Below, one piece after another: positions 1 through 64,000 of a stretch of DNA of 64,000 nt; position 1 is the first letter of the stretch, and each line of letters starts with the position of its first letter. The notes below the pieces were generated by a model, which worked only from the letters and a program-made list of their open reading frames with translations, was not told the origin of the DNA and made no database searches. Made by a program: the position numbers and the translations under genes. Source of the DNA: Pseudoalteromonas sp. '520P1 No. 423' (GTDB lineage: Bacteria; Pseudomonadota; Gammaproteobacteria; Enterobacterales; Alteromonadaceae); contig NZ_BBZB01000001.1 of assembly GCF_001269985.1 (NCBI RefSeq), forward strand, positions 3,906,001 through 3,970,000, read 5' to 3'.

Positions 1-598
1 GCTCAGCAAAACTTAACGATACTGAAGGTGATGTTTCCGCATTGGTTGAAATTAATTGCGATGACATTTTAAAAGGTGAAAACCAATGTTCTTTATAACC
101 CATATCTAACTGTAAATTATCACCGGCAATACTAAAAAATGTATTGTAGTTAACTATTTCACTACTATTTATTCGATAATCTAAACCGACTTGTAATAAA
201 GTTGAGTCACTTGGGCGCCAAATGCCTTCAAAAAAACCTTGCCCCCACTCATCAGAAGTTAAACCTCTTTGATTGGCTACAGACATGTCTTTGTCATTAC
301 TTAGCGTAAACTTTATACCTGTACGGCTTATATCATCACTACCACGGTATCGCTTTAATTTAATGCGTACTGAGTCATACAATCGATTATCTATTCTTTT
401 TAACTGCCTTAAAGCAATATCAATTTCACGTAATGCATAAGGTTTACTCATAGGTGAGCCCGTCGTTAAAGCAAACAAACGGTCAATTTGTTGCTCTAAT
501 TGCGCATCCATTGCAATCGGCAAATATGCTGTTGGTTTTGCTTGAGTACCAAAAGTACACAAAGCAAAAACTAAAGAAGATAAGGTTTTTAATTTCAT
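1..598 (-). CDS. Wzi-like outer-membrane protein, C-terminus off the window
   Basis: Partial gene: the start codon is at 596-598 (reverse strand) and the frame stays open to the left edge. About 199 residues are visible. The first ~20 residues (MKLKTLSSLVFALCTFGTQA) form a signal peptide. The mature N-terminus contains YLPIAMDAQLEQQIDRL, followed by a region rich in beta-strand-like alternation, as seen in 'capsule assembly Wzi family' outer-membrane barrels. Members of this family are often about 450-500 aa. The call rests on N-terminal resemblance only. A second Wzi-like gene lies at 3939-5399, so two relatives flank the waaA-coaD block. It is divergent from waaA across a ~170 bp AT-rich gap that should hold both promoters. 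Confidence 0.6.
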   Translation of the reverse strand, partial: MKLKTLSSLVFALCTFGTQAKPTAYLPIAMDAQLEQQIDRLFALTTGSPMSKPYALREIDIALRQLKRIDNRLYDSVRIKLKRYRGSDDISRTGIKFTLSNDKDMSVANQRGLTSDEWGQGFFEGIWRPSDSTLLQVGLDYRINSSEIVNYNTFFSIAGDNLQLDMGYKEHWFSPFKMSSQLISTNAETSPSVSLSFAE

Positions 599-767
599 AG
601 TATTGATTAATTTTTAGTAAAGAAAATCGGCGCGTAAATAGTAACAGATCTTAAAAAGGCTTAATACAAAGCAGCTGTGTAAAAATGTAAGTAAAAGTGG
701 TTTTGATATATACAAGTTCGCGCTAAAATAGCTTTTCTCTATAAGCCTTTTATTTAAGATTTCATTT

Positions 768-2033
768 ATGGCACGTTTTTTTTATTCTATTATCTTATAT
801 TTATTAAGCCCGCTTATTATACTTCACTTATGGCTCAGAGGTAAAAAATCACCGGATTATCGTAAGCGTTGGCACGAAAGGTTTGGTTTTGTTAAATCAC
901 ACAGTATAAAAAAACATGCAATTGTATTTCATTGTGCTTCTGTTGGTGAGGTTGTTGCTGCCACACCTTTAATAAAAAAACTACAATTAACGCACCCGAC
1001 TAACCCAATTGTGATTACCTGCAATACACCAACAGGCACGGAGCAAATTAAACGCAGTTTTTTAGATACTGTCGAACATGTGTATTTACCATTAGATTTT
1101 CCTGGCGCGGTTAACCGTTTCATAAAAGCCCTGCAACCAAAAATAATTTGCATATTAGAGACTGAACTTTGGCCTAATTTAATTACGATTAGTAAAAAAA
1201 ATAATATCCCCGTACTTTTGCTTAATGCTCGCTTATCTGAAAAATCTCTAGCGGGTTATAAAAAAGTAGCACCATTGAGTAAATCAATTATGCAAGGCAT
1301 TACACGATTAGCTGCCCATGATGAAGCTGATGCATCTCGTTTCATTAAGTTAGGATTAGATAGAGATAAAGTGATTACCACAGGTTCAATCAAATTTGAT
1401 ATTACAATAAACAAAAATACATTAGATCAAGTATCAAACATCAAACAAAAACTAATCGATAAACAACCTATTTGGATTGCAGGTTCAACTCATCCAGGAG
1501 AGGATGAACTATTGCTAAACACACATCAGAATTTATTAAAGTCCCACCCAGATGCATTATTAATTTTAGTACCCAGACATCCTGAACAATTTGATAAAGT
1601 AGCTACTTTAATTACAGATGCCAAATTAACATTTGAACGTAAATCATCATTATCAAATCAAAGTCGTGCTCAAGTATTACTTGGGGATACGATGGGTGAA
1701 CTGAGTATTTTATATGGTGCAGCGCAATGCGCCTTCATTGGGGGGAGTTTAATAGAGCGCGGCGGACACAACCCTCTTGAGGCTTCAGCATATGGCATCC
1801 CTGTTATAACCGGACCACATATATTTAATTTTTTACATGTTTATCCAGAGCTAATTGAAGCAAAAGGGTGTTTAAAGGTTAATTCTAGTGAGCAAATACT
1901 CTCTAAACTACTGCAAATATTCAATGATGAATCTTATCGCAACAATATAGGGCAGCAAGGTGCATTATTCGTTGACAAAAACCAAGGCGCGATCAAAAAA
2001 ACCATTAATATTATCGTAAAAAATTTGAACTAA
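768..2033 (+). CDS. waaA: 3-deoxy-D-manno-octulosonic acid (Kdo) transferase
   Basis: Transfers Kdo from CMP-Kdo to lipid A precursor at the cytoplasmic face of the inner membrane, the first step of LPS core assembly. The 421 residues match the usual family length. An N-terminal membrane anchor covers about residues 3-24. The ASVGEVVAATPL motif holds the conserved catalytic Glu (E61), and the C-terminal GT-B half has the GGSLIERGGHNPLEASAYG sugar-nucleotide region near residues 325-345. The next gene (DUF1415) starts 15 nt after the stop, so the two are probably co-transcribed. coaD lies close by, as in many gammaproteobacteria where waaA and coaD are neighbours. Confidence 0.95.
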   Translation: MARFFYSIILYLLSPLIILHLWLRGKKSPDYRKRWHERFGFVKSHSIKKHAIVFHCASVGEVVAATPLIKKLQLTHPTNPIVITCNTPTGTEQIKRSFLDTVEHVYLPLDFPGAVNRFIKALQPKIICILETELWPNLITISKKNNIPVLLLNARLSEKSLAGYKKVAPLSKSIMQGITRLAAHDEADASRFIKLGLDRDKVITTGSIKFDITINKNTLDQVSNIKQKLIDKQPIWIAGSTHPGEDELLLNTHQNLLKSHPDALLILVPRHPEQFDKVATLITDAKLTFERKSSLSNQSRAQVLLGDTMGELSILYGAAQCAFIGGSLIERGGHNPLEASAYGIPVITGPHIFNFLHVYPELIEAKGCLKVNSSEQILSKLLQIFNDESYRNNIGQQGALFVDKNQGAIKKTINIIVKNLN

Positions 2034-2048
2034 TTACTGAGAAAAGAT

Positions 2049-2600
2049 ATGCCACAAAGTAGTAACGCTACGACAGAAATGAAATCTTGGGTTGCCAATG
2101 TCATTGTTAAATACAACTTTTGTCCATTTGCACGTAAAGAAGTAGAAAACAACAGTATTCATTATCATGTATGCGATACTTTAAATATTGAAGATGCTGT
2201 ATTAGAAATGATAGAGCAATGTATTCACCTTAACCAAAATCCAAATATTGAAACTACGTTATTAATACTAGAAAAAGGATTTAAAGATTTTGACGCGTTT
2301 TTAGATTTGGTTGATTTAGCCAATGCCATGTTAGTCGCACAAGGTTTTGAAGGCCAATATCAGCTTGCCAACTTTCATCCTGACTATGTATTTGCGGATT
2401 CGGATGAATCTGATGCGGCTAACTACACCAATAGAGCCCCCTTTCCCACTCTACATATAATCAGAGAAGCAAGCATGGCACAAGCATTAGAAAGCTATGA
2501 TGACCCAGACTCGATACCTGAAAATAATATTCAACTAGCCCGTAGAAAAGGTATTGATTTTTGGCAACAACTATTAGAAAACTGTCATAAAAATAGATAG
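2049..2600 (+). CDS. DUF1415 family protein
   Basis: A 183-residue soluble protein with no signal peptide. It carries the features I associate with DUF1415: WVANVIVKYNFCPFARKE near the N-terminus, LANFHPDYVFADSDE in the middle and NRAPFPTLHIIREASM after it. The biochemical function of the family is not established. It is probably translated from the waaA transcript (15 nt gap) and is followed by a strong hairpin at 2604-2637 that separates it from the convergent TetR gene. Confidence 0.85.
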   Translation: MPQSSNATTEMKSWVANVIVKYNFCPFARKEVENNSIHYHVCDTLNIEDAVLEMIEQCIHLNQNPNIETTLLILEKGFKDFDAFLDLVDLANAMLVAQGFEGQYQLANFHPDYVFADSDESDAANYTNRAPFPTLHIIREASMAQALESYDDPDSIPENNIQLARRKGIDFWQQLLENCHKNR

Positions 2601-2603
2601 CTA

Positions 2604-2637
2604 AAATAGCTCTACTCAAATTTTAGTAGAGCTATTT
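2604..2637. terminator. Bidirectional hairpin between DUF1415 and tetR genes
   Basis: A 13-bp perfect stem (2604-2616 with 2625-2637) around an 8-nt loop lies between two convergent genes. The stem ends in AAAT/ATTT, giving a short U-tract on both sides. It is the likely shared terminator. Confidence 0.75.
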
Positions 2638-2653
2638 CTGATTCTAATTAATA

Positions 2654-3298
2654 TTATTCAGAATCAAGGATCATTGCACGGTATTTATTTTGCAGAGCTG
2701 CAATTTTATCACGACCATTATCTGTACTATAGGGCTTAAATAAAAACAGTACTTTTAAAACACCAGTATAAATATCAGATAAAACCAGCTTACCTTCAGG
2801 TCTTTGTGTTTCTACATATGGCGTCCAAAAACTAACTGTTAATTTAACCATATGTGCTAAATCAATAATATCTTCATCATCTATATCAATGATATTAAAA
2901 TGTTTTAATCCAGTAATAACACTTTGTGCTTGCAGCAATAACTTATCTTGTAAAGCAAGATAATTTACTTTTAATGTTTCATCACGAGATAAAATATCAG
3001 CTAAATTATCGTAAAAGAAATGATACTGCCACATCAATTCAAAAATTGAATCTAGGTAATTAACCATTTGTGAAACAACATCTTCATTTTCATTCACAAT
3101 TGGAAAATTAGTTTCTAAATGTTCGCGATATAATGCAAAAATATGCTGTAATATATCTTCTTTATTTTTAAAGTGATAATACAAATTACCTGGGCTGATC
3201 CCCAATTCTGCAGCAATATGATTTGTACTAATTGCACGTTCACCATGTTCATTAAACAAAGCGATACTTGTTTGTATTATTTTATTTTTAGTACTCAT
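2654..3298 (-). CDS. TetR/AcrR family transcriptional regulator
   Basis: 214 residues. The N-terminal helix-turn-helix is typical of TetR: residues ~20-50 contain ISTNHIAAELGISPGNLYYHF followed by KNKEDIL. The C-terminal ligand domain is all-helical and acidic. It is divergent from coaD across 160 bp, so it may control itself, coaD or the wzi-like gene. No operator could be defined and the ligand is unknown. Confidence 0.9.
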   Translation of the reverse strand: MSTKNKIIQTSIALFNEHGERAISTNHIAAELGISPGNLYYHFKNKEDILQHIFALYREHLETNFPIVNENEDVVSQMVNYLDSIFELMWQYHFFYDNLADILSRDETLKVNYLALQDKLLLQAQSVITGLKHFNIIDIDDEDIIDLAHMVKLTVSFWTPYVETQRPEGKLVLSDIYTGVLKVLFLFKPYSTDNGRDKIAALQNKYRAMILDSE

Positions 3299-3453
3299 TC
3301 AGCTTTCCAGACATCCATTTATAACAAAAGTATATAACAAAACAGGTGCTCCTTTAAAGGCTGATATTCATGATAATTACTGATAAACTATCAAACAATT
3401 AACAATGTACTCAGCTTAAAGAGTTTACAAGATATTTTCATAAGGTTATTTAA

Positions 3454-5399
<1,946 letters not shown>

Positions 5400-5532
5400 A
5401 ATAATCCTCAGCACACCTTCATGAAGAGCACTATCTGGAATTATTAAGTGGGTTAATTGTTAATTAGTCCACTCACATATTGTGTATTTAAAACAATATA
5501 AGTACTCATTGTGGTCTAAGGCAAAGCTGTTT

Positions 5533-6256
5533 TTATGCTCCGCCTAAAAACAACTCTTCAGCATCGTCTTTTATATCTTGATAGTCATCTTCATCAAGAT
5601 TCAATGCGTCCAATACTTCATCTTAATATAGGGCCAATCAGGTGAAGCAATAAAACGTTTATTTACATGTACTAGGTTTTTTGCCGTTTTTAATGCCGAA
5701 AAAGTTAACTGATCAGCACCTTCATCAATTTGTTTTAAATAATCATGATAATCACGATTCGATTCCGCTAATACATTAATATAATCATCATAATTCATCG
5801 CCATAGCTGGGATCCCAGCATCATGAAATAAACCTATCATATGTAAGTTTTCAGTTGGTACCTTACTTTTTATTTTTGTCCCTATCAGGGTTGCAGCTGT
5901 AGCGATATCTGAAGCCGAGCCCCAAAAGCGCTCTAATGAGATACAACACTTATCTTGCTTAAAAGCTTGCTTGATTAAACACTAGTAACCAAAGTTGTGA
6001 TGCTATCGAGACCTAAAAACATCACAGCTGGCTTTATATCTGTCACCGTTCTAGCCAAACCATATAATGGTGAATTAATCACTTTCAGCACAGCTGCTGA
6101 AGTAGCTATATCATCAGATATTATTTCAGCCACTTGATTAAGCTCTGGAGACTCTAATGCTAATTCATCTTGAAGTTGTTGTAATATTTCTGGTTTAGGC
6201 GGTAAATTAAATCCATGAGACAAATCAGAAAGTACCTGAGCATCAATATCTATCAT
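5533..6256 (-). pseudogene. Broken HDOD-domain protein gene
   Basis: Start ATG at 6254-6256 has an AAGGA Shine-Dalgarno sequence upstream. Reading MIDIDAQVLSDLSHGFNLPP and then VLKVINSPLYGLARTV is typical of an HDOD signalling domain. The frame breaks near 5978, after TTLVTS, and continues in another frame as LIKQAFKQDKCCISLERFWG. It then reads MIGLFHDAGIPAMAMNYDDY. Part of the central domain appears missing after IDEGADQ, and the frame breaks again near 5620, after ASPDWPYIK, before the C-terminal DEVLDALNLDEDDYQD and a TAA at 5533-5535. It is therefore a remnant with at least two frameshifts and probably an internal deletion. An intact EAL-HDOD protein is encoded at 27861-29108. Confidence 0.8.
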
Positions 6257-6345
6257 GTAAAATAATCCTTTTTTAAATTTTTCAATAATCTTCAATCACT
6301 AAAGTGATATCATGATTCAAAACACGCTGTATATTATTAATTCTT

Positions 6346-6729
6346 ATGAATCAAACTTGTGCTGAATGCCAAGCCTCTTTAAGCTGCCAATCAGATTTAA
6401 GCGCCTCTTCATGCTGGTGCATGGAACTGCCAAATATCGTATCTCTTGAAACAAATCAAATTAATACGCAGTGCTTATGTAAAGAGTGCCTCGCTAAGAA
6501 AATAAATAAACAAATACACACTCTTTACCATACTAAAAATTTAGACCTATTAATTGAAATAGCCAAACCATATAGAAAAAAAACAAATTTAATTGAACAT
6601 ATTGATTACACTATAGAAAATGGCCTTTATGTATTTAGTGCTTGGCATCATTTAAAGCGAGGGAAGTGTTGTGCTAATGGATGCAGACATTGTCCTTATG
6701 ACAAACAAGGCAAGATCACGCATAAATAA
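6346..6729 (+). CDS. Cysteine-rich CWC / DUF5522 two-domain protein
   Basis: 127 residues carrying two small Cys-rich modules. The N-terminal half has C4-C7-type spacing ending in the CWC tripeptide (residues ~4-26) and a CLCKECL knuckle, as in 'cysteine-rich CWC' proteins. The C-terminal half has LYVFSAWHHLKRGKCCANGC and then RHCPY, the signature of DUF5522. The cysteine pattern suggests zinc or iron-sulfur binding, but no function is established. It is divergent from the HDOD pseudogene. Confidence 0.75.
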   Translation: MNQTCAECQASLSCQSDLSASSCWCMELPNIVSLETNQINTQCLCKECLAKKINKQIHTLYHTKNLDLLIEIAKPYRKKTNLIEHIDYTIENGLYVFSAWHHLKRGKCCANGCRHCPYDKQGKITHK

Positions 6730-7015
6730 TTTAACAAGTATAATGAGGGGTGGTTAACTCCTCACGCTGACATCAATTCTATTAGTTACTTATCTTTGTT
6801 GCAGTACTATTACTCTGAGTCTTTTTTTTCTACTGACTGCTTTTGCACACACAACTTTCGTTCAATCTATTAATTAGGACTATAAATCATCTATGAAGAA
6901 ATTTATACAGGCCTTATAGATAGTAGCTTTCAAGAGGAATTTCCTAGGTATAAGAACAACCCCTTCCTGAGATTCAGGTTTTTTATCTTGCTCTTTATTT
7001 ATGAGCCATTAATAA

Positions 7016-7918
7016 CTAATTTATTGTCTGCTTATCCACTTCATCTAATTTAATCATATAGGCATTTCGTCCTATCCCTTTAAACTCTTCATCGGTAAAA
7101 ATTACAGTATTATTATCAGAAAATGTGACAGCTTCTTTTTGTGTCACTATACCTAAATTAATTTTGTAAGCATCTCCCGAGAAAAAATCATCCCCTGTCC
7201 AGTTTTCGAATAACCAAAGCCGCTCAGAATCTAATAATACTAGCTTACTCCGATCTGGGCTCAAAGCTGCTGAGGTGATCCAACATAACTTTTCATGTGT
7301 GGTACAAGTATTAAAATTACTGATATAGCGCGCCTGATAATTATCAGCGTGATCGCCAATTTTATATAAATTAGTATCACCATCAAAAGGTTCTGTTCTA
7401 TTTTTAGAAAATAAATACAGCTGTTTTTTATAAAAAACAAACGCTTCTAAATCAAAGTTTTTTTCAGATTCCTTTGGTGGGTAATTAACTTGTTCTGGAT
7501 AGGTGAATTTTATAATTTCAGCTTCAGTTGTATTTCCTTTGATATCTATCGGATTTTCTATCTTATAAATAGTTAGCCATTGACGCATATTTTCATTATT
7601 GCCAAAATCACCAATAAAAAAATGGCCAAAATCATCTTGAGTCATATCTTCCCAATCTAAATTTTTAGCATTGGTGATAGTAATGGTTTTTTTTATAGAA
7701 CCATCTTTTTGTATTTGGTGTAATTTCGCCCCATTTCCGCCATCATTTATCGCCCAAAAGTTCTCAGCTTTATCCATTTCAATACCTGAAATTTCTTTTA
7801 ACTCAGGAGCCAAGGTCACAACTTTTTTACTGTAAAGCTGATAAGTTAAACCGCCTATTAATAAAAACATTAAAATTGAGGCTAAAATAGTTATGCTGAT
7901 AACTGTTTTTTTTATCAT
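7016..7918 (-). CDS. Membrane-anchored beta-propeller-like protein (paralogue of 58086-59003)
   Basis: 300 residues. A single N-terminal hydrophobic segment (residues 5-27) acts as a signal anchor. The rest shows propeller-like repeats with the landmarks LKEISGIE, FWAINDGGNG, NAKNLDWEDMTQDDFGHFFI and GDFGNNENMRQWLTIYKIE. The gene at 58086 shows the same order of landmarks (EASGL, FWTHNDSGD, RDWEDISIGP, YVGDIGDN), so the two are paralogues. The start overlaps the sseA stop by 4 nt, so it is co-translated with the sulfurtransferase. Function unknown. Confidence 0.7.
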   Translation of the reverse strand: MIKKTVISITILASILMFLLIGGLTYQLYSKKVVTLAPELKEISGIEMDKAENFWAINDGGNGAKLHQIQKDGSIKKTITITNAKNLDWEDMTQDDFGHFFIGDFGNNENMRQWLTIYKIENPIDIKGNTTEAEIIKFTYPEQVNYPPKESEKNFDLEAFVFYKKQLYLFSKNRTEPFDGDTNLYKIGDHADNYQARYISNFNTCTTHEKLCWITSAALSPDRSKLVLLDSERLWLFENWTGDDFFSGDAYKINLGIVTQKEAVTFSDNNTVIFTDEEFKGIGRNAYMIKLDEVDKQTIN

Positions 7919-8772
7919 TTAATATCTAACCCTTTACCCAATTCTATTGGTAATTCTGAGCTTGCGCCCCACTCGCTCCAAGAACCATCATAAACAGCTA
8001 AGTTTTCATAACCTACAATGTGTGCACCCAGTGCTAAAATGCATGCAGTAACCCCAGAACCACAACTAAAAATAAGTGCATCTACATTCGCCGCCAATCT
8101 TTTATGAAACACAGTTTGCAAAGCATCTTTATCAAGCATAAAGCCATTTTTTACAATATCCGAATAAGGCAAACTTCTTGCGTTTGGAATATGACCAGCT
8201 CTCATTCCCGCTCTTGGCTCTTCTCCGTCACCTAAAAAGCGCTTTTTTCCTCTTGCATCCAAAACAAGGGAAGATTGGTTATCTAGCTGGGTCAGTACAG
8301 CATTTTGATCTACAAAAGTATCAGGATTATAACAAGCTATAAAATCACCTGAATTTTTAACTTTCTGATAAGACTCAGTGATAGGATAACCTTTTGTTAG
8401 CCAATCAGGTAAACCGCCATCTAATACAGCAACATTAACCAAACCCATAGCTCTAAACATCCACCATGCTCTCGCACTGCTATATATGCCTTTTTCATCG
8501 TAAACAATAATGCAGCTATCATTATTTATGCCAAACTCACGCATCAAACTCTGAAATTTGTCTTCGCTTGGCATCGTATTCGAAATAGGCGAATCTAAAT
8601 CACATACCTCTTTACTAAAGTCAAAACGTCGTGCACCTTGTATTATTGTTTCTGCTTTATATGCTGCTTTAGATCCAGCTTCCGCCATACTGGCATCAAA
8701 AATAATAAGTTGTTTATGATTAATATTGTCATTTAACCAATCAGTTGTAACTAAAGGACCTGATAGCTGCAT
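7915..8772 (-). CDS. sseA: 3-mercaptopyruvate/thiosulfate sulfurtransferase
   Basis: 285 residues with tandem rhodanese domains. The active-site loop in the second domain reads CGSGVTA with Cys at about residue 237. CGSGVT is the form typical of 3-mercaptopyruvate sulfurtransferases (SseA), rather than the CRxGxR loop of thiosulfate-specific enzymes. It lies between the purC terminator and the propeller gene, whose start overlaps its stop by 4 nt. Confidence 0.88.
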   Translation of the reverse strand: MQLSGPLVTTDWLNDNINHKQLIIFDASMAEAGSKAAYKAETIIQGARRFDFSKEVCDLDSPISNTMPSEDKFQSLMREFGINNDSCIIVYDEKGIYSSARAWWMFRAMGLVNVAVLDGGLPDWLTKGYPITESYQKVKNSGDFIACYNPDTFVDQNAVLTQLDNQSSLVLDARGKKRFLGDGEEPRAGMRAGHIPNARSLPYSDIVKNGFMLDKDALQTVFHKRLAANVDALIFSCGSGVTACILALGAHIVGYENLAVYDGSWSEWGASSELPIELGKGLDIK

Positions 8773-8811
8773 ACTAAAACCTTTTTTATATTTATCTTAA
8801 CCTTAGTATAC

Positions 8812-8842
8812 AAAAAAAGCCCTTAGGTATAATCCTAAGAGC
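8812..8842 (-). terminator. Rho-independent terminator after purC
   Basis: On the minus strand a 9-bp stem with one mismatch (8834-8842 with 8819-8827, loop 8828-8833) is followed by seven U (8812-8818). It lies 58 nt past the purC stop. Confidence 0.85.
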
Positions 8843-8899
8843 CTTTAATAGTTATATTTTTTGCCACAAAGTGGCCTTAAATAAAACTACTCAGCAGCT

Positions 8900-10003
8900 T
8901 TATTTAACTATTAAGCCATATTCTTTATCCAATAACTCAATTACTTCAGCACGCGGATCTTCAGGGATCACAATTTCTTTACCTATGATCTTAGATGCGA
9001 TACCAGTATAAGTATCTGATACATTCATCATAACATCTACAGGTAATTTATAACCTTCAGCTAACTTAAAGCGCTCAACCATACGATCTTTATTTAATAA
9101 AACATCGCTATCTGGTACGTTTTTAATGAGTAATTGACGGAAACCTTCTTTTGAATTTTCAACAACTTTACCATCACGGAAAGCTGGACCATCCCATATG
9201 CGAGATGAGTCAGGCGTACCTACCTCATCAATATAAATAAGCTTTTCAGTACCATCGATTTCAGATACATAGCCAAACTCAAACTTAGTATCTACAAATA
9301 CTTGATCTAGTTTAGCGAGTTCATCAGAGATTAACTTAAAGCCTTCAGTTAATAACTTCTCATATTGAGAGACATCATCTAATGATTTGAAATTAAATAC
9401 ATCTAAGTTATTTTCAATGTTTTTACGTGTGATATTAACATCATCAACTTCAGGAATTTCATCAACGCCTATGATAATGCCTTTTGTTGAAGGTGTGATT
9501 AACACTTTATCTAATTTCTGATTTGACTCTAAACCTTCAGCTAGCTCATTACCACAAAAATCTCTTACGCCTTTAGCGTAATCACGCCACATGCTACCAG
9601 TAATATATTGACGCGCAATTGCTTCAACCATTACAGGTTTAGCTTTACGTACAATCCAAATATATGGATGTGGAATATCAACAATATGATTACCCGCAAG
9701 GCCAGCTTTATCAAACATATTAAACCAATGCGCGGCAACGCTATTGAGCGCAATACCTTTACCTGGCACACCATTTAATCCATCTTCACCTTGCCAAATA
9801 CAATCAAAAGCAGAAATACGATCAGAAATGATCATAATTGCTAAAGGCGTATCTGTAGGAATACCGTAAGATTTCTCTTCGATTAAACGAGCACTATCTT
9901 CTGGTGTTAACCAGTATACAGAACGAACTTTACCACTGTGAACATCACCTTGTGTACGAATAGGTAAATCATCATTAACGTCTAAAACTTTATAAGTGCT
10001 CAT
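8900..10003 (-). CDS. purC: Phosphoribosylaminoimidazole-succinocarboxamide synthase (long form)
   Basis: Purine synthesis: joins CAIR and aspartate using ATP. 367 residues, clearly longer than the ~237 aa E. coli enzyme. It resembles the long form found in several marine gammaproteobacteria. Key blocks are GKVRSVYWL (nucleotide loop), [44 protein letters not shown] and [13 protein letters not shown]. Monocistronic by position: its own terminator lies downstream and a 262-bp gap separates it from the divergent ppaC. Confidence 0.95.
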
Positions 10004-10265
10004 TGTTTCTCCGAAAGGATAACCATCAATTTTAAGCGGCGTATTTTAAGCCAGTATCAATAAAATCACAATCTCTGAGAGCATAACAATGAAGATATTT
10101 CACAAATTGTTTACTGAATTTTTTTCACTTAAATATTATATTAATAGTAATTCACAATAAGGCTAACTGATATCTAAAAACTTCATGTTTATAGGCTCAG
10201 GGTATAATTACAATATAATGTAAGTTTTGTTAGAATAGCTGCCAAATTTATATGGAGCCTAATTT

Positions 10266-11183
10266 ATGCCAGCTTATGTAGTAGGACACAAAGTACCAGA
10301 TTCAGATTCAATTGTTGGAGCAATCGCTCTTGCATATTTAAAAAACGCAATTGGTGAAGAAGTAATTCCTTCACGTTTAGGTGAGCTTTCACCTGAAACA
10401 CAATTCATTTTAGATAAATTTGGTTTTGAAGCACCAGAACTAAAAATGAGCTACGCCGGTGAAAGCCTTTATATTGTAGATCACTCTGATATTGCATTAG
10501 CACCAGATGATGTTGCAGAAGCGACGCTTCTTGGCATAGTTGATCACCATAAATTAGGTGACTTAACATCAGATACGCCTCTTGAGTGTTGGATCCGTCC
10601 TGTTGGTTGTAGTAACACAGTTATCAAAATGATGTATGATTTCCATAACGTTGAAATTCCTAAAGATATTGCTGGCATGATGATGTGTGCAATCTTAAGT
10701 GATACAGTTATTTTTAAATCGCCAACTTGCACTACAGCTGATATCCGTTGTGTTGAAGTACTCGCTGAAATTGCAGGTATTACTGATTACAAAGAATTAG
10801 GCATGGAAATGTTTAAAGTAAAATCAGCAGTATTAAATACACCTATGCGTGATTTAGTAATGCGTGATTTTAAAAACTTTAATATGAATGGCACAAAAGT
10901 AGGCATTGGCCAATTAGAAGTTATCGACCTTGCTATTTTTGATGAAATGAAACCTGACTTAGAAGCTGATATTGCAAAATTAAAGCAAGAAGAAGGTCAA
11001 CACACTGTGCTTTTATTATTAACTGACATAATGAAAGAAGGCTCTGAGCTTTTAGTTGTAAGTGATGACTTATCTCAAATCGAATCAGCTTTTGCAGCAA
11101 CAACTGACAACAGAGTATGGTTAGATGGTGTATTAAGCCGCAAAAAACAAGTAGTTCCACCACTTGAAAAAGTATTCGCTTAA
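10266..11183 (+). CDS. ppaC: Manganese-dependent inorganic pyrophosphatase (family II)
   Basis: Hydrolyses pyrophosphate to drive biosynthesis. 305 residues in DHH-family order: GHKVPDSDS (H8, D12, D14), VDHSD, the IVDHHKLGD motif (D93-H94-H95) and a C-terminal SRKKQVVPPL block that binds substrate. A Shine-Dalgarno-like GGAG precedes the ATG. Divergent from purC, monocistronic, with a hairpin after the stop. Confidence 0.95.
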   Translation: MPAYVVGHKVPDSDSIVGAIALAYLKNAIGEEVIPSRLGELSPETQFILDKFGFEAPELKMSYAGESLYIVDHSDIALAPDDVAEATLLGIVDHHKLGDLTSDTPLECWIRPVGCSNTVIKMMYDFHNVEIPKDIAGMMMCAILSDTVIFKSPTCTTADIRCVEVLAEIAGITDYKELGMEMFKVKSAVLNTPMRDLVMRDFKNFNMNGTKVGIGQLEVIDLAIFDEMKPDLEADIAKLKQEEGQHTVLLLLTDIMKEGSELLVVSDDLSQIESAFAATTDNRVWLDGVLSRKKQVVPPLEKVFA

Positions 11184-11207
11184 TTTTTTACTATCAAGCT
11201 AAGCTAT

Positions 11208-11238
11208 AAAAAAGATGTGCATTGCACATCTTTTTTTT
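11208..11238. terminator. Hairpin terminator between ppaC and ferritin
   Basis: A 7-bp perfect stem (11214-11220 with 11224-11230) is flanked by A6 on one side and T8 on the other. It can serve both convergent genes. Confidence 0.85.
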
Positions 11239-11267
11239 GGTTCAAACTTTAATTATCGTAATGGATA

Positions 11268-11792
11268 TTAAGCACCTGGAGCCATAATTGATGTTGCACC
11301 AGTTTTAGCTAATTCAGCTAAATCTTTATCAATCCAGAACAATGCTTTACCGTCTTCACCAACAAGTTTAATTTTATCTATAATGCCATTAAATAACTTT
11401 TCTTCTTCATGTTGTTCTGCAACATACCATTGTAAAAAGTTAAAAGTAGAATAATCATGAGCAGTAAATGCAACATGCGTTAATTCATTAATACGCTGAG
11501 TAATTAAACACTCATGTTCATAAGTTGCCAGGAAAATATCACCCAAAGAGTTAAACTCATGTGGTGGCGCTTCAATTGTGCCTAAGATCGGCATAGCACC
11601 CGTTTCACTTACGTAAGTGAATAAGCGATTCATATGTTCCATTTCTTCTAATGCATGTTTACGTAAAAATTCAGCAGCACCTTCAAAGCCTTTATCTTCA
11701 CACCAAGCACTCATTTGCAGATATAAATTTGAAGAGTAAAACTCTAAATTTATTTGTTCGTTCAATTTTTCAACCATAGCTGGTGCTAACAT
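11268..11792 (-). CDS. ftnA: Non-heme ferritin
   Basis: Iron storage shell subunit with ferroxidase activity. 174 residues, four-helix bundle. Ferroxidase ligands are visible: [16 protein letters not shown] near the N-terminus, [13 protein letters not shown] (EExxH) near residues 48-60 and [12 protein letters not shown] near residues 125-137. A good AGGAG Shine-Dalgarno sequence lies 6-10 nt upstream of the start. Monocistronic, sharing the hairpin with ppaC. Confidence 0.95.
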
Positions 11793-12015
11793 AAAAATAC
11801 TCCTAAAAAATTTAAGTCGCTATTGTTCTGTAATTAAAGATAAAAATCAACTTTGATATATGTTTATCCGTTTATACGTCTATATATAACTTTTCTGTAC
11901 CTTTTATAACAAAAAAAAGTATCTTTTTAATTACATTTATTTTACATTTGTCCCCACTTTGATCGTTTTTCAATCAAAAGTAAATAAAAGACAACAATCC
12001 AGGGAAAATAAAAAA

Positions 12016-14112
12016 ATGAATAATAATTTTAATAAAAAACTACTCGCTATGGCTATTCCAGCAATATTAGCGACAGCAAATGTGCATGCAACAGACTTAA
12101 ATATCAATCAAACCGAGATGAAGTTAAATGGCCAAACTTTTGGTTCTACACAATTCATCATTAAATATAAAAATAATTTAGCAACAATGAGTGAACAATC
12201 AATATCAAGTGCACTAAATAATAATAAAAAAGCGCAAAATTTTGTTCAAGGTTTTAAATCCCATAAAGCAGACAAAACACAATATATACGTTCAATGGCA
12301 GTGCAAGATCATCATGTTGTTCGCGTAAACAAAAAAATGAATGCAACTGAAACACAAGCTTATATGCAAGAAATGTTAGCTTCTGGTCAGGTCGAATTTA
12401 TTGAAATAGATCAAATGCTAAAACCGTTTGCAACACCTAATGATCCACAATACAGCAGCCAATGGCACTACTTTGAAAATAATGGTGGATTAAACTTACC
12501 TACAGCTTGGGATAGTGCAACTGGATCTGGTGTCACTGTAGCAGTATTAGATACAGGTTATCGTCCACATGTTGATTTAAATGCAAACCTATTACCTGGC
12601 TACGATATGATCTCGGATATATCAGTTGCAAATGATGGCGGTGGTAGAGATTCTGATGCAAGGGATACAGGTGATGCCGTAGCAAAAAATGAATGTGGTA
12701 CCAATGACGCTTCTAATTCAAGTTGGCATGGAACACACGTTGCTGGAACAATAGCAGCCGTGACTAATAATGGTGAAGGTGTTGCAGGCGTTGCATACAA
12801 TTCTAAAATCGTTCCTGTACGTGTATTAGGAAAATGTGGTGGTTTAACATCTGATATTGCTGACGGTATCATTTGGGCGTCAGGTGGTTCTGTTTCAGGT
12901 TTGCCAACTAATACAAATCCAGCAGATGTAATTAACATGAGCTTAGGTGGTAAAGGCGCTTGTAGCTCAACAACACAATCAGCAATTAATACTGCTCGTG
13001 CAAACGGTGCAGTAATTGTGATTGCTGCAGGTAACTCAAATGATAACTCAGCAAACTATAATCCAGGTAACTGTTCTGGCATTATAAATGTAGCTGCTAC
13101 AGGCAGAAATGGTGGTCGTGCCTATTATTCAAATTATGGTAATAATATTGATGTTGCGGCACCAGGTGGCGCGCAAAGCTTTGCCAATGATTCAGAAGGT
13201 GTGTTATCGACTCATAATTCAGGTTCAAATGGTCCATCATCTGATAGTTACCATTACAGCCAAGGTACATCTATGGCTGCTCCTCATGTAGCAGGTGTAG
13301 CAGCTTTAATTAAGCAAGTAAAACCAAATGCAACACCTGATGAAATTGAAACTATTTTAAAAACAACTACACGTAGCTTCCCTGCAACTTGCTCAAGTTG
13401 TGGTACAGGTATTGTTGATGCAGCTGCAGCTGTTGCTGCTGCCGGTGGTGGCACAACGACACCTCCAACAGGTGATAATGTACTTGTCGATGGAGAAGCT
13501 AAAACAGGATTATCAGGTACTAAAAGTAGCGAGACTTTCTATACTATTGAAGTACCAAGCGGTGCAACAAATATTAGTTTTGCGATGAGTGGCGGAACTG
13601 GTGATGCCGATCTTTATGTACGTGCAGGTTCAAAACCAACATCATCAACTTATGATTGTCGCCCATATGAAGGTGGTAATGCTGAAACTTGTTCAATAGA
13701 TAATCCTACAGCTGGCACTTATCACGTAATGCTTAAAGGTTATAGTGCATATTCAGGCGTTAGTCTGAAAGCAGATATTACGGGTGGGAGCACTGGAGGA
13801 GGTTCTCAAGCTGGCGGCGGTACTGTAAATGATGTTTCTGCAACGGCAGGTAACTGGGCGCATTATACTATTGATGTACCTGCAGGTATGGCTTCATTTA
13901 CTGTTACTTCATCAGGTGGCTCAGGTGATGCAGATCTATTTGTAAAGTTTGGCAGCCAAGCAACAACTAGTAGTTATGATTGTCGCCCATATAAAAATGG
14001 CAATGCGGAAACTTGTACTTTCTCTAACCCTCAAGCTGGTACTTGGCATTTAAGCTTAAATGCCTACAGAACATTTAGTGGTGTTACTTTAGACGCACAA
14101 TATAAGCCTTAA
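12016..14112 (+). CDS. Secreted S8 subtilisin-like protease with two PPC domains
   Basis: Start chosen at 12016: it has AGGGA upstream and gives a clean signal peptide (residues 1-25, ending ANVHA). The frame is also open from an upstream ATG at 11959. The 698 residues hold a propeptide (~26-130), an S8 catalytic domain with Asp179 (AVLDTGYRPH), His238 (SWHGTHVAGT) and Ser419 (QGTSMAAPHVAG), then two C-terminal pre-peptidase (PPC) domains at about 485-580 and 600-698. The two PPC copies share DADL(Y/F)V and YDCRPY..GNAETC. The cysteine pairs suggest disulfides formed after export. It is a likely extracellular nutrient-scavenging protease. Confidence 0.95.
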   Translation: MNNNFNKKLLAMAIPAILATANVHATDLNINQTEMKLNGQTFGSTQFIIKYKNNLATMSEQSISSALNNNKKAQNFVQGFKSHKADKTQYIRSMAVQDHHVVRVNKKMNATETQAYMQEMLASGQVEFIEIDQMLKPFATPNDPQYSSQWHYFENNGGLNLPTAWDSATGSGVTVAVLDTGYRPHVDLNANLLPGYDMISDISVANDGGGRDSDARDTGDAVAKNECGTNDASNSSWHGTHVAGTIAAVTNNGEGVAGVAYNSKIVPVRVLGKCGGLTSDIADGIIWASGGSVSGLPTNTNPADVINMSLGGKGACSSTTQSAINTARANGAVIVIAAGNSNDNSANYNPGNCSGIINVAATGRNGGRAYYSNYGNNIDVAAPGGAQSFANDSEGVLSTHNSGSNGPSSDSYHYSQGTSMAAPHVAGVAALIKQVKPNATPDEIETILKTTTRSFPATCSSCGTGIVDAAAAVAAAGGGTTTPPTGDNVLVDGEAKTGLSGTKSSETFYTIEVPSGATNISFAMSGGTGDADLYVRAGSKPTSSTYDCRPYEGGNAETCSIDNPTAGTYHVMLKGYSAYSGVSLKADITGGSTGGGSQAGGGTVNDVSATAGNWAHYTIDVPAGMASFTVTSSGGSGDADLFVKFGSQATTSSYDCRPYKNGNAETCTFSNPQAGTWHLSLNAYRTFSGVTLDAQYKP

Positions 14113-14142
14113 TCAATCATTTTAAGTTTTATATTTAATCAA

Positions 14143-14174
14143 TACGGCTGCTGTTAAAGCAGCCGTACTTTTTA
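14143..14174 (+). terminator. Terminator after the subtilase
   Basis: A 10-bp perfect stem (14143-14152 with 14158-14167) with a 5-nt loop is followed by a C then five T. It may also terminate the convergent peroxiredoxin gene. Confidence 0.85.
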
Positions 14175-14181
14175 TAAATTG

Positions 14182-14655
14182 TTATAATAATTCTAAAATA
14201 GCTTCAGCTTTACTTACTTCAAATTGCTTTTCAGCTTCGATATTTAAATGCGTCACCTGACCATTATCAACTATGATAGCGTAACGCTTTGAACGGATAC
14301 CACCAAAAACACCTGTTTCTTTATCAAGCCCTAAAGCTTTAGTAAAAGCCGCGTCACCGTCTGCAAGCATAGTGATATGTTCTGCATTTTGGCTATCACC
14401 CCAAGCTTTCATAACAAAAGCGTCATTTACAGATAAACAAATTATATTATCTATGCCTTTTGCAAAAAATTTATCTGCCAAAGTAACAAATCCAGGTAAA
14501 TGAGAAGCCGAACAGGTAGGTGTAAAAGCCCCTGGAACTGCAAATAAAACAACCTTTTTATTTTCAAATAAATCTCTTGTGCAAGGGGTGTCCATGCCTT
14601 CATTTGTTAATAAGTTAAATGTCACTTCAGGGAGTAAATCGCCAACTTTTATCAT
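14182..14655 (-). CDS. Prx5-type peroxiredoxin
   Basis: Reduces peroxides using a thiol donor. 157 residues, the normal size for the atypical Prx5 group. The peroxidatic site FAVPGAFTPTCSASHLPGF is intact with Cys48 and the conserved Pro41 and Thr45. A second cysteine is at residue 25 (DTPC) and a third at about 84 (IICLSVND). No fused glutaredoxin domain. The stop-to-start gap with the upstream MCP gene is 34 nt on the same strand, so readthrough is possible. Confidence 0.92.
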   Translation of the reverse strand: MIKVGDLLPEVTFNLLTNEGMDTPCTRDLFENKKVVLFAVPGAFTPTCSASHLPGFVTLADKFFAKGIDNIICLSVNDAFVMKAWGDSQNAEHITMLADGDAAFTKALGLDKETGVFGGIRSKRYAIIVDNGQVTHLNIEAEKQFEVSKAEAILELL

Positions 14656-14689
14656 GCTATCAATCCAATATTAATTAATAGTACTTAAA

Positions 14690-16624
14690 CTAACATAAAC
14701 CTAAGCTATTACGTACACTTTGCATTTGTTGTTGCAAACTTTCATAAACATGCCCAACTAACTTATCTGATTCTCCCACTTGTTGTTTCATTTGTGCCAT
14801 CGAATGGGAGAAATTTTCAAGTAAACCATGCTGCTCTTGTGCAAATTCTCTTGCTTGCATCGCCACTTGGCTGGCATCTTGCGCGTTTTTAGCCACTTGC
14901 TCTGAATTCACTTTTAATTGTTCAGCATTATTTGTTTGCATTTGTGAGTCATCAGATAATGCGGTGATCTGAATTGAAACTTGATCGGAACTTTTAGTTA
15001 ATAAATCAAGCTGTGCCTTAATATCACCTAAAGAACACTGAGTTTGTTGGGCTAATTTTCTCACTTCATCAGCCACTACCGCAAAACCTCTACCATGCGC
15101 GCCCGCTCTTGCTGACTCTATCGCAGCATTTAATGCTAATAAGTTAGTCTGTTCAGCAATAGTTTGAATCACATCGACAACTTTATAAACATCTGCAACA
15201 CCTTTTAGCAATTCATTTAAACTCGTTAATCCTTGTTCTACCCTTTGTTGCGTTAAAGAGCTAGCATTTAACATAGACTGCGAATAATCCAAGCTTTTAT
15301 CCATAGCTACAAAAGTGTTTTGTGCATTACCTTCAACTTGTACATTTACAGCACTGACTTGTTCACCAATTTTTTTAATATTTTTTAATAAAAATTCATT
15401 TTCATCAACACGAGTTGTTGTTTTATTTGAATGTCCTGTGATGTTTTCTAAGTTATGACTCATCTCTTGCATAAACTCATTTATTACATTGAGCATCTTA
15501 GCTTTTGCATCATCTTGTTCGCGCTGCCTTTGAATTAATAAATTAAAATAATTTGCAATTTGTCCAACTTCTGTGTGCTTAGCTGAATTATCAATTGCTT
15601 TTAAATCATTGCTTTCAATAAGATCTTTAAATGCATCCCTCAATGAGATCAGTGGATTTAATACTTGCTTTAACTGTGCCCAATAAACAATACCAGCAAG
15701 AATAAATAAACAGCCTATACTGATGCAAAATACGACCAATATATTTTTTTGAACATTTCCTTGATGTTCACTTAACTTCACTTCAGCATTAAGCACTACC
15801 GCAGTTAAATCAGAGATCTCTTTTCTGAGCTGTGCTACACCTTCTAATCTTTCCTTAGATTGACTGATAGTATTATTTAATTCTTTTGGGTAACGTTTTG
15901 GCCAACTAATTAACTCTGACTTAATTTCTTCAGCTAAATCTTCAGGCTCATCATCTGTTAATAAAAACTCATCCTCATCAACTTGTTCAAATATACCTAA
16001 GTTTGGGATTTGATTTATCTCGAGTGCAAGCTGATTTAACTGAAGTAAATACTGATTAATTTGATTTTCTTTTTCTTGAGAGTAGATGGATGATAAGGAG
16101 GAAGTTAATTGGGATAGCAGCAAAACATGATTTAAGTAGTCACTGCCTTTTACTGTATATTGTGCTGCGAGCCATTCTTGATCTTCTTTCGCTTTTTGTG
16201 CGTAATGAATAAGTGAAATTGCAGAGCCTGACATCTGACGAATAGCATTATCCAACAAAGCATTCTCATTACCTGACAACTTACCTAAAGCACGATACTT
16301 GCCATCAATACCTACTATGAGTAAATCTAACTTTATATTTAACTGTTCTTTGAGCTCAGTTGGAAGGATTTGTAATTGATTCTTTTTTAACTCTAGTATT
16401 AATTGGCTAGATTTATTTAAAGCTAAACTATCACCTGTACTGAGGTAATCTTCAACATTTGCTGAAAGTGATACTAAAATAGTATTTTTAAGCTGATTAT
16501 AATCATCGTCTTGATTTTTAAGAGTGAGAAAAGCATTACTGGCCCAAAACAAAGTAATCGCCAATATTAAACTTGCACTAGACAGTAAAATAGCTAATAA
16601 ACGTGTAAAAGAGGAAACTCGCAT
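14690..16624 (-). CDS. Methyl-accepting chemotaxis protein
   Basis: 644 residues. Topology: a first membrane helix at about 9-31, a long periplasmic helical sensor region (~32-298), a second membrane helix at about 299-321, a HAMP-like linker and a cytoplasmic signalling coiled coil. The hairpin tip is diagnostic: [18 protein letters not shown], then [18 protein letters not shown] around residues 480-530. The periplasmic region is acidic around residues 220-235 ([18 protein letters not shown]). No named sensor domain was recognised. A palindrome lies just upstream at 16682-16699. Confidence 0.93.
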
Positions 16625-16681
16625 AATTCATACTCCGCGTATCATTTGCACGCAAGGGTATGACTGTAACATTACAAGATC

Positions 16682-16699
16682 ATGTCACTTACGTGACAT
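16682..16699. promoter_or_regulatory. Palindrome ATGTCAC-N4-GTGACAT upstream of the MCP gene
   Basis: A perfect 7+7 inverted repeat with a 4-bp spacer lies 58-75 bp upstream of the MCP start, inside the 107-bp gap below rsmJ. The position suits an operator. The binding regulator is not identified. Confidence 0.4.
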
Positions 16700-16731
16700 A
16701 AATATGACAAATAGGAAATAACAACGAAAAA

Positions 16732-17490
16732 TTATGAGGTCATCGCAGCCAAAACATAAACATCAAATCTATTTTTTTTAGTTTCGATTTTCATTGAAGG
16801 GGTTTTATCATTTAAGAATGGAGCATAATCAGGCCTTTTTACTACCACTCTTTTAGTTGCTAATGATAAAGCATCTGGCAGTAAGTTATCTGCATCTAAA
16901 TCAGCACCTACAAGAGATTGAAAAACGCGCATTTCTTTTTTTACTAACGCTGATTTTTCACGATGAGGAAACATAGGATCTAAATAAACCACATCTGGTT
17001 TTAAATCTGTTGAAGGTAAAAGATAATGACTACTACCAAATATCATCTGCATATTTTCCTGCATCCAAGAACCAATTTCAGCATCTTGATAAGATCTTTG
17101 TAAGCCATCATACAATAAAGCAGCTACAACAGGATGACGTTCAAATAAAGTTACTTTACAGCCTAAAGCAGCTAAAACAAATCCATCTCTACCAAGACCA
17201 GCCGTGCCATCTAAAACACTAGGTGTTGCTCCTTTATTTAACCCTATTGCCTTTGCAATTGCTTGCCCTTTACCGCCACCAAACTTTCGGCGGTGGGCTG
17301 CAGCACCAGTGACAAAGTCAACTCTAATGGCCCCTAACTTTTTTTCATCTGTTTTGAATAAAGATAAACCAAGTTCATCATAAACTAAAGAATAGTCACT
17401 TTTTGAATCGAACCATTCATCTAACTTAAATTGCTCTTCTAAAAAAGTGATATATTGCTGTTTTTCGGTTAAATTGCTTTGAATAATCAA
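16732..17490 (-). CDS. rsmJ: 16S rRNA (guanine-1516-N2)-methyltransferase
   Basis: 252 residues, as in E. coli RsmJ. A SAM-binding block [20 protein letters not shown], a [20 protein letters not shown] catalytic block and [14 protein letters not shown] near the C-terminus are all as expected. In enteric bacteria rsmJ follows prlC directly. Here prlC is on the same strand but a decayed response-regulator gene (17583-18268) separates them. Confidence 0.93.
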
Positions 17491-17582
17491 GTGGAAATCC
17501 CATTACAGATGAGCCAAGAATTATACCAATTTGATTTTATTCAAACAACATCGATTTAATCGACATTAAATGAGTACTAAAT

Positions 17583-18268
17583 TTAAAACAGTTCAATATC
17601 TGTTTGTGAGGTTACTTCATTAGTTAAACGCTCTAATAAAGAGGCTCTTTGCTCCATAATATGCGCCATATAACGTATCACATCATCAAATGCGGTTCTG
17701 AACCCTTCATTGATATCTAACTTTTACTCTAACTATTTAACAGTATGTTCAACTGAATTTAATACATATTCCTCTTGGTCAGTTTATAAGCCTAAATTAG
17801 GAATTGCATTCACAAACTGCCCATATCACCAGAGTCCGTCATCGCAATTTCAGCTGTAGTTTGCGCTTGTTCAACATCTACTTTTAACTAATCACAGTTT
17901 TTTCTGTATTTATATAAAACATCTATATGGGCTTGTAATTCTTCAACTTAAAAAGGTTTAACAATATAATCATTACCACCTGAGTTATAACCAAGCACAC
18001 GCTCGGTTAAAGCGCCTTTTCCAGATAAGAACATCACTGGAATATCAGCCGTTGATGAATCTTTTTTTAATAATTCACATACTTCATAACCATTCATACC
18101 TAGCATTTCTGCATCTAACAATATAATGTCAGGGTTATTCTTTACTGCACTTCGGAGCCCTTCCTCACCATTACTTGCATGTATCACTCTACAAAAGTAT
18201 TTAAGTGTTTCTTCAACTAGACGGTGAATAAATTTATCGTCATCAATTGCCAATATCATCTTTGACAT
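17583..18268 (-). pseudogene. Decayed response regulator with C-terminal extension
   Basis: The start at 18268 has AAGGG upstream and gives MSKMILAIDDDKFIHRLVEE. This is an intact-looking receiver domain with the acidic pocket (IDDDK), phosphoacceptor Asp (IILLDAEM), FLSGKG and the KPF end. A stop codon then follows KPF directly at 17948-17950. The coding trace continues through more stops: VEELQAHIDVLYKYRKNCD, stop, then LKVDVEQAQTTAEIAMTDSG, later FRTAFDDVIRYMAHIMEQR and an end at 17583. The C-terminal part is thus degraded and partly deleted. The surviving 107-residue receiver could still be made, but its partner is unknown. Confidence 0.75.
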
Positions 18269-18391
18269 ACAACAATTACCCTTGTTGCAACGCATACCAT
18301 TTTTAAAATAAGTATAAAAAGCATAGTTGCCTTTGATTAAATTGCTAATTAATTCAATTAAATATCATTGAATTAATTATATTTCAGGCAG

Positions 18392-18416
18392 AAAAAAAGC
18401 ACCTTAGGTGCTTTTT
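18392..18416 (-). terminator. Rho-independent terminator after prlC
   Basis: On the minus strand an AAAAGCACC/GGTGCTTTT stem with a 3-nt loop is followed by seven U. It lies just past the prlC stop at 18438. Confidence 0.8.
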
Positions 18417-18437
18417 ATATAATGCATATATTGCTAT

Positions 18438-20480
18438 TTACGTACGAATACCACTATGTCTTAGTAGTGCATCAACTTTAGGCTCTCGCCCTCTGAATGC
18501 TTTAAATAACTCCATAGGTTCTTTTGAACCACCCATTTCTAGGATATTTTCCATAAATGATTTACCCGTTTGCGCATTAAACACACCTTCATCTTCAAAG
18601 CGCGAAAATGCATCCGCTGATAATACTTCAGCCCATTTATAAGAATAATAACCAGCGCTATATCCACCAGCAAAAATATGACTAAAACCATGTTGGAAAC
18701 GATTAAATTCTGGCGCTTTTATAACTGAGGTTTCAGTACGCACTTTATTTAATATAGTTTGGATTTGGCATTCTTTTTCAGCGTCATAATCAGCATGAAT
18801 ATGAAAATCAAATAAGGAAAACTCAATTTGGCGTAACATCACCATAGCTGACTGAAAGTTTTTAGCAGCTAAAAGTTTATCTAATAAGTCTTTTGGCAGT
18901 GGCGCGTTTGTTTCATAATGACCTGAAATGAAAGCTAACGCCTCTTCTTCATAACACCAGTTTTCTAAAAACTGACTTGGTAGCTCTACGGCATCCCAAG
19001 CAACACCATTTATACCTGCAACAGAGCCGGCTTCAACTTGGGTAAGCATATGATGAATACCATGACCAAACTCATGGAACAAAGTTGTTACTTCGTTATG
19101 AGTAAATAAAGCCGGTTTATCGCCCACTGGACGATTAAAGTTACATACTAAATAAGCAACCGGTAATTGAACCGAACCATCAAGCTTAGGTTTACGACCA
19201 ATACAGTCGTCCATCCAAGCACCACCTCGTTTATGCTCGCGAGCATAAAGGTCTAAATAAAATGATCCGCGTTTTTTGCCTTTTACATCAAAGATTTCAA
19301 AGAAACGCACATCTTTATGCCAAGTATCTATGCCTTCTACTTCTTTAACATCAATTGAGAATAAACGTTTTACAGTTGCAAACAACCCAGATAAAACACG
19401 GTTTTCAGGGAAATATGGGCGTAAAACTTCATCTGATATAGCGTACTTCTCTTGTTTAAGCTTTTCAGCATAATAAGATAAATCCCACGCATTAAGTTTA
19501 TCTATGCCATGTTTATCTTTTGCAAACGCTTCAAGCTCAGCTAATTCTTCCCGTGCTTGGCCTTTTGAGTGTTTAGCTAAATCATGTAAGAAGCTAAAAA
19601 CCTGATCTGTTGATTCAGCCATTTTTGTTGCCAATGAGTGTTCAGCAAAATTATTAAAATCAAGTAACTGTGCTATTTCATGGCGTAAAGCGAGTTCTTC
19701 AGCCATCACTTCTGAATTATCAAACTTACCTTGTCCTGGACCTTGATCTGACGCTCGGGTAGCAAATGCAGTGTAAGTTTCTTTACGTAACGCTTGATCA
19801 TCTGCATAAGTCATAACAGGTAAGTAAGATGGGAAGTCTAAAGTAAATAACCAGCCCTCTAACTCTTTACTTTGTGCTGTTTGCTCTGCAAGTGCGATAG
19901 CTGACTCTGGTAAACCGGCTAATAATGCTTTATCAGTAATATGTTTTTGCCAAGCACGAGTGGCATCCATTACATTATTACCAAATTTTGCAGCTAGCTC
20001 AGATAGTTTTGTGCTTATTTCAGCATAGCGAACTTGTTTATCTTCACTCAGAGAAATACCCGATAATTTAAAATCACGCAAGGTATTTGTGATTACTTTT
20101 TGTTGCGCTATCGATAACGAATTAAAGTCTTCTGAATCTTTAATGGCCTGATACGCTTTATATAAACCTTGATGCTGACCAACATAAGTAGAGTATTCCG
20201 AAATAAGCGGTAAACACTCATCATATGCAGCTCTAAGCTCTTCTGAGTTAACAACAGAGTGCATATGAGATACAGGCGACCATAAACGAGATAACTGATC
20301 ATCAACCGCTTCAAGTGGTGCTATAAAGTTGTTCCAGGTATAAGTGCTATTTTCTAATACTTCATCAATTTTTTTTCTGCAAGCTTCAATGCCTTGCTTT
20401 AATGCAGGCACGATATGTTCAGGTTTAATTTCTGAAAACGGTGGAAGTCCTTCAAGACCGATTAGCGGATTATTTGTCAT
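18438..20480 (-). CDS. prlC: Oligopeptidase A (M3 family metallopeptidase)
   Basis: Cytoplasmic zinc peptidase that degrades signal-peptide fragments and other oligopeptides. 680 residues, the same as E. coli OpdA/PrlC. The zinc site is LFHEFGHGIHHML with His469, Glu470 and His473. Other conserved stretches are GSFYLDLYAREHKRGGAWMDD and FQHGFSHIFAGGYSAGYYSY. Separated from rsmJ by the response-regulator pseudogene and its own terminator. Confidence 0.96.
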   Translation of the reverse strand: MTNNPLIGLEGLPPFSEIKPEHIVPALKQGIEACRKKIDEVLENSTYTWNNFIAPLEAVDDQLSRLWSPVSHMHSVVNSEELRAAYDECLPLISEYSTYVGQHQGLYKAYQAIKDSEDFNSLSIAQQKVITNTLRDFKLSGISLSEDKQVRYAEISTKLSELAAKFGNNVMDATRAWQKHITDKALLAGLPESAIALAEQTAQSKELEGWLFTLDFPSYLPVMTYADDQALRKETYTAFATRASDQGPGQGKFDNSEVMAEELALRHEIAQLLDFNNFAEHSLATKMAESTDQVFSFLHDLAKHSKGQAREELAELEAFAKDKHGIDKLNAWDLSYYAEKLKQEKYAISDEVLRPYFPENRVLSGLFATVKRLFSIDVKEVEGIDTWHKDVRFFEIFDVKGKKRGSFYLDLYAREHKRGGAWMDDCIGRKPKLDGSVQLPVAYLVCNFNRPVGDKPALFTHNEVTTLFHEFGHGIHHMLTQVEAGSVAGINGVAWDAVELPSQFLENWCYEEEALAFISGHYETNAPLPKDLLDKLLAAKNFQSAMVMLRQIEFSLFDFHIHADYDAEKECQIQTILNKVRTETSVIKAPEFNRFQHGFSHIFAGGYSAGYYSYKWAEVLSADAFSRFEDEGVFNAQTGKSFMENILEMGGSKEPMELFKAFRGREPKVDALLRHSGIRT

Positions 20481-20647
20481 ATTATTTCTTTCAATTCACT
20501 GTGATTATAAAAATAGATTGGGGCAATCGAAATAAATTACAAGCTATTAGGTTGAAAGATAATCCATAATAACCATATCTTATATATTGAAACTGCGTAA
20601 TTTACACTGAGCGCTTAAAAAATATTACTTTCGATTAAGGAATTAAC

Positions 20648-22006
20648 ATGGCACAACATTTTGACTATATCGCAATTGGCGGTGGTAGCGGCGGTATCGC
20701 ATCAGCAAATCGTGCTGCAATGCGAGGTGCTAAAGTTGCACTTATTGAAGCTGAACATATGGGTGGAACCTGTGTAAATGTTGGTTGTGTGCCTAAAAAA
20801 GTAATGTGGCATGGCTCTCAAGTAAGAGATGCGATTGAGCTCTATGCACCTGATTATGGCTTTGATGTCGAAATAAAAGATTTTAACTGGTCTAAATTAG
20901 TTGAAAGTAGGGAAGCTTACATAGGTCGTATTCATAAAGGTTATGATAAATATCTAGCGAGTAATGGCGTAACTGTGATCAAAGGTTTTGCTAAATTTGT
21001 TGATAACAAAACAGTAGAAGTAAATGGTGAACTCTACACTGCAGATCACATTTTAATTGCTGTTGGCGGTCGCCCTAGCATTCCAAATATTCCAGGTGCT
21101 GAGTTAGGCATAGATTCAAATGGCTTTTTTGAATTAAACGAGCAACCAAAACGCGTAGCCGTAATTGGTGCTGGTTACATTGCCGTAGAACTTGCTGGTG
21201 TATTACATGGTTTAGGCAGTGAGACACATTTATTTGTACGTAAACACTCGCCATTACGTACCTTTGAGCCATTAATTGTAGATACTTTAACAGATATTAT
21301 GGCTAAAGAAGGGCCAACACTACATACAAATGCAACGCCTTCTAAAGTAACAAAAGAAGAAGATGGCAGTATTACACTTCACCTTGAAAACGGTGAGACA
21401 CACAATGTTGATACATTAATTTGGGCGATTGGTCGTGAGCCAAGCACAGATAAAATCAATATCGAAGCTACTGATGTGACATTAAATGAACGCGGTTTTG
21501 TAAAAGTAGACGAGTATCAAAATACGACAGCTAAAAATATTTATGCTGTGGGTGATATTATGGAAGGCGGTGTTGAACTTACTCCTGTTGCAGTTAAAGC
21601 TGGTCGTTTATTATCGGAGCGTTTATTTAACCCTGAACTACCTAATGCAAAAATGGATTATGACTTAATCCCTACAGTTGTATTCAGTCACCCACCAATT
21701 GGCACAATAGGCTTAACAGAATCACAAGCCATTGAACAATACGGTTCTGATAACGTAAAAGTTTACACTTCAGGTTTTGCAGCTATGTACACAGCTGTCA
21801 CGAGGCACCGTCAAGAATGTAAAATGAAATTAGTTTGTGTGGGCGATGATGAAAAAGTAATGGGCTTACACGGTATTGGTTTCTCGGTAGATGAAATGAT
21901 CCAAGGTTTTGCAGTAGCCATGAAAATGGGCGCAACCAAAGCTGACTTTGATTCTGTTGTAGCTATTCACCCAACAGGCTCTGAAGAATTTGTTACCATG
22001 AGATAA
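20648..22006 (+). CDS. gorA: Glutathione-disulfide reductase
   Basis: NADPH-dependent reduction of oxidised glutathione. 452 residues with FAD-binding [15 protein letters not shown], the redox pair [13 protein letters not shown] (Cys42, Cys47), NADPH-binding [15 protein letters not shown] and the C-terminal AIHPTGSEE active-site His. A good AAGGAA Shine-Dalgarno sequence lies before the ATG. The stop is followed 14 nt later by the long palindrome at 22020-22076. Confidence 0.95.
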
Positions 22007-22019
22007 CATCTAAAATAAT

Positions 22020-22076
22020 AAAAAGGGGTCGGAGTCAATTAGCTCATTTAAAGTTAATTGACTCCGACCCCTTTTT
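22020..22076. repeat. Long palindrome, copy 1 (AAAAAGGGGTCGGAGTCAATTA arms)
   Basis: Two 22-nt perfectly complementary arms (22020-22041 and 22055-22076) flank a 13-nt loop. The core GGGGTCGGAGT is shared with copy 2 at 25959-26006. Placed between convergent gorA and the AztD-like gene, with A and T runs at its ends, it can terminate both. Short repeated palindromes of this type are often REP-like units mobilised by Y1-family transposases. That link is inference. Confidence 0.85.
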
Positions 22077-22088
22077 ATTTATTGATGC

Positions 22089-23384
22089 TTAATGTTCATG
22101 TTCTTCTTCAGATGCAACACCTAACCAAGCTGCTTTAGCTGGTGTAAAATCTAAATCAAAATGACCTAATACTTCTCCTTGATGTAAATCAACAGTCACA
22201 ACTTCTTGACCATGAATAATGTAAATTAACTCATGTGCTTTTGAAGCAACAATTGATGGTTTAGCATCTTCGGCTAAATCAGTAAATAAAGAGATGCGTT
22301 TATCTAATTCCCAGTTATTTTCAGCTGAAAATACATTTAAGTGCCCTGTACTATCAATAATTAAACTATGTTCGTTATGTCCATCAAATCCATATGATAC
22401 TAAAGATACATCTTCACTAGGTTCCCAGTTAAATGCAGTAATTGACTCTTGTGCTAAATCAACTAAAAATAAACCAGCACGAGAGCCCCCTATCATCACA
22501 TCATTTTCAGCACTACCTTTTAATGAACCTATACGCACGCCTTCAGGCATACCTGCCGGATTCGCGATTTTATGTGCAGTAAACACATTACCTTCTTGTT
22601 CAATCGCTAATACACCATCGCCACAGGCAAACGCGATATGATTTTCGGTCTGAAAACTGCCATGTAGCGCTGGACATGTTTCTTCAAATACTTGCTCTTG
22701 ATGAAAGTGATCACCATGTATTTCTAATAAGGCAACTTGCTCAGGTAAACTACTTTCAGAACTAGCATCACGTAAAGTCGTTAAAACAAAATCACCTCTA
22801 ATTTCGGCTGTACCATGCATATAAGTATCAAAGTGATGTTCTGCGATAACACTTTCTTGCTCAATGCTTTCATCACTTAATAAGCTTAAACCCGCATTTG
22901 CACCTGTCTCTTTATCACCATCAAAAAATACAGCGGCTTTATCACCTCGTGGTACATAATGTGTTGGTTTTACATCATTTAATGTAAAACTAGTTAAAGT
23001 AGGAGTATCAAGGTGTTGATCATAGTGATCACCGTGTAATTCTTGCCATACACCACCATCAACAAATTCAACATGATCTACTGAACGTTGAACGGCTACT
23101 GCGTATCTGTTTTCTGGGCTTGCATATAAATATTCAGCTGGATGTGTAATATTTACAGACTCTACAAGTGTATTTTCTTCTAAATCAAAAAAGTGAATAA
23201 CGGCCTGTTCTGCATCAGCTATCGCTAAACGTCCTTTACCTAGCTCTGCATCATGATCATGACCATCGTCTTTGGCGACTGGCGTAGGTTCAATTTCAGT
23301 AATTTTAGTATCACTATCGCCACAACCAATTATTGCCGCTGTAGCACATGTAAGTAATAAGCTTTTTAATGAAATGGTTTTCAT
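22089..23384 (-). CDS. AztD-like zinc metallochaperone lipoprotein
   Basis: Start set at 23384, where AAGGA precedes the ATG. The frame is open to 23417. The 431 residues begin with a lipoprotein signal (AAIIGC, Cys21), then a His/Asp-rich linker (DDGHDHDAE). The propeller follows with GRLAIADAEQAVIHFFDLEE, YAVAVQRS, HGDHYDQHLDTP, AVFFDGDKETGA, MHGTAEIRGDFVLTT, CPALHGSFQTE and FACGDGVL. It ends in EEEHEH. This order resembles AztD, the periplasmic propeller that hands zinc to AztC in alpha-proteobacteria. Here no aztABC genes are adjacent. The partner is a TonB receptor transcribed just upstream (27-61 nt gap), suggesting a role in periplasmic zinc handling. Confidence 0.75.
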   Translation of the reverse strand: MKTISLKSLLLTCATAAIIGCGDSDTKITEIEPTPVAKDDGHDHDAELGKGRLAIADAEQAVIHFFDLEENTLVESVNITHPAEYLYASPENRYAVAVQRSVDHVEFVDGGVWQELHGDHYDQHLDTPTLTSFTLNDVKPTHYVPRGDKAAVFFDGDKETGANAGLSLLSDESIEQESVIAEHHFDTYMHGTAEIRGDFVLTTLRDASSESSLPEQVALLEIHGDHFHQEQVFEETCPALHGSFQTENHIAFACGDGVLAIEQEGNVFTAHKIANPAGMPEGVRIGSLKGSAENDVMIGGSRAGLFLVDLAQESITAFNWEPSEDVSLVSYGFDGHNEHSLIIDSTGHLNVFSAENNWELDKRISLFTDLAEDAKPSIVASKAHELIYIIHGQEVVTVDLHQGEVLGHFDLDFTPAKAAWLGVASEEEHEH

Positions 23385-23444
23385 GATTTTCCTTAAAGTT
23401 AATGTGTGAGCCCACAATATTGTGGGCGTTAAATAAGAGTGAAA

Positions 23445-25835
23445 CTAAAATGTGCCACGTAAGCCAAGCACAATTGCACGCCCAGCTAATGGCGTAAGGT
23501 CTTTTAAGAAAGAAGTATGCACTTGCGCATATTCATCAGTTAAATTATTAAGCTTGATGTAAGCTGAAAGATCATAATCAGCTACGTTAAAATGATAATT
23601 AGCGTTAGCATCAACCATGACATAGCTATCGGTTGTACTTTCAAGTGCTGCTATATGTGTTTGTTCAAAGTAATGGCTCACAAATAGATCCGCAGAAATA
23701 ACCTCACCTTGATAACTCAGTTCTGTTGCAATACGTGCAGGTGGTGTACGTGGTAATTCTGACCCTGAATTTAAACGAGCACGAATAATATCTCCTTGAA
23801 CTTTCCAAGAAAATGCATCTGTAACCTGCCAAATAGCTTGTGCTTCAAAGCCATGCAAAGTGACATCTTTAGCTGAAAATGCATATAAAGGTAAAGTATG
23901 TTCTTCCTCACCTTCATGATCACCATGATCGTGCCCACTATGATCATGACCATCACTTGCAGAAAAACCAGTTGCTTGTTCGTAATAGTAATCGTCTATT
24001 TGGTTATAGAATGCATTTAAGATAAAACCAAAATCACCTTTAAATTTACGAAGGCTTAAATCAATATTACTGGCCGTTTCCATCACAATATCTTGTTCAG
24101 TTAAACCAAAATGTGCTTCTTCATCATTATGTAACTCAAACAAAGCTCCTACTTCATATGAGCGAGTGCCAATATGAGGGCCAAACGATAATAACTCTGC
24201 TGCAGAGGGTGCACGCTCTGAATGAGATAAAGATAAGCCTATGTTATAACCATCAGTAAAGTCCCACACTAATCCTGCAGATAAACTCACTGGCGTAAAC
24301 GTATGCTTTACATCAAAGTTGCGGGTATCACCTGATGTTTCATGCTCATGCTCATGCTCATGCTCATGCTCATGCTCATGCTCATGCTCATGCTCATGCT
24401 CATCAGTATGTTCAGAGAATAGCTCAACACTTGGCAAGCGCACTTTGTTTGCTATGATTTCAGTGCGTTCAACACGTGCACCTAACTGCAATAAAACATC
24501 GCCAAAATGACGCTCTTCTATCCAAGCTAGCGCCATTGTTTCTGACTCTGATGGCGGAGTGAATGCTTCAGCACCCACAGCTTCAAAATCACTTTTCTTA
24601 TAATGAAAACTAAAGCCACCACGCCAATCAAACATATCTTGGTGCAATAACTCAAAACGCATTTCTAAAGATTCATTATCGAAAGTAGTACCAACGACAC
24701 CTAACTCAACTTCACTATGTCGATAATCTGTATAGGCTAATTTAGTATTAAGTGACTTTATCACTGTGTTATCAAAATTAAGTTCACTTAACATTTGCCA
24801 ACGGTTTTGCTCTAAATCAGCAAATACCGCGATATCTTCATCGCCATGACTATGGCCAGGGATACCATATTCTTGCTCTAAGTTCTGATAGGAAAAACCA
24901 ACGTATCCATTATCAAGTAAATAACTTGACCCTAAAGTAAAACCGCTTGATTGAGCCGCTGAGTTTTCTACTTCATCAACACCATTTTTTTCTGGTGTTT
25001 GGTAGTTTTCACTCTCACGATAAAAACCATCCACATGAACAGCAACATTACCAGCGCCGCTAGTAAATGAACCCGATACTAACTCTTGATCGTTATTACT
25101 ATTATATTCTGCTAACCATTCGCCTTTGGTGTCTGTACTTGTTGGAATGCGATCATCAACAATATTTACAACACCACCAATTGCACCGCTGCCATAAAAA
25201 AGCGTTGCTGGTCCACGAAGTACTTCAATGCGTTCACTTGATGACGTTTCTGTAGACACTGCATGATCTGGGCCTACACGAGAAGCATCTCCAGCATCTA
25301 AACCATTTTGAGTGATTAATACTCTAGGTCCATCTAAACCACGAATAATTGGCGTACCAGCTACCCCACCATGAAAATTACTATGGACACCGACTTCTTT
25401 ACTTAAAGTATCACCCAAAGTATTAGCTTGGCGCATACGTAAAGTTTCGCCATGTAAAACCGTAATGGGTAAGGCTGATTCTATATTTGAGCTATGAAAA
25501 GGCGTGGCACTGACATCAATGATTTCAATGGCAGATTTATCAAGCTGTATATTCGCTTGTGTGTTTTTATTATCACTAACTTCTAAAGCTATATTTTCAT
25601 GGGCAAAGTTATTTGCAACGATATGCAACTCATAACGACCGGGTTTTACTTCTAAACTGAATACACCTTGCTCATTTGTGCGGGTAAAAGTATTAGTACC
25701 AACTACTTTTACAATTGCACCAGCAATTACTTCTCCACTATTTACAGTAACCTTTCCTTGTACTTGCTCTGCATAAACCTGGCTGCTTGCACTAATAGCA
25801 AGTAATGAACTCATAATTCGTGATAACTTTTTCAT
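23445..25835 (-). CDS. His-rich TonB-dependent receptor, probably for zinc
   Basis: 796 residues. Order: signal peptide (1-22), a carboxypeptidase-regulatory-like beta domain (~24-100), a plug domain (~115-230) and a 22-strand-type barrel ending in GTF. Two extracellular-loop-like stretches are very rich in His: ten Glu-His repeats near residues 478-498, encoded by a perfect hexamer repeat, and DGHDHSGHDHGDHEGEEEH near 627-646. Such loops are seen in ZnuD-type zinc receptors. A Zur-like palindrome lies ~55 nt upstream and an AztD-like lipoprotein follows, both supporting zinc. Copper or another metal is not excluded. Confidence 0.85.
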   Translation of the reverse strand: MKKLSRIMSSLLAISASSQVYAEQVQGKVTVNSGEVIAGAIVKVVGTNTFTRTNEQGVFSLEVKPGRYELHIVANNFAHENIALEVSDNKNTQANIQLDKSAIEIIDVSATPFHSSNIESALPITVLHGETLRMRQANTLGDTLSKEVGVHSNFHGGVAGTPIIRGLDGPRVLITQNGLDAGDASRVGPDHAVSTETSSSERIEVLRGPATLFYGSGAIGGVVNIVDDRIPTSTDTKGEWLAEYNSNNDQELVSGSFTSGAGNVAVHVDGFYRESENYQTPEKNGVDEVENSAAQSSGFTLGSSYLLDNGYVGFSYQNLEQEYGIPGHSHGDEDIAVFADLEQNRWQMLSELNFDNTVIKSLNTKLAYTDYRHSEVELGVVGTTFDNESLEMRFELLHQDMFDWRGGFSFHYKKSDFEAVGAEAFTPPSESETMALAWIEERHFGDVLLQLGARVERTEIIANKVRLPSVELFSEHTDEHEHEHEHEHEHEHEHEHEHETSGDTRNFDVKHTFTPVSLSAGLVWDFTDGYNIGLSLSHSERAPSAAELLSFGPHIGTRSYEVGALFELHNDEEAHFGLTEQDIVMETASNIDLSLRKFKGDFGFILNAFYNQIDDYYYEQATGFSASDGHDHSGHDHGDHEGEEEHTLPLYAFSAKDVTLHGFEAQAIWQVTDAFSWKVQGDIIRARLNSGSELPRTPPARIATELSYQGEVISADLFVSHYFEQTHIAALESTTDSYVMVDANANYHFNVADYDLSAYIKLNNLTDEYAQVHTSFLKDLTPLAGRAIVLGLRGTF
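24341..24400. repeat. Perfect hexanucleotide repeat, ten units of CATGCT
   Basis: Ten uninterrupted copies inside the TonB receptor gene. On the coding strand the unit is GAGCAT, giving (Glu-His)n. Because the unit is 6 bp, copy-number change keeps the frame and alters only the length of the metal-binding loop. Confidence 0.97.
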
Positions 25836-25889
25836 GATGCCTCTTATAAATAGACTTTACAAAGTGTGATAACATAATAATTTTCGCAA

Positions 25890-25910
25890 GATGTTATGTT
25901 ATAACATTTT
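25890..25910. promoter_or_regulatory. Zur-like operator upstream of the zinc receptor
   Basis: ATGTTATGTTATAACAT at 25891-25907 on the + strand (AAAATGTTATAACATAACAT on the coding strand) lies ~55-75 nt upstream of the TonB receptor start. It matches the general gammaproteobacterial Zur pattern of an ATGTTATA-type dyad. A weaker related sequence (GATAACATAATA) occurs at 25868-25879. Pattern match by eye only. Confidence 0.6.
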
Positions 25911-25958
25911 AAACATCAACAGATATCGTATATTTTTATGAAAAAATTACCAAAAACA

Positions 25959-26006
25959 AAAAAGGGGTCGGAGTTAATTAAAATTAATTAACTCCGACCC
26001 CTTTTT
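25959..26006. repeat. Long palindrome, copy 2 (GGGGTCGGAGTTAATTAA arms)
   Basis: 23-nt arms (25959-25981 and 25984-26006) around a 2-nt spacer. They carry the same AAAAGGGGTCGGAGTYAATTA core as copy 1 at 22020-22076. A partial echo of the arm end (ACGACCCCTTTTTA) follows at 26007-26020. It lies just past the stop of the LysR gene (26033) and upstream of the zinc receptor promoter. Confidence 0.85.
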
Positions 26007-26032
26007 ACGACCCCTTTTTAAGACCTTACTTA

Positions 26033-26938
26033 TTACAAATAGTTGTTAAAGTTAGTTTTTACAAATTCTATAAACCTCTTAAGCTTATTTGGCATAAACT
26101 TATTTTGCACATAAACCATATACAAAGGTGTATCGGGGATTTCCCATTCATCAAATACAGAGACTAGTTCCCCACTTTCGAGTTCCTGCTTACAATAAAG
26201 CGCAGGCAACCTAGCAATACCATTATCAGCCAAAGCATTTATCAACATAGCTCTACCATTTTTACATTGAAACTGCCCTTCTATTGCAATATCGACTTTA
26301 ATTGAAGTATCTAATGTATTTGAAAAGCTCCAATGTTTAACTGAGCCTGTAATACATTGGTGATTTTTCAAATCTTTTGGATGAATTAATTTTTCATTAT
26401 TTGCTATATACTTAGGAGTCGCCAAAGTCTTTATTGGAAGATCTGTGAGCTTACGGCATATCAAACTAGAATCTTGTAATTGACCCATTCTAAAAACTAA
26501 ATCAAACTCACCAGATATTAAATCAACTCTTCGACTACTAAAATCTAAATTAATATTTACCTGTGGATGCAACTGAGTAAAATCACTTATTAATTTAGTG
26601 ATCAACTCCTCGCCAATCACCCCACCTATACAGTTAATATTTAACGTACCCGTTATAACACCAGAACTTTCAACTACCTGCTCAATGGCATTATCTATGG
26701 CTAATAGCCCTTGGCTTATTTGCTCATAAAATAACTTGCCTTGCTCAGTTAACTTTTGAGAACGTGTTGTTCGAGTGATCAACTTCACACCTAAACTAGC
26801 CTCTAATTTGTTAAGTTGTTTTGATAAGTGAGAACGCGAACATAAGAGTAATTCACTTACGGCAGTAAAACTACCATGTTGTGCAATCAAAGCAAAAGCT
26901 CTTATATCTTCTAAATTAATATTTTTTTTTATTGCCAT
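26033..26938 (-). CDS. LysR family transcriptional regulator
   Basis: 301 residues. The N-terminal winged helix reads LEDIRAFALIAQHGSFTAVS and then SRSHLSKQLNKLEASLGVKL (residues ~7-55). The effector domain follows, of the group often found next to oxidoreductase genes. It is divergent from the SDR gene at 27067 with 128 bp between starts, a layout typical of LysR proteins that control the divergent neighbour. Inducer unknown. Confidence 0.92.
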   Translation of the reverse strand: MAIKKNINLEDIRAFALIAQHGSFTAVSELLLCSRSHLSKQLNKLEASLGVKLITRTTRSQKLTEQGKLFYEQISQGLLAIDNAIEQVVESSGVITGTLNINCIGGVIGEELITKLISDFTQLHPQVNINLDFSSRRVDLISGEFDLVFRMGQLQDSSLICRKLTDLPIKTLATPKYIANNEKLIHPKDLKNHQCITGSVKHWSFSNTLDTSIKVDIAIEGQFQCKNGRAMLINALADNGIARLPALYCKQELESGELVSVFDEWEIPDTPLYMVYVQNKFMPNKLKRFIEFVKTNFNNYL

Positions 26939-27066
26939 TTAAGAACAAAACCAATTAGAACTCATATGTAAACAATGATATTACTTTAACGCCATATATC
27001 AACAATAAACATATCCATATAATACTCCCATCAAAACGAAATTCATCAATTTAAAAGAGAATTCAT

Positions 27067-27786
27067 ATGAAAAAATTAATCGTAATTACAGGCGCAAGTT
27101 CAGGTATCGGCGAAGCAATAGCAAAACACTTTAGTGACTTAGGCCACCCTCTTTTACTTATTGCTCGCAGATTAGAAAATCTAATAGCTCTTAATCTACC
27201 AAACACTTTATGTGAACAGGTTGATATTACTAACAAGGCAACATTTGAAACAGCAATAGAAAAAGCACAAGCATTATATGGCCCTGTTGATTGTTTAGTT
27301 AATAACGCTGGCGTAATGTTATTAGGCCAAGTAAGTGACCAAGCAGCATCGGAGTGGCAAACTATGTTTGATGTGAACGTAATGGGTTTATTAAATGGCA
27401 TGCAAACTGTTTTAGCGCCTATGATCAAAGCTAATACAGGTACTATTATCAATATCAGTTCAATTGCTGGACGAAAAACATTTGGTAATCATGCAGCATA
27501 TTGCGGAACTAAATTTGCAGTACATGCTATTTCAGAAAATATTAGAGAAGAAGTTGCAGACTCAAATGTACGTATAATAACAATTGCTCCTGGTGCAGTT
27601 GAAACTGAGCTTTTATCACACACTACATCTGATGAAATTAAGGATGGTTATGAATCTTGGAAAGAAAGCATGGGTGGTGTAATTTCGCCAGATGATATCG
27701 CAAATACAGTGACTTTTGCTTATAACCAACCGCAAAATATTTGTATTAGAGAGATAGTGGTTGCTGCAACAAAACAACAACCTTAA
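27067..27786 (+). CDS. Short-chain dehydrogenase/reductase (classical SDR)
   Basis: 239 residues. The NAD(P)-binding motif TGASSGIGEA is at residues 8-17, with NNAGVM, a catalytic Ser in NISSIAG, and Tyr145/Lys149 in YCGTK. The basic pair RR after the second strand (LLIARRLENL) suggests NADP(H) preference. Similar proteins are annotated as YdfG-like oxidoreductases, but the substrate cannot be read from the sequence. Probably regulated by the divergent LysR protein. Confidence 0.92.
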   Translation: MKKLIVITGASSGIGEAIAKHFSDLGHPLLLIARRLENLIALNLPNTLCEQVDITNKATFETAIEKAQALYGPVDCLVNNAGVMLLGQVSDQAASEWQTMFDVNVMGLLNGMQTVLAPMIKANTGTIINISSIAGRKTFGNHAAYCGTKFAVHAISENIREEVADSNVRIITIAPGAVETELLSHTTSDEIKDGYESWKESMGGVISPDDIANTVTFAYNQPQNICIREIVVAATKQQP

Positions 27787-27825
27787 TATTTAAGACATAA
27801 TTAATATTATCTCCTCGGCTAAAAT

Positions 27826-27853
27826 AAAAGCTCTGATTTATCAGAGCTTTTTT
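27826..27853. terminator. Terminator between the SDR and EAL-HDOD genes
   Basis: An 11-bp stem (27826-27836 with 27841-27851), 4-nt loop, A run on the left and T run on the right. It serves both convergent genes. Confidence 0.85.
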
Positions 27854-27860
27854 ATGGCTA

Positions 27861-29108
27861 CTATTTAATTTCATCCAAAATATCATCAGCGTAAAATAAT
27901 GCTTTGGTATAACTCACAGCTAGTTGATTGGCATTTATACCTTCTTTTTGTAATTGCGTCTCGATCAGTTCCCAATCATCTACCTCAATGGCTTTACATA
28001 AATTAAGTGCATTGCCAATTAAGCTTTTACTGCCAAGCAAGCCTTGCTTACAAACATCACTGAGTTTAAAGTCTTTAACAATATTATCCATTTGTGTATC
28101 TAACACAGCGTCAAGCACTGATACTAAACCCACCAAATAACCCGCATTTAGTAACTGGTGGTCTTGCCCTTCTAGCCTTAAGTTAATAAATTTAGCTCTC
28201 ACTAAACCTAACTTTGTTAGCTCAGAAGGTTTATCCTGACCTAATTCACTTAATGCCAATACTGTAATAAATTGGCGAATTAAATCTTCACCTAAATAAA
28301 TAATTGCTTGCGATAATGAACTTATTTGCGTATCGCCGCATACACCATTTGCCAACTTTAATACTCTCGCCGTTAAACTCAGATCTTTAGCAACCTTCTG
28401 TTGTACTAAAGTGAAGTCCAAGTCGGATTGTGATGATAACTTTAATAGCTCCAGTACAACCATTTTAGTTGGACTAATATTTTGCAAACTCATCATTTCT
28501 GGTTTAGAAAAAAAGTATCCTTGAAAATAATCAACTCCTGCATCAGCAAGCTGCTTAAAAGTATCATTATCTTCAATTCTTTCTACCACTATTTTAGTTT
28601 TTGGATATTTTCTTTTTAGTTTTTTAGCTTGTAAAATAGTACGCATTAAAGGTTCTTCAACCTCTAATTTAATAAAATTTACTTGTTCTAAAACTACTTG
28701 CCACTTTTCGTCGCCATCATAATCATCCAATGCAAAGGTATATCCTTGCTTTTTCATATCCGATACAAAATGAGTCACATCTTCAAGCTCTTCTGTGCGC
28801 TCAACTATTTCAATAACAGCTTGATTTGGTGATATTAAATTTGGCAATTCTAAAATTAATGCTGAAGTAGATAAATTAATGAAGGCAGTATGATTATTTG
28901 TAAGTTTATCTAATCCATGTAATAAAATAGCATCAAAAAACATACGGCCTGTTGCTTGGCAATCAGTTAAATGTTGTGGAAAGTAATTTGCTTCTGAATC
29001 ACGATATAAAAGCTCATACGCAAATAATTTTTTTTGATTATCGAAAATAGGCTGGCGAGCAATAAATTGCGCACTGTCTTTTGTAAGTTCTGTTTTTGTT
29101 TTACCCAT
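27861..29108 (-). CDS. EAL-HDOD signalling protein (YuxH-like)
   Basis: 415 residues. The N-terminal half (about 12-200) is EAL-like, starting IARQPIFDNQKKLFAYELLY RDSE, with FINLSTSALI, EIVERTE, FALDDYDGDEKWQ and a FQGYFFSKPE end. The EAL tripeptide is replaced by ELL, so phosphodiesterase activity against cyclic di-GMP is doubtful. The C-terminal half (~205-400) is an HDOD domain (DLSLTARVLKLANGVCGDTQ and then SSLSQAIIYLGEDLIRQFI). Role in signalling is inferred from domains only. Confidence 0.88.
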   Translation of the reverse strand: MGKTKTELTKDSAQFIARQPIFDNQKKLFAYELLYRDSEANYFPQHLTDCQATGRMFFDAILLHGLDKLTNNHTAFINLSTSALILELPNLISPNQAVIEIVERTEELEDVTHFVSDMKKQGYTFALDDYDGDEKWQVVLEQVNFIKLEVEEPLMRTILQAKKLKRKYPKTKIVVERIEDNDTFKQLADAGVDYFQGYFFSKPEMMSLQNISPTKMVVLELLKLSSQSDLDFTLVQQKVAKDLSLTARVLKLANGVCGDTQISSLSQAIIYLGEDLIRQFITVLALSELGQDKPSELTKLGLVRAKFINLRLEGQDHQLLNAGYLVGLVSVLDAVLDTQMDNIVKDFKLSDVCKQGLLGSKSLIGNALNLCKAIEVDDWELIETQLQKEGINANQLAVSYTKALFYADDILDEIK

Positions 29109-29189
29109 TAAATAGCCTGCTACTTATTTATAAGACTAAAGATAAAACTAACATGATATATTAACTTTAGTCTAATTTAACTAAACAGG

Positions 29190-29728
29190 TTTAGCCAATT
29201 GCACCATCTACCCTCGCTTTTAATAAAATAGGTGCATATTTAAATACAAAAATACCAAAGCCAATAGACCATAATATAACGCTTACTAGGCAAGCAATCA
29301 CTCTCACACAATGAAATACAGCACATAAAACAAATAGCCAAGTAATAACAAAACCTAAATCAACAAAGTAGCTACTAAAATAACTGATCACCGTAATGAA
29401 AGTTAAAACTGGCGTGATTATTTCGATCCAAGTTGCTGCATTATTATTTGATATTTCTAAGCCAATATTTTTTATATTGGTTTCGTGTAAAAAATGGAAT
29501 TACACGACCTCCGAGTAAAGTTATTAACATCGTAAAAACCAGCACAGCAGTATTCATTAAATGCTTAGCAAGCATAATTTCACCACTTTTAGCGCTTATT
29601 AAAATACTCAAATCAAGTAGCATCATAATGCTAAGCATAGGAATAAATAATAAGTTTCTTTGATTGCCACTTTTAACCAGTAAATAAGCTAAAACCCAAT
29701 TGAATAAGTAAAATAAGCCGCTAACTCG
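29190..29728 (-). pseudogene. NnrS family remnant
   Basis: Fragments of a polytopic membrane protein. The first piece reads LFYLFNWVLAYLLVKSGNQR, then FIPMLSIMMLLDLSI and LLGGRVIPFFT, the last being a hallmark of NnrS. The frame shifts near 29490 and continues as TNIKNIGLEISNNNAATWIE, YFVDLGFVITWLFVLCAVFH and the usual NnrS C-terminus FKYAPILLKARVDG. The N-terminal part and a central stretch, probably more than 100 residues, are missing. NnrS proteins are linked to nitric-oxide/nitrogen-oxide metabolism. This copy cannot be functional. Confidence 0.75.
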
Positions 29729-29781
29729 CATTTTAAAGATGCAGAGGTATAATGGCGCCATTAAAATCAGGAGCGCACGCA

Positions 29782-30345
29782 ATGAGCATAGAGCAAACTT
29801 TATTAGAACGTAATGACAACAAATGTGAGCTATGTAGCTCAACAGACAACTTAAGTGTTTATGAAGTACCACCAGGTGCTGAAGCACACTCAGATAAGTG
29901 CGTTTTATTATGTGATACCTGTAAAGGTCAAATCGAAAATACCATAGATTTAGACGTAAACCATTGGCACTGTTTAAACGACAGTATGTGGAGTCAAACA
30001 CCTGCAGTGCAAGTGATGGCTTATCGCATGTTATCTCGCTTAAGTTCTGAAGGTTGGGCTAAAGATTTATTAGATATGATTTATCTTGAAGAAGAAACAA
30101 AAGTTTGGGCTGAAAAAACACTTGCTGAAGATGATGATGTGCAGCATATTGACAGCAATGGCGTACGTTTAAATGCGGGCGATACCGTTGTATTAATTAA
30201 AGATTTAGATGTGAAAGGCAGCAGCATAACAGCTAAGCGCGGTACAGCAGTTCGCAATATAGGTTTAACAAGCAATCCTGAACATATTGAAGGCCGTGTT
30301 GATGGCCAACGTATTGTTATATTAACTAAGTTTGTTAAAAAATAA
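29782..30345 (+). CDS. PhnA/YjdM-type zinc-ribbon protein
   Basis: Start set at 29782, preceded by AGGAG. The frame opens at 29752. 188 residues: an N-terminal zinc ribbon CELCSS...LLCDTC (about residues 14-50) and a C-terminal PhnA/SH3-like barrel with AGDTVVLIKDLDVKGSS and EGRVDGQRIVILTKFVKK. The family was once linked to phosphonate use, but that role is not established. Monocistronic with a terminator at 30371-30398. Confidence 0.85.
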   Translation: MSIEQTLLERNDNKCELCSSTDNLSVYEVPPGAEAHSDKCVLLCDTCKGQIENTIDLDVNHWHCLNDSMWSQTPAVQVMAYRMLSRLSSEGWAKDLLDMIYLEEETKVWAEKTLAEDDDVQHIDSNGVRLNAGDTVVLIKDLDVKGSSITAKRGTAVRNIGLTSNPEHIEGRVDGQRIVILTKFVKK

Positions 30346-30370
30346 GCCTATAATTCAGATTTATTAAAAT

Positions 30371-30398
30371 AAAAAGGAGTGCAATAGCACTCCTTTTT
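30371..30398. terminator. Terminator between phnA-like gene and btuB
   Basis: A 12-bp stem (30371-30382 with 30387-30398), loop AATA, with A5 and T5 ends. Shared by two convergent genes. Confidence 0.88.
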
Positions 30399-30416
30399 TA
30401 ATATCTAATTCATAGA

Positions 30417-32291
30417 TTATAAGCGGTAATCAATACCCACAAAGAAATGACGCTCAGCAGTATTATAATAAGAAATTTCAGAAGTACCCCAGTCTTGAGA
30501 AGACTCAGCAGCCTGATATTCCTTATCAAATAAGTTTTCTACTCTTACTTTAGCTGATAAATCATCGTTGATTTGATAAGTTGCCGCTAGATTCCATAAA
30601 GTATATGAACTTAATTCATTTAAGCTAAAATCAGCATTGTAATATTTACCGGGGCGACTTGAGCGATATTGAAAATCAAGTGCAACATTCACTTGCTGCC
30701 AGCCTTTAGAAACAGCCCAATTAAATACCTTATCTGATTGATTAGCCAAGTCAGCACCAGTTACATCATTAACTGCATCTGTGTAAGTTAAGTTGATATC
30801 ATTGTTAAAACCGAAAACTTGGTAGCTTGCTGTTATTTCAAAGCCTTGCATCGTTGCTGAACCAATATTTGAAGGTTTCCAAACATTAGGGTCTTCAACT
30901 GTTGGTGCCCAGTCAATTAAGTTTGTTACTTCATTATTATATATAGCCACATCATAACTTGCATTGTCTAAATCTAAACGAAAGCCAAATTCAAGATTAA
31001 CTGACTCTTCAGGCTCTAAGGCATCATTACCTAAACCTGGGTAATATAAATCATTAAAGCTAGGCGCTTTAAAACCCATATTACGGCTTAAACGGAATGT
31101 CGCTTTTTCCGTCACTTTCATACCTAGTGCAGCGTTATAGGTAAATGCACTACCATATTGGTCATCTTTATCATTTCTAAGTGATAAGTTTGCTAAATAA
31201 TCTTCATAATTAAAATAAGCACCAGCAAAAATAGCTAATACATCACGTGATTGTTTATCATATGCTTGGGTTGTTTCACTTACATCTTCTTCATACCAAT
31301 TAAAACCACCATTTACCGTCAAAGCTTCAGAATATTCATGATTTGCGAGGTAATCAACTTGTACACGATCCGTTTCATATTGACTATCAGGTGTCGCAGC
31401 ACCATCCCACTCAATACCACCTTGGTTTAAATCACTGTCTTGTGATACTGATAGGTCTATATTATGAGTTACATCTTTATGAATTTTATTAAAACCTAGT
31501 TTCAAAAAGTAGTTTTCAAACTCTACGAAATCATTTCCACCAAAAGCTGTATCGTATTTCGTTTCACCTTCACTGTATTGAGCAACTAAAGATAGAGCAC
31601 TATCATCACTTAATGTATAATCTAAGTTCAAACCTAAGTTAAGATTTTCATAACCATCATCATCTTTATCTGAGCCTTCAGCAGCATCAAAACCATCAGT
31701 TTTTTCAAAACCGGCATTTAACGATAGCTTATAAGTTTTAGTGTTAATGTTACTCGTAGCTTGTATATTTTGATAATTATTATTACCTGCAGTTGCGCTA
31801 AGCTGAGTACCTTCGCCTTTACGTGTAATAATATTAATAACACCGGCAATGGCATCAGAACCATATTGTGCAGCTCGAGAGCCTTTTACAATTTCAATAC
31901 GCTCAACTGTATTTAAAGGTAAATTAGCGATATTTTTATAACCTAAAGTTGCAGACCCAATACGAATACCATCAACTAAAATTAAGCTATGCTTAGTTTG
32001 CGCACCGCGCAGTAATATTGAACTTGTTTGTCCGAAGCCACCTTTACGATCAATTTGAATGCCCGCTTGGCTATTTAATAAAGTGACCAAGTCTCTCGCG
32101 TTGCTTGCATCAATATCAGTACGATTAATGACTGATACACTTGCTAAAGTATCTGCAATTGATTGAGATGTGCGGTTTGCAGTAACAGTAATATGCTCAA
32201 GGTTGTCACCCGCTTGAGCCACTACCATTGAAGAAGAAAATATAGAGATCGCAGATACAACAGCTAAGGCTGCTTTAGATTTATTGAACAT
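30417..32291 (-). CDS. btuB: TonB-dependent vitamin B12 receptor
   Basis: Start at 32291, where GGAG sits 6 nt upstream. The frame is open to 32318. 624 residues: signal peptide (about 1-26), TonB box region LEHITVTANR, plug (~40-150, with GSRAAQYGSDAIAGVINI) and a barrel ending in YRL. Assignment to B12 rests on the cobalamin riboswitch directly upstream and on overall BtuB-like size and plug. No other cobalamin transport gene is adjacent. Confidence 0.9.
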   Translation of the reverse strand: MFNKSKAALAVVSAISIFSSSMVVAQAGDNLEHITVTANRTSQSIADTLASVSVINRTDIDASNARDLVTLLNSQAGIQIDRKGGFGQTSSILLRGAQTKHSLILVDGIRIGSATLGYKNIANLPLNTVERIEIVKGSRAAQYGSDAIAGVINIITRKGEGTQLSATAGNNNYQNIQATSNINTKTYKLSLNAGFEKTDGFDAAEGSDKDDDGYENLNLGLNLDYTLSDDSALSLVAQYSEGETKYDTAFGGNDFVEFENYFLKLGFNKIHKDVTHNIDLSVSQDSDLNQGGIEWDGAATPDSQYETDRVQVDYLANHEYSEALTVNGGFNWYEEDVSETTQAYDKQSRDVLAIFAGAYFNYEDYLANLSLRNDKDDQYGSAFTYNAALGMKVTEKATFRLSRNMGFKAPSFNDLYYPGLGNDALEPEESVNLEFGFRLDLDNASYDVAIYNNEVTNLIDWAPTVEDPNVWKPSNIGSATMQGFEITASYQVFGFNNDINLTYTDAVNDVTGADLANQSDKVFNWAVSKGWQQVNVALDFQYRSSRPGKYYNADFSLNELSSYTLWNLAATYQINDDLSAKVRVENLFDKEYQAAESSQDWGTSEISYYNTAERHFFVGIDYRL

Positions 32292-32359
32292 GTTTGCTCC
32301 ATTGTGCCCACCGCACAAATTTAAAGTATTTAAGGATTAAGTCTCGTGTTACTAGTAAA

Positions 32360-32575
32360 ACAAGGCCGGTCTCCGGGCTGAATAACAGTCTATAAACTGA
32401 TATATCACCGTTGCGGGGGCAGCGTTGGATTAAAGTAACGTCCTAGTTATTTTTATCACCAACTTCCCGATTATCCATTCACTTAAAGATAAATACTCCC
32501 TATCGCCCTGGGAATGTTTAAATCATTGAATAGCACCTCGAATCAAAACCTATTTATTAAAATAGGTAATAACGG
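32360..32575 (-). ncRNA. Cobalamin riboswitch
   Basis: In the leader of btuB, the minus strand shows the conserved core GCTGCCCCCGCAACGGTGA and, ~30 nt further on, AGCCCGGAGACCGGCC. Upstream are the GGTGCTATTCA-type 5' arm and the GCCAGGG-like block CCCAGGGCGATAGGGA. Order and spacing match the AdoCbl/B12 aptamer class. It should repress btuB when cobalamin is plentiful. Ends are approximate. Confidence 0.93.
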
Positions 32576-32671
32576 CGCGTATTGTGATGATAAGTGGATA
32601 AAAAGTCAATGGACGTTTGGACGTCTAATGCTCGATTGAGTTTAAATACGTTTACTTTAATAATCAGCCAA

Positions 32672-32698
32672 TAAAAAAGCCTCGTAATTACGAGGCTA
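32672..32698 (-). terminator. Terminator after the DsbA-like remnant
   Basis: On the minus strand the palindrome AGCCTCGTAATTACGAGGCT is followed by a U6 run (32673-32678). It lies 28 nt past the stop at 32726. Confidence 0.8.
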
Positions 32699-32725
32699 AG
32701 TTTAAACGACTTATTTAAGCTGAAT

Positions 32726-33249
32726 TTATTTATAAGCCTCAGCCACAGCCTCCTCGACCAGCTTTTCTAGTTGCTTATAACCAAAGCTAATTAAAGGTTT
32801 ACCGTTTACAAAAAACTCTGGTGTCGCTCTAATTTGTAATGTTTGACCATCTTTTATATCTTGCTCAATTATTCTAGCTACTTTAGCGCTTTGGTAATCG
32901 GCTTCAAGTTTCGCATGATCTAACTCCAAAGTTTTTAATCCTGCTAAAGCATGTTGTGGATTAGAGACATGGTGTTCAACCCAACGATTTTGATTGCCAA
33001 ATAAAAGTTCAACTGCAGGCCAAAACTGCCCTTGCATATGTGCTGCTTCAAGCATTTTAACCACATCACCCGAGCCTTCATGCAATGGTGCATAACGCAT
33101 CATTACTTTCACTTTACCTGGGTATTTCTTTACTAAGTCATTAACAAAAGGGTAAAACTGACTACAGGTACCACACGCAGGATCAAAAAATTCAACAATC
33201 GTCACTTTTGCTTTTTTATAGCCTTTAATCGGTGCATTTTTTTATTCAT
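32726..33249 (-). pseudogene. DsbA-like thioredoxin-fold gene, N-terminus lost
   Basis: A thioredoxin-fold oxidoreductase with VTIVEFFDPACGTCSQFYPF (CGTC active site) and cis-Pro RATPEFFVNGKPL. The natural start is the ATG at 33247-33249, which overlaps the DsbB-like stop and has AAGGA upstream. From that ATG the frame runs into a stop: a run of seven A follows MNKK, and one extra A would restore NAPIKGYKKAKVTIVEFF. No signal peptide or membrane anchor is present, although homologues need one to reach the periplasm, so a deletion is also likely. A GTG at 33205 could start a 159-residue cytoplasmic piece. Confidence 0.65.
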
Positions 33250-33697
33250 GATGATTCCTTGAAGATTGAATATGAGATAATAAAAGTAAAATACCTAGAG
33301 TTGTAAAAGTAAGTAATGACATCATAGCCATATTTAAAAAACCCAATACGTTTAAGTGAGTTTCAGAGCAAGGAATGCCTGCAACACAAGGCTGTGCACT
33401 TTGCGGAATAAAACCTGTAATTAAAAGCACATGAAAGAGTGCAGTAAGCCAACCAAAAACGACTCAGGCACCAGCAAAACGTACGACTTTGGGATCAAAA
33501 GGAAATAATGCTAATGGTAGTATTAACACTAAAGGATACAGTGCAATACGTTGATACCAACATAATACACATACAGGAAGCTTTAGCACTTCACTGAAAA
33601 ACAAACTAATTAATGTACCGTTTGTTGCTAAAAACCAAGCAAAAAAGAGTAGGTACCAGCTTTTAGATATGGGTTCAGTAGGTGTTGAATTTTTCAT
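33242..33697 (-). pseudogene. DsbB/BdbC-like disulfide oxidoreductase interrupted by TGA
   Basis: Four-helix inner-membrane protein that would reoxidise the adjacent DsbA-like protein. The first half (78 codons) has the CVLCWYQR redox pair. An in-frame TGA at 33464-33466 follows VVRFAGA. The second half continues in the same frame as VVFGWLTALFHVLLITGFIP with a second Cys pair in PCVAGIPC and ends SSRNHHE. Only one nonsense codon separates two well-conserved halves, so the mutation is recent or a base error. No sign of a selenocysteine site: TGA is not at a redox position. Confidence 0.75.
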
Positions 33698-33734
33698 TAC
33701 GCCTCAATTATAAATATAGGGCTTATTTGATTTG

Positions 33735-33760
33735 AACGAGTGAAGCGATCTTCACTCGTT
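33735..33760. terminator. Hairpin downstream of yajQ
   Basis: A 10-bp perfect stem (33735-33744 with 33751-33760) with a 6-nt loop. The U-tract is weak on both sides, so termination efficiency is uncertain. Confidence 0.45.
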
Positions 33761-33770
33761 AATTGGGCTT

Positions 33771-34253
33771 TTAGTCTCTAAAGTTTTTAAATTGGAAAGG
33801 TTGACCTAATTCAGATGTACGGATAAGTTGCATTGCTTGTTGTAAATCATCACGCTTTTTACCAGTAACACGTACTTCATCACCTTGAATGGCTGATTGC
33901 ACTTTTAATTTGGCATCTTTGATTGTTTTAACAACTTTTTTAGCCATATCTTGCTCAATACCTTGCTTGATAACAACTTGTTGGCTGTAAGTTTTTCCTG
34001 TATGAACAACGTCTTCTAGTTCAAAACTTTTTACATCTAAACCACGTTTTACCGCTTTACTTGCTAATATCTCAAACATTTGCACTAATTGAAATTCAGC
34101 ATCCGCTTTCATTAAAATCGTTTCTTTAGTGAGCTTAAATGAGGCTTCTACACCTCGAAAGTCGAAACGCGTTTCTAATTCACGATTAGCATTATCAACT
34201 GAGTTTAAAGCTTCTGTCATTTCAACTTCAGATACGATGTCAAAAGAAGGCAT
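33771..34253 (-). CDS. yajQ: YajQ family nucleotide-binding protein
   Basis: Start at 34253 gives the canonical [17 protein letters not shown], with GGAG upstream. The frame opens at 34265. 160 residues with two ferredoxin-like halves, e.g. [17 protein letters not shown] and [29 protein letters not shown] at the end. The family has been reported to bind nucleotides including cyclic di-GMP in some bacteria. Monocistronic. Confidence 0.93.
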
Positions 34254-34383
34254 GGTTTTCTCCAAAATAATTTATTCAAATCTATAGTATATGAATTATA
34301 CCCATGCGTTATAAATTGAACAAAGCTTTACTGTATTTTGTTTGATATAATCACAATCCTTATCAACTTTAATGGAATAATTT

Positions 34384-34737
34384 GTGACTCGTCGTTTATA
34401 TCAAGCGCTGTTTTTAGCTGTACTAATAGCGTGTACCGCATTATTCGCAAAAGAAGTTAAAACCGTTGCTATATTATTTCCCCATATAGATAAAGTCGCC
34501 CACTTTGGTATTTTTGTTGTTTTAGCAGGTATTATGCACCGTGCATTTAAAGCACCTATTTGGATACACATTCTGCTATTAGCCAGCTATGGTGCAGGCA
34601 TTGAAATGATGCAAAGCACCCTACCTCATCGCCAAGGTTCTTTTCCTGACTTTGTAGCCGATCTATTAGGTGCAATATTTTATTTTACTAGCTATTGGAT
34701 TTGGCAAAAAAAATGCAAAAAAAACAAAGTGGAATAA
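34384..34737 (+). CDS. VanZ-like small membrane protein
   Basis: 117 residues with a GTG start. About four hydrophobic segments (6-22, 27-50, 58-76, 88-107). The core IDKVAHFGIFVVLAGIMHRA followed by EMMQSTLPHRQGSFPDFVAD and LLGA matches VanZ-like proteins (H..D...N motif replaced here by R..S..D). Function unknown outside glycopeptide loci. Its end overlaps the ketopantoate reductase gene. Confidence 0.8.
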   Translation: MTRRLYQALFLAVLIACTALFAKEVKTVAILFPHIDKVAHFGIFVVLAGIMHRAFKAPIWIHILLLASYGAGIEMMQSTLPHRQGSFPDFVADLLGAIFYFTSYWIWQKKCKKNKVE

Positions 34738-35630
34738 GCTTAATTAAACCATCAAATATTCATATTATAGGTAAAGGTGCGATTGGTTTATTGCTAAGCT
34801 ATTACCTAACAAAAAACACAAAAAACTCAGTAAAGCTTTGCCTCAGAGAAAGTCAAAAAAAGTCTATTTTCAAATATCAAAACAAAGATTTAATCCAAGA
34901 TATCGCGCTGACTCATTGTAATAATCCTGATGAAAAAATTAAATTTTTAATTATTCCCACAAAATCTTATGATGTTTTAACTGCTTTTTTAGATGCAAAA
35001 GCGAGACTCACTGACAATGCTGTGATTATTTTATGCCATAACGGCATGGGCACAATAGAGCAATTAAAACCTCACTTAAGCAATAATCAAAGCCTATTCT
35101 TTTTAACAACCACTATGGGCGCTTATAAATCAGACGCAAACCATGTAATACACACTGGTTTTGGGCCAAGCACCTTAGGAGCAATCAACCAAGTTGCTAT
35201 TAATAATCAAGCTCCAGTTTTTAAAGCTTTATCAAAATGTATTCCAAATTTAAGTTTATCAAATAATATTAAAAAGTTATTGTGGGATAAGTTAATGATC
35301 AATATTGCCATCAATCCATTGTCTGCCATTTATAATGTTAAAAACGGTGAGTTAAATCAGCCTAGATTTGCATTGAAAGTTTTTCAGCTTTTGCATGAAG
35401 CTTATTTAGTGGCAAAAAAAGAAGGTGTTGATATGCATTTTTCTAAAGTATTAATGTCGGCTTATACCGTGATGCAAGCCACAGCGCAAAACTATTCATC
35501 TATGAATAGAGATCATGCTTTAGGTAATAAAACTGAAATTTCTGCTATTTCTGGTTATATCGTTGAGTTAGCTAAACAACATCAAATTGATACACCAAAT
35601 AATAAAAGTGTTTATTTAAAATTATCTTAA
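34713..35630 (+). CDS. Ketopantoate reductase family protein
   Basis: Start set at the ATG 34713, inside the vanZ-like gene (25-nt overlap, different frame). A TTG at 34695 is an alternative. 305 residues: N-terminal Rossmann motif IIGKGAIGLLLSYYL, CHNGMGTIEQL, and a C-terminal helical domain with KLLWDKLMINIAINPLSAIY, then NRDHALGNKTEISAISGYIV. This fits PanE/ApbA (2-dehydropantoate 2-reductase, pantothenate pathway). Sequence divergence in the first domain keeps substrate open. Followed by a strong terminator. Confidence 0.85.
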   Translation: MQKKQSGISLIKPSNIHIIGKGAIGLLLSYYLTKNTKNSVKLCLRESQKKSIFKYQNKDLIQDIALTHCNNPDEKIKFLIIPTKSYDVLTAFLDAKARLTDNAVIILCHNGMGTIEQLKPHLSNNQSLFFLTTTMGAYKSDANHVIHTGFGPSTLGAINQVAINNQAPVFKALSKCIPNLSLSNNIKKLLWDKLMINIAINPLSAIYNVKNGELNQPRFALKVFQLLHEAYLVAKKEGVDMHFSKVLMSAYTVMQATAQNYSSMNRDHALGNKTEISAISGYIVELAKQHQIDTPNNKSVYLKLS

Positions 35631-35644
35631 AAGGTCTTTAAAGC

Positions 35645-35675
35645 AAAAAAGCTTTCTAAATTAGAAAGCTTTTTT
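35645..35675. terminator. Terminator between panE-like gene and porin
   Basis: A 13-bp stem (AAAAAAGCTTTCT with AGAAAGCTTTTTT), 5-nt loop, symmetric A and T runs between convergent genes. Confidence 0.88.
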
Positions 35676-35706
35676 ATCAATAATTTTGTTACGTCTAACT
35701 AAATTA

Positions 35707-36636
35707 TTAGAATTTGTATTCCATGCCTAAACCTAAGTAGCTTTCATCTTCTGAAGAATCGTTATCAAAAGTAGAGTAAAAACCAAATAATTTAGTATTT
35801 TTAGCGAGTTTGTAATCAACACCTACAGATGCAACATTCTTTTTGTCGCTACCATCAAAATCAACTGTTTGGTATTGTGCTTTAAGTGTTGCTTTACCTA
35901 AACCGTATGCTGCATTTAAAACATAACCGTCAGCTTCACTACCACCTTCAGATGCTTCTTGAGTTTGGTATAAAGCACCTAATTTAAAACCTGCTACTTT
36001 ACCTTGAACAGTAGCACGGACAGTATCATAACCTTTTACTTCACTGTCCATAGCAACCGATGCATAAAACTTAGACTTTTTAAGCTTGCTATCACCAAAT
36101 AATAAAGCTGCTGAGTAACCGTTATCCGCATCTTTTTCATCTTCGGCAATAACTGTACCGATAAACTGAAAGCCATTCATTTTAGGTGTTTTATAAGTGA
36201 TAGAATCACCCATACGGTTTTCACCTTTAAAGCGGTATTTTATATCAGCTTCAAGGTCATTAAATAAATCAATTTTACCTTGTGATTGCTTAAGTGCCGT
36301 ATCGTTACGACCAATTAAAACCTCACCAAAACCGCCTTTTAAACCAACATATTGATTACGAGCTTTAAGATGATCATCGCTTGACTTGTCTTTATCAGAC
36401 ATATCAACTTGCCATTCCATTTTATAAACAACAGATAAGCCATCATCTATTTTTTGACCACCTTTAACACCAAAACGAGAGGCATTACTTTTAATTTCAG
36501 TGAAAGAGCCTTCACCATCATCAGATGATTGAACTGTTACATTAGCTTTACCGTAAACAGTAAGATCAGCAGCAATAACAGGTTGTGCGAATAAAGTAAC
36601 TAGAGAAACAGCAAGTGCAGTCTTGGCCATTTTCAT
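35707..36636 (-). CDS. Gram-negative general porin
   Basis: 309 residues. Signal peptide (1-22, ending VIA), then 16-strand-type barrel features: DLTVYGKANVTVQSSDDGEG, SRFGVKGGQKIDDGLSVVYK, NQYVGLKGGFGEVLIGRNDT and a C-terminal GMEYKF with terminal Phe. Outer-membrane diffusion channel. AGGAA Shine-Dalgarno sequence upstream. Its ~200-bp upstream gap separates it from the divergent GGDEF gene. Confidence 0.93.
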   Translation of the reverse strand: MKMAKTALAVSLVTLFAQPVIAADLTVYGKANVTVQSSDDGEGSFTEIKSNASRFGVKGGQKIDDGLSVVYKMEWQVDMSDKDKSSDDHLKARNQYVGLKGGFGEVLIGRNDTALKQSQGKIDLFNDLEADIKYRFKGENRMGDSITYKTPKMNGFQFIGTVIAEDEKDADNGYSAALLFGDSKLKKSKFYASVAMDSEVKGYDTVRATVQGKVAGFKLGALYQTQEASEGGSEADGYVLNAAYGLGKATLKAQYQTVDFDGSDKKNVASVGVDYKLAKNTKLFGFYSTFDNDSSEDESYLGLGMEYKF

Positions 36637-36840
36637 AATAAATTCCTCAAAGAATCAAATTAGTTAAGAAGTAGTTCTAAAATCTGGGCGTAGTGTGCCA
36701 CGACTAGATGACAGAAATATTACAACTGACATTAATTTTAGTTCAAAAATAAAATTATTATAAAAACTACATAATTTAAATCAGTAGCTACATTATAAAG
36801 AAGTAGAATAATTTAATTTATATATTTTGAAAGGATAATA

Positions 36841-38073
36841 GTGACTTATAAACTACTAATAATTGAAGATACCCCCACAATTGCGAAAGTACAAAAACAG
36901 ATAGGGCTAAAAATAGGCTTTGAAGTGGATGTTGCCGCAAGTTTGGCTGAAGCAATTGACTTAATTGAACAGCATAATTATTTTTGTGCTTTAACTGATT
37001 TTGTATTACCTGACGCACCTCATGGTGAAGCAATACAGTTAACCATTGGCGCTGAAATACCGACTATTGTCATGACAGGTAAACTAGACAATAGTACAAG
37101 GGATTATGTATCTCGTTACCCAATTGTTGATTATATTACTAAAGAAAGCCATCAAGCTTATAGATACTTAGAAACACAACTTACTCGTTTACCTAAAAAT
37201 AAAGAGGTGCGTATATTAATTGTTGATGACTCTTTAGCAACAAGAAACCATTTAAACAACTTACTTATTCGCCATAAATATAAAGTTGCTCAAGCAGCAG
37301 ATGGCGAACTGGCTCTTAAGCAGTTAGAGCAGCACTCAGACATTAAGGTCATTATTACAGATAATGAAATGCCTGTGATGGACGGTATTACGTTAACAGG
37401 GAGAATTCGGAAAAAATTTACTAACGACGAAAAAATCATTATTGGTATCTCAGGCACTAAAGATAATTATGTATCTGCGAGATTTTTAAAAAGTGGCGCT
37501 AATGACTATTTAAGAAAGCCTTTTTACCCAGAAGAATTTTATTGCCGATTAGGGCATAACATTGAAATGATGGATAATATTGCCACTATTCGAAAACAAG
37601 CTAATAGTGATTACTTAACAAATTTACCTAATCGAAGATATTTTTTTGAACAAGCTAAAATTATTTCAAATAAAAAAAAATCAAATAATAGAACCGTTAT
37701 TCTAGCTATGATAGACATAGATCACTTCAAAGCAATTAATGATAATTTAGGGCACGATGTAGGCGATGAAGTGCTAAAAGGATTAGCAAAAATATTTATG
37801 ACACTATTTTCAGATCAACTTGTTGCTCGATTAGGCGGAGAAGAGTTTGCAATATATTTTGATAACATTAATTTTGAATCTGTTAGAAATAGACTTGAGT
37901 CATTCAGGTCCCATATCGAAGAAATCACAATTCATGATGTCTCATTTACAATTTCTATTGGACTAACACAGCAAGCTAATTATGATATTGATGAAGTCTT
38001 GAAAATTGCAGATCAGCATTTATATACGGCCAAAGAATCTGGCCGTAATATCGTTATTAGTGACGAGGATTAA
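36841..38073 (+). CDS. REC-REC-GGDEF response regulator (diguanylate cyclase)
   Basis: 410 residues, GTG start with AAGGAT upstream. First receiver at ~3-115 (IIEDTPTIAK; phosphoacceptor in ALTDFVLP), second at ~120-240 (ILIVDDSLATRNHL; VIITDNEMPVMDG; KPFYPEEF), then a GGDEF domain at ~250-408 with DYLTNLPNRRYF, IDIDHFKAINDNLGHDVGDE and an intact RLGGEEFAI active site. Expected to make cyclic di-GMP when phosphorylated. Its kinase is not in the window. Stop overlaps the convergent rarD stop by 4 nt. Confidence 0.93.
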   Translation: MTYKLLIIEDTPTIAKVQKQIGLKIGFEVDVAASLAEAIDLIEQHNYFCALTDFVLPDAPHGEAIQLTIGAEIPTIVMTGKLDNSTRDYVSRYPIVDYITKESHQAYRYLETQLTRLPKNKEVRILIVDDSLATRNHLNNLLIRHKYKVAQAADGELALKQLEQHSDIKVIITDNEMPVMDGITLTGRIRKKFTNDEKIIIGISGTKDNYVSARFLKSGANDYLRKPFYPEEFYCRLGHNIEMMDNIATIRKQANSDYLTNLPNRRYFFEQAKIISNKKKSNNRTVILAMIDIDHFKAINDNLGHDVGDEVLKGLAKIFMTLFSDQLVARLGGEEFAIYFDNINFESVRNRLESFRSHIEEITIHDVSFTISIGLTQQANYDIDEVLKIADQHLYTAKESGRNIVISDED

Positions 38074-38960
38074 CTTTTCTTTTTCTTGCTACTTAGAATT
38101 GCATCCCATGTGTATAGGGCTAATGCACTCCAAATAAAACCAAAAGTAACGAGCCTATCTACGCCCACTTTTTCACCATAAAACATCACAGCCAAACAAA
38201 ACATCAAGCTAGGCCCAATATATTGAAAAAAGCCTAATGTTGAATACTGTAAACGTTTCGCTGCTGCAGTAAAACATAATAAAGGCAAAGTAGTTACGAT
38301 ACCTGCGCTTATTAATAATACGTTCAATTGCCAATTATTCACACTCAGATCAGCACTTGCTGAATCTACATAAAAGAACCAGTAAACCAAAGCGAACGGC
38401 ACTAAAACTAATGATTCTAATAATAAACCGGGTAATGACTCTACAGCCATTTTTTTTCTTAATAAGCCATAAATCGCAAAAGATGTCGCCAAACCAAAAG
38501 CGATAATAGGAAATGAACCAAAACTAACAAGCTGAATGATCACTCCTAAAGCTGCAAGACCTACTGCTACCCCCTGAAATAACCTTAACCTTTCACCTAA
38601 AAATAAAATGCCAAGTAAAACATTAAATAAAGGGTTAATATAATAACCTAAACTGGCATCTAGCATATGCCCGCTATTAACAGCCCAGATGAATAACCCC
38701 CAGTTAAACCCCAATAAAGTTGAGGTGAGCAATAGCATTAACAAAAGCTTAGGCTGTTTAAAAATGCTCTGCACTTTATGCCAGTTTTTCTTAATCGCAA
38801 TAATAAGCGCTATAAATACAAATGACCAAACAACACGATGCGCTAAAATTTCTAATGCTCCGATTGAGTCAATTAATTTAAAATATATGGGTGCTAATCC
38901 CCACATAATAAAAGCCGCTAACGCGTAATATATACCCTGCTTTTGTTGCGTACTTGTCAT
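38070..38960 (-). CDS. rarD: EamA-family transporter RarD
   Basis: Start at 38960 (MTSTQQKQGIYYALAAFIMW) matches where RarD proteins begin. An upstream in-frame ATG at 38993 is possible. About 296 residues with ten predicted membrane helices in two EamA repeats, GLAPIYFKLIDSIGALEILA HRVVWSF, LLGFNWGLFIWAVN, LGYYINPLFNVLLG and LGFFQYIGPSLMFCLAV. RarD was named from chloramphenicol sensitivity work. The true substrate is unknown. Confidence 0.9.
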   Translation of the reverse strand: MTSTQQKQGIYYALAAFIMWGLAPIYFKLIDSIGALEILAHRVVWSFVFIALIIAIKKNWHKVQSIFKQPKLLLMLLLTSTLLGFNWGLFIWAVNSGHMLDASLGYYINPLFNVLLGILFLGERLRLFQGVAVGLAALGVIIQLVSFGSFPIIAFGLATSFAIYGLLRKKMAVESLPGLLLESLVLVPFALVYWFFYVDSASADLSVNNWQLNVLLISAGIVTTLPLLCFTAAAKRLQYSTLGFFQYIGPSLMFCLAVMFYGEKVGVDRLVTFGFIWSALALYTWDAILSSKKKKS

Positions 38961-39203
38961 TAAATTATCACATCTAAGAAATAGGAGGCGCATAATATCC
39001 GATCACCTAGCATCTTGGATAGCTTTTCACTGGTTTTTTGAGCGATAAGATAAAAGAATAAAAGTAAACATAACAGCTTTGCATTAGCATTTTGTAATAA
39101 ATTAAATACAAGATATTTTTTTATTCAATATAAACAATTTATTAGCTGTAAAACTATTACATAGAATGAAGTAAATTTACTTACAACAAGTAAAAGCTAT
39201 TTA

Positions 39204-39366
39204 TACCAATTCTATTAAGTTAGTGTTCTAATATAAATTAGGATAAATTTTCAAGAGCGCAGGTTTATAGCTCCAGACTGAACCTAAGTACCTGCTTCCA
39301 TGCAGGCAACGTAGCTATTGTATATTTAGACCATTTAGATTGGTCACATATTTATTGGAATTGGTA
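39204..39366. repeat. MITE-like repeat, copy A (upstream of recQ)
   Basis: A 163-bp unit starting TACCAATTCTATTAAGT and ending TTATTGGAATTGGTA. The terminal inverted repeat ATACCAATTC/GAATTGGTAT is perfect over 10 bp. TTA borders both ends. It contains no ORF. The same unit recurs in the same orientation after recQ at 41357-41611. The remainder of the 38994-39421 gap (mainly 38994-39203) is AT-rich and shows nothing else I can name, though it should contain the rarD and recQ promoters. Confidence 0.85.
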
Positions 39367-39421
39367 TTAATCATTAAATAAGCAAACAGATTTAAAGACA
39401 ATCAAACTAAAAAACTCTAAA

Positions 39422-41293
39422 ATGCCTTTTATATTTTTAGATAACAATCTGCCAGATCAATCAATGAGTGAAGCCCAAGAAGTTGCAGCACATGTAAACC
39501 AAAATAAATCAGCTAAGGATGTTCTAAAAGAAGTATTTGGTTATGATGATTTTAGAACTGGTCAAGATGTTGTTATAGATGCCGCAATGCAAGGCCAAGA
39601 TACCTTAGTTTTAATGCCAACGGGTGGCGGCAAGTCTCTTTGTTATCAAATCCCCGCATTATTAATGCCTGGACTTACAATTGTTATTTCGCCTTTAATT
39701 TCTTTAATGCAAGATCAGGTTGCACAACTTAAAGCAGCTGGCGTATCTGCCGCTTATATAAACCAAAGCCAATCATACCAAGAACAACAAGAGATATTTC
39801 AACAACTCTATCGCGCTGAATTAAAATTACTTTATGTTGCACCAGAAAGAATATTACAAAATGCATTTTTAGAACGTATTAGACATTTAAATATTAGTTT
39901 ATTTGCTATTGATGAAGCCCATTGTGTATCTCATTGGGGCCATGACTTTAGACCTCACTATTGCCGTTTACAGCAACTAAAACAGTATTTCCCAAATATC
40001 CCTATGATGGCGCTCACTGCAACTGCAGATACAGCGACTCGCCAAGATATTGTGATTCAATTAGCTTTAAACAATCCACATATTCATACTGGCAGTTTTG
40101 ACAGACCTAATATCCGATATACGTTAGAAGAAAAATTTAAACCTTTATCTCAGTTATTACGTTATTTACGTGGTCAAAAAGGTCAAAGTGGCATTATTTA
40201 TTGCACTAGTCGTAAACGTGTTGATGATATTGCAGCAAAACTATCTGATGCAGGTTATAACGCAGCTGCCTACCATGCAGGCATGGAAAACGAGCAAAGA
40301 GAATTTGTACAAACAGCTTTTTCTCGTGATGATATTCATATTGTAGTTGCCACTGTAGCCTTTGGCATGGGCATAAACAAACCTAATGTTAGGTTTGTAG
40401 TTCATTATGACATTCCTAAAAATATTGAATCTTATTATCAGGAAACTGGTCGAGCGGGTCGAGATGGCTTAGCTGCTGAGGCTATTTTATATTTTGATCC
40501 TGCTGATATACCTAGAGTTAAACGTTTTTTTGAAGATATTCAAGATGAGCAAAGAAGAAAAGTAGAAGAGCAAAGGTTTAGCGCCATGGCTAACTTTGCA
40601 CAAGCGCCAACGTGTCGAAGACAAATATTATTAAATTACTTTTCAGAATATCAACGAGAAGCCTGTGGCAACTGTGATATATGCCTAGACCCTCCAAAAC
40701 AATTTGATGGCACTGTTGTTGCGCAAAAAGCGCTATCATCAGTTTACCGTTCAGATCAAAGATTTGGGATGGGTTATGTAGTTGAGCTTTTAAGAGGCGC
40801 CAATACTGCCCGAGTAAGAGATAACAATCATCATGAACTATCTATTTTTGGTATAGGTAAAGAGCAATCTCAAGAATATTGGCTCAGCATTTTACGCCAG
40901 CTTGTTCACCAAGGCTTGTTACGCCAAGATATTACCTTAGGCTCAATTTTACGTTTAACAGAAGCTGCTAGACCCGTTCTCAAAGGCGAGTACGCGTTAA
41001 ATTTAGCTGAACCTCGATTAAATGCAAAACACGTATATAAAGATAAATTGGCACGATTTAATTATGATAAACAGTTATTTGCCAAATTACGTGCGTTAAG
41101 AAAAACTATCGCAGATAATGAAAACTTACCACCTTATGTGGTATTTAATGATGCGACGTTAGCCGAAATGGCACAAAAACTACCTACCAATGATTCTGAT
41201 TTTTTGAAGGTATCTGGTGTGGGGTTCACTAAGCTCACTAAATACGGTCATGAATTCTTAACAACTATTCAGGATTATCTAGCTAAAGGGTAA
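39422..41293 (+). CDS. recQ: ATP-dependent DNA helicase RecQ
   Basis: 3'-5' helicase of the RecF-type recombination/repair pathway. 623 residues; E. coli RecQ is 609. Walker A PTGGGKS near residues 66-72, DEAH box from Asp164 (AIDEAHCVSHWGHDFRPHY), motif V/VI VATVAFGMGINKPNV and YYQETGRAGRDG, the zinc-binding RQC cysteines (CRRQILLNYFSEYQREACGN CDIC) and a C-terminal HRDC domain (~535-620). The ATG at 39464 is an alternative start that would remove 14 non-conserved residues. Flanked on both sides by MITE-like repeats. Confidence 0.96.
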   Translation: MPFIFLDNNLPDQSMSEAQEVAAHVNQNKSAKDVLKEVFGYDDFRTGQDVVIDAAMQGQDTLVLMPTGGGKSLCYQIPALLMPGLTIVISPLISLMQDQVAQLKAAGVSAAYINQSQSYQEQQEIFQQLYRAELKLLYVAPERILQNAFLERIRHLNISLFAIDEAHCVSHWGHDFRPHYCRLQQLKQYFPNIPMMALTATADTATRQDIVIQLALNNPHIHTGSFDRPNIRYTLEEKFKPLSQLLRYLRGQKGQSGIIYCTSRKRVDDIAAKLSDAGYNAAAYHAGMENEQREFVQTAFSRDDIHIVVATVAFGMGINKPNVRFVVHYDIPKNIESYYQETGRAGRDGLAAEAILYFDPADIPRVKRFFEDIQDEQRRKVEEQRFSAMANFAQAPTCRRQILLNYFSEYQREACGNCDICLDPPKQFDGTVVAQKALSSVYRSDQRFGMGYVVELLRGANTARVRDNNHHELSIFGIGKEQSQEYWLSILRQLVHQGLLRQDITLGSILRLTEAARPVLKGEYALNLAEPRLNAKHVYKDKLARFNYDKQLFAKLRALRKTIADNENLPPYVVFNDATLAEMAQKLPTNDSDFLKVSGVGFTKLTKYGHEFLTTIQDYLAKG

Positions 41294-41321
41294 GGTTCTA
41301 GGTTCTAGGTTCTAGGTTCTA
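41294..41321. repeat. Tandem heptamer, four copies of GGTTCTA
   Basis: Four perfect 7-bp units begin 1 nt after the recQ stop codon. Non-coding, followed by the terminator hairpin. Confidence 0.95.
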
Positions 41322-41325
41322 AAAA

Positions 41326-41353
41326 TTAAACCACTTATTGTTAAGTGGTTTAA
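41326..41353 (+). terminator. Hairpin downstream of recQ
   Basis: A 12-bp perfect stem (TTAAACCACTTA with TAAGTGGTTTAA) with a 4-nt loop. U-tract is weak. Directly abuts repeat copy B. Confidence 0.6.
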
Positions 41354-41356
41354 TTA

Positions 41357-41611
41357 TACCAATTCTATTAAGTTAGTGACCTAATATAAATTAGGATAAA
41401 TTTTCAAGAGCACAGGTTTTTTGTTCCAGACAAAACCTAAGTACCTATATCCATATAGGCAAGGCGCTTGATTGAGCAATAGCTGGCTATTGGGATTGAA
41501 AGCACAGGTTTATAGTTCAAGACTAAACCTAAGTACCTACATCCATGCAGGCAACGCAGCTATTGTATATTTAGACCATTTAGATTGATCATATATTTAT
41601 TGGAATTGGTA
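41357..41611. repeat. MITE-like repeat, copy B (downstream of recQ)
   Basis: Same ends and TTA borders as copy A, but 255 bp. The extra length comes from an internal duplication: the module running from GCACAGGTTTT through CCTAAGTACCT to AGGCAA occurs twice (about 41414-41461 and 41501-41552), joined by a segment with TTGATTGAGCAATAGCTGGC. No ORF. Same orientation as copy A. Confidence 0.85.
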
Positions 41612-41621
41612 TTATCTAATT

Positions 41622-41921
41622 TTATTTTAAACTTGCGTAATATGCCGCAATATTCTCCATATCTGCATCTGATAACATAGAAGCCATAGGCGCCATTACA
41701 GGGTCTTTACGAGTACCGCTTTTAAACGCTTTTAATTGTTTAACAGTGTAAACCGCTTTTTGTCCTGCTAAGTTAGGATACATAGGTATAGCACTAATAC
41801 CTGCAGCACCATGACAAGCTGCACATGTTGCTGATTTTGCTTTACCTGCAGCAACGTCTGCTGCTTGAACATTAATTGCTGTTAACGCTAACCCTGAAAC
41901 TAATAATAATTTTTTTATCAT
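41622..41921 (-). CDS. Periplasmic class I cytochrome c (c-553-like)
   Basis: 99 residues. Signal peptide 1-20 (ending NVQA), haem site CAACHG at residues 33-38 and a distal Met in [20 protein letters not shown] (about residues 74-84). Single-haem electron carrier exported and matured in the periplasm. No adjacent oxidase or reductase gene, so the partner is unknown. Confidence 0.93.
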
Positions 41922-42139
41922 TTTACTTACTCACATTGCTTAATTTAATTGTTTGAATCAAATTAGTATAAGTGATTATGGGCACTTAATTAATATGATC
42001 ATTGTTTAGTGTAGAATAAAACACTTAAAAAAACTTTGCGTTAACGCAAAAAAAGCAACTTATTAAGAAAATCTGAGAGTTATAGGAGTATTTTTGCAAA
42101 ATACGACTCTTTTATTTTTTTATGTACTTAGGTAATGAA

Positions 42140-42430
42140 ATGACAAAGATTCAATTTGATATTGAACATCAATTATTATTAATTTTAAACGATGTACCTC
42201 CGCAAGATGATGACTTTGAACTATGGGCTAGCATATTTTTACACCATGATGCTTTTTCAAAATGTGAATTTGAACAAGGTGCAGACATTCACTTAATGAG
42301 ATTTATATATGAAAATCAAAGATTTAACCTTAACTTTGAACATTACAGTGAAAGTGTTTGGATCACAGCTGACGGTATAGAAGCCGAAGCATTATTACCT
42401 GAGTTATATCAGTACCTATTAAGTCATTGA
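42140..42430 (+). CDS. Small conserved protein, DUF3630-like
   Basis: 96 residues from the ATG at 42140 (102 if 42122 is used). Soluble, acidic, no signal peptide. It contains DDDFELWASIFLHHDAFSKC, then FENQRFNLNFEHYSESVWI-type alternation (actual: ENQRFNLNFEHYSESVWITA) and ends LLPELYQYLLSH. Size and pattern resemble DUF3630, a gammaproteobacterial family of unknown function. The family name is tentative. Confidence 0.55.
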   Translation: MTKIQFDIEHQLLLILNDVPPQDDDFELWASIFLHHDAFSKCEFEQGADIHLMRFIYENQRFNLNFEHYSESVWITADGIEAEALLPELYQYLLSH

Positions 42431-42575
42431 TATTCAATTTATTTTAGGTATTTGTTATAAACGATAAAGAATAGACGCTTAAATATCAAGCAAAAATAAT
42501 CTATTACGATACACTATAAATATAAAAGTTATTGAACAGGTTATTTTTGCAATTAAACTATTAATAATATTATCA

Positions 42576-44255
42576 ATGAGTTATTTATTTACATGTGCAA
42601 TGCTTAGCTTTGCACAAGATGCCCCATTGCCAATAAAGTTAGCCAATAGTTGTAAATCAAAAACACCAAAAGATGGTAAGTCTAATGAAGAAGCACACGC
42701 TATATTAGATAATAGCTATACATTACCTAAAGCATTACCGGGTCTAAAAGTAGGAAAAATCACATTTAAGCGCCTCGATATTTTTGATACTTCAAACCCA
42801 GATGAAGATATTGCACTATTCAGGTTGGCCAATAAACTGCACCTTGCAACAAGAGAGGACGTGATAGAATCACAACTACTTTTTGCACCTGATGAACTTT
42901 ATTCTCCAAAAATATTATTAGAATCAGAACGCTTATTAAGAAATGCATCTTATTTATACGATGCACGAATTACAGCTGAAATAAATTGCCATAACACAGT
43001 AGATATTAACGTCATTACTAAAGAGCTATGGACATTAGTACCCGAAATTAATTTTAGTCGCTCGGGAGGCGAAAATAAATCAAAAATTGGTTTTAGAGAT
43101 TCTAATTTATTTGGCTTAGGTAAACGCATCTCTATATCAAAAACATCAAATGCTGATCGAGATGGATACTTATTTATATATGACGATCCCAATATATTAA
43201 ATTCAAGGTATCGTAGCCATTTAGAATACTCAGATAACTCTGATGGCGAACACTATTATTTTGACATTAACTATCCTTTTTTTGCTTTAAGTACACCTTA
43301 TAGCTATGGCTTTAAAACTTATTCAAATAGACGTACCGAGCAGATTTATAATCGTGGCGAAGTTATTTCTGAATTTTCACAAAACACACAAATCAACCAA
43401 TTTCATTTTGGCTTATCATCTAGAGAGCAAACATGGGTAAAAAGAATTTCATTTGGTTATCAAATAGAAAAGCATGAATTTTCAGAGCTAATAAATTCAA
43501 CAATCCCAGTCGCAGAAGATCGTAATCTCAACTACCCTTGGTTCTCTATTAGGTGGCTACAAGATAACTATATAAAAATAAATAACTTTGACTCTATATC
43601 CCGCACCGAAGACTTAAATCTAGGCTGGGATTTTTCAGCAAAAATGGGCTATTCAGATAAAAATTTATCTAATGATGATAATCGACTCATTTACCAAACA
43701 TCTATAAATAAAGCTCACTTTCAATCAAAAGATATTCTATGGCGTTTTAATGCAGGGCTTTATGGGTATTGGAATTTTAAACATGCTGAAATAGAAAATG
43801 CGCTCTTAAGTTCATCAGCACAAGTACATTACAATACCAATCTAAGTCAATCTTGGTATGCAAAACTAAAAGTGCAATATAGTAAAAACTTAACCTTAGA
43901 TAACCAATTAACTTTAGGAGGCGATACAGGTCTTAGAGGCTATCCTATTCAGTATCAAAATGGCGATCAAAGTGTCTTATTTAATATAGAAAAGCGCTAT
44001 TATTGGGAGTATAACTTTTTACAGTTATTTAGCGTTGGTGGTGCTGCTTTTTTTGATATTGGCAGAGCCTGGTATTCAAATAAAGACAATGGCATTAATG
44101 GTGGCACACTCAAAGATATCGGTATAGGGCTTAGATTGGCGCCTTCTAAGGCTAATTCTAAAACCGTCATACATATAGATTTAGCGATCCCATTAGATAA
44201 ATCAGAAGATGTTGAATCTGCACAATGGTTACTAACGGTAAAAAATACTTTTTAA
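42576..44255 (+). CDS. Omp85/BamA-like outer-membrane protein
   Basis: 559 residues from the ATG at 42576. The hydrophobic run continues upstream in frame without an ATG (IKLLIILS precedes it), so the true start or signal peptide is unclear. An N-terminal POTRA-like part (~45-150) is followed by a barrel. The C-terminus has LTLGGDTGLRGYPIQYQNGD, LFNIEKRYYW and GGAAFFDIGRAWYS, the classic 'surface antigen' signature including the RGYP lid-lock motif, and ends KNTF. It is not BamA itself, which has five POTRA domains and ~800 aa. A role in secretion or assembly is inferred. Confidence 0.8.
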   Translation: MSYLFTCAMLSFAQDAPLPIKLANSCKSKTPKDGKSNEEAHAILDNSYTLPKALPGLKVGKITFKRLDIFDTSNPDEDIALFRLANKLHLATREDVIESQLLFAPDELYSPKILLESERLLRNASYLYDARITAEINCHNTVDINVITKELWTLVPEINFSRSGGENKSKIGFRDSNLFGLGKRISISKTSNADRDGYLFIYDDPNILNSRYRSHLEYSDNSDGEHYYFDINYPFFALSTPYSYGFKTYSNRRTEQIYNRGEVISEFSQNTQINQFHFGLSSREQTWVKRISFGYQIEKHEFSELINSTIPVAEDRNLNYPWFSIRWLQDNYIKINNFDSISRTEDLNLGWDFSAKMGYSDKNLSNDDNRLIYQTSINKAHFQSKDILWRFNAGLYGYWNFKHAEIENALLSSSAQVHYNTNLSQSWYAKLKVQYSKNLTLDNQLTLGGDTGLRGYPIQYQNGDQSVLFNIEKRYYWEYNFLQLFSVGGAAFFDIGRAWYSNKDNGINGGTLKDIGIGLRLAPSKANSKTVIHIDLAIPLDKSEDVESAQWLLTVKNTF

Positions 44256-44343
44256 GATATAAAACCCATTATTCATAGTCAGCTTCAATTGAGCATACAT
44301 TAAATTTAAATAGCTCAATATCTTGACTCCAATATTCAGCTCG

Positions 44344-44840
44344 TCAACCTCCCTTTTGTTTTAAAGCAGTTACAAACTCTTCCACTGTTGCTAGTTGCTC
44401 CCACACAAAAGGTAAAAAAATAGCTCGTTTACTACCTTGCTTTAGCATGAGGCCATCTAATTTGGGCTTTAATTTTTTAAATAAGATATTTTCACCTAAG
44501 TTTTCCATTTCAACTAATTCAGATAAAATTGAAATATGAAAACTCACTGTTTTAAGTTCACTTTGGGTTAAAGGTAAAAAGCATGGATCTTCGCAGGCAC
44601 TGCTATATGTATGATCACATAAATCTTTATACAAAGGTGCATCAGCAATATATGTACCCATACAACCTTTTAACCCCCCTTGTGTATAAAGCGTTACAAA
44701 ACTCGCTTTTTTTGATTTAAAACTTCAGAGGTAGGAGGTATCGAGGGAATATAATGCTGTTTATTTATTGAATATGATAAAGACTTGCGTACTAATTTAC
44801 ATAACTGTGCTTTATCATAACGATTGCATTGTCACTTTAG
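44344..44840 (-). pseudogene. Frameshifted AMMECR1-domain gene
   Basis: The C-terminal two thirds read FVTLYTQGGLKGCMGTYIAD, then DPCFLPLTQSELKTVSFHIS and FLPFVWEQLATVEEFVTALK, which is the AMMECR1 domain (LRGCIG-type core). The upstream part, DKAQLCKLVRKSLSYSINKQ HYIPSIPPTSEVLNQKK, lies in a different frame, with the break in a run of seven A near 44708. A further break occurs near 44820 before any start. Roughly 497 bp remain. AMMECR1 proteins have no established bacterial function. Confidence 0.7.
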
Positions 44841-44884
44841 TCAAAGCCGTCAATACTTTGGTCGACGCCGCATCCCTATTCATA

Positions 44885-45205
44885 CTACCTAAAAAACGAA
44901 TAAAAAATAAAACCAAACCAACTCACTACAAGCAAAACCCAAGGCAATGTACTTTTAAAATCAACACTTGATTCGACCTTAACTTCTAAAGTTGAATCTT
45001 CTTGAGATTTTGATTTTGCTTGTTGCTTTTTAAATTTATCTCTTTGACGAGACTTTATTTTTTGTTGTTTTTTAAATTCACTAATGCCTTTCTCTATACC
45101 TTTAGCAATTAGTTTTGTTTGCTCTTTAGTTTGTCCTGATTTTTGAATACTTTTGGCAACAGCCATTGCCTGCTGCTGAGTTTCGTTTGATGTTTTTTGA
45201 TTCAT
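44885..45205 (-). CDS. DUF2956 family membrane protein
   Basis: 106 residues: a highly charged, Lys/Gln-rich cytoplasmic part (MNQKTSNETQQQAMAVAKSI, KKQQKIKSRQRDKFKKQQ) and one C-terminal membrane helix (LPWVLLVVSWFGFIFYSFF, residues 87-105). This layout is typical of DUF2956, unknown function. It starts 18 nt after the stop of the gene at 45224-45565 and is probably co-transcribed. Confidence 0.75.
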   Translation of the reverse strand: MNQKTSNETQQQAMAVAKSIQKSGQTKEQTKLIAKGIEKGISEFKKQQKIKSRQRDKFKKQQAKSKSQEDSTLEVKVESSVDFKSTLPWVLLVVSWFGFIFYSFFR

Positions 45206-45223
45206 TTTTTCTCTTATTTTTAT

Positions 45224-45565
45224 TTAAGTGCGCAATCTTAATTGCCAATTTCCGCTATGTTCATCTGCACAATTTTCTTCGGTATCAAAAATAATTTGTT
45301 TTTCCGGTTTAATTTTTATTTTCAGTGAAGCAAGTTTCTTAACTATTAAATCTACCAAAAACACATCCAGTGAAGATGATTTAGCTTGAATCAAATCATC
45401 ATTTGATTCAAATACACATACTATAGATAAACTAGCGGGAAACTTATCATAATTTACCTGATGCGTTAGCCACACAAAACCATCTACTTCTATTAGTGCT
45501 TGTTCGCAAACTTGATTTAAAACATTGCGAATATTGTTATCTATTTTCTTATCTGTTTTACGCAT
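45224..45565 (-). CDS. Small conserved protein often annotated 'Fis family regulator'
   Basis: 113 residues: MRKTDKKIDNNIRNVLNQVC, EVDGFVWLTHQVNYDKFPAS, and an end of QIIFDTEENCADEHSGNWQLRLRT-type charged residues. Homologues in Vibrio and Shewanella-like genomes frequently carry the 'Fis family transcriptional regulator' label. I see no helix-turn-helix that would justify it. Function unknown. First gene of a two-gene unit with the DUF2956 gene. Confidence 0.65.
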   Translation of the reverse strand: MRKTDKKIDNNIRNVLNQVCEQALIEVDGFVWLTHQVNYDKFPASLSIVCVFESNDDLIQAKSSSLDVFLVDLIVKKLASLKIKIKPEKQIIFDTEENCADEHSGNWQLRLRT

Positions 45566-45644
45566 TAATTACTCAAAATTTAACATCTCTATACCTATTT
45601 TAAACCTGTTGCCTTACTTTAGGAAACCCCTTATTTATAAGACT

Positions 45645-46278
45645 TTTAAGATAAATTCATTATTTTTTACAAGTATTTTTTGCTCGTTTACGGCTTTTTC
45701 AGCAACAACAACCACACAAGGTGGTTTTGGTATTAAGTCTAATGATGGTAAATACAGCTTTAAATTTAATGGTAGAATTCAAGCTGATGCAGCTGTATAT
45801 CACAGTGATGACATTGACTTAAATAATGGCACCGAAGTCAGAAGATCGCGATTTGCAGCAAAAGGCAACATAGAAGATTGGGGTTATAAACTGCAATATG
45901 ACTTTATTTATAGTGAGGTAATAAAAGATGCTTATGTTGTATAACAAGGTTTTAACAACACCGAAGTTTTCATTGGTAGCCAAATTGAAGCTTTTACAAT
46001 GAAACCAAAAACAAGCTCAAATGACGTTACTTTCATAGAGCGCTCAACAGTTATTGAAGCTTTTGGTTTAAATCGTGCAATTGGCGTTGCAGATCGTCAA
46101 TGGGGTGATAATTGGAGTTTAAATTATGGTGTCTATGGACAAGATGTAAATCATTATAAAGGTGGAGATGAACAACTTAACTTTAATACTAGATTTAATT
46201 ATGCACCTATTATTAGCGATGATAAGTTAGTCTCTTTTGGTGGGTCTATCGCCGCTATCAATTTGCCTGAAGGTGAAG
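45645..46278 (+). pseudogene. Phosphate-selective porin O/P remnant cut by an IS fragment
   Basis: The signal-like FFTSIFCSFTAFSA precedes GGFGIKSNDGKYSFKFNGRI and a Porin O/P core (NGTEVRRSRFAAKGNIEDWG, YKLQYDF). An in-frame TAA at 45942-45944 interrupts DAYVV/QGFNNTEVFIGSQ. The reading continues (AFGLNRAIGVADRQWGDNWS, LNYGVYGQD) until about 46278. There it fuses to sequence that is antisense to an IS5-type transposase. No ATG fits the start well. The C-terminal half of the barrel is lost. Confidence 0.8.
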
Positions 46279-46735
46279 TTTTACTGGTATTACCGCCACG
46301 ACTTAATGCTATCGCTTGCTCGTGTTTAGATGCAGCACCTGTACTGTGTTGGTGTGCTTTAATATAACTACCATCAATAAATTCCCACTCAGTATCACTA
46401 TTTTGTGCTAACGTTTTGAACATTCTCATTAATATGCCTTTTCTTGACCAAAGAAGAAAACGGCGATAAATGGTATTTTACAACCCAAAATATTCAGGCA
46501 AATCACGCCACGGACAACCAACACGTAAGCGATAAAGTATTCCTTCTAGCGTTTTTCGATGTTCAAGCCTGTTATAAACTCTATCTTCAAGCAATATAGC
46601 TTTTAGTTTCGACCACAGTTCATCAGTGGGCATTAATCGGGGCATGACAATCTCGTTTAGTTTGGTTTTGGCGAAGTGAATTATATGAGATTGTTACTTA
46701 CGCTCAAAATTCAAACAAAGATCAACAGCCCCTAG
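46279..46735 (-). mobile_element. Truncated IS5-family insertion sequence
   Basis: The transposase begins at 46645: MPRLMPTDELWSKLKAILLE, then HRKTLEGILYRLRVGCPWRD and PEYFGL. A stop TAA follows (near 46479), then NTIYRRFLLWSRKG and later FIDGSYIKAHQHSTGAASKH and GGNTSK, where it ends at the porin junction (~46278). Only the N-terminal ~120 codons of a ~250-270 codon transposase remain. The outer end, near 46735, reads GGGGCTGTTGATCTTTG inwards and is the likely terminal repeat. Not mobile by itself. Confidence 0.8.
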
Positions 46736-46763
46736 TGAATAGTGACAAATTTAGTTAAATTAA

Positions 46764-46788
46764 GCTTAGACTTTTGTCTAGGTTTTAT
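46764..46788 (+). terminator. Terminator-like hairpin beyond the IS fragment
   Basis: CTTAGAC-TTTT-GTCTAGG followed by TTTTATT. It may be the original terminator of the disrupted porin gene. That assignment is inference. Confidence 0.5.
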
Positions 46789-46937
46789 TGTTTAAAGTAA
46801 TCCACTTTGGTTTAATTACTTATATGCTAAACAACCTGAAATTTAGATAAGATAATTTGCCCAATAACGCTATTTTATCTAAACTGGTTACAAAACTCTT
46901 ATCCAAACCTCAGGTTAAATAAATTAAAGGAAAGCTT

Positions 46938-47384
46938 ATGTTCATGGCTCATGGAGACTGGTCATATCATATTAAAGGCTCTGTAATGTACGTTGAATTA
47001 ATAGGTCAATTCAACGTACAGGGATTGAATAAGTTCTTTCAGGAAATGTATGCTGCAACTAACTTCCTTCCTAAAAGCATCACAAACCATGCCGTGGTAA
47101 ATTTATCTGATTGGCAGCTTGTTACTGACGATAGTCGAAAACTCGCAAAACAATATTTTGAAAATATGATTACGAGAGGCTACAAAAAAGTCGACTACTT
47201 AATGCCGAGCAATAACCTTGTTAAACATGTACTTATAGACACTTGGAAAGATATTGATATTGAAGTTAACTTTTACGACTCAATAGAAGCGTTTTTAAAA
47301 GTGAACCCTAATTGTGATTATGTGAAAAATTGGGTGGCCTATCAGAAAGAGATAAAAGAATCGGCCGCAAGCGACCGAGTTTAA
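46938..47384 (+). CDS. Hypothetical protein, STAS/SpoIIAA-like in size and pattern
   Basis: 148 residues (MFMAHGDWSYHIKGSVMYVE). A start with AAAGGAAAG upstream supports it as a real gene. Alternating strands and helices (YHIKGSVMYVELIGQF, VVNLSDWQLVTDDSRKLAKQ, VDYLMPSNNLVKHVLIDTW, INFYDSIEAFLKV-like end) resemble the SpoIIAA/STAS fold, which suggests a signalling or regulatory role. I cannot name a family. Flanked by mobile-element debris on both sides. Confidence 0.6.
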   Translation: MFMAHGDWSYHIKGSVMYVELIGQFNVQGLNKFFQEMYAATNFLPKSITNHAVVNLSDWQLVTDDSRKLAKQYFENMITRGYKKVDYLMPSNNLVKHVLIDTWKDIDIEVNFYDSIEAFLKVNPNCDYVKNWVAYQKEIKESAASDRV

Positions 47385-47434
47385 AAGAGTCCTAACTAAT
47401 TTCAGTGAGCTTCTTTTTTATCCAATTCAATCAA

Positions 47435-47785
47435 TTAGTTTTGCAAATATTTTCGAATTGTATCTTCCGTTGCATTTCCAATTGTTTCAACGAAATAACT
47501 CTGAGTCCAAAGTTTACCTCCCCAGAAATAACATTTTTTGATATCTGGGTATAATTTGAAAAACTCTCTGGCTGAAATACTTTTTATCACCTGCATGATC
47601 TGACTTGGTTAAATCTTTGGCTCACTTCTTACCACCATATGAATATGGTCTTCAGGTTTTTCCAATTCGACTATATCTATATCGTAGTCATAGCCAATTT
47701 TTTTAATTATAATTTTTATCGCTTCACGCTAAGGCTCAGAAAAAACTTTACGTCGATACTTAGGTATCCACACAAAGTAATACAT
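47435..47785 (-). pseudogene. IS200/IS605 TnpA remnant (copy 1)
   Basis: The reading from 47785 is YYFVWIPKYRRKVFSEP, a stop, REAIKIIIKKIGYDYDIDIV, then ELEKPEDHIHMVVRSEPKI (HUH-like HIHM), another stop, and SQIMQVIKSISAREFFKLYP, WGGKLWTQSYFVETIGNATE DTIRKYLQN. Two in-frame stops and a missing N-terminus make it inactive. The ~360 bp that follow, 47786-48144, hold hairpins (e.g. GACTGAGGCAAGCTCAGTC at 47840-47858) typical of IS200 ends and otherwise no gene. Confidence 0.85.
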
Positions 47786-48144
47786 TAGTCTGAAAACATG
47801 ATGAGAATTTCTTTAAAGTTTCATGTAGTGGATACGACAGACTGAGGCAAGCTCAGTCTACACTATTGAGCACGGGTGCAAGCCCCCAGGATTTTTCGCT
47901 ACGCTCTATTAAATTTAGCTATTGAAATATAAAACGAATATTTTAAGAGGAAAGAAGCCCACTAGGGTAAGCAAGTGAGCTAAAACGAAGCTAAATAATA
48001 TTCCGTTATGAGCTTCTTCATGAAACAAGTTAAGTATAGCTGATTTAAATAGTTTACACCTAAAGCATCTACAAAATTAATGAGAAATTATTATCAATAC
48101 AATAAAACTGTAACTTATAAAGTTAACAGCTCACTTTTTGTTTA

Positions 48145-48453
48145 TTACAACCAGTTTTTAAAACTGTGTAAATAATTGAATTTAAAAATTAAGATAATCC
48201 AAGTGGACAATATAAATGGCGCGGTAAGCGCCGGTATATTATAAAGCTGAAATAACCTCATAATTATCACAGATAAAATAATTCCTAAAATTGGTTTTAT
48301 AAAACCGGCATATCTGCTCGAAACCGCAAACGCTACTAATAAAGCATTAAAACCAAAGAGGCATATGATACTCATATTTTTAAAAATTGTGTTTATAAAA
48401 ACGATATTTAAATAAAAAAATTTCCCAGCCAAATTAGAGCTAAAACTCAGCAA
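48145..48453 (-). pseudogene. C-terminal fragment of a urea transporter
   Basis: 102 codons, three hydrophobic segments. The sequence FGFNALLVAFAV, then ILGIILSVIIMRLFQLYNIP and ALTAPFILSTWIIL matches the last helices of the urea transporter (UT) family, normally ~300+ residues. The N-terminal two thirds are absent: directly upstream lies non-coding sequence before the divergent lipase gene. No urease genes are in the window. Confidence 0.55.
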
Positions 48454-48610
48454 CCATCTATTGTTAAAAGCCGAACAACACCAAGCTAAAGCGGTACACT
48501 TGTAATTTAAATGTAAATAAATGTTGTTTTTTTAAACTTCACTGTATAAATTGTGATCGAAGGTCAAACCTCCAACCAGTAAATACATAATCAATTTACA
48601 GGAACACACA

Positions 48611-49468
48611 ATGAAAAAAACAATAAAAACAGGACTCATATTTGCTTCACTAATGACTTGTGTCGCAAATGCCAATACAGGGTTAGCATTCATTCATGGT
48701 ACCGGTAAACAAACCGATGCTAAAAATGACTACTGGACATCAGAGTTTATAGACTCTGTCAGACAAGGCTTACCTAACTCAAATAAATACACAGTCATAA
48801 ACTGTGATTTCGATCAATTTATGTGGAATGAAAATGCTTCTGGTTGCTTAGCCCAGGGATTAACAGACTTCATTTCAAATCAAGGGATCACTGAGTTAAA
48901 ACTTATAACACATTCAAATGGCGGCAACATTGTTCGTTGGATTTTATCTAATCCAACTTATGACAGTCGCTATCCAAATATCATTAACAAGGTAAAGCAT
49001 ACAATTGCACTCGCACCATCAAGCGGCGGAACACCCCTTGCCGATGCAGCTGTTGCAGGCAATGCTTTTGAAACCAGCTTAGGCTGGATATTAGGCTATG
49101 GCAGCGATGCGGTAAAACAGCAACAAGTGAGTTGGATGAACTTTTATAACCAACAATGGTTATTTGGCACCTCAGGTAGACCAAATTTGCAATCGACCTT
49201 TGAAGCCGTCGTTGGAAGTGATGTAGATTCCGCTTTTTGGGATGGCGATAGCTACTGTGCAGGCTATCAGTACCAAGTCGCACTAGAGGTGACTCAAAAT
49301 TGGTTAGACAGCTGCTCTGATGGCTTTTTAAACTGTAGTTCACAATCTGCTGCTGGCAGTGTTTGGTTTACAGACAAAGAAAAATCAAATGGCAAAGAAC
49401 CCCTAAGCCACCAGCAAAGTCGACGTAAATGTTTTGGTTTAGATAGCTTATTACGTAATCGTATTTAG
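48611..49468 (+). CDS. Secreted lipase/esterase-like alpha/beta hydrolase
   Basis: 285 residues with a signal peptide (1-21, ending ANA). Lipase features: an oxyanion-type FIHGTGKQ near residues 27-34, nucleophile elbow THSNGGN with Ser102, Asp in the C-terminal half, and a C-terminal tail ending LLRNRI. Four or more cysteines could form disulfides. An AGGAAC Shine-Dalgarno sequence is upstream. The stop is 9 nt before the DUF4785-like gene, so the two form an operon. Confidence 0.82.
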   Translation: MKKTIKTGLIFASLMTCVANANTGLAFIHGTGKQTDAKNDYWTSEFIDSVRQGLPNSNKYTVINCDFDQFMWNENASGCLAQGLTDFISNQGITELKLITHSNGGNIVRWILSNPTYDSRYPNIINKVKHTIALAPSSGGTPLADAAVAGNAFETSLGWILGYGSDAVKQQQVSWMNFYNQQWLFGTSGRPNLQSTFEAVVGSDVDSAFWDGDSYCAGYQYQVALEVTQNWLDSCSDGFLNCSSQSAAGSVWFTDKEKSNGKEPLSHQQSRRKCFGLDSLLRNRI

Positions 49469-49477
49469 GAGATAGCA

Positions 49478-50644
49478 ATGAAAACTTCAAAAACAATAAA
49501 TCAGTTATCTACAGCCGTCACATTAATAGCAATTGCGATATCTTGTGCTTCACATGCACAAGCTAACAACGATGAGGCGACATTTTATCAATGGCCATCT
49601 AGCTATAAAACAGATCTAACAACACAAAATAAAAAAACATATACCAGTAATGAATATTGGCAAGTTGTAACTGGTGCCCAGCTAAACAATGGCATTAAAG
49701 TGTATCTTAGCGATGCGTCTACTTTAGTGAAACTCACCCCTAAAGCAAGATTTGATCAAGGAGCAGTATTTAAGCCTCAAAATTTAGAACTTAATCACAT
49801 TCAATTAGGAAATAACCTAGCGAGTAAGCAAAAGTTAGTACAGCTTGCAGCACAAAAAGAAATGGCATTAGCTGGATTTAAAGATGGCAGTATTGCTTTA
49901 AAAGTACAAAATGCATCACTCAATGCACCTAGCGTTTTAAAGTATGCTCAACCGCTTATTGCTGACGATAAATACATAGTGCATGTTAAAGATAAAAATT
50001 CAGCATTTAAATTAAACGTTACTGCTCCGCTTGAAATTAAAAAGCAATTTCAACCGCAATTAACAATCAAAGCTGAGCTTACTAATAAACAGTTTTATAA
50101 TACCGATGTAAGTGCGCGTTTAATTAGCCCTTTAGGTGAATCTGTTGAGCTTAAATATAATCAAGGCAAGATAGATTTTTCTAATGAGTTAGAGCAACTA
50201 GGAGCAGTAAAAGGACTATACCAAGTAGAGCTTGATGTCAGTGCAAAACACTTAGCCAATAAAATAAAAAGAACCATCAAGGTGCCTTTTATTCAAACGG
50301 CCCAAACTGCAAATGTAGTGACAACAGATATAAACATTCAGTCTAACAATAAAGGTTTGATCAATGTAAATGTACCAGTAAACATTGCTCAAGAAGGTCG
50401 TTTTGCCGTAAAAGCCACTTTGCAAGGTTATACTCTGAACAATCAAAAAATAGATATCGCAACAGCTGAAGTTGCAAAATTTTTATCATTTGATGAAAGC
50501 TTAAATATGCCTTTTAAAGTCTCCACGCTAACAAAAGGCCCTTACTCTTTAAGTAATATTATTTTGACAGATCAAACAAGAATGATGGTATTACCGCAAA
50601 CAAGTGTATCAAAAGCAATCATAGAACAAGATAAAGCTTGGTAA
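49478..50644 (+). CDS. DUF4785-like secreted protein
   Basis: 388 residues with a signal peptide (1-28, ending SHA). No catalytic motif. The N-terminal 200 residues are a mixed domain (YKTDLTTQNKKTYTSNEYWQ; VKLTPKARFDQGAVFKPQNL). The C-terminal half contains two Ig-like beta-sandwich units (LTIKAELTNKQFYNTDVSAR; VNVPVNIAQEGRFAVKATLQ). Size and order match DUF4785, unknown function. Because it follows the lipase by 9 nt, it may help secretion, folding or activity of that enzyme. Confidence 0.7.
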   Translation: MKTSKTINQLSTAVTLIAIAISCASHAQANNDEATFYQWPSSYKTDLTTQNKKTYTSNEYWQVVTGAQLNNGIKVYLSDASTLVKLTPKARFDQGAVFKPQNLELNHIQLGNNLASKQKLVQLAAQKEMALAGFKDGSIALKVQNASLNAPSVLKYAQPLIADDKYIVHVKDKNSAFKLNVTAPLEIKKQFQPQLTIKAELTNKQFYNTDVSARLISPLGESVELKYNQGKIDFSNELEQLGAVKGLYQVELDVSAKHLANKIKRTIKVPFIQTAQTANVVTTDINIQSNNKGLINVNVPVNIAQEGRFAVKATLQGYTLNNQKIDIATAEVAKFLSFDESLNMPFKVSTLTKGPYSLSNIILTDQTRMMVLPQTSVSKAIIEQDKAW

Positions 50645-50665
50645 TTGATATTATTGCTAAGTTCT

Positions 50666-50688
50666 AAAGGGGCTTTTGAGCCCCTTTT
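50666..50688 (+). terminator. Terminator after the lipase operon
   Basis: A 9-bp stem (AAAGGGGCT with AGCCCCTTT), 4-nt loop, then T run. It lies between two convergent units. Confidence 0.8.
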
Positions 50689-50694
50689 ATCTGT

Positions 50695-51711
50695 TTATAA
50701 ATATTTTTTAAACCAAGTTATTAATTCTTGGTTTACTTCTTGTCGATGTTTAGTCAACCCATGATTTCCACCAGGGTAAACCACTAACTTATGAGGATGA
50801 TTCTCTTTTTTTAGTACTGCAGCTAATTGAATAGACTGCTCTACATTGACACGCCAATCCTTATCACCATGAAGTAACAAAATAGGTGCTTTTTTTGGTA
50901 ATTTATCAGTCCATTTAATAACTGAACGTTTTTCTAATTCTTCAGCTCTATTTTCTTTAAAGTTAGGCACTCTTTTTATAAGCATTTTTTCAAATTTAGG
51001 ACGTATCTTTAATGCCATTTCTTCATCACTATTACCAGCCCCAACTGCAATTGCTTTTATATTAGGTAATGATTTAGCCGCAATATAAGTTTGCATACCA
51101 CCACGACTCCAGCCATGCATACCAACTCTACTACTATCTGCATCAGGTATTTCATCTAACAACTGGGTCAAAGCTAAAACATCGTTAACATCCGCACCAC
51201 CAAATTCATCCTTACCATTATTTTTAATATGCTTTGAGCTGCCTCTATACTGACTACCTATAACTATAAAGCCTTGTTTAGCGAGTGAAGCTAACTTATC
51301 AACTTTTGTGATAAATTTAGTTACACCAAAAGATCCATTTCCACCTCTGTTATAAATGATTACAGGTAGCTTTTCTCCTTTTATAAACTTAGGCTTTAGG
51401 TAAAAGCCAGCAACTGTAAAGCCGTCTACTTGATAAGTGAAATCAATACATTCAATTGTGTTTTTTACCTGCTCGAACTTTATTGGTGGAAACATTTCAT
51501 TAAATTTATTTTTATTAAAGTTTTCCTTTTTTTTGCTTAAAAAGCCAGTCCACTTATCATGACTTTGAAAAGGCCCTCTAAAACAAGTTTTAGGGTTATC
51601 TATTGCTATTTTTTCTTCAACAAAATTTGCCTGAGCAAAAAAGCTTGTAACTAATGTCGCAGTAATGAAAGCTGTTTTAATGTACTTTCCATGTAATTTT
51701 ATTTTTTTCAT
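50695..51711 (-). CDS. Secreted alpha/beta hydrolase, S9 prolyl-oligopeptidase-like
   Basis: 338 residues with a signal peptide (about 1-28, ending FAQA). The catalytic domain carries VIIYNRGGNGSFGV (oxyanion-type loop), GWSRGGMQTYIAAKSLP (nucleophile Ser), ILLLHGDKDWRVNVEQS (Asp) and YPGGNHGLTKH (His). This arrangement is typical of the S9/dienelactone-hydrolase-like peptidase group. No propeller domain is present, so it may be an esterase or aminopeptidase-like enzyme. Substrate unknown. Confidence 0.83.
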   Translation of the reverse strand: MKKIKLHGKYIKTAFITATLVTSFFAQANFVEEKIAIDNPKTCFRGPFQSHDKWTGFLSKKKENFNKNKFNEMFPPIKFEQVKNTIECIDFTYQVDGFTVAGFYLKPKFIKGEKLPVIIYNRGGNGSFGVTKFITKVDKLASLAKQGFIVIGSQYRGSSKHIKNNGKDEFGGADVNDVLALTQLLDEIPDADSSRVGMHGWSRGGMQTYIAAKSLPNIKAIAVGAGNSDEEMALKIRPKFEKMLIKRVPNFKENRAEELEKRSVIKWTDKLPKKAPILLLHGDKDWRVNVEQSIQLAAVLKKENHPHKLVVYPGGNHGLTKHRQEVNQELITWFKKYL

Positions 51712-51794
51712 TATTTATCAATATCTTCAAATTAAAATCCAACGTAACTCGTACCTAATTACTTTAGAAAAATCAATCTATTTAAGTTAAATTA

Positions 51795-51813
51795 CCGCCG
51801 GCAGAGCCGGAGG
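51795..51813. repeat. Imperfect hairpin at an IS200-type end
   Basis: CCGCCGGC-AGA-GCCGGAGG (one mismatch). With the preceding 51712-51794 and the TnpA remnant behind it, this looks like the end hairpin of IS200-type element copy 2. GC content is much higher than its surroundings. Confidence 0.6.
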
Positions 51814-51861
51814 CTTATTTGATTACGCCCTCGAAAGGCTAAAGTTAACGCCCAAGGCGTA

Positions 51862-52291
51862 TTAAATTCCAAATTTCAGTTGAGCTCGATGCTCATCTAC
51901 TTTTTCTTGATTTCGAATATACTCAATCACCATATTTTCATCCAAACCTATCGTAGAAACAAAATACCCTCTAGCCCAGAAATTTTCACCATTGAAGTTT
52001 CGTTGCTTTCCTCTAAAGTTTTTTGCTATCGAAATCGCGCTTTTACCTTTTATATAACCAACAATTGTTGAAACTGAAAATTTTGGTGGAATACTAATTC
52101 ACATATGAACATGATCTTTCATCAAGTGTCCTACTTCTATAATAACGCCTTTTCGTTTTGCTAATTCATGAAAAGTGTCACCTAAATGTTCTTATTGCTC
52201 CATATATCAATTTTTGACATTTTTTAGGAATAAAAACGATATGGTACTTACAATCCCATCTTGTATGGGTCAAACTTTTATAATCTCGCAT
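51862..52291 (-). pseudogene. IS200/IS605 TnpA remnant (copy 2)
   Basis: The start at 52291 reads MRDYKSLTHTRWDCKYHIVF IPKK, the TnpA N-terminus, then drops out of frame around 52180-52200. Later frames recover VIIEVGHLMKDHVHM, a stop, ISIPPKFSVSTIVGYIKGKS, NGENFWARGYFVSTIGLDEN and EHRAQLKFGI with TAA at 51862-51864. Inactive. Copy 2 differs in sequence from copy 1, so they are two separate insertions. The 51712-52382 gap contains this remnant and no other gene. Confidence 0.85.
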
Positions 52292-52382
52292 AGGTTGTTT
52301 CCTCTTTACTTTTGGTTGAGCAAAGAGATTACATATAGCGCAAGAAATAAATATCTCTGGTGAACAAAAATAACGGATTGAA

Positions 52383-52721
52383 ATGAATAGTTTTTTAGAA
52401 AAACTTAACTTTGCAGAAAATACAATTGAATTCACTGATACTATGGCTGTTATAGATGAAAATTACGAATTCACAGCGCAAGAATTTAAAAATGGTGATT
52501 TAGTCAATCAAGCAGGTGACAATTCAGGCTCATGTAAAATTTTTTCATTTGCTAAATTAAACCAATTGACCCAAGAACAAACTTTGGCTTACTTTGGTAA
52601 ATATTACCGAGATGATGTATTGCAAAATCCTTCCAATACCGACCATCAAAATATCAGGAATTTTATGAAAACAGGCTGGCAAGGTATTGAATTTAAAGCC
52701 CTGGCATTAAAAGCTAAATAG
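52383..52721 (+). CDS. HopJ type III effector family protein
   Basis: 112 residues (NSFLEKLNFAENTIEFTDTM, then ENYEFTAQEFKNGD, QAGDNSGSCKIFSFAKLN, YFGKYYRDDVLQNPSNTDHQ and NIRNFMKTGWQGIEF). This matches the HopJ family, named from a plant-pathogen effector but widespread in non-pathogens with no secretion system. Nothing here suggests an effector role. Lies next to IS200 copy 2, on the other strand, with its own start. Confidence 0.85.
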   Translation: MNSFLEKLNFAENTIEFTDTMAVIDENYEFTAQEFKNGDLVNQAGDNSGSCKIFSFAKLNQLTQEQTLAYFGKYYRDDVLQNPSNTDHQNIRNFMKTGWQGIEFKALALKAK

Positions 52722-52741
52722 CCTTAAAAATAGATAAGCAC

Positions 52742-53542
52742 TTATAATTTCTTATCTATTTCCACATTTAATTTATTTAACCAAGCTTGGTGCAAGTTAG
52801 CTAATTCGCCAGATGTTTTTAGCTCCTCATATGCTTGCTTAAAATCATTAACGATTTCTAATGGCGTATTTTTACTCATAGCTATATATAAATTATTCGT
52901 TGTATTATTAAATTGATAAACACGCGAAACATCAGTAAAGCTATGCCCTAATGTTTTTAATCGCCACCTTAAGACGAGCTCATCCCCCGCCATGAAATCA
53001 ACGCGCTCTTTCATTAACAAACCAATAGCTTGATCTTTGTCTCGTGTTAACTGTAAATTTTTTTTAGGGAAACCATCTAATGACTCTAAATAACTATGAA
53101 ACCTAAACCCCCTCACTTCAGCAAATGTATAATTAGAAATGTCATGTTCAAACATAATATTATATTCTTTAGCTCTCTCACTTTTACACCAAATACTTGG
53201 TGTTAGGCGCCCCGTTTTACCAACCCAATGAAATAAAGCTTCTCGTTTTGGTATACGTGATAAAGCAAGCATCACAGCGTATTGTTCTGTTGTAATATTT
53301 TTATAAGCACGAGCCCAATTAATTTGATTATAATTTACCTGATACTGTGTTTTTTCTGTTAAACGCCTAAAAATAAGTTCACTAAAACCGGATATTTCAC
53401 CATTATCAATTATTGAATAAGGCGGTATATGATTTGCGTAAACCTCTAAAGGTTGGGGCACCTTGGGAACAGTAACCTTTTGAGAAAAAACATTACAACT
53501 AAATAACATTATTATTAGTAGCAATGGAATATTACGCGTCAT
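52742..53542 (-). CDS. Periplasmic solute-binding protein (family 3-like)
   Basis: 266 residues with a signal peptide (1-20, ending VFS). Fold landmarks: LEVYANHIPPYSIIDNGEIS GFSELIFRRL, ALSRIPKREALFHWVG and a C-terminal helix (QAYEELKTSGELANLHQAWL). There is no adjacent permease or ATPase, so it may act as a sensor or a stand-alone binder. Ligand unknown. Divergent from the CadC-like gene, separated by 164 bp. Confidence 0.85.
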   Translation of the reverse strand: MTRNIPLLLIIMLFSCNVFSQKVTVPKVPQPLEVYANHIPPYSIIDNGEISGFSELIFRRLTEKTQYQVNYNQINWARAYKNITTEQYAVMLALSRIPKREALFHWVGKTGRLTPSIWCKSERAKEYNIMFEHDISNYTFAEVRGFRFHSYLESLDGFPKKNLQLTRDKDQAIGLLMKERVDFMAGDELVLRWRLKTLGHSFTDVSRVYQFNNTTNNLYIAMSKNTPLEIVNDFKQAYEELKTSGELANLHQAWLNKLNVEIDKKL

Positions 53543-53706
53543 AAAAAACCTTCATAAAATTAGTTGGCAGATAATATACAAACCTAGTAACTATTTCAAA
53601 AAACAGAGCGATAAATACACATTATATAAAAACTAAATTGTAACAATATTGCACCAACCAAAATAAATTGCTAACTTTTAACAAACAAAAGTTATAAGTA
53701 TTTTTT

Positions 53707-54726
53707 ATGTCGCAATATAAATTTGAACAGTTTCAATTCAATAGTGAAAACTACCAGTTAACAAAAAATAAAATCAAACATACTGTTCGCCCAAAAACTG
53801 CAATGCTTTTGGCTTATTTAATTGCAAATAGACATAAAATAATCAGTAAAAAAGAGCTATTCAAATCAGTATGGCTGACAGAGCATGTGCAAGACCATAC
53901 TTTATTTCAAGTGATCAGTGAGATAAGAAAACTATCCGATAATGAGCTTATTCGTACACAACCTAATTTAGGTTACCAATGGGTGGCTGCCACCAGCGAA
54001 ATTAAAAATACACAACAAAAAGCATACCTTGGCATAGCTGTAAGTATTTTATGTCTCGCTTCATCTGCTTTATTTTTTACAAGCAATAATCAAACAGATA
54101 TTAACAATACTAATTTACCTGCAATCACTGCTTATTCAAAAGCTGTTGTGGCTTTATCTCATGGTGATAATCAAGAAGCTCAAAAGTGGTTGCAATTTAG
54201 CTTAAAAGAAAATCCAGAATCAACAGAAACAAAACTGTTATTAGCTGAAAGTTTATTTCAACAAAATAAATTAACTGCTTCAGAGTCATACGCCAGAGAA
54301 ATATTAAATAATAAAATAGCCTCATCATATAACTACTCGATGGCTTCAGACCTATTAAGTCGAATTTACGACAAGCAAGGTATGGTATTTGATGCACTGC
54401 AATATGCGATTAATGGTGCAAATGTTTTAAAAGCCTCTCAATCGGTATGCTCTATCGCTGCTACTGACGAAAGAGTCACATCATTATTAAAAGTAATAGG
54501 TGATAGCCATAACTCTCAGCAACAAAAAGATAAAATAGCCGAAAGCTATTATAAAAATAACGAAAACTATCAAGATGATTTAAAACAAAACAAATTATAT
54601 TCAGATATGTGCGATCAAATTAAAAAGCTCTCAATCCATGATAAAAAAGCAGTATGTATTCCTTTAAAAGAGTCTGAATTTTTACTTTCAAACACGATTT
54701 ATCTGAAAGACTCGTTTAATTCATAA
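53707..54726 (+). CDS. CadC/ToxR-like membrane-anchored winged-helix regulator
   Basis: 339 residues. N-terminal OmpR-type winged helix at ~1-95 (PKTAMLLAYLIANRHKIISK; LFQVISEIRKL; QPNLGYQWVA). One membrane helix at about 103-121 (AYLGIAVSILCLASSALFF). A C-terminal periplasmic part with tetratricopeptide-like helices (SKAVVALSHGDNQEAQKWLQ). No receiver domain, so it signals through the membrane as ToxR/CadC proteins do. The likely target is the following dsbC-like gene (110-bp gap) or the divergent binding protein. Confidence 0.85.
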   Translation: MSQYKFEQFQFNSENYQLTKNKIKHTVRPKTAMLLAYLIANRHKIISKKELFKSVWLTEHVQDHTLFQVISEIRKLSDNELIRTQPNLGYQWVAATSEIKNTQQKAYLGIAVSILCLASSALFFTSNNQTDINNTNLPAITAYSKAVVALSHGDNQEAQKWLQFSLKENPESTETKLLLAESLFQQNKLTASESYAREILNNKIASSYNYSMASDLLSRIYDKQGMVFDALQYAINGANVLKASQSVCSIAATDERVTSLLKVIGDSHNSQQQKDKIAESYYKNNENYQDDLKQNKLYSDMCDQIKKLSIHDKKAVCIPLKESEFLLSNTIYLKDSFNS

Positions 54727-54836
54727 GCTATTGTTTAAGCTTAATATATAGATATTTATAGGTCTTTATAGATTAATTAACTCACTTATATACACAATTT
54801 ATAATATAACTTCCTTAACAATAAAGGAGTTAAATT

Positions 54837-55559
54837 ATGAAATTAAAATCACTGAGTTTCGCACTCTCATTATGCTTTTATTCAAGCAGCAATCTTGCTC
54901 AAAGCCAAACTAAAATCATTGTAGAACCCAGTATAAAAAATAAAATAATCGCACTATTGCAAACTAAAAAAGAACTGAAAATAACTCAGTACGATTCACA
55001 GTTAATTGAAATTAATTTAGGGACTAAAACACTATTTGCAAGCAGCGATGGTAAATATATTTTTGCTGGCGCAATAATAGATACTCACAGCAAAACAAAC
55101 ATTGTTGAATTAAAAGAAAAACAAAATAGAAAATTTAAATTAGACAATTTATCTAAAAATATGCAACTCAGCTTTGCATCCACTACTGAAGAGCAACATC
55201 TAATCACTTTATTTACTGATATAGATTGTGGTTATTGCAGACAATTTCATAAACAAATTCCAGAACTCAATGCCAGGGGAATTTCAGTAAATTACATTAT
55301 GTTACCTAGAGCAGGATTAAACTCTCCCTCATTTGATAAAACAAACTCCGTATTGTGCTCTGATAACCCGCAACATAATATGACTTTGGCTATGAATAAT
55401 CAATTTAGCACTCATAACGCATGCAAGAGTAATTTAAAACAGCAGCTTGCTTTAGCTTCTGAATTTGGCATTAATTCTACGCCAACAATCATATTTCCAG
55501 ATGGCTCGATAACTCCAGGATACCTCACAACAAAGCAACTCACTCAAATTCTTAATTAG
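54837..55559 (+). CDS. DsbC-like periplasmic disulfide isomerase
   Basis: 240 residues with a signal peptide (1-21, ending LAQS). The thioredoxin-fold C-terminal half holds FTDIDCGYCRQFHKQIPELN with Cys131 and Cys134, and STPTIIFPDGSITPGYL (cis-Pro). The N-terminal half (~22-110) resembles the DsbC dimerisation arm. CGYC is the usual DsbC centre. The next gene (DsbA-like) starts 8 nt after its stop, so they are an operon. Confidence 0.87.
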   Translation: MKLKSLSFALSLCFYSSSNLAQSQTKIIVEPSIKNKIIALLQTKKELKITQYDSQLIEINLGTKTLFASSDGKYIFAGAIIDTHSKTNIVELKEKQNRKFKLDNLSKNMQLSFASTTEEQHLITLFTDIDCGYCRQFHKQIPELNARGISVNYIMLPRAGLNSPSFDKTNSVLCSDNPQHNMTLAMNNQFSTHNACKSNLKQQLALASEFGINSTPTIIFPDGSITPGYLTTKQLTQILN

Positions 55560-55567
55560 GAACTGAT

Positions 55568-56191
55568 ATGAAATATAAACTTTTAGCCTTAGTTATTTTA
55601 TTCGTTTCAACATTAGCTAATGCAACACAATTCAAACTGGGTGAACATTATACTGAAGTTAAAACCCCCTTTAAAACAGAAAAGTCTGTTATTGAATTCT
55701 TCTCTTTTTATTGCCCGCATTGTTATAAACAAGAACCCGTGATGAAAAATCTCATCGCTAATTTACCGAGTGATGTTATTTTTAAGAAAAATCATGTTGA
55801 TGGCATGCCAGGTAAAAATTTAGAAATTGAACAAGCACTTACTAAAGCTTTGATCACGGCTGATATCCTTAAAGTAAAACAGCAGATAACGCCAATTATT
55901 TTTAGCTATATTCATAAAAATAAAGCTAACTTTAATTCCATCAAAGACATTAAAAATATATTTTTATTAAATGGCATTAAAGAAAAGGATTTTGATAAAG
56001 CTTTTAATAGCTTTGCCGTGAAAACACAATTTAATAAGGCACAACTAAAAACCGCAGTTTTAAGAAAACAAGGCGTAACAACTGTACCAACGGTAATTAT
56101 TAACGGCAAATATAAAGTCGAAACACATAAAATTAGCAATCAAAGTCAATATAATGATTTAGTAATTTACCTACTCACTAAAAACACTTAA
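55568..56191 (+). CDS. DsbA-like thiol:disulfide oxidoreductase
   Basis: 207 residues with a signal peptide (1-19, ending ANA). Active site FFSFYCPHCYKQEPVM with Cys49 and Cys52 (CPHC as in E. coli DsbA). VTTVPTVIINGKYKV supplies the cis-Pro. Co-transcribed with the DsbC-like gene. A normal DsbA would need a DsbB to reoxidise it. The DsbB-like gene in this window (33242-33697) is interrupted, so another must exist elsewhere. Confidence 0.88.
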   Translation: MKYKLLALVILFVSTLANATQFKLGEHYTEVKTPFKTEKSVIEFFSFYCPHCYKQEPVMKNLIANLPSDVIFKKNHVDGMPGKNLEIEQALTKALITADILKVKQQITPIIFSYIHKNKANFNSIKDIKNIFLLNGIKEKDFDKAFNSFAVKTQFNKAQLKTAVLRKQGVTTVPTVIINGKYKVETHKISNQSQYNDLVIYLLTKNT

Positions 56192-56389
56192 TCCACACTG
56201 AGGCAAATTTAATTTGCCTTTTAAACCCCCGCTATAATTTGTAAAATATAAACAGAACCTAAATTTTAACTAATGAAACTTAAACCCTCAGTTATACATC
56301 GTAAAAAAATAAAATTCACCGCAATTTTAATAGGTCATTTTTTCCATTAATGTTATGGTTACGAAATTTTGAAATTTGAGTACTTTTTA

Positions 56390-57976
56390 ATGACGACAAC
56401 TACAGTCTCAGCGCCTAATAAGGAAAAAGGTTGGTTTAATCGCTTTTTAGCTACGGTTGAATTTTTAGGTAACATGTTACCTCACCCTATTACCTTGTTT
56501 GCTTTATTTTGTTTAGCCATCATCATATTCAGCGGCATTGCCAGTTGGTTTGGTTTATCTGCAATAGATCCGCGCCCAATAGGTTCCGCAGGTAGAGAAG
56601 CTGATGGCGTGATTGAAGTTGTCAGTTTATTGAGTGCTGATGGATTACAAAGAATCGTTACGGGTTTAGTAACTAACTTCACCGGTTTTGCACCATTAGG
56701 CACAGTATTAGTTGCACTATTAGGTGTAAGTGTTGCTGAACATTCAGGTTTATTATCTGCATCAATGCGCGGCATGGTAATGGGCGCATCAAAAAGATTA
56801 GTTACCTTTATGGTGGTATTTGCAGCTATATTGTCTAATACCGCATCAGAGCTAGGCTATGTTGTGCTGATCCCATTAGCCGCTATGATATTTCATAGTT
56901 TAGGTCGCCATCCTTTAGCGGGTCTTGCAGCTGCATTTGCCGGCGTATCTGGTGGTTATAGTGCTAACTTATTATTAGGCACGATAGATCCTTTACTTGC
57001 AGGTATTACAACTCCCGCGGCGCAAATGATAGATCCTAATTACCAAGTAGGTCCTGAGGCTAACTGGTATTTCATGATGATTTCAACTGTATTAATCGCT
57101 ATTTTGGGCACCTTTGTTACAGAAAAAATTGTAGAGCCGCGTTTAGGTAAATATAACGACAATGAAGCCAGTATTGATTTAAGCCAAAACAGCATAGATC
57201 ACTTAACTGTAACAGAGAAAAAAGGCCTAAAATATGCAGGTATTGCTTTATTAGTGATGTCTGGCTTATTAGCACTTACAATCGCACCAAGTGACGGTAT
57301 TTTAAGACATCCAGACACAGGCCTAGTAGCAGGCTCTCCTTTCTTAAAAGGCATCGTTGTATTTATCTTTATCACATTTGCCATTCCTGGCTTTGTTTAT
57401 GGTCGTGTTGTTGGCACTATGCGTAATGATAGAGATGTCATTGATGCGATGTCTAAAAGCATGAGTTCTATGGGCATGTATATCGTATTAGTCTTTTTTG
57501 CAGCGCAATTTGTTGCGTTTTTCAAATGGACAAACCTAGGGACTATTTTAGCGGTAAATGGCGCGACATTGTTACAAGCGATGAACTTAACAGGTCCTGA
57601 AGTATTTGTACTATTCATTCTAATGTGTGCCTTTGTAAACTTAAGCTTAGGCTCTTCTTCTGCACAATGGGCTATTACAGCACCCATTTTTGTGCCGATG
57701 CTAATGTTAATTGGTTACGCACCAGAAACCATTCAAGCGGCTTATAGAATTGGCGATTCCGTAACAAACTTAATCACCCCTATGATGAGTTATTTTGGTT
57801 TAATTCTCGCGGTAGCAGTTAAATATAAAAAAGATATGGGCATAGGTACTCTTATCGCCACGATGCTGCCTTATAGTATTGTCTTCTTTTTTGGTTGGGT
57901 TGCTTTATTTTATGTTTGGGTATTTGTTTTTAATATGCCTGTAGGTCCTGGTTCACCTATTTATTACCAGCCATAA
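56390..57976 (+). CDS. AbgT family transporter
   Basis: 528 residues from the ATG at 56390 (a TTG at 56369 also opens the frame). About 12 membrane helices. Characteristic regions: LGNMLPHPITLFALFC, LLGVSVAEHSGLLSASMRGM, SNTASELGYVVLIPL, FAGVSGGYSANLLLGTIDPL and NLSLGSSSAQWAITAPIFVP. AbgT proteins export or import p-aminobenzoyl-glutamate-like compounds; MtrF-type members export sulfonamides. No abgAB genes are adjacent. Confidence 0.93.
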   Translation: MTTTTVSAPNKEKGWFNRFLATVEFLGNMLPHPITLFALFCLAIIIFSGIASWFGLSAIDPRPIGSAGREADGVIEVVSLLSADGLQRIVTGLVTNFTGFAPLGTVLVALLGVSVAEHSGLLSASMRGMVMGASKRLVTFMVVFAAILSNTASELGYVVLIPLAAMIFHSLGRHPLAGLAAAFAGVSGGYSANLLLGTIDPLLAGITTPAAQMIDPNYQVGPEANWYFMMISTVLIAILGTFVTEKIVEPRLGKYNDNEASIDLSQNSIDHLTVTEKKGLKYAGIALLVMSGLLALTIAPSDGILRHPDTGLVAGSPFLKGIVVFIFITFAIPGFVYGRVVGTMRNDRDVIDAMSKSMSSMGMYIVLVFFAAQFVAFFKWTNLGTILAVNGATLLQAMNLTGPEVFVLFILMCAFVNLSLGSSSAQWAITAPIFVPMLMLIGYAPETIQAAYRIGDSVTNLITPMMSYFGLILAVAVKYKKDMGIGTLIATMLPYSIVFFFGWVALFYVWVFVFNMPVGPGSPIYYQP

Positions 57977-58004
57977 ATAATACCCAAAGCGTTAGATATT
58001 TTAT

Positions 58005-58031
58005 AAAAAGCCAGGTTATCCTGGCTTTTTT
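58005..58031 (+). terminator. Terminator after abgT-like gene
   Basis: An 11-bp stem (AAAAAGCCAGG with CCTGGCTTTTT) and 4-nt loop, ending in T6. Confidence 0.9.
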
Positions 58032-58085
58032 ATTCTTCACATTTACGTATACTCAATTGCATTAAATCTCACTTAAAACAATATA

Positions 58086-59003
58086 ATGAAAAAAACGATT
58101 ATCACAGTTATTATCATAGTTGCTTCTATTGGTGTTTATCACAACCTTCCTAAAAATGAAGTTAATGAAAATGTCACTTTAAATAGCGCTCTCTTTGAAC
58201 AAGCAGCTAACCATGGCAAACTCAAATTAGATGAGATAGATGAAGCATCCGGCTTAGTCGCAAGTCATAATAATCCAAGAGCTTTTTGGACTCATAACGA
58301 CAGTGGAGATAAAAATCGCATTTTTTTAATATCTCAATCAGGTGACAACCTAGGCACTTATACCTTAGAAGGTGCGATTGCTCGAGATTGGGAAGATATC
58401 AGTATAGGACCAGGCCCCAAAGCTAATACTAGCTATTTATACGTGGGTGATATTGGTGATAACCGCGCTCAATACAAAGAAAAAGTAATTTACCGTTTTA
58501 TGGAGCCTAATGTCAGTCAGCAAGCCAGTGATAACCAAATCAACATTGCAAAAGAGCATATTGATACTATCACCTTCGAATTCCCTGATGGCAAGCGAGA
58601 TGCTGAAACTTTAATGGTAGATCCGATCACCAAAGATATTTTTGTTATTTCAAAACGAGAAAAGCAAGTCGGTGTTTATGTTGCTCGCTACCCACAATCA
58701 ACAACACAGATAAATATATTAACTAAGGTAGCAACCCTTGATATCCATAAAATAGTCGCGGGTGATATTTCAGTTGCTGGCAATGAAGTATTATTAAAAG
58801 ACTATCAAAATATTTATTACTGGAAAAAACAAGCTAATGAGTCCATTGAAGAACTATTAACAACAGCACCTCAACGTTTGCCCTATAAAGCCGAACCACA
58901 AGGTGAAGCAATCGCATGGAAACAAGATAGCAGTGGATTTTATACATTAAGCGAAGCATCGAGCAGTGGCGCAGCTAAAATGTACTTTTATAAAAGAAAA
59001 TAA
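58086..59003 (+). CDS. Beta-propeller-like protein, paralogue of 7016-7918
   Basis: 305 residues. N-terminal signal anchor (3-20). Landmarks in order: DEIDEASGLVASHNNPRAFW, THNDSGDKNRIFLI, ARDWEDISIGPGPK, YVGDIGDNRAQYKEKVIYRF, GKRDAETLMVDP, GDISVAGNEVLLKDYQNIYY and EPQGEAIAWKQDSSGFYTLS. These are the same blocks as in the 7016-7918 protein, with weaker conservation between them. The repeated 'value pairs' (DIF/LYVG) point to a propeller fold. Function unknown. Confidence 0.75.
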   Translation: MKKTIITVIIIVASIGVYHNLPKNEVNENVTLNSALFEQAANHGKLKLDEIDEASGLVASHNNPRAFWTHNDSGDKNRIFLISQSGDNLGTYTLEGAIARDWEDISIGPGPKANTSYLYVGDIGDNRAQYKEKVIYRFMEPNVSQQASDNQINIAKEHIDTITFEFPDGKRDAETLMVDPITKDIFVISKREKQVGVYVARYPQSTTQINILTKVATLDIHKIVAGDISVAGNEVLLKDYQNIYYWKKQANESIEELLTTAPQRLPYKAEPQGEAIAWKQDSSGFYTLSEASSSGAAKMYFYKRK

Positions 59004-59204
59004 AAATATAAACAAGTTAATACAGTCCATATAAAGAACTGTATTAAATTGATTCTCATATTTATCATTTAATTTCCCCCTTAATCACCAAATTTATCCG
59101 TTTAACACATAAGTCTCATCTCTCTTTTTAAAAACGCTAATCTAGACCTATCAAAACAAAACAGTCATCAATAATTTAACGCTTATATAGCACAGGGAAC
59201 GACT

Positions 59205-59528
59205 ATGAAAACATTAAAAGTATTAGCAGCAACTATCGCATTATCTTCAGTAACACTTGCAGGCTCTGCAATGGCAGATACTAAACATATTCAAGCGACT
59301 GATAACTCAGTTTCAACTGAAATTTGTGTTGCTGCAGCAAAAGGCAAGCTTATGAAGTTTAGCCAAGCAGTTACAAAGTCACGCCTTTCAATGAAAAAAG
59401 TCGCTGATGTAGTTAGCTGTAATGGACTTGATATTGCCAGCTTCGCACAAGAACAAGGTGCCAATAAAGTCGCTAAAAAAATTAATAGCTACCGCACACA
59501 ACCGGCACAATATATCGCTAAAATTTAA
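59205..59528 (+). CDS. DUF3718 family small periplasmic protein
   Basis: 107 residues. Signal peptide (1-24, ending AMA), mature part with two cysteines (TEICVAAAKG and VVSCNGLDIASFA) that could form a disulfide. This matches DUF3718, a family of unknown function in Alteromonadales-type bacteria. An AGGGAACG-type Shine-Dalgarno sequence is upstream. Monocistronic, followed by a strong hairpin. Confidence 0.8.
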   Translation: MKTLKVLAATIALSSVTLAGSAMADTKHIQATDNSVSTEICVAAAKGKLMKFSQAVTKSRLSMKKVADVVSCNGLDIASFAQEQGANKVAKKINSYRTQPAQYIAKI

Positions 59529-59572
59529 AGTTATATGTAATAAATAACTTTAAACTGAGAATCAGTCATCAG

Positions 59573-59606
59573 CTAAAAAGCCGCACTTTAAAGTACGGCT
59601 TTTTAG
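59573..59606 (+). terminator. Terminator after the DUF3718 gene
   Basis: CTAAAAAGCCG-type 5' arm pairs with CGGCTTTTTAG around a second inner dyad ACTTTAAAGT. T5 in the 3' arm. Strong hairpin. Confidence 0.88.
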
Positions 59607-59705
59607 TGTTTAAATTCTTTTACACATATTTTATTAGATTAAATTTGTGACACTTACTAACTATGATTACAATAACTTTAAGTATTAATCTAAAGCTTCC
59701 TTTTA

Positions 59706-60410
59706 ATGAAACCACATATTCAGACACTGCTCACTTTATTGACTAAAAAAGACTTTAAAGCGCTTTTAGCTTTTTACCAGCAATCTAACGAGATTGAAAA
59801 TATAGACCAATTAGCATTTGTATATCAGCAAGGTCAAAAGTCTTTATCTGTGTTTGAGTTTTACCAGCAAATTGCAACTAAATTCATAGAATCAAAAGGC
59901 TTACCCGAAACACTGATAAATCAAATTAATACGAGTGACGCATTAAGTTTTTTTACGCCTGCACTACAGCTAAATGACAATTTTAGTAAAGTAAATCAGC
60001 AACAAAGAAATGCTCTGCACTTTTTATTAGTGGGTAAAGCACAATACTCAGAGTTACCGCCATTTAACTACTTACGCTCTATGATGTTATTTGAAAGTAA
60101 TGAATCACTCAGCTCTGCTTTAACACAAAGAGATTATAAAAACTTAACACCAATAGAAGCATATATGCTGGCAAATACTAATTTAAATACTTTGCCTGCG
60201 CATGAGTTCACCGCATTATTAGCTTTAATTGAAATTGAAACAGCACAGCAATCCATTGATTTAAAAAATTATGCAAATGTTATACAGGCGGTAAAAATAT
60301 TATTTAAGAAACAAAATATGACTGTTGATGAAGAATTGCAACGCGTTTTACTCATTGCAACTTATTATGAAAAATCCACTAATCAAATAATAGGCGACTT
60401 AATAAACTAG
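59706..60410 (+). CDS. Hypothetical protein, helical, unknown
   Basis: 234 residues, no signal peptide or membrane segment, almost all predicted helical (LLTLLTKKDFKALLAFYQQS; FNYLRSMMLFESNESLSSAL; DEELQRVLLIATYYEKS). Repeated helix pairs would fit an alpha-solenoid, but I recognise no family. The codon usage looks like its neighbours. It stands alone between the DUF3718 gene and yacG, on the same strand, with ~160 bp on each side. Confidence 0.6.
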   Translation: MKPHIQTLLTLLTKKDFKALLAFYQQSNEIENIDQLAFVYQQGQKSLSVFEFYQQIATKFIESKGLPETLINQINTSDALSFFTPALQLNDNFSKVNQQQRNALHFLLVGKAQYSELPPFNYLRSMMLFESNESLSSALTQRDYKNLTPIEAYMLANTNLNTLPAHEFTALLALIEIETAQQSIDLKNYANVIQAVKILFKKQNMTVDEELQRVLLIATYYEKSTNQIIGDLIN

Positions 60411-60619
60411 TCAATATTACTCATATACTAAGCTGGTTCTTTAATTAACAATAACCTCCTATCGCTTAGGATATATACGCCTATTACTTATATTTCAATC
60501 CACTTTAAGCTAAAATTAGGTAAAATATTATAAATATCTGACTTTAGAGCAAGTGATAAAATAGCTGCAGATTGAGCTTTTATTTACAAAACCAAAAATT
60601 TAAAACGAGACTATTTAAC

Positions 60620-60853
60620 ATGACATTAGAAGTAAACTGCCCTACTTGCCAAAACAAAGTTGTTTGGAATGAAAAATCAGAACATCGCCCTTTTTGTTCT
60701 AAGCGTTGTCAATTAATTGATTTAGGCGAGTGGTCATTTGAGAATAATAAAATTTCGTCACCTATGAAAGTTGATGCTGAAATATCTGCAGATATGATAG
60801 AGGATATTGAAGCCATGCTTGCAGCAAATGAGCAAGATTTTTTTAAGGAGTAG
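60620..60853 (+). CDS. yacG: DNA gyrase inhibitor YacG (zinc-binding)
   Basis: Start at 60620 gives [18 protein letters not shown], as in the family; a TTG at 60572 also opens the frame. 77 residues with one zinc site C7PTC...[14 protein letters not shown] (four Cys). YacG binds GyrB and inhibits gyrase. The stop overlaps the convergent START-domain gene by 11 nt. Confidence 0.9.
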
Positions 60854-61487
60854 ATTTTAACGCTTTGAATAAGTTTTTGAATGTATTAAATGCCCCTGAC
60901 AATGCGAACTGGTTAATTAACCAGTTCGGTAATGAACCACCTGGTTCAGCATAAGCCATATAAGTTATTTCAAGCATACCATCTTGTACTGGAGTTAATC
61001 GCCAACTGGCTTCAACCCCCGTTATAGCGATATTGTTACCATTTTTTTCAATGCCATCAGTTAAACTGGGTGGAGCCGTTTTCATTTTAATCAATAAGCT
61101 CCCATCGTCATAATACTGATAAATAGAATAAGTCAGCATATCACGATTTTTAAAAGGCCAAGGAGCATTAAATACACTATAAACAATATTCTCAACTTCA
61201 GATAAATGTTTTATAACAGATACCGATATAACACCATCTAACCATTGTGTGGCATTCTCAGTATCTTCAAGTAAAAAGACAAAGTCACTTACCTTAGCCT
61301 TTAATGTCGTCTGAGCTTTTAATTTAACTAAGCCTGTATGCGTATTTTTTTTATAAACTTTAATCCCAGATTTATTTTTATATAATACCCAAGGCTCAGT
61401 TGAATATGCCATGCTTATATTTAATACAGTAAGCATAAATAACAAGTATAATTTTATTTTTCCATTAATAAGCAAGTTACTAATCAT
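60843..61487 (-). CDS. START-domain lipid-binding-type protein
   Basis: 214 residues with a signal peptide (about 1-29). Landmarks: [40 protein letters not shown] and [20 protein letters not shown], ending [19 protein letters not shown]. These match bacterial START proteins, which have a hydrophobic pocket. Ligand unknown. Starts 16 nt after the CYTH-CHAD stop, so they form an operon. Confidence 0.85.
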
Positions 61488-61503
61488 TTCGCATCATCAG
61501 TAT

Positions 61504-63057
61504 TCAGCGCCAATATGGTGCTGATTTAAATGTCGCTAAACGACTTTGCTCCATTGCTGAAAGCAAATTTTCTGATTTTTGTTCTAGCCAGATTTTGATT
61601 TTACTTAAACTGTCATCATTTTGCGCTGAGCATAAACGTTTAAGGTAATCTAAAGTACATAATTCATCAATGCCATCAATTATATCTAACCAAGGAGTTC
61701 TAAATTCTTCTCTTAATGCTTGATTAAACAAGTCACCTAAACAACAGCCGCTTAATAAATTCCGCTCTAATTGTTCTTTTTGGGCTATATAGGTTTTTTC
61801 TGATATATCCTGTTCTGAACCAATTAAACCTCTAATTTCATGCCAATCTTTTTCAAATAAACTCGCGGCTTTATCTGTTACTTTCTGCTCAGCTAATAGT
61901 AAGTGTGTGGCATTCCAATCATTTTGCCATTTTTCATCAACTAAAAAAATAGTCAAATTTAAAATTAAATGATTGTATCGCGCACTACAAAATACTTGAT
62001 GCATTTTGCTGACGTCAGGATGTTGTAGCTTTAAGTTATCTATAACTTGATTTAACTCAGGTGCGCTTTTTATCTTTTTATAATAAGCATGTTTTTTTGA
62101 AGTGTAATTTTTTAGTTGAACAGCCGTTTCAACCCAACTCAACTCTTTTAAAAGCCAGTTTAATTCATCTAATAAAGGTTTGATTTTATCTTTATTTAAA
62201 ATATTACTAAACAAACCAAAAGCATGAATAATAACGCTTACACCATCATTAATGCGCTTTAAAGTATGTAAAGCCGGGGCATCAAAGTAACATTGCTCAT
62301 GTTTTTGCACAAACTCGATACCATACTGTAAACATGCGCTAAATGCTTGTTCTAACGTACTATCTGGCGCTAAAGACACCGAGTTTAATGTGCTATCAGC
62401 GATAAGCGGTTTATTGTCTGCAATACGATATCCTCGCGCAGCTTTACTATATAATCCAAGCCTAACCTCTGAATGCGAAATTAATTTTTGAGCGAGTATA
62501 AATAAATCTGAACGACTACCACTGACCAACTCCATTTCAACTTCACAAATGGTTTCAACTTGATTTGATGCGCTGATCTCCCCTTTATCTAAAACAAGCT
62601 CTATTTTAGTGCCAGATTCAGTTTCTAAGATCCAAGTACGGCGTATAAAGTTAGTGCTAAATATTGGATAGATGTTTTTATTTATTGCATCAATCTGCAT
62701 ACCATGAGGCCAGATATTTGCGTCAAATAATGATAAATCAGGATGTTTACCCTCTAAAGGTAAATTGTATTCTGGTCGTTGATGCAAGCCACCAACAACT
62801 TTCCCGGCAAGTTTAATGGTTTGCTCACATTGATTATCATTGCATGTTTCACCACCAAAGCAGCGAGTTCTTAATCCAATATCAAGCGCTCTAAACTCTC
62901 GACTAGCAGTATCAAAATATGCATTTTGTAAATTTCTAGATGGCTTATTTATCACTTTTTTAGCAAATTCAGTGATAATAGCAGGAATGTGAGCGATGAC
63001 ATTATCTGAGACTAGAAATTTAAGCTCTATCTCAGTATCCGTTAGTTCTGTATCCAT
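61504..63057 (-). CDS. CYTH-CHAD domain inorganic triphosphatase-like protein (YgiF-like)
   Basis: 517 residues. CYTH domain at ~8-210 with EIELK (ExExK, residues 9-13), RTRCFGGETC and LDKGEIS. CHAD helical domain at ~230-500. E. coli YgiF (433 aa) has this order and is an inorganic triphosphatase. Here the CHAD part is longer. Divergent from the SH3/TM gene, as ygiF and ygiM are in E. coli, and upstream of the START gene. Confidence 0.88.
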   Translation of the reverse strand: MDTELTDTEIELKFLVSDNVIAHIPAIITEFAKKVINKPSRNLQNAYFDTASREFRALDIGLRTRCFGGETCNDNQCEQTIKLAGKVVGGLHQRPEYNLPLEGKHPDLSLFDANIWPHGMQIDAINKNIYPIFSTNFIRRTWILETESGTKIELVLDKGEISASNQVETICEVEMELVSGSRSDLFILAQKLISHSEVRLGLYSKAARGYRIADNKPLIADSTLNSVSLAPDSTLEQAFSACLQYGIEFVQKHEQCYFDAPALHTLKRINDGVSVIIHAFGLFSNILNKDKIKPLLDELNWLLKELSWVETAVQLKNYTSKKHAYYKKIKSAPELNQVIDNLKLQHPDVSKMHQVFCSARYNHLILNLTIFLVDEKWQNDWNATHLLLAEQKVTDKAASLFEKDWHEIRGLIGSEQDISEKTYIAQKEQLERNLLSGCCLGDLFNQALREEFRTPWLDIIDGIDELCTLDYLKRLCSAQNDDSLSKIKIWLEQKSENLLSAMEQSRLATFKSAPYWR

Positions 63058-63234
63058 TCGGTTTGGAAAATGACTTTAATAAGTAAACAAGTAGTCAAAA
63101 TAAACTAATCCTTAGTATAAAAGCAAATTTTTTGGAAAATAATATGCCTTCTAAATTATGTACCCTTGCTATTAAACCTTTAACTTCATATTATTAAGGC
63201 GCTTTTCATCTTAAAAAATAATCAAAGGCTCAAT

Positions 63235-63843
63235 ATGTTAAAACCATTCATTTTTGTCATCGCATTGCTAAGCTTTGCCTCCCATGTTGTTGCCGAAGAC
63301 AATATAATCAATACAGAGCAAACTGATGCTAAAAAAATATATATTACTGATAGCCTTTATATATATATGCATGCAGGTGCTGGTAAAAACTTTAGAATAT
63401 TAGGCTCTGTTAATGCAGGCACTGAACTTGATTTTTTAGAACAGGATGATGACTCTGGTTTCACAAAAGTAAAAGATACTAAAGGTAGAACGGGTTGGGT
63501 TGATAAACGTTATATCTCTAAAACGCCAGGACTGGCTTTTAAAAATCAAGAATTAACGCAAATAATGACAATTGCACAAAATGATTTAAGAGAAGCACAG
63601 ATTCAACTACCTAAGCTACAACAACAAAGTGCCATTTTGTTAACTGAGAATACAGATTTAAAACAACAAATAAAAACACTGAATGATAAAATAGAGCAGC
63701 AATCAAATTCAACACAAGCCGCTAATGAAAAAGAAAAACAACAATTGTTACTTTATGGTGGTGGTATTGCGTTCACCGGTTTGTTTATCGGTATTTTGCT
63801 TACTTTAATGTTGTCACGTCGTAAACGCAGCGGTTGGGCATAA
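63235..63843 (+). CDS. SH3-domain/coiled-coil inner-membrane protein (YgiM-like)
   Basis: 202 residues. Signal peptide (1-20, ending VVA), a bacterial SH3 domain at ~36-95 (YITDSLYIYMHAGAGKNFRI, EQDDDSGFTKVKDTKGRTGW), a coiled coil at ~110-165 (Gln/Leu-rich) and a C-terminal membrane helix (~172-193) followed by RRKRSGW. Matches TIGR04211/YgiM-type proteins. In E. coli ygiM precedes cca; here the next gene is outside the window. Confidence 0.87.
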   Translation: MLKPFIFVIALLSFASHVVAEDNIINTEQTDAKKIYITDSLYIYMHAGAGKNFRILGSVNAGTELDFLEQDDDSGFTKVKDTKGRTGWVDKRYISKTPGLAFKNQELTQIMTIAQNDLREAQIQLPKLQQQSAILLTENTDLKQQIKTLNDKIEQQSNSTQAANEKEKQQLLLYGGGIAFTGLFIGILLTLMLSRRKRSGWA

Positions 63844-64000
63844 GCTATTGAACATTAAATAGGGTTAGCGAGTACAACAAAGTCTCGCTAACTTAAAACA
63901 TCTATCCACCTCAAAACGATTAACGCACAGAACTTTCGACCTATGCTATCTCACACTGTAATTAAGATTCTTGAACTACGACACCATCATCATGCTTGAT

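Follow-up and report, generated by a model that had tools for sequence, protein, structure and literature searches.

AztD proteins from Paracoccus denitrificans and Citrobacter koseri have been solved (PDB 6ck1, 6cmk, 6n01) and have a propeller fold with a His triad at site 1, an HGDHxD hairpin at site 2, a C-terminal His and paired cysteines. AztD is reported to be under Zur control in P. denitrificans, and in a published survey nearly half of the AztD sequences are associated with a ZnuA-family binding protein (SBP) and about half are not (both PMC6689063), so that an AztD without AztABC is not new in itself. The Neisseria receptor ZnuD/TdfJ (PDB 4rdr, 4rdt, 4rvw) is a TonB receptor with four buried zinc ligands, His-rich outer loops and Zur control, and its high-affinity zinc site is composed of Asp-99, His-100, Glu-340 and His-499 (PMC4557270).

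The locus described here, from Pseudoalteromonas sp. '520P1 No. 423', shares all of these AztD features in its lipoprotein and these ZnuD features in its receptor, Zur control of both being predicted. Unlike AztD, the lipoprotein is only ~20% identical over the fold and falls below the AztD model cut-off, it is predicted to be lipid-anchored and is linked to an outer-membrane receptor rather than to aztABC, and it has a second hairpin, HxDHxH (residues 223-228), that is not kept family-wide. The receptor departs from ZnuD in its score, which is under the ZnuD model cut-off, in a CarboxypepD_reg domain at the N-terminus, outside the alignment with solved ZnuD, and in its lipoprotein partner gene. 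Among the matches listed in the open-access literature on AztD, ZnuD and Zur regulons we found no description of such a receptor/lipoprotein pair, and in the same literature we came across no ZnuD receptor with a partner lipoprotein and no AztD that works independently of a cluster A-I SBP.

To our knowledge, it is unclear what receives the zinc that a TonB-dependent receptor releases into the periplasm. In the present case a receptor and a candidate acceptor whose zinc-site chemistry is known belong to one predicted operon, often in genomes in which the usual acceptor is not found, and the outer-to-inner membrane zinc step becomes testable in marine laboratory strains. The pair is probably an operon of two genes for zinc scavenging, repressed by Zur and including an AztD-type acceptor, this being the best account of the features established by computation: the genes, the predicted fold, the conserved ligands, the Zur-like boxes, the conserved pairing and the undetected SBPs.

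The receptor and lipoprotein genes

The window, by which we mean the whole 64,000-nucleotide stretch of DNA analysed (C1:3906001-3970000), is part of a two-contig genome of 5.39 Mb (G000). Two minus-strand genes, coding for the receptor and the lipoprotein, lie between gor and a LysR gene (Table 1), and the neighbours of the pair are pyridine-nucleotide-disulphide reductase, M3 peptidase, LysR, SDR and EAL/HDOD genes. A promoter scan gives 8 promoter-like sites, fewer than the 15.1 in shuffled sequences, and was set aside.

Table 1. Features of the receptor/lipoprotein locus, in window coordinates.
Feature	Position	Strand	Remarks
gor	20648-22006	+	pyridine-nucleotide-disulphide reductase; name gor assigned by eye
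REP-like palindrome, gor side	22021-22075		between convergent gor and lipoprotein gene
AztD-like beta-propeller lipoprotein	22089-23384	-	431 aa from ATG at 23384
ZnuD-type TonB-dependent receptor	23445-25835	-	796 aa; CarboxypepD_reg domain; two His-rich loops
TCATGC hexanucleotide repeat, (His-Glu)n loop of receptor	24340-24403	-	10.7 copies
Zur-like box	25891-25907		56-72 bp upstream of receptor ATG
REP-like palindrome, second copy	25960-26005		3' of LysR gene, upstream of receptor promoter region
LysR gene	26033-26938	-	

An earlier note on this DNA had described a TonB receptor with two very His-rich loops and a lipoprotein with AztD landmarks, and both descriptions are borne out. The receptor ORF has Pfam plug and barrel domains and a CarboxypepD_reg domain at residues 24-98; among the 120 relatives listed of 4175, this N-terminal domain is PF13715 in all 120 and PF13620 in 119 (by eye). 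The best NCBIfam model is ZnuD (NF038289; 322.4 bits, short of the cut-off of 950), and N. meningitidis ZnuD is the sole solved-structure match at E<=1e-10, aligning from residue 120 on only. The ZnuD ligands D99, H100, E340 and H499 correspond to D190, H191, E375 and H554 of the receptor, as counted through the alignment with a chain numbering offset of 14, and are identical in all 16 receptors aligned of the 21 available. The His-rich stretches start at residues 469 and 627, the first being a long His-Glu loop encoded by the hexanucleotide repeat. At the same spot in two related loci (L015 and L016) the first loop falls below the His threshold and the second reaches it.

The lipoprotein scores 92.6 bits (E 1.9e-26) against the AztD HMM (NF038015), far under the curated cut-off of 400; its top solved-structure matches are the AztD crystal sequences, its predicted fold is the AztD propeller, and 30 of 30 lipoprotein relatives match the AztD model at E<=0.001. 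It has a lipobox-like Cys at residue 21 (by eye) and a His-rich N-terminus. This N-terminus, together with the operon shared with a TonB receptor, would suit a surface-exposed co-receptor that catches extracellular zinc for the receptor, like TbpB or HpuA; we think such a role quite unlikely, as Gram-negative AztD proteins are described as predominantly periplasmic (PMC6689063).

Both AztD zinc sites can be recognized. Site 1 (His124, His167 and His218 of P. denitrificans) corresponds to H142, H190 and H241, kept in all 30 proteins of an alignment whose rows were obtained by short peptide patterns, which favours some motifs (11 others were found by profile). Site 2 (His99, His102, Asp104 and the C-terminal His408) corresponds to H117, H120, D122 and a C-terminal EHEH; in the alignment H117 and H120 are kept in 28 of 30, and D122 in 16, with His instead in 12. 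The alignment is without the receptor-paired L020 and L045 and the unpaired L033, L038 and L042. L118-L120, which come from G036, G102 and G128, have lost the site-1 triad in whole or in part.

Of the receptor-paired proteins, 24 of 24 (19 in the alignment and 5 profile-found) have an intact site-1 triad together with an intact site-2 His pair, as do 9 of 17 unpaired ones; with copies at least 95% identical merged, the counts are 23/23 and 7/14 respectively (L109 and L018 are the same sequence, and the pairs L032/L048, L036/L046 and L116/L117 share 97% identity or more). These counts bear on the possibility that the lipoprotein only stores or buffers zinc in the periplasm and does not pass it on in a directed way. 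P. denitrificans mutants suggest that AztD accumulates periplasmic zinc and is not critical for growth (PMC6689063 and PMC7731109), and lipoprotein copies without the receptor exist; the transfer-type His pair in each of the 23 distinct receptor-paired proteins examined argues the other way, fitting transfer and not proving it, and storage alone is in our judgement unlikely.

The second HGDH-type beta-hairpin of the lipoprotein (residues 223-230, window 22695-22718 on the minus strand) is absent from the P. denitrificans and C. koseri AztD proteins. It was considered as an invariant and rejected: H223, D225, H226, H228 and E230 are present in 30 of 30 aligned proteins, a count inflated by search patterns that included HGDHFHQE. 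Besides the window protein, the full hairpin occurs in 4 of the 11 profile-found proteins (L109, L112, L116 and L117), and four of the five receptor-paired proteins among these lack it (L111, L113, L114 and L115). Thus it is kept in the SBP-linked L112, L116 and L117, which have lost the first hairpin, and lost in several receptor-paired members, and we treat it as a putative clade feature. Members of the lipoprotein family are annotated as 5-methyltetrahydrofolate--homocysteine methyltransferase in L143, L145 and other Alteromonadales records, a misleading name that is contradicted by the fold and family matches.

Predicted Zur control and the route of zinc

A Zur-like dyad upstream of the pair, also pointed out in the earlier note, is present as the box ATGTTATGTTATAACAT, with one mismatch to RTGTTATAWTATAACAY, the consensus used for the scan. 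Across the whole genome the consensus is found at 7 places with one mismatch, compared with 2 in a reversed control; allowing two mismatches removes the difference (13 each), and the one-mismatch set alone was therefore used. All seven boxes are directly upstream of plausible Zur targets, which apart from the pair are a gene for type-B L31 with two boxes (123.6 bits for a cut-off of 86), a dksA-like one that falls short of its cut-off of 115.5 at 99.8 bits, zigA with DUF1826 (692.9 bits, cut-off 600), merC-folE2 (FolE2 295.8 bits, cut-off 215) and a MacB-like ABC operon with DUF3299. The pair promoter thus shares its predicted box with known-type Zur targets, and the targets other than the pair (L052, L057, L058, L059 and L060) form a coherent predicted Zur regulon; Zur presumably binds the box. 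The MacB-like operon is a candidate for the inner-membrane zinc step. On the 3' side of folE2, a lipoprotein-like ORF (L057:491-1483, minus strand) is probably in the same predicted Zur operon; its product combines a (PQHAH)n repeat at the N-terminus with an endonuclease/exonuclease/phosphatase domain.

The box recurs in related loci. Within the 200 bp preceding the unit, 33 of 34 loci have one (17 with one mismatch, 7 with two and 9 with three), L036 having none within this distance, and it is ahead of the receptor gene in paired loci and of the lipoprotein gene in unpaired ones. Matches with up to two mismatches number 42 in 526 kb (overlaps counted apart), against a mean of 1.0 in three sets simulated with matching dinucleotide composition. 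Family, predicted fold, conserved ligands and the Zur-like boxes in the window genome and related loci all support the zinc reading of the earlier note, and zinc is the likely substrate.

The receptor gene is directly upstream of the lipoprotein gene in 20 of the 34 loci, from records of Pseudoalteromonas, Colwellia, Pseudocolwellia, Bowmanella, Alishewanella, Psychrosphaera, Thalassotalea and one further member of the Alteromonadales. No such receptor gene is present in the flanks examined of the other 14 (0.5 kb upstream only for L034), so that the lipoprotein can probably work without the receptor. The nearest relatives of the lipoprotein that were found in named genomes belong to Pseudoalteromonas; the pair also occurs in an annotated Catenovulum record, and P. 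xiamenensis has the lipoprotein without receptor pairing. A profile search finds the lipoprotein in 12 of 158 genomes of the order (6 of 71 genera), and the distribution of lipoprotein and pair is sporadic. On a tree of 30 proteins the pairing label changes 4 times, compared with 9.2 for shuffled labels.

Beside the lipoprotein gene there is no aztABC in the neighbourhood examined, in contrast to the annotated aztABCD of Shinella. We searched for the ZnuA/AztC SBP family (PF01297) in 14 lipoprotein-bearing genomes, 12 of them profile-found together with G003 and G033, and obtained no match at E<=0.001 in eight. Seven of the eight genomes with the receptor pair (G000, G003, G033, G050, G076, G087, G095 and G150) have none; of the six without the pair in the 1.5 kb flanks, five have at least one match and G128 has none. 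A Fisher test of SBP absence against pairing gives P 0.026, which with 14 related genomes is a lead rather than a statistic. Control genomes give PF01297 matches in 11 of 14, so the search works.

The exception among the paired genomes is G000 itself, with one SBP at C1:435935 that matches the AztC model best (111 bits, cut-off 350), with a permease that matches the AztB model best (131 bits, cut-off 280); no Zur box with up to three mismatches is found in the 17 kb around them. The earlier statement that the pair occurs without AztABC therefore stands for the neighbourhood and fails genome-wide, where this one AztC/AztB-like ABC importer, with scores below cut-off, is encoded elsewhere. Given this importer, the classical AztC route would be open in G000, with an AztC/ZnuA-like SBP from another locus receiving zinc from the lipoprotein and the receptor merely sharing the regulon. 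Such an arrangement is also suggested by G046, G072, G092 and the Psychromonas locus L031, in which the lipoprotein gene and a PF01297 SBP gene are divergently oriented and ~1.5 kb apart. The canonical transfer hairpin HGDHxD is complete in L031 and lost in the three others of these SBP-adjacent members (L112, L116 and L117), and this loss, together with the lack of PF01297 matches in all but one of the receptor-pair genomes, makes the classical route rather improbable as the general explanation.

The same lack of a ZnuA/AztC-type SBP makes the zinc hand-off from receptor to lipoprotein that the earlier note suggested likelier, and the data are consistent with one. In the two-gene scavenging operon that we favor, zinc scarcity would cause Zur to leave its box and both genes to be made. 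The ZnuD-type receptor would collect zinc with its His-rich loops, hold the ion in the conserved D/H/E/H site and move it into the periplasm using TonB energy. The AztD-like lipoprotein, which we infer to be anchored in the outer membrane and to face the periplasm, would take the emerging zinc and keep it in its pore and hairpin sites until the inner-membrane step. Because no ZnuA/AztC-type binding protein is found in most of the pair genomes examined, the next acceptor in these would be another kind of protein; in G000 the distant AztC-like protein could serve as well. More tentatively, and with rather less than even confidence, we propose that this is a receptor-coupled relay without any ZnuA/AztC-type SBP, in which the N-terminal periplasmic domain of the ZnuD receptor, presumably of the kind that SusC has, docks a dedicated lipoprotein of AztD fold on the periplasmic side of the outer membrane, and zinc passes directly from the channel and on to a different inner-membrane carrier.

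Palindromes and relocation of the pair

Matching palindrome arms flank the pair as the earlier note reported, both copies being found against a chance expectation of 0.00. There are 26 arms genome-wide and none in a reversed control, mostly between ORFs; among 13 further stretches, an arm is located within an ORF in L010 and L011, and L003, L005 and L008 have one either within an ORF or at its end. Both window palindromes fold as hairpins (-33.9 to -44 kcal/mol, either strand) with a T run, and by these folding energies could act as terminators of gor and LysR. Two arms, at C2:635336 and 636124, flank a gene for a 234-aa Y1_Tnp protein (48.3 bits, cut-off 23), and the family thereby resembles REP sequences with REP-associated tyrosine transposases (RAYTs) in having dispersed palindromes and a linked Y1_Tnp gene; it differs in that this protein scores 65.7 bits against the RAYT equivalog model (NF047646), below the cut-off of 80. 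The window itself has two Y1_Tnp (IS200-like) matches with internal stop codons, at 47438-47797 and 51907-52200 (minus strand).

The two closest relatives, G003 and G033, have the pair at a different site. In L015 and L016, which appear to be from the same two species, the pair is near a receptor gene, directly adjacent in L015 and about 2 kb off and turned round in L016; the orthologue of that receptor gene in the window genome (C2:757839, L104) has no pair beside it. Conversely, at gor there is a palindrome without the pair in G033, and a degenerate-looking one (by eye), also without the pair, at the end of a contig in G003. Homology between the window and L015 spans 22072-26006, from palindrome to palindrome. 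Five of seven comparable genes of the window genome (Gor, Opd, EAL415, TBDR883 and P930) are closer to G003, HNH197 and BtuB633 are closer to G033, and Lgt275 has no G033 match in the stretches examined; both pair genes are closer to G033, as the lipoprotein also is in the tree (99/96). From these comparisons the pair has changed place between sister species, either moved or exchanged, with window-side breakpoints at the palindromes, and recombination between the repeats would explain this.

The earlier note had gone further and raised the possibility of a mobile cassette ended by the two palindromes. The displaced pair, the pairless gor palindrome of G033, the limits of the L015 homology and the discordant affinity of the pair genes would all agree with this. 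Against it, the arms are dispersed, the 13 other stretches inspected are all free of such cargo, G003 has its degenerate-looking palindrome at gor without the pair, the segment contains the two genes only, and an exact arm is absent from 33 of the 34 other loci with the lipoprotein gene, occurring only in L015 and there on one side, upstream. A cassette of this kind is thus very improbable, and the suggestion is not upheld.

The LysR and SDR genes adjoin the pair (26033-27786); the LysR query finds nothing at E<=1e-60 in either G003 or G033, which suggests that a larger stretch here may be genome-specific. A further TonB-dependent receptor, with Pfam plug and barrel domains, is encoded at 30417-32318 (minus strand), and its best match has 46.5% identity in the G003 stretches examined compared with 76% in G033.
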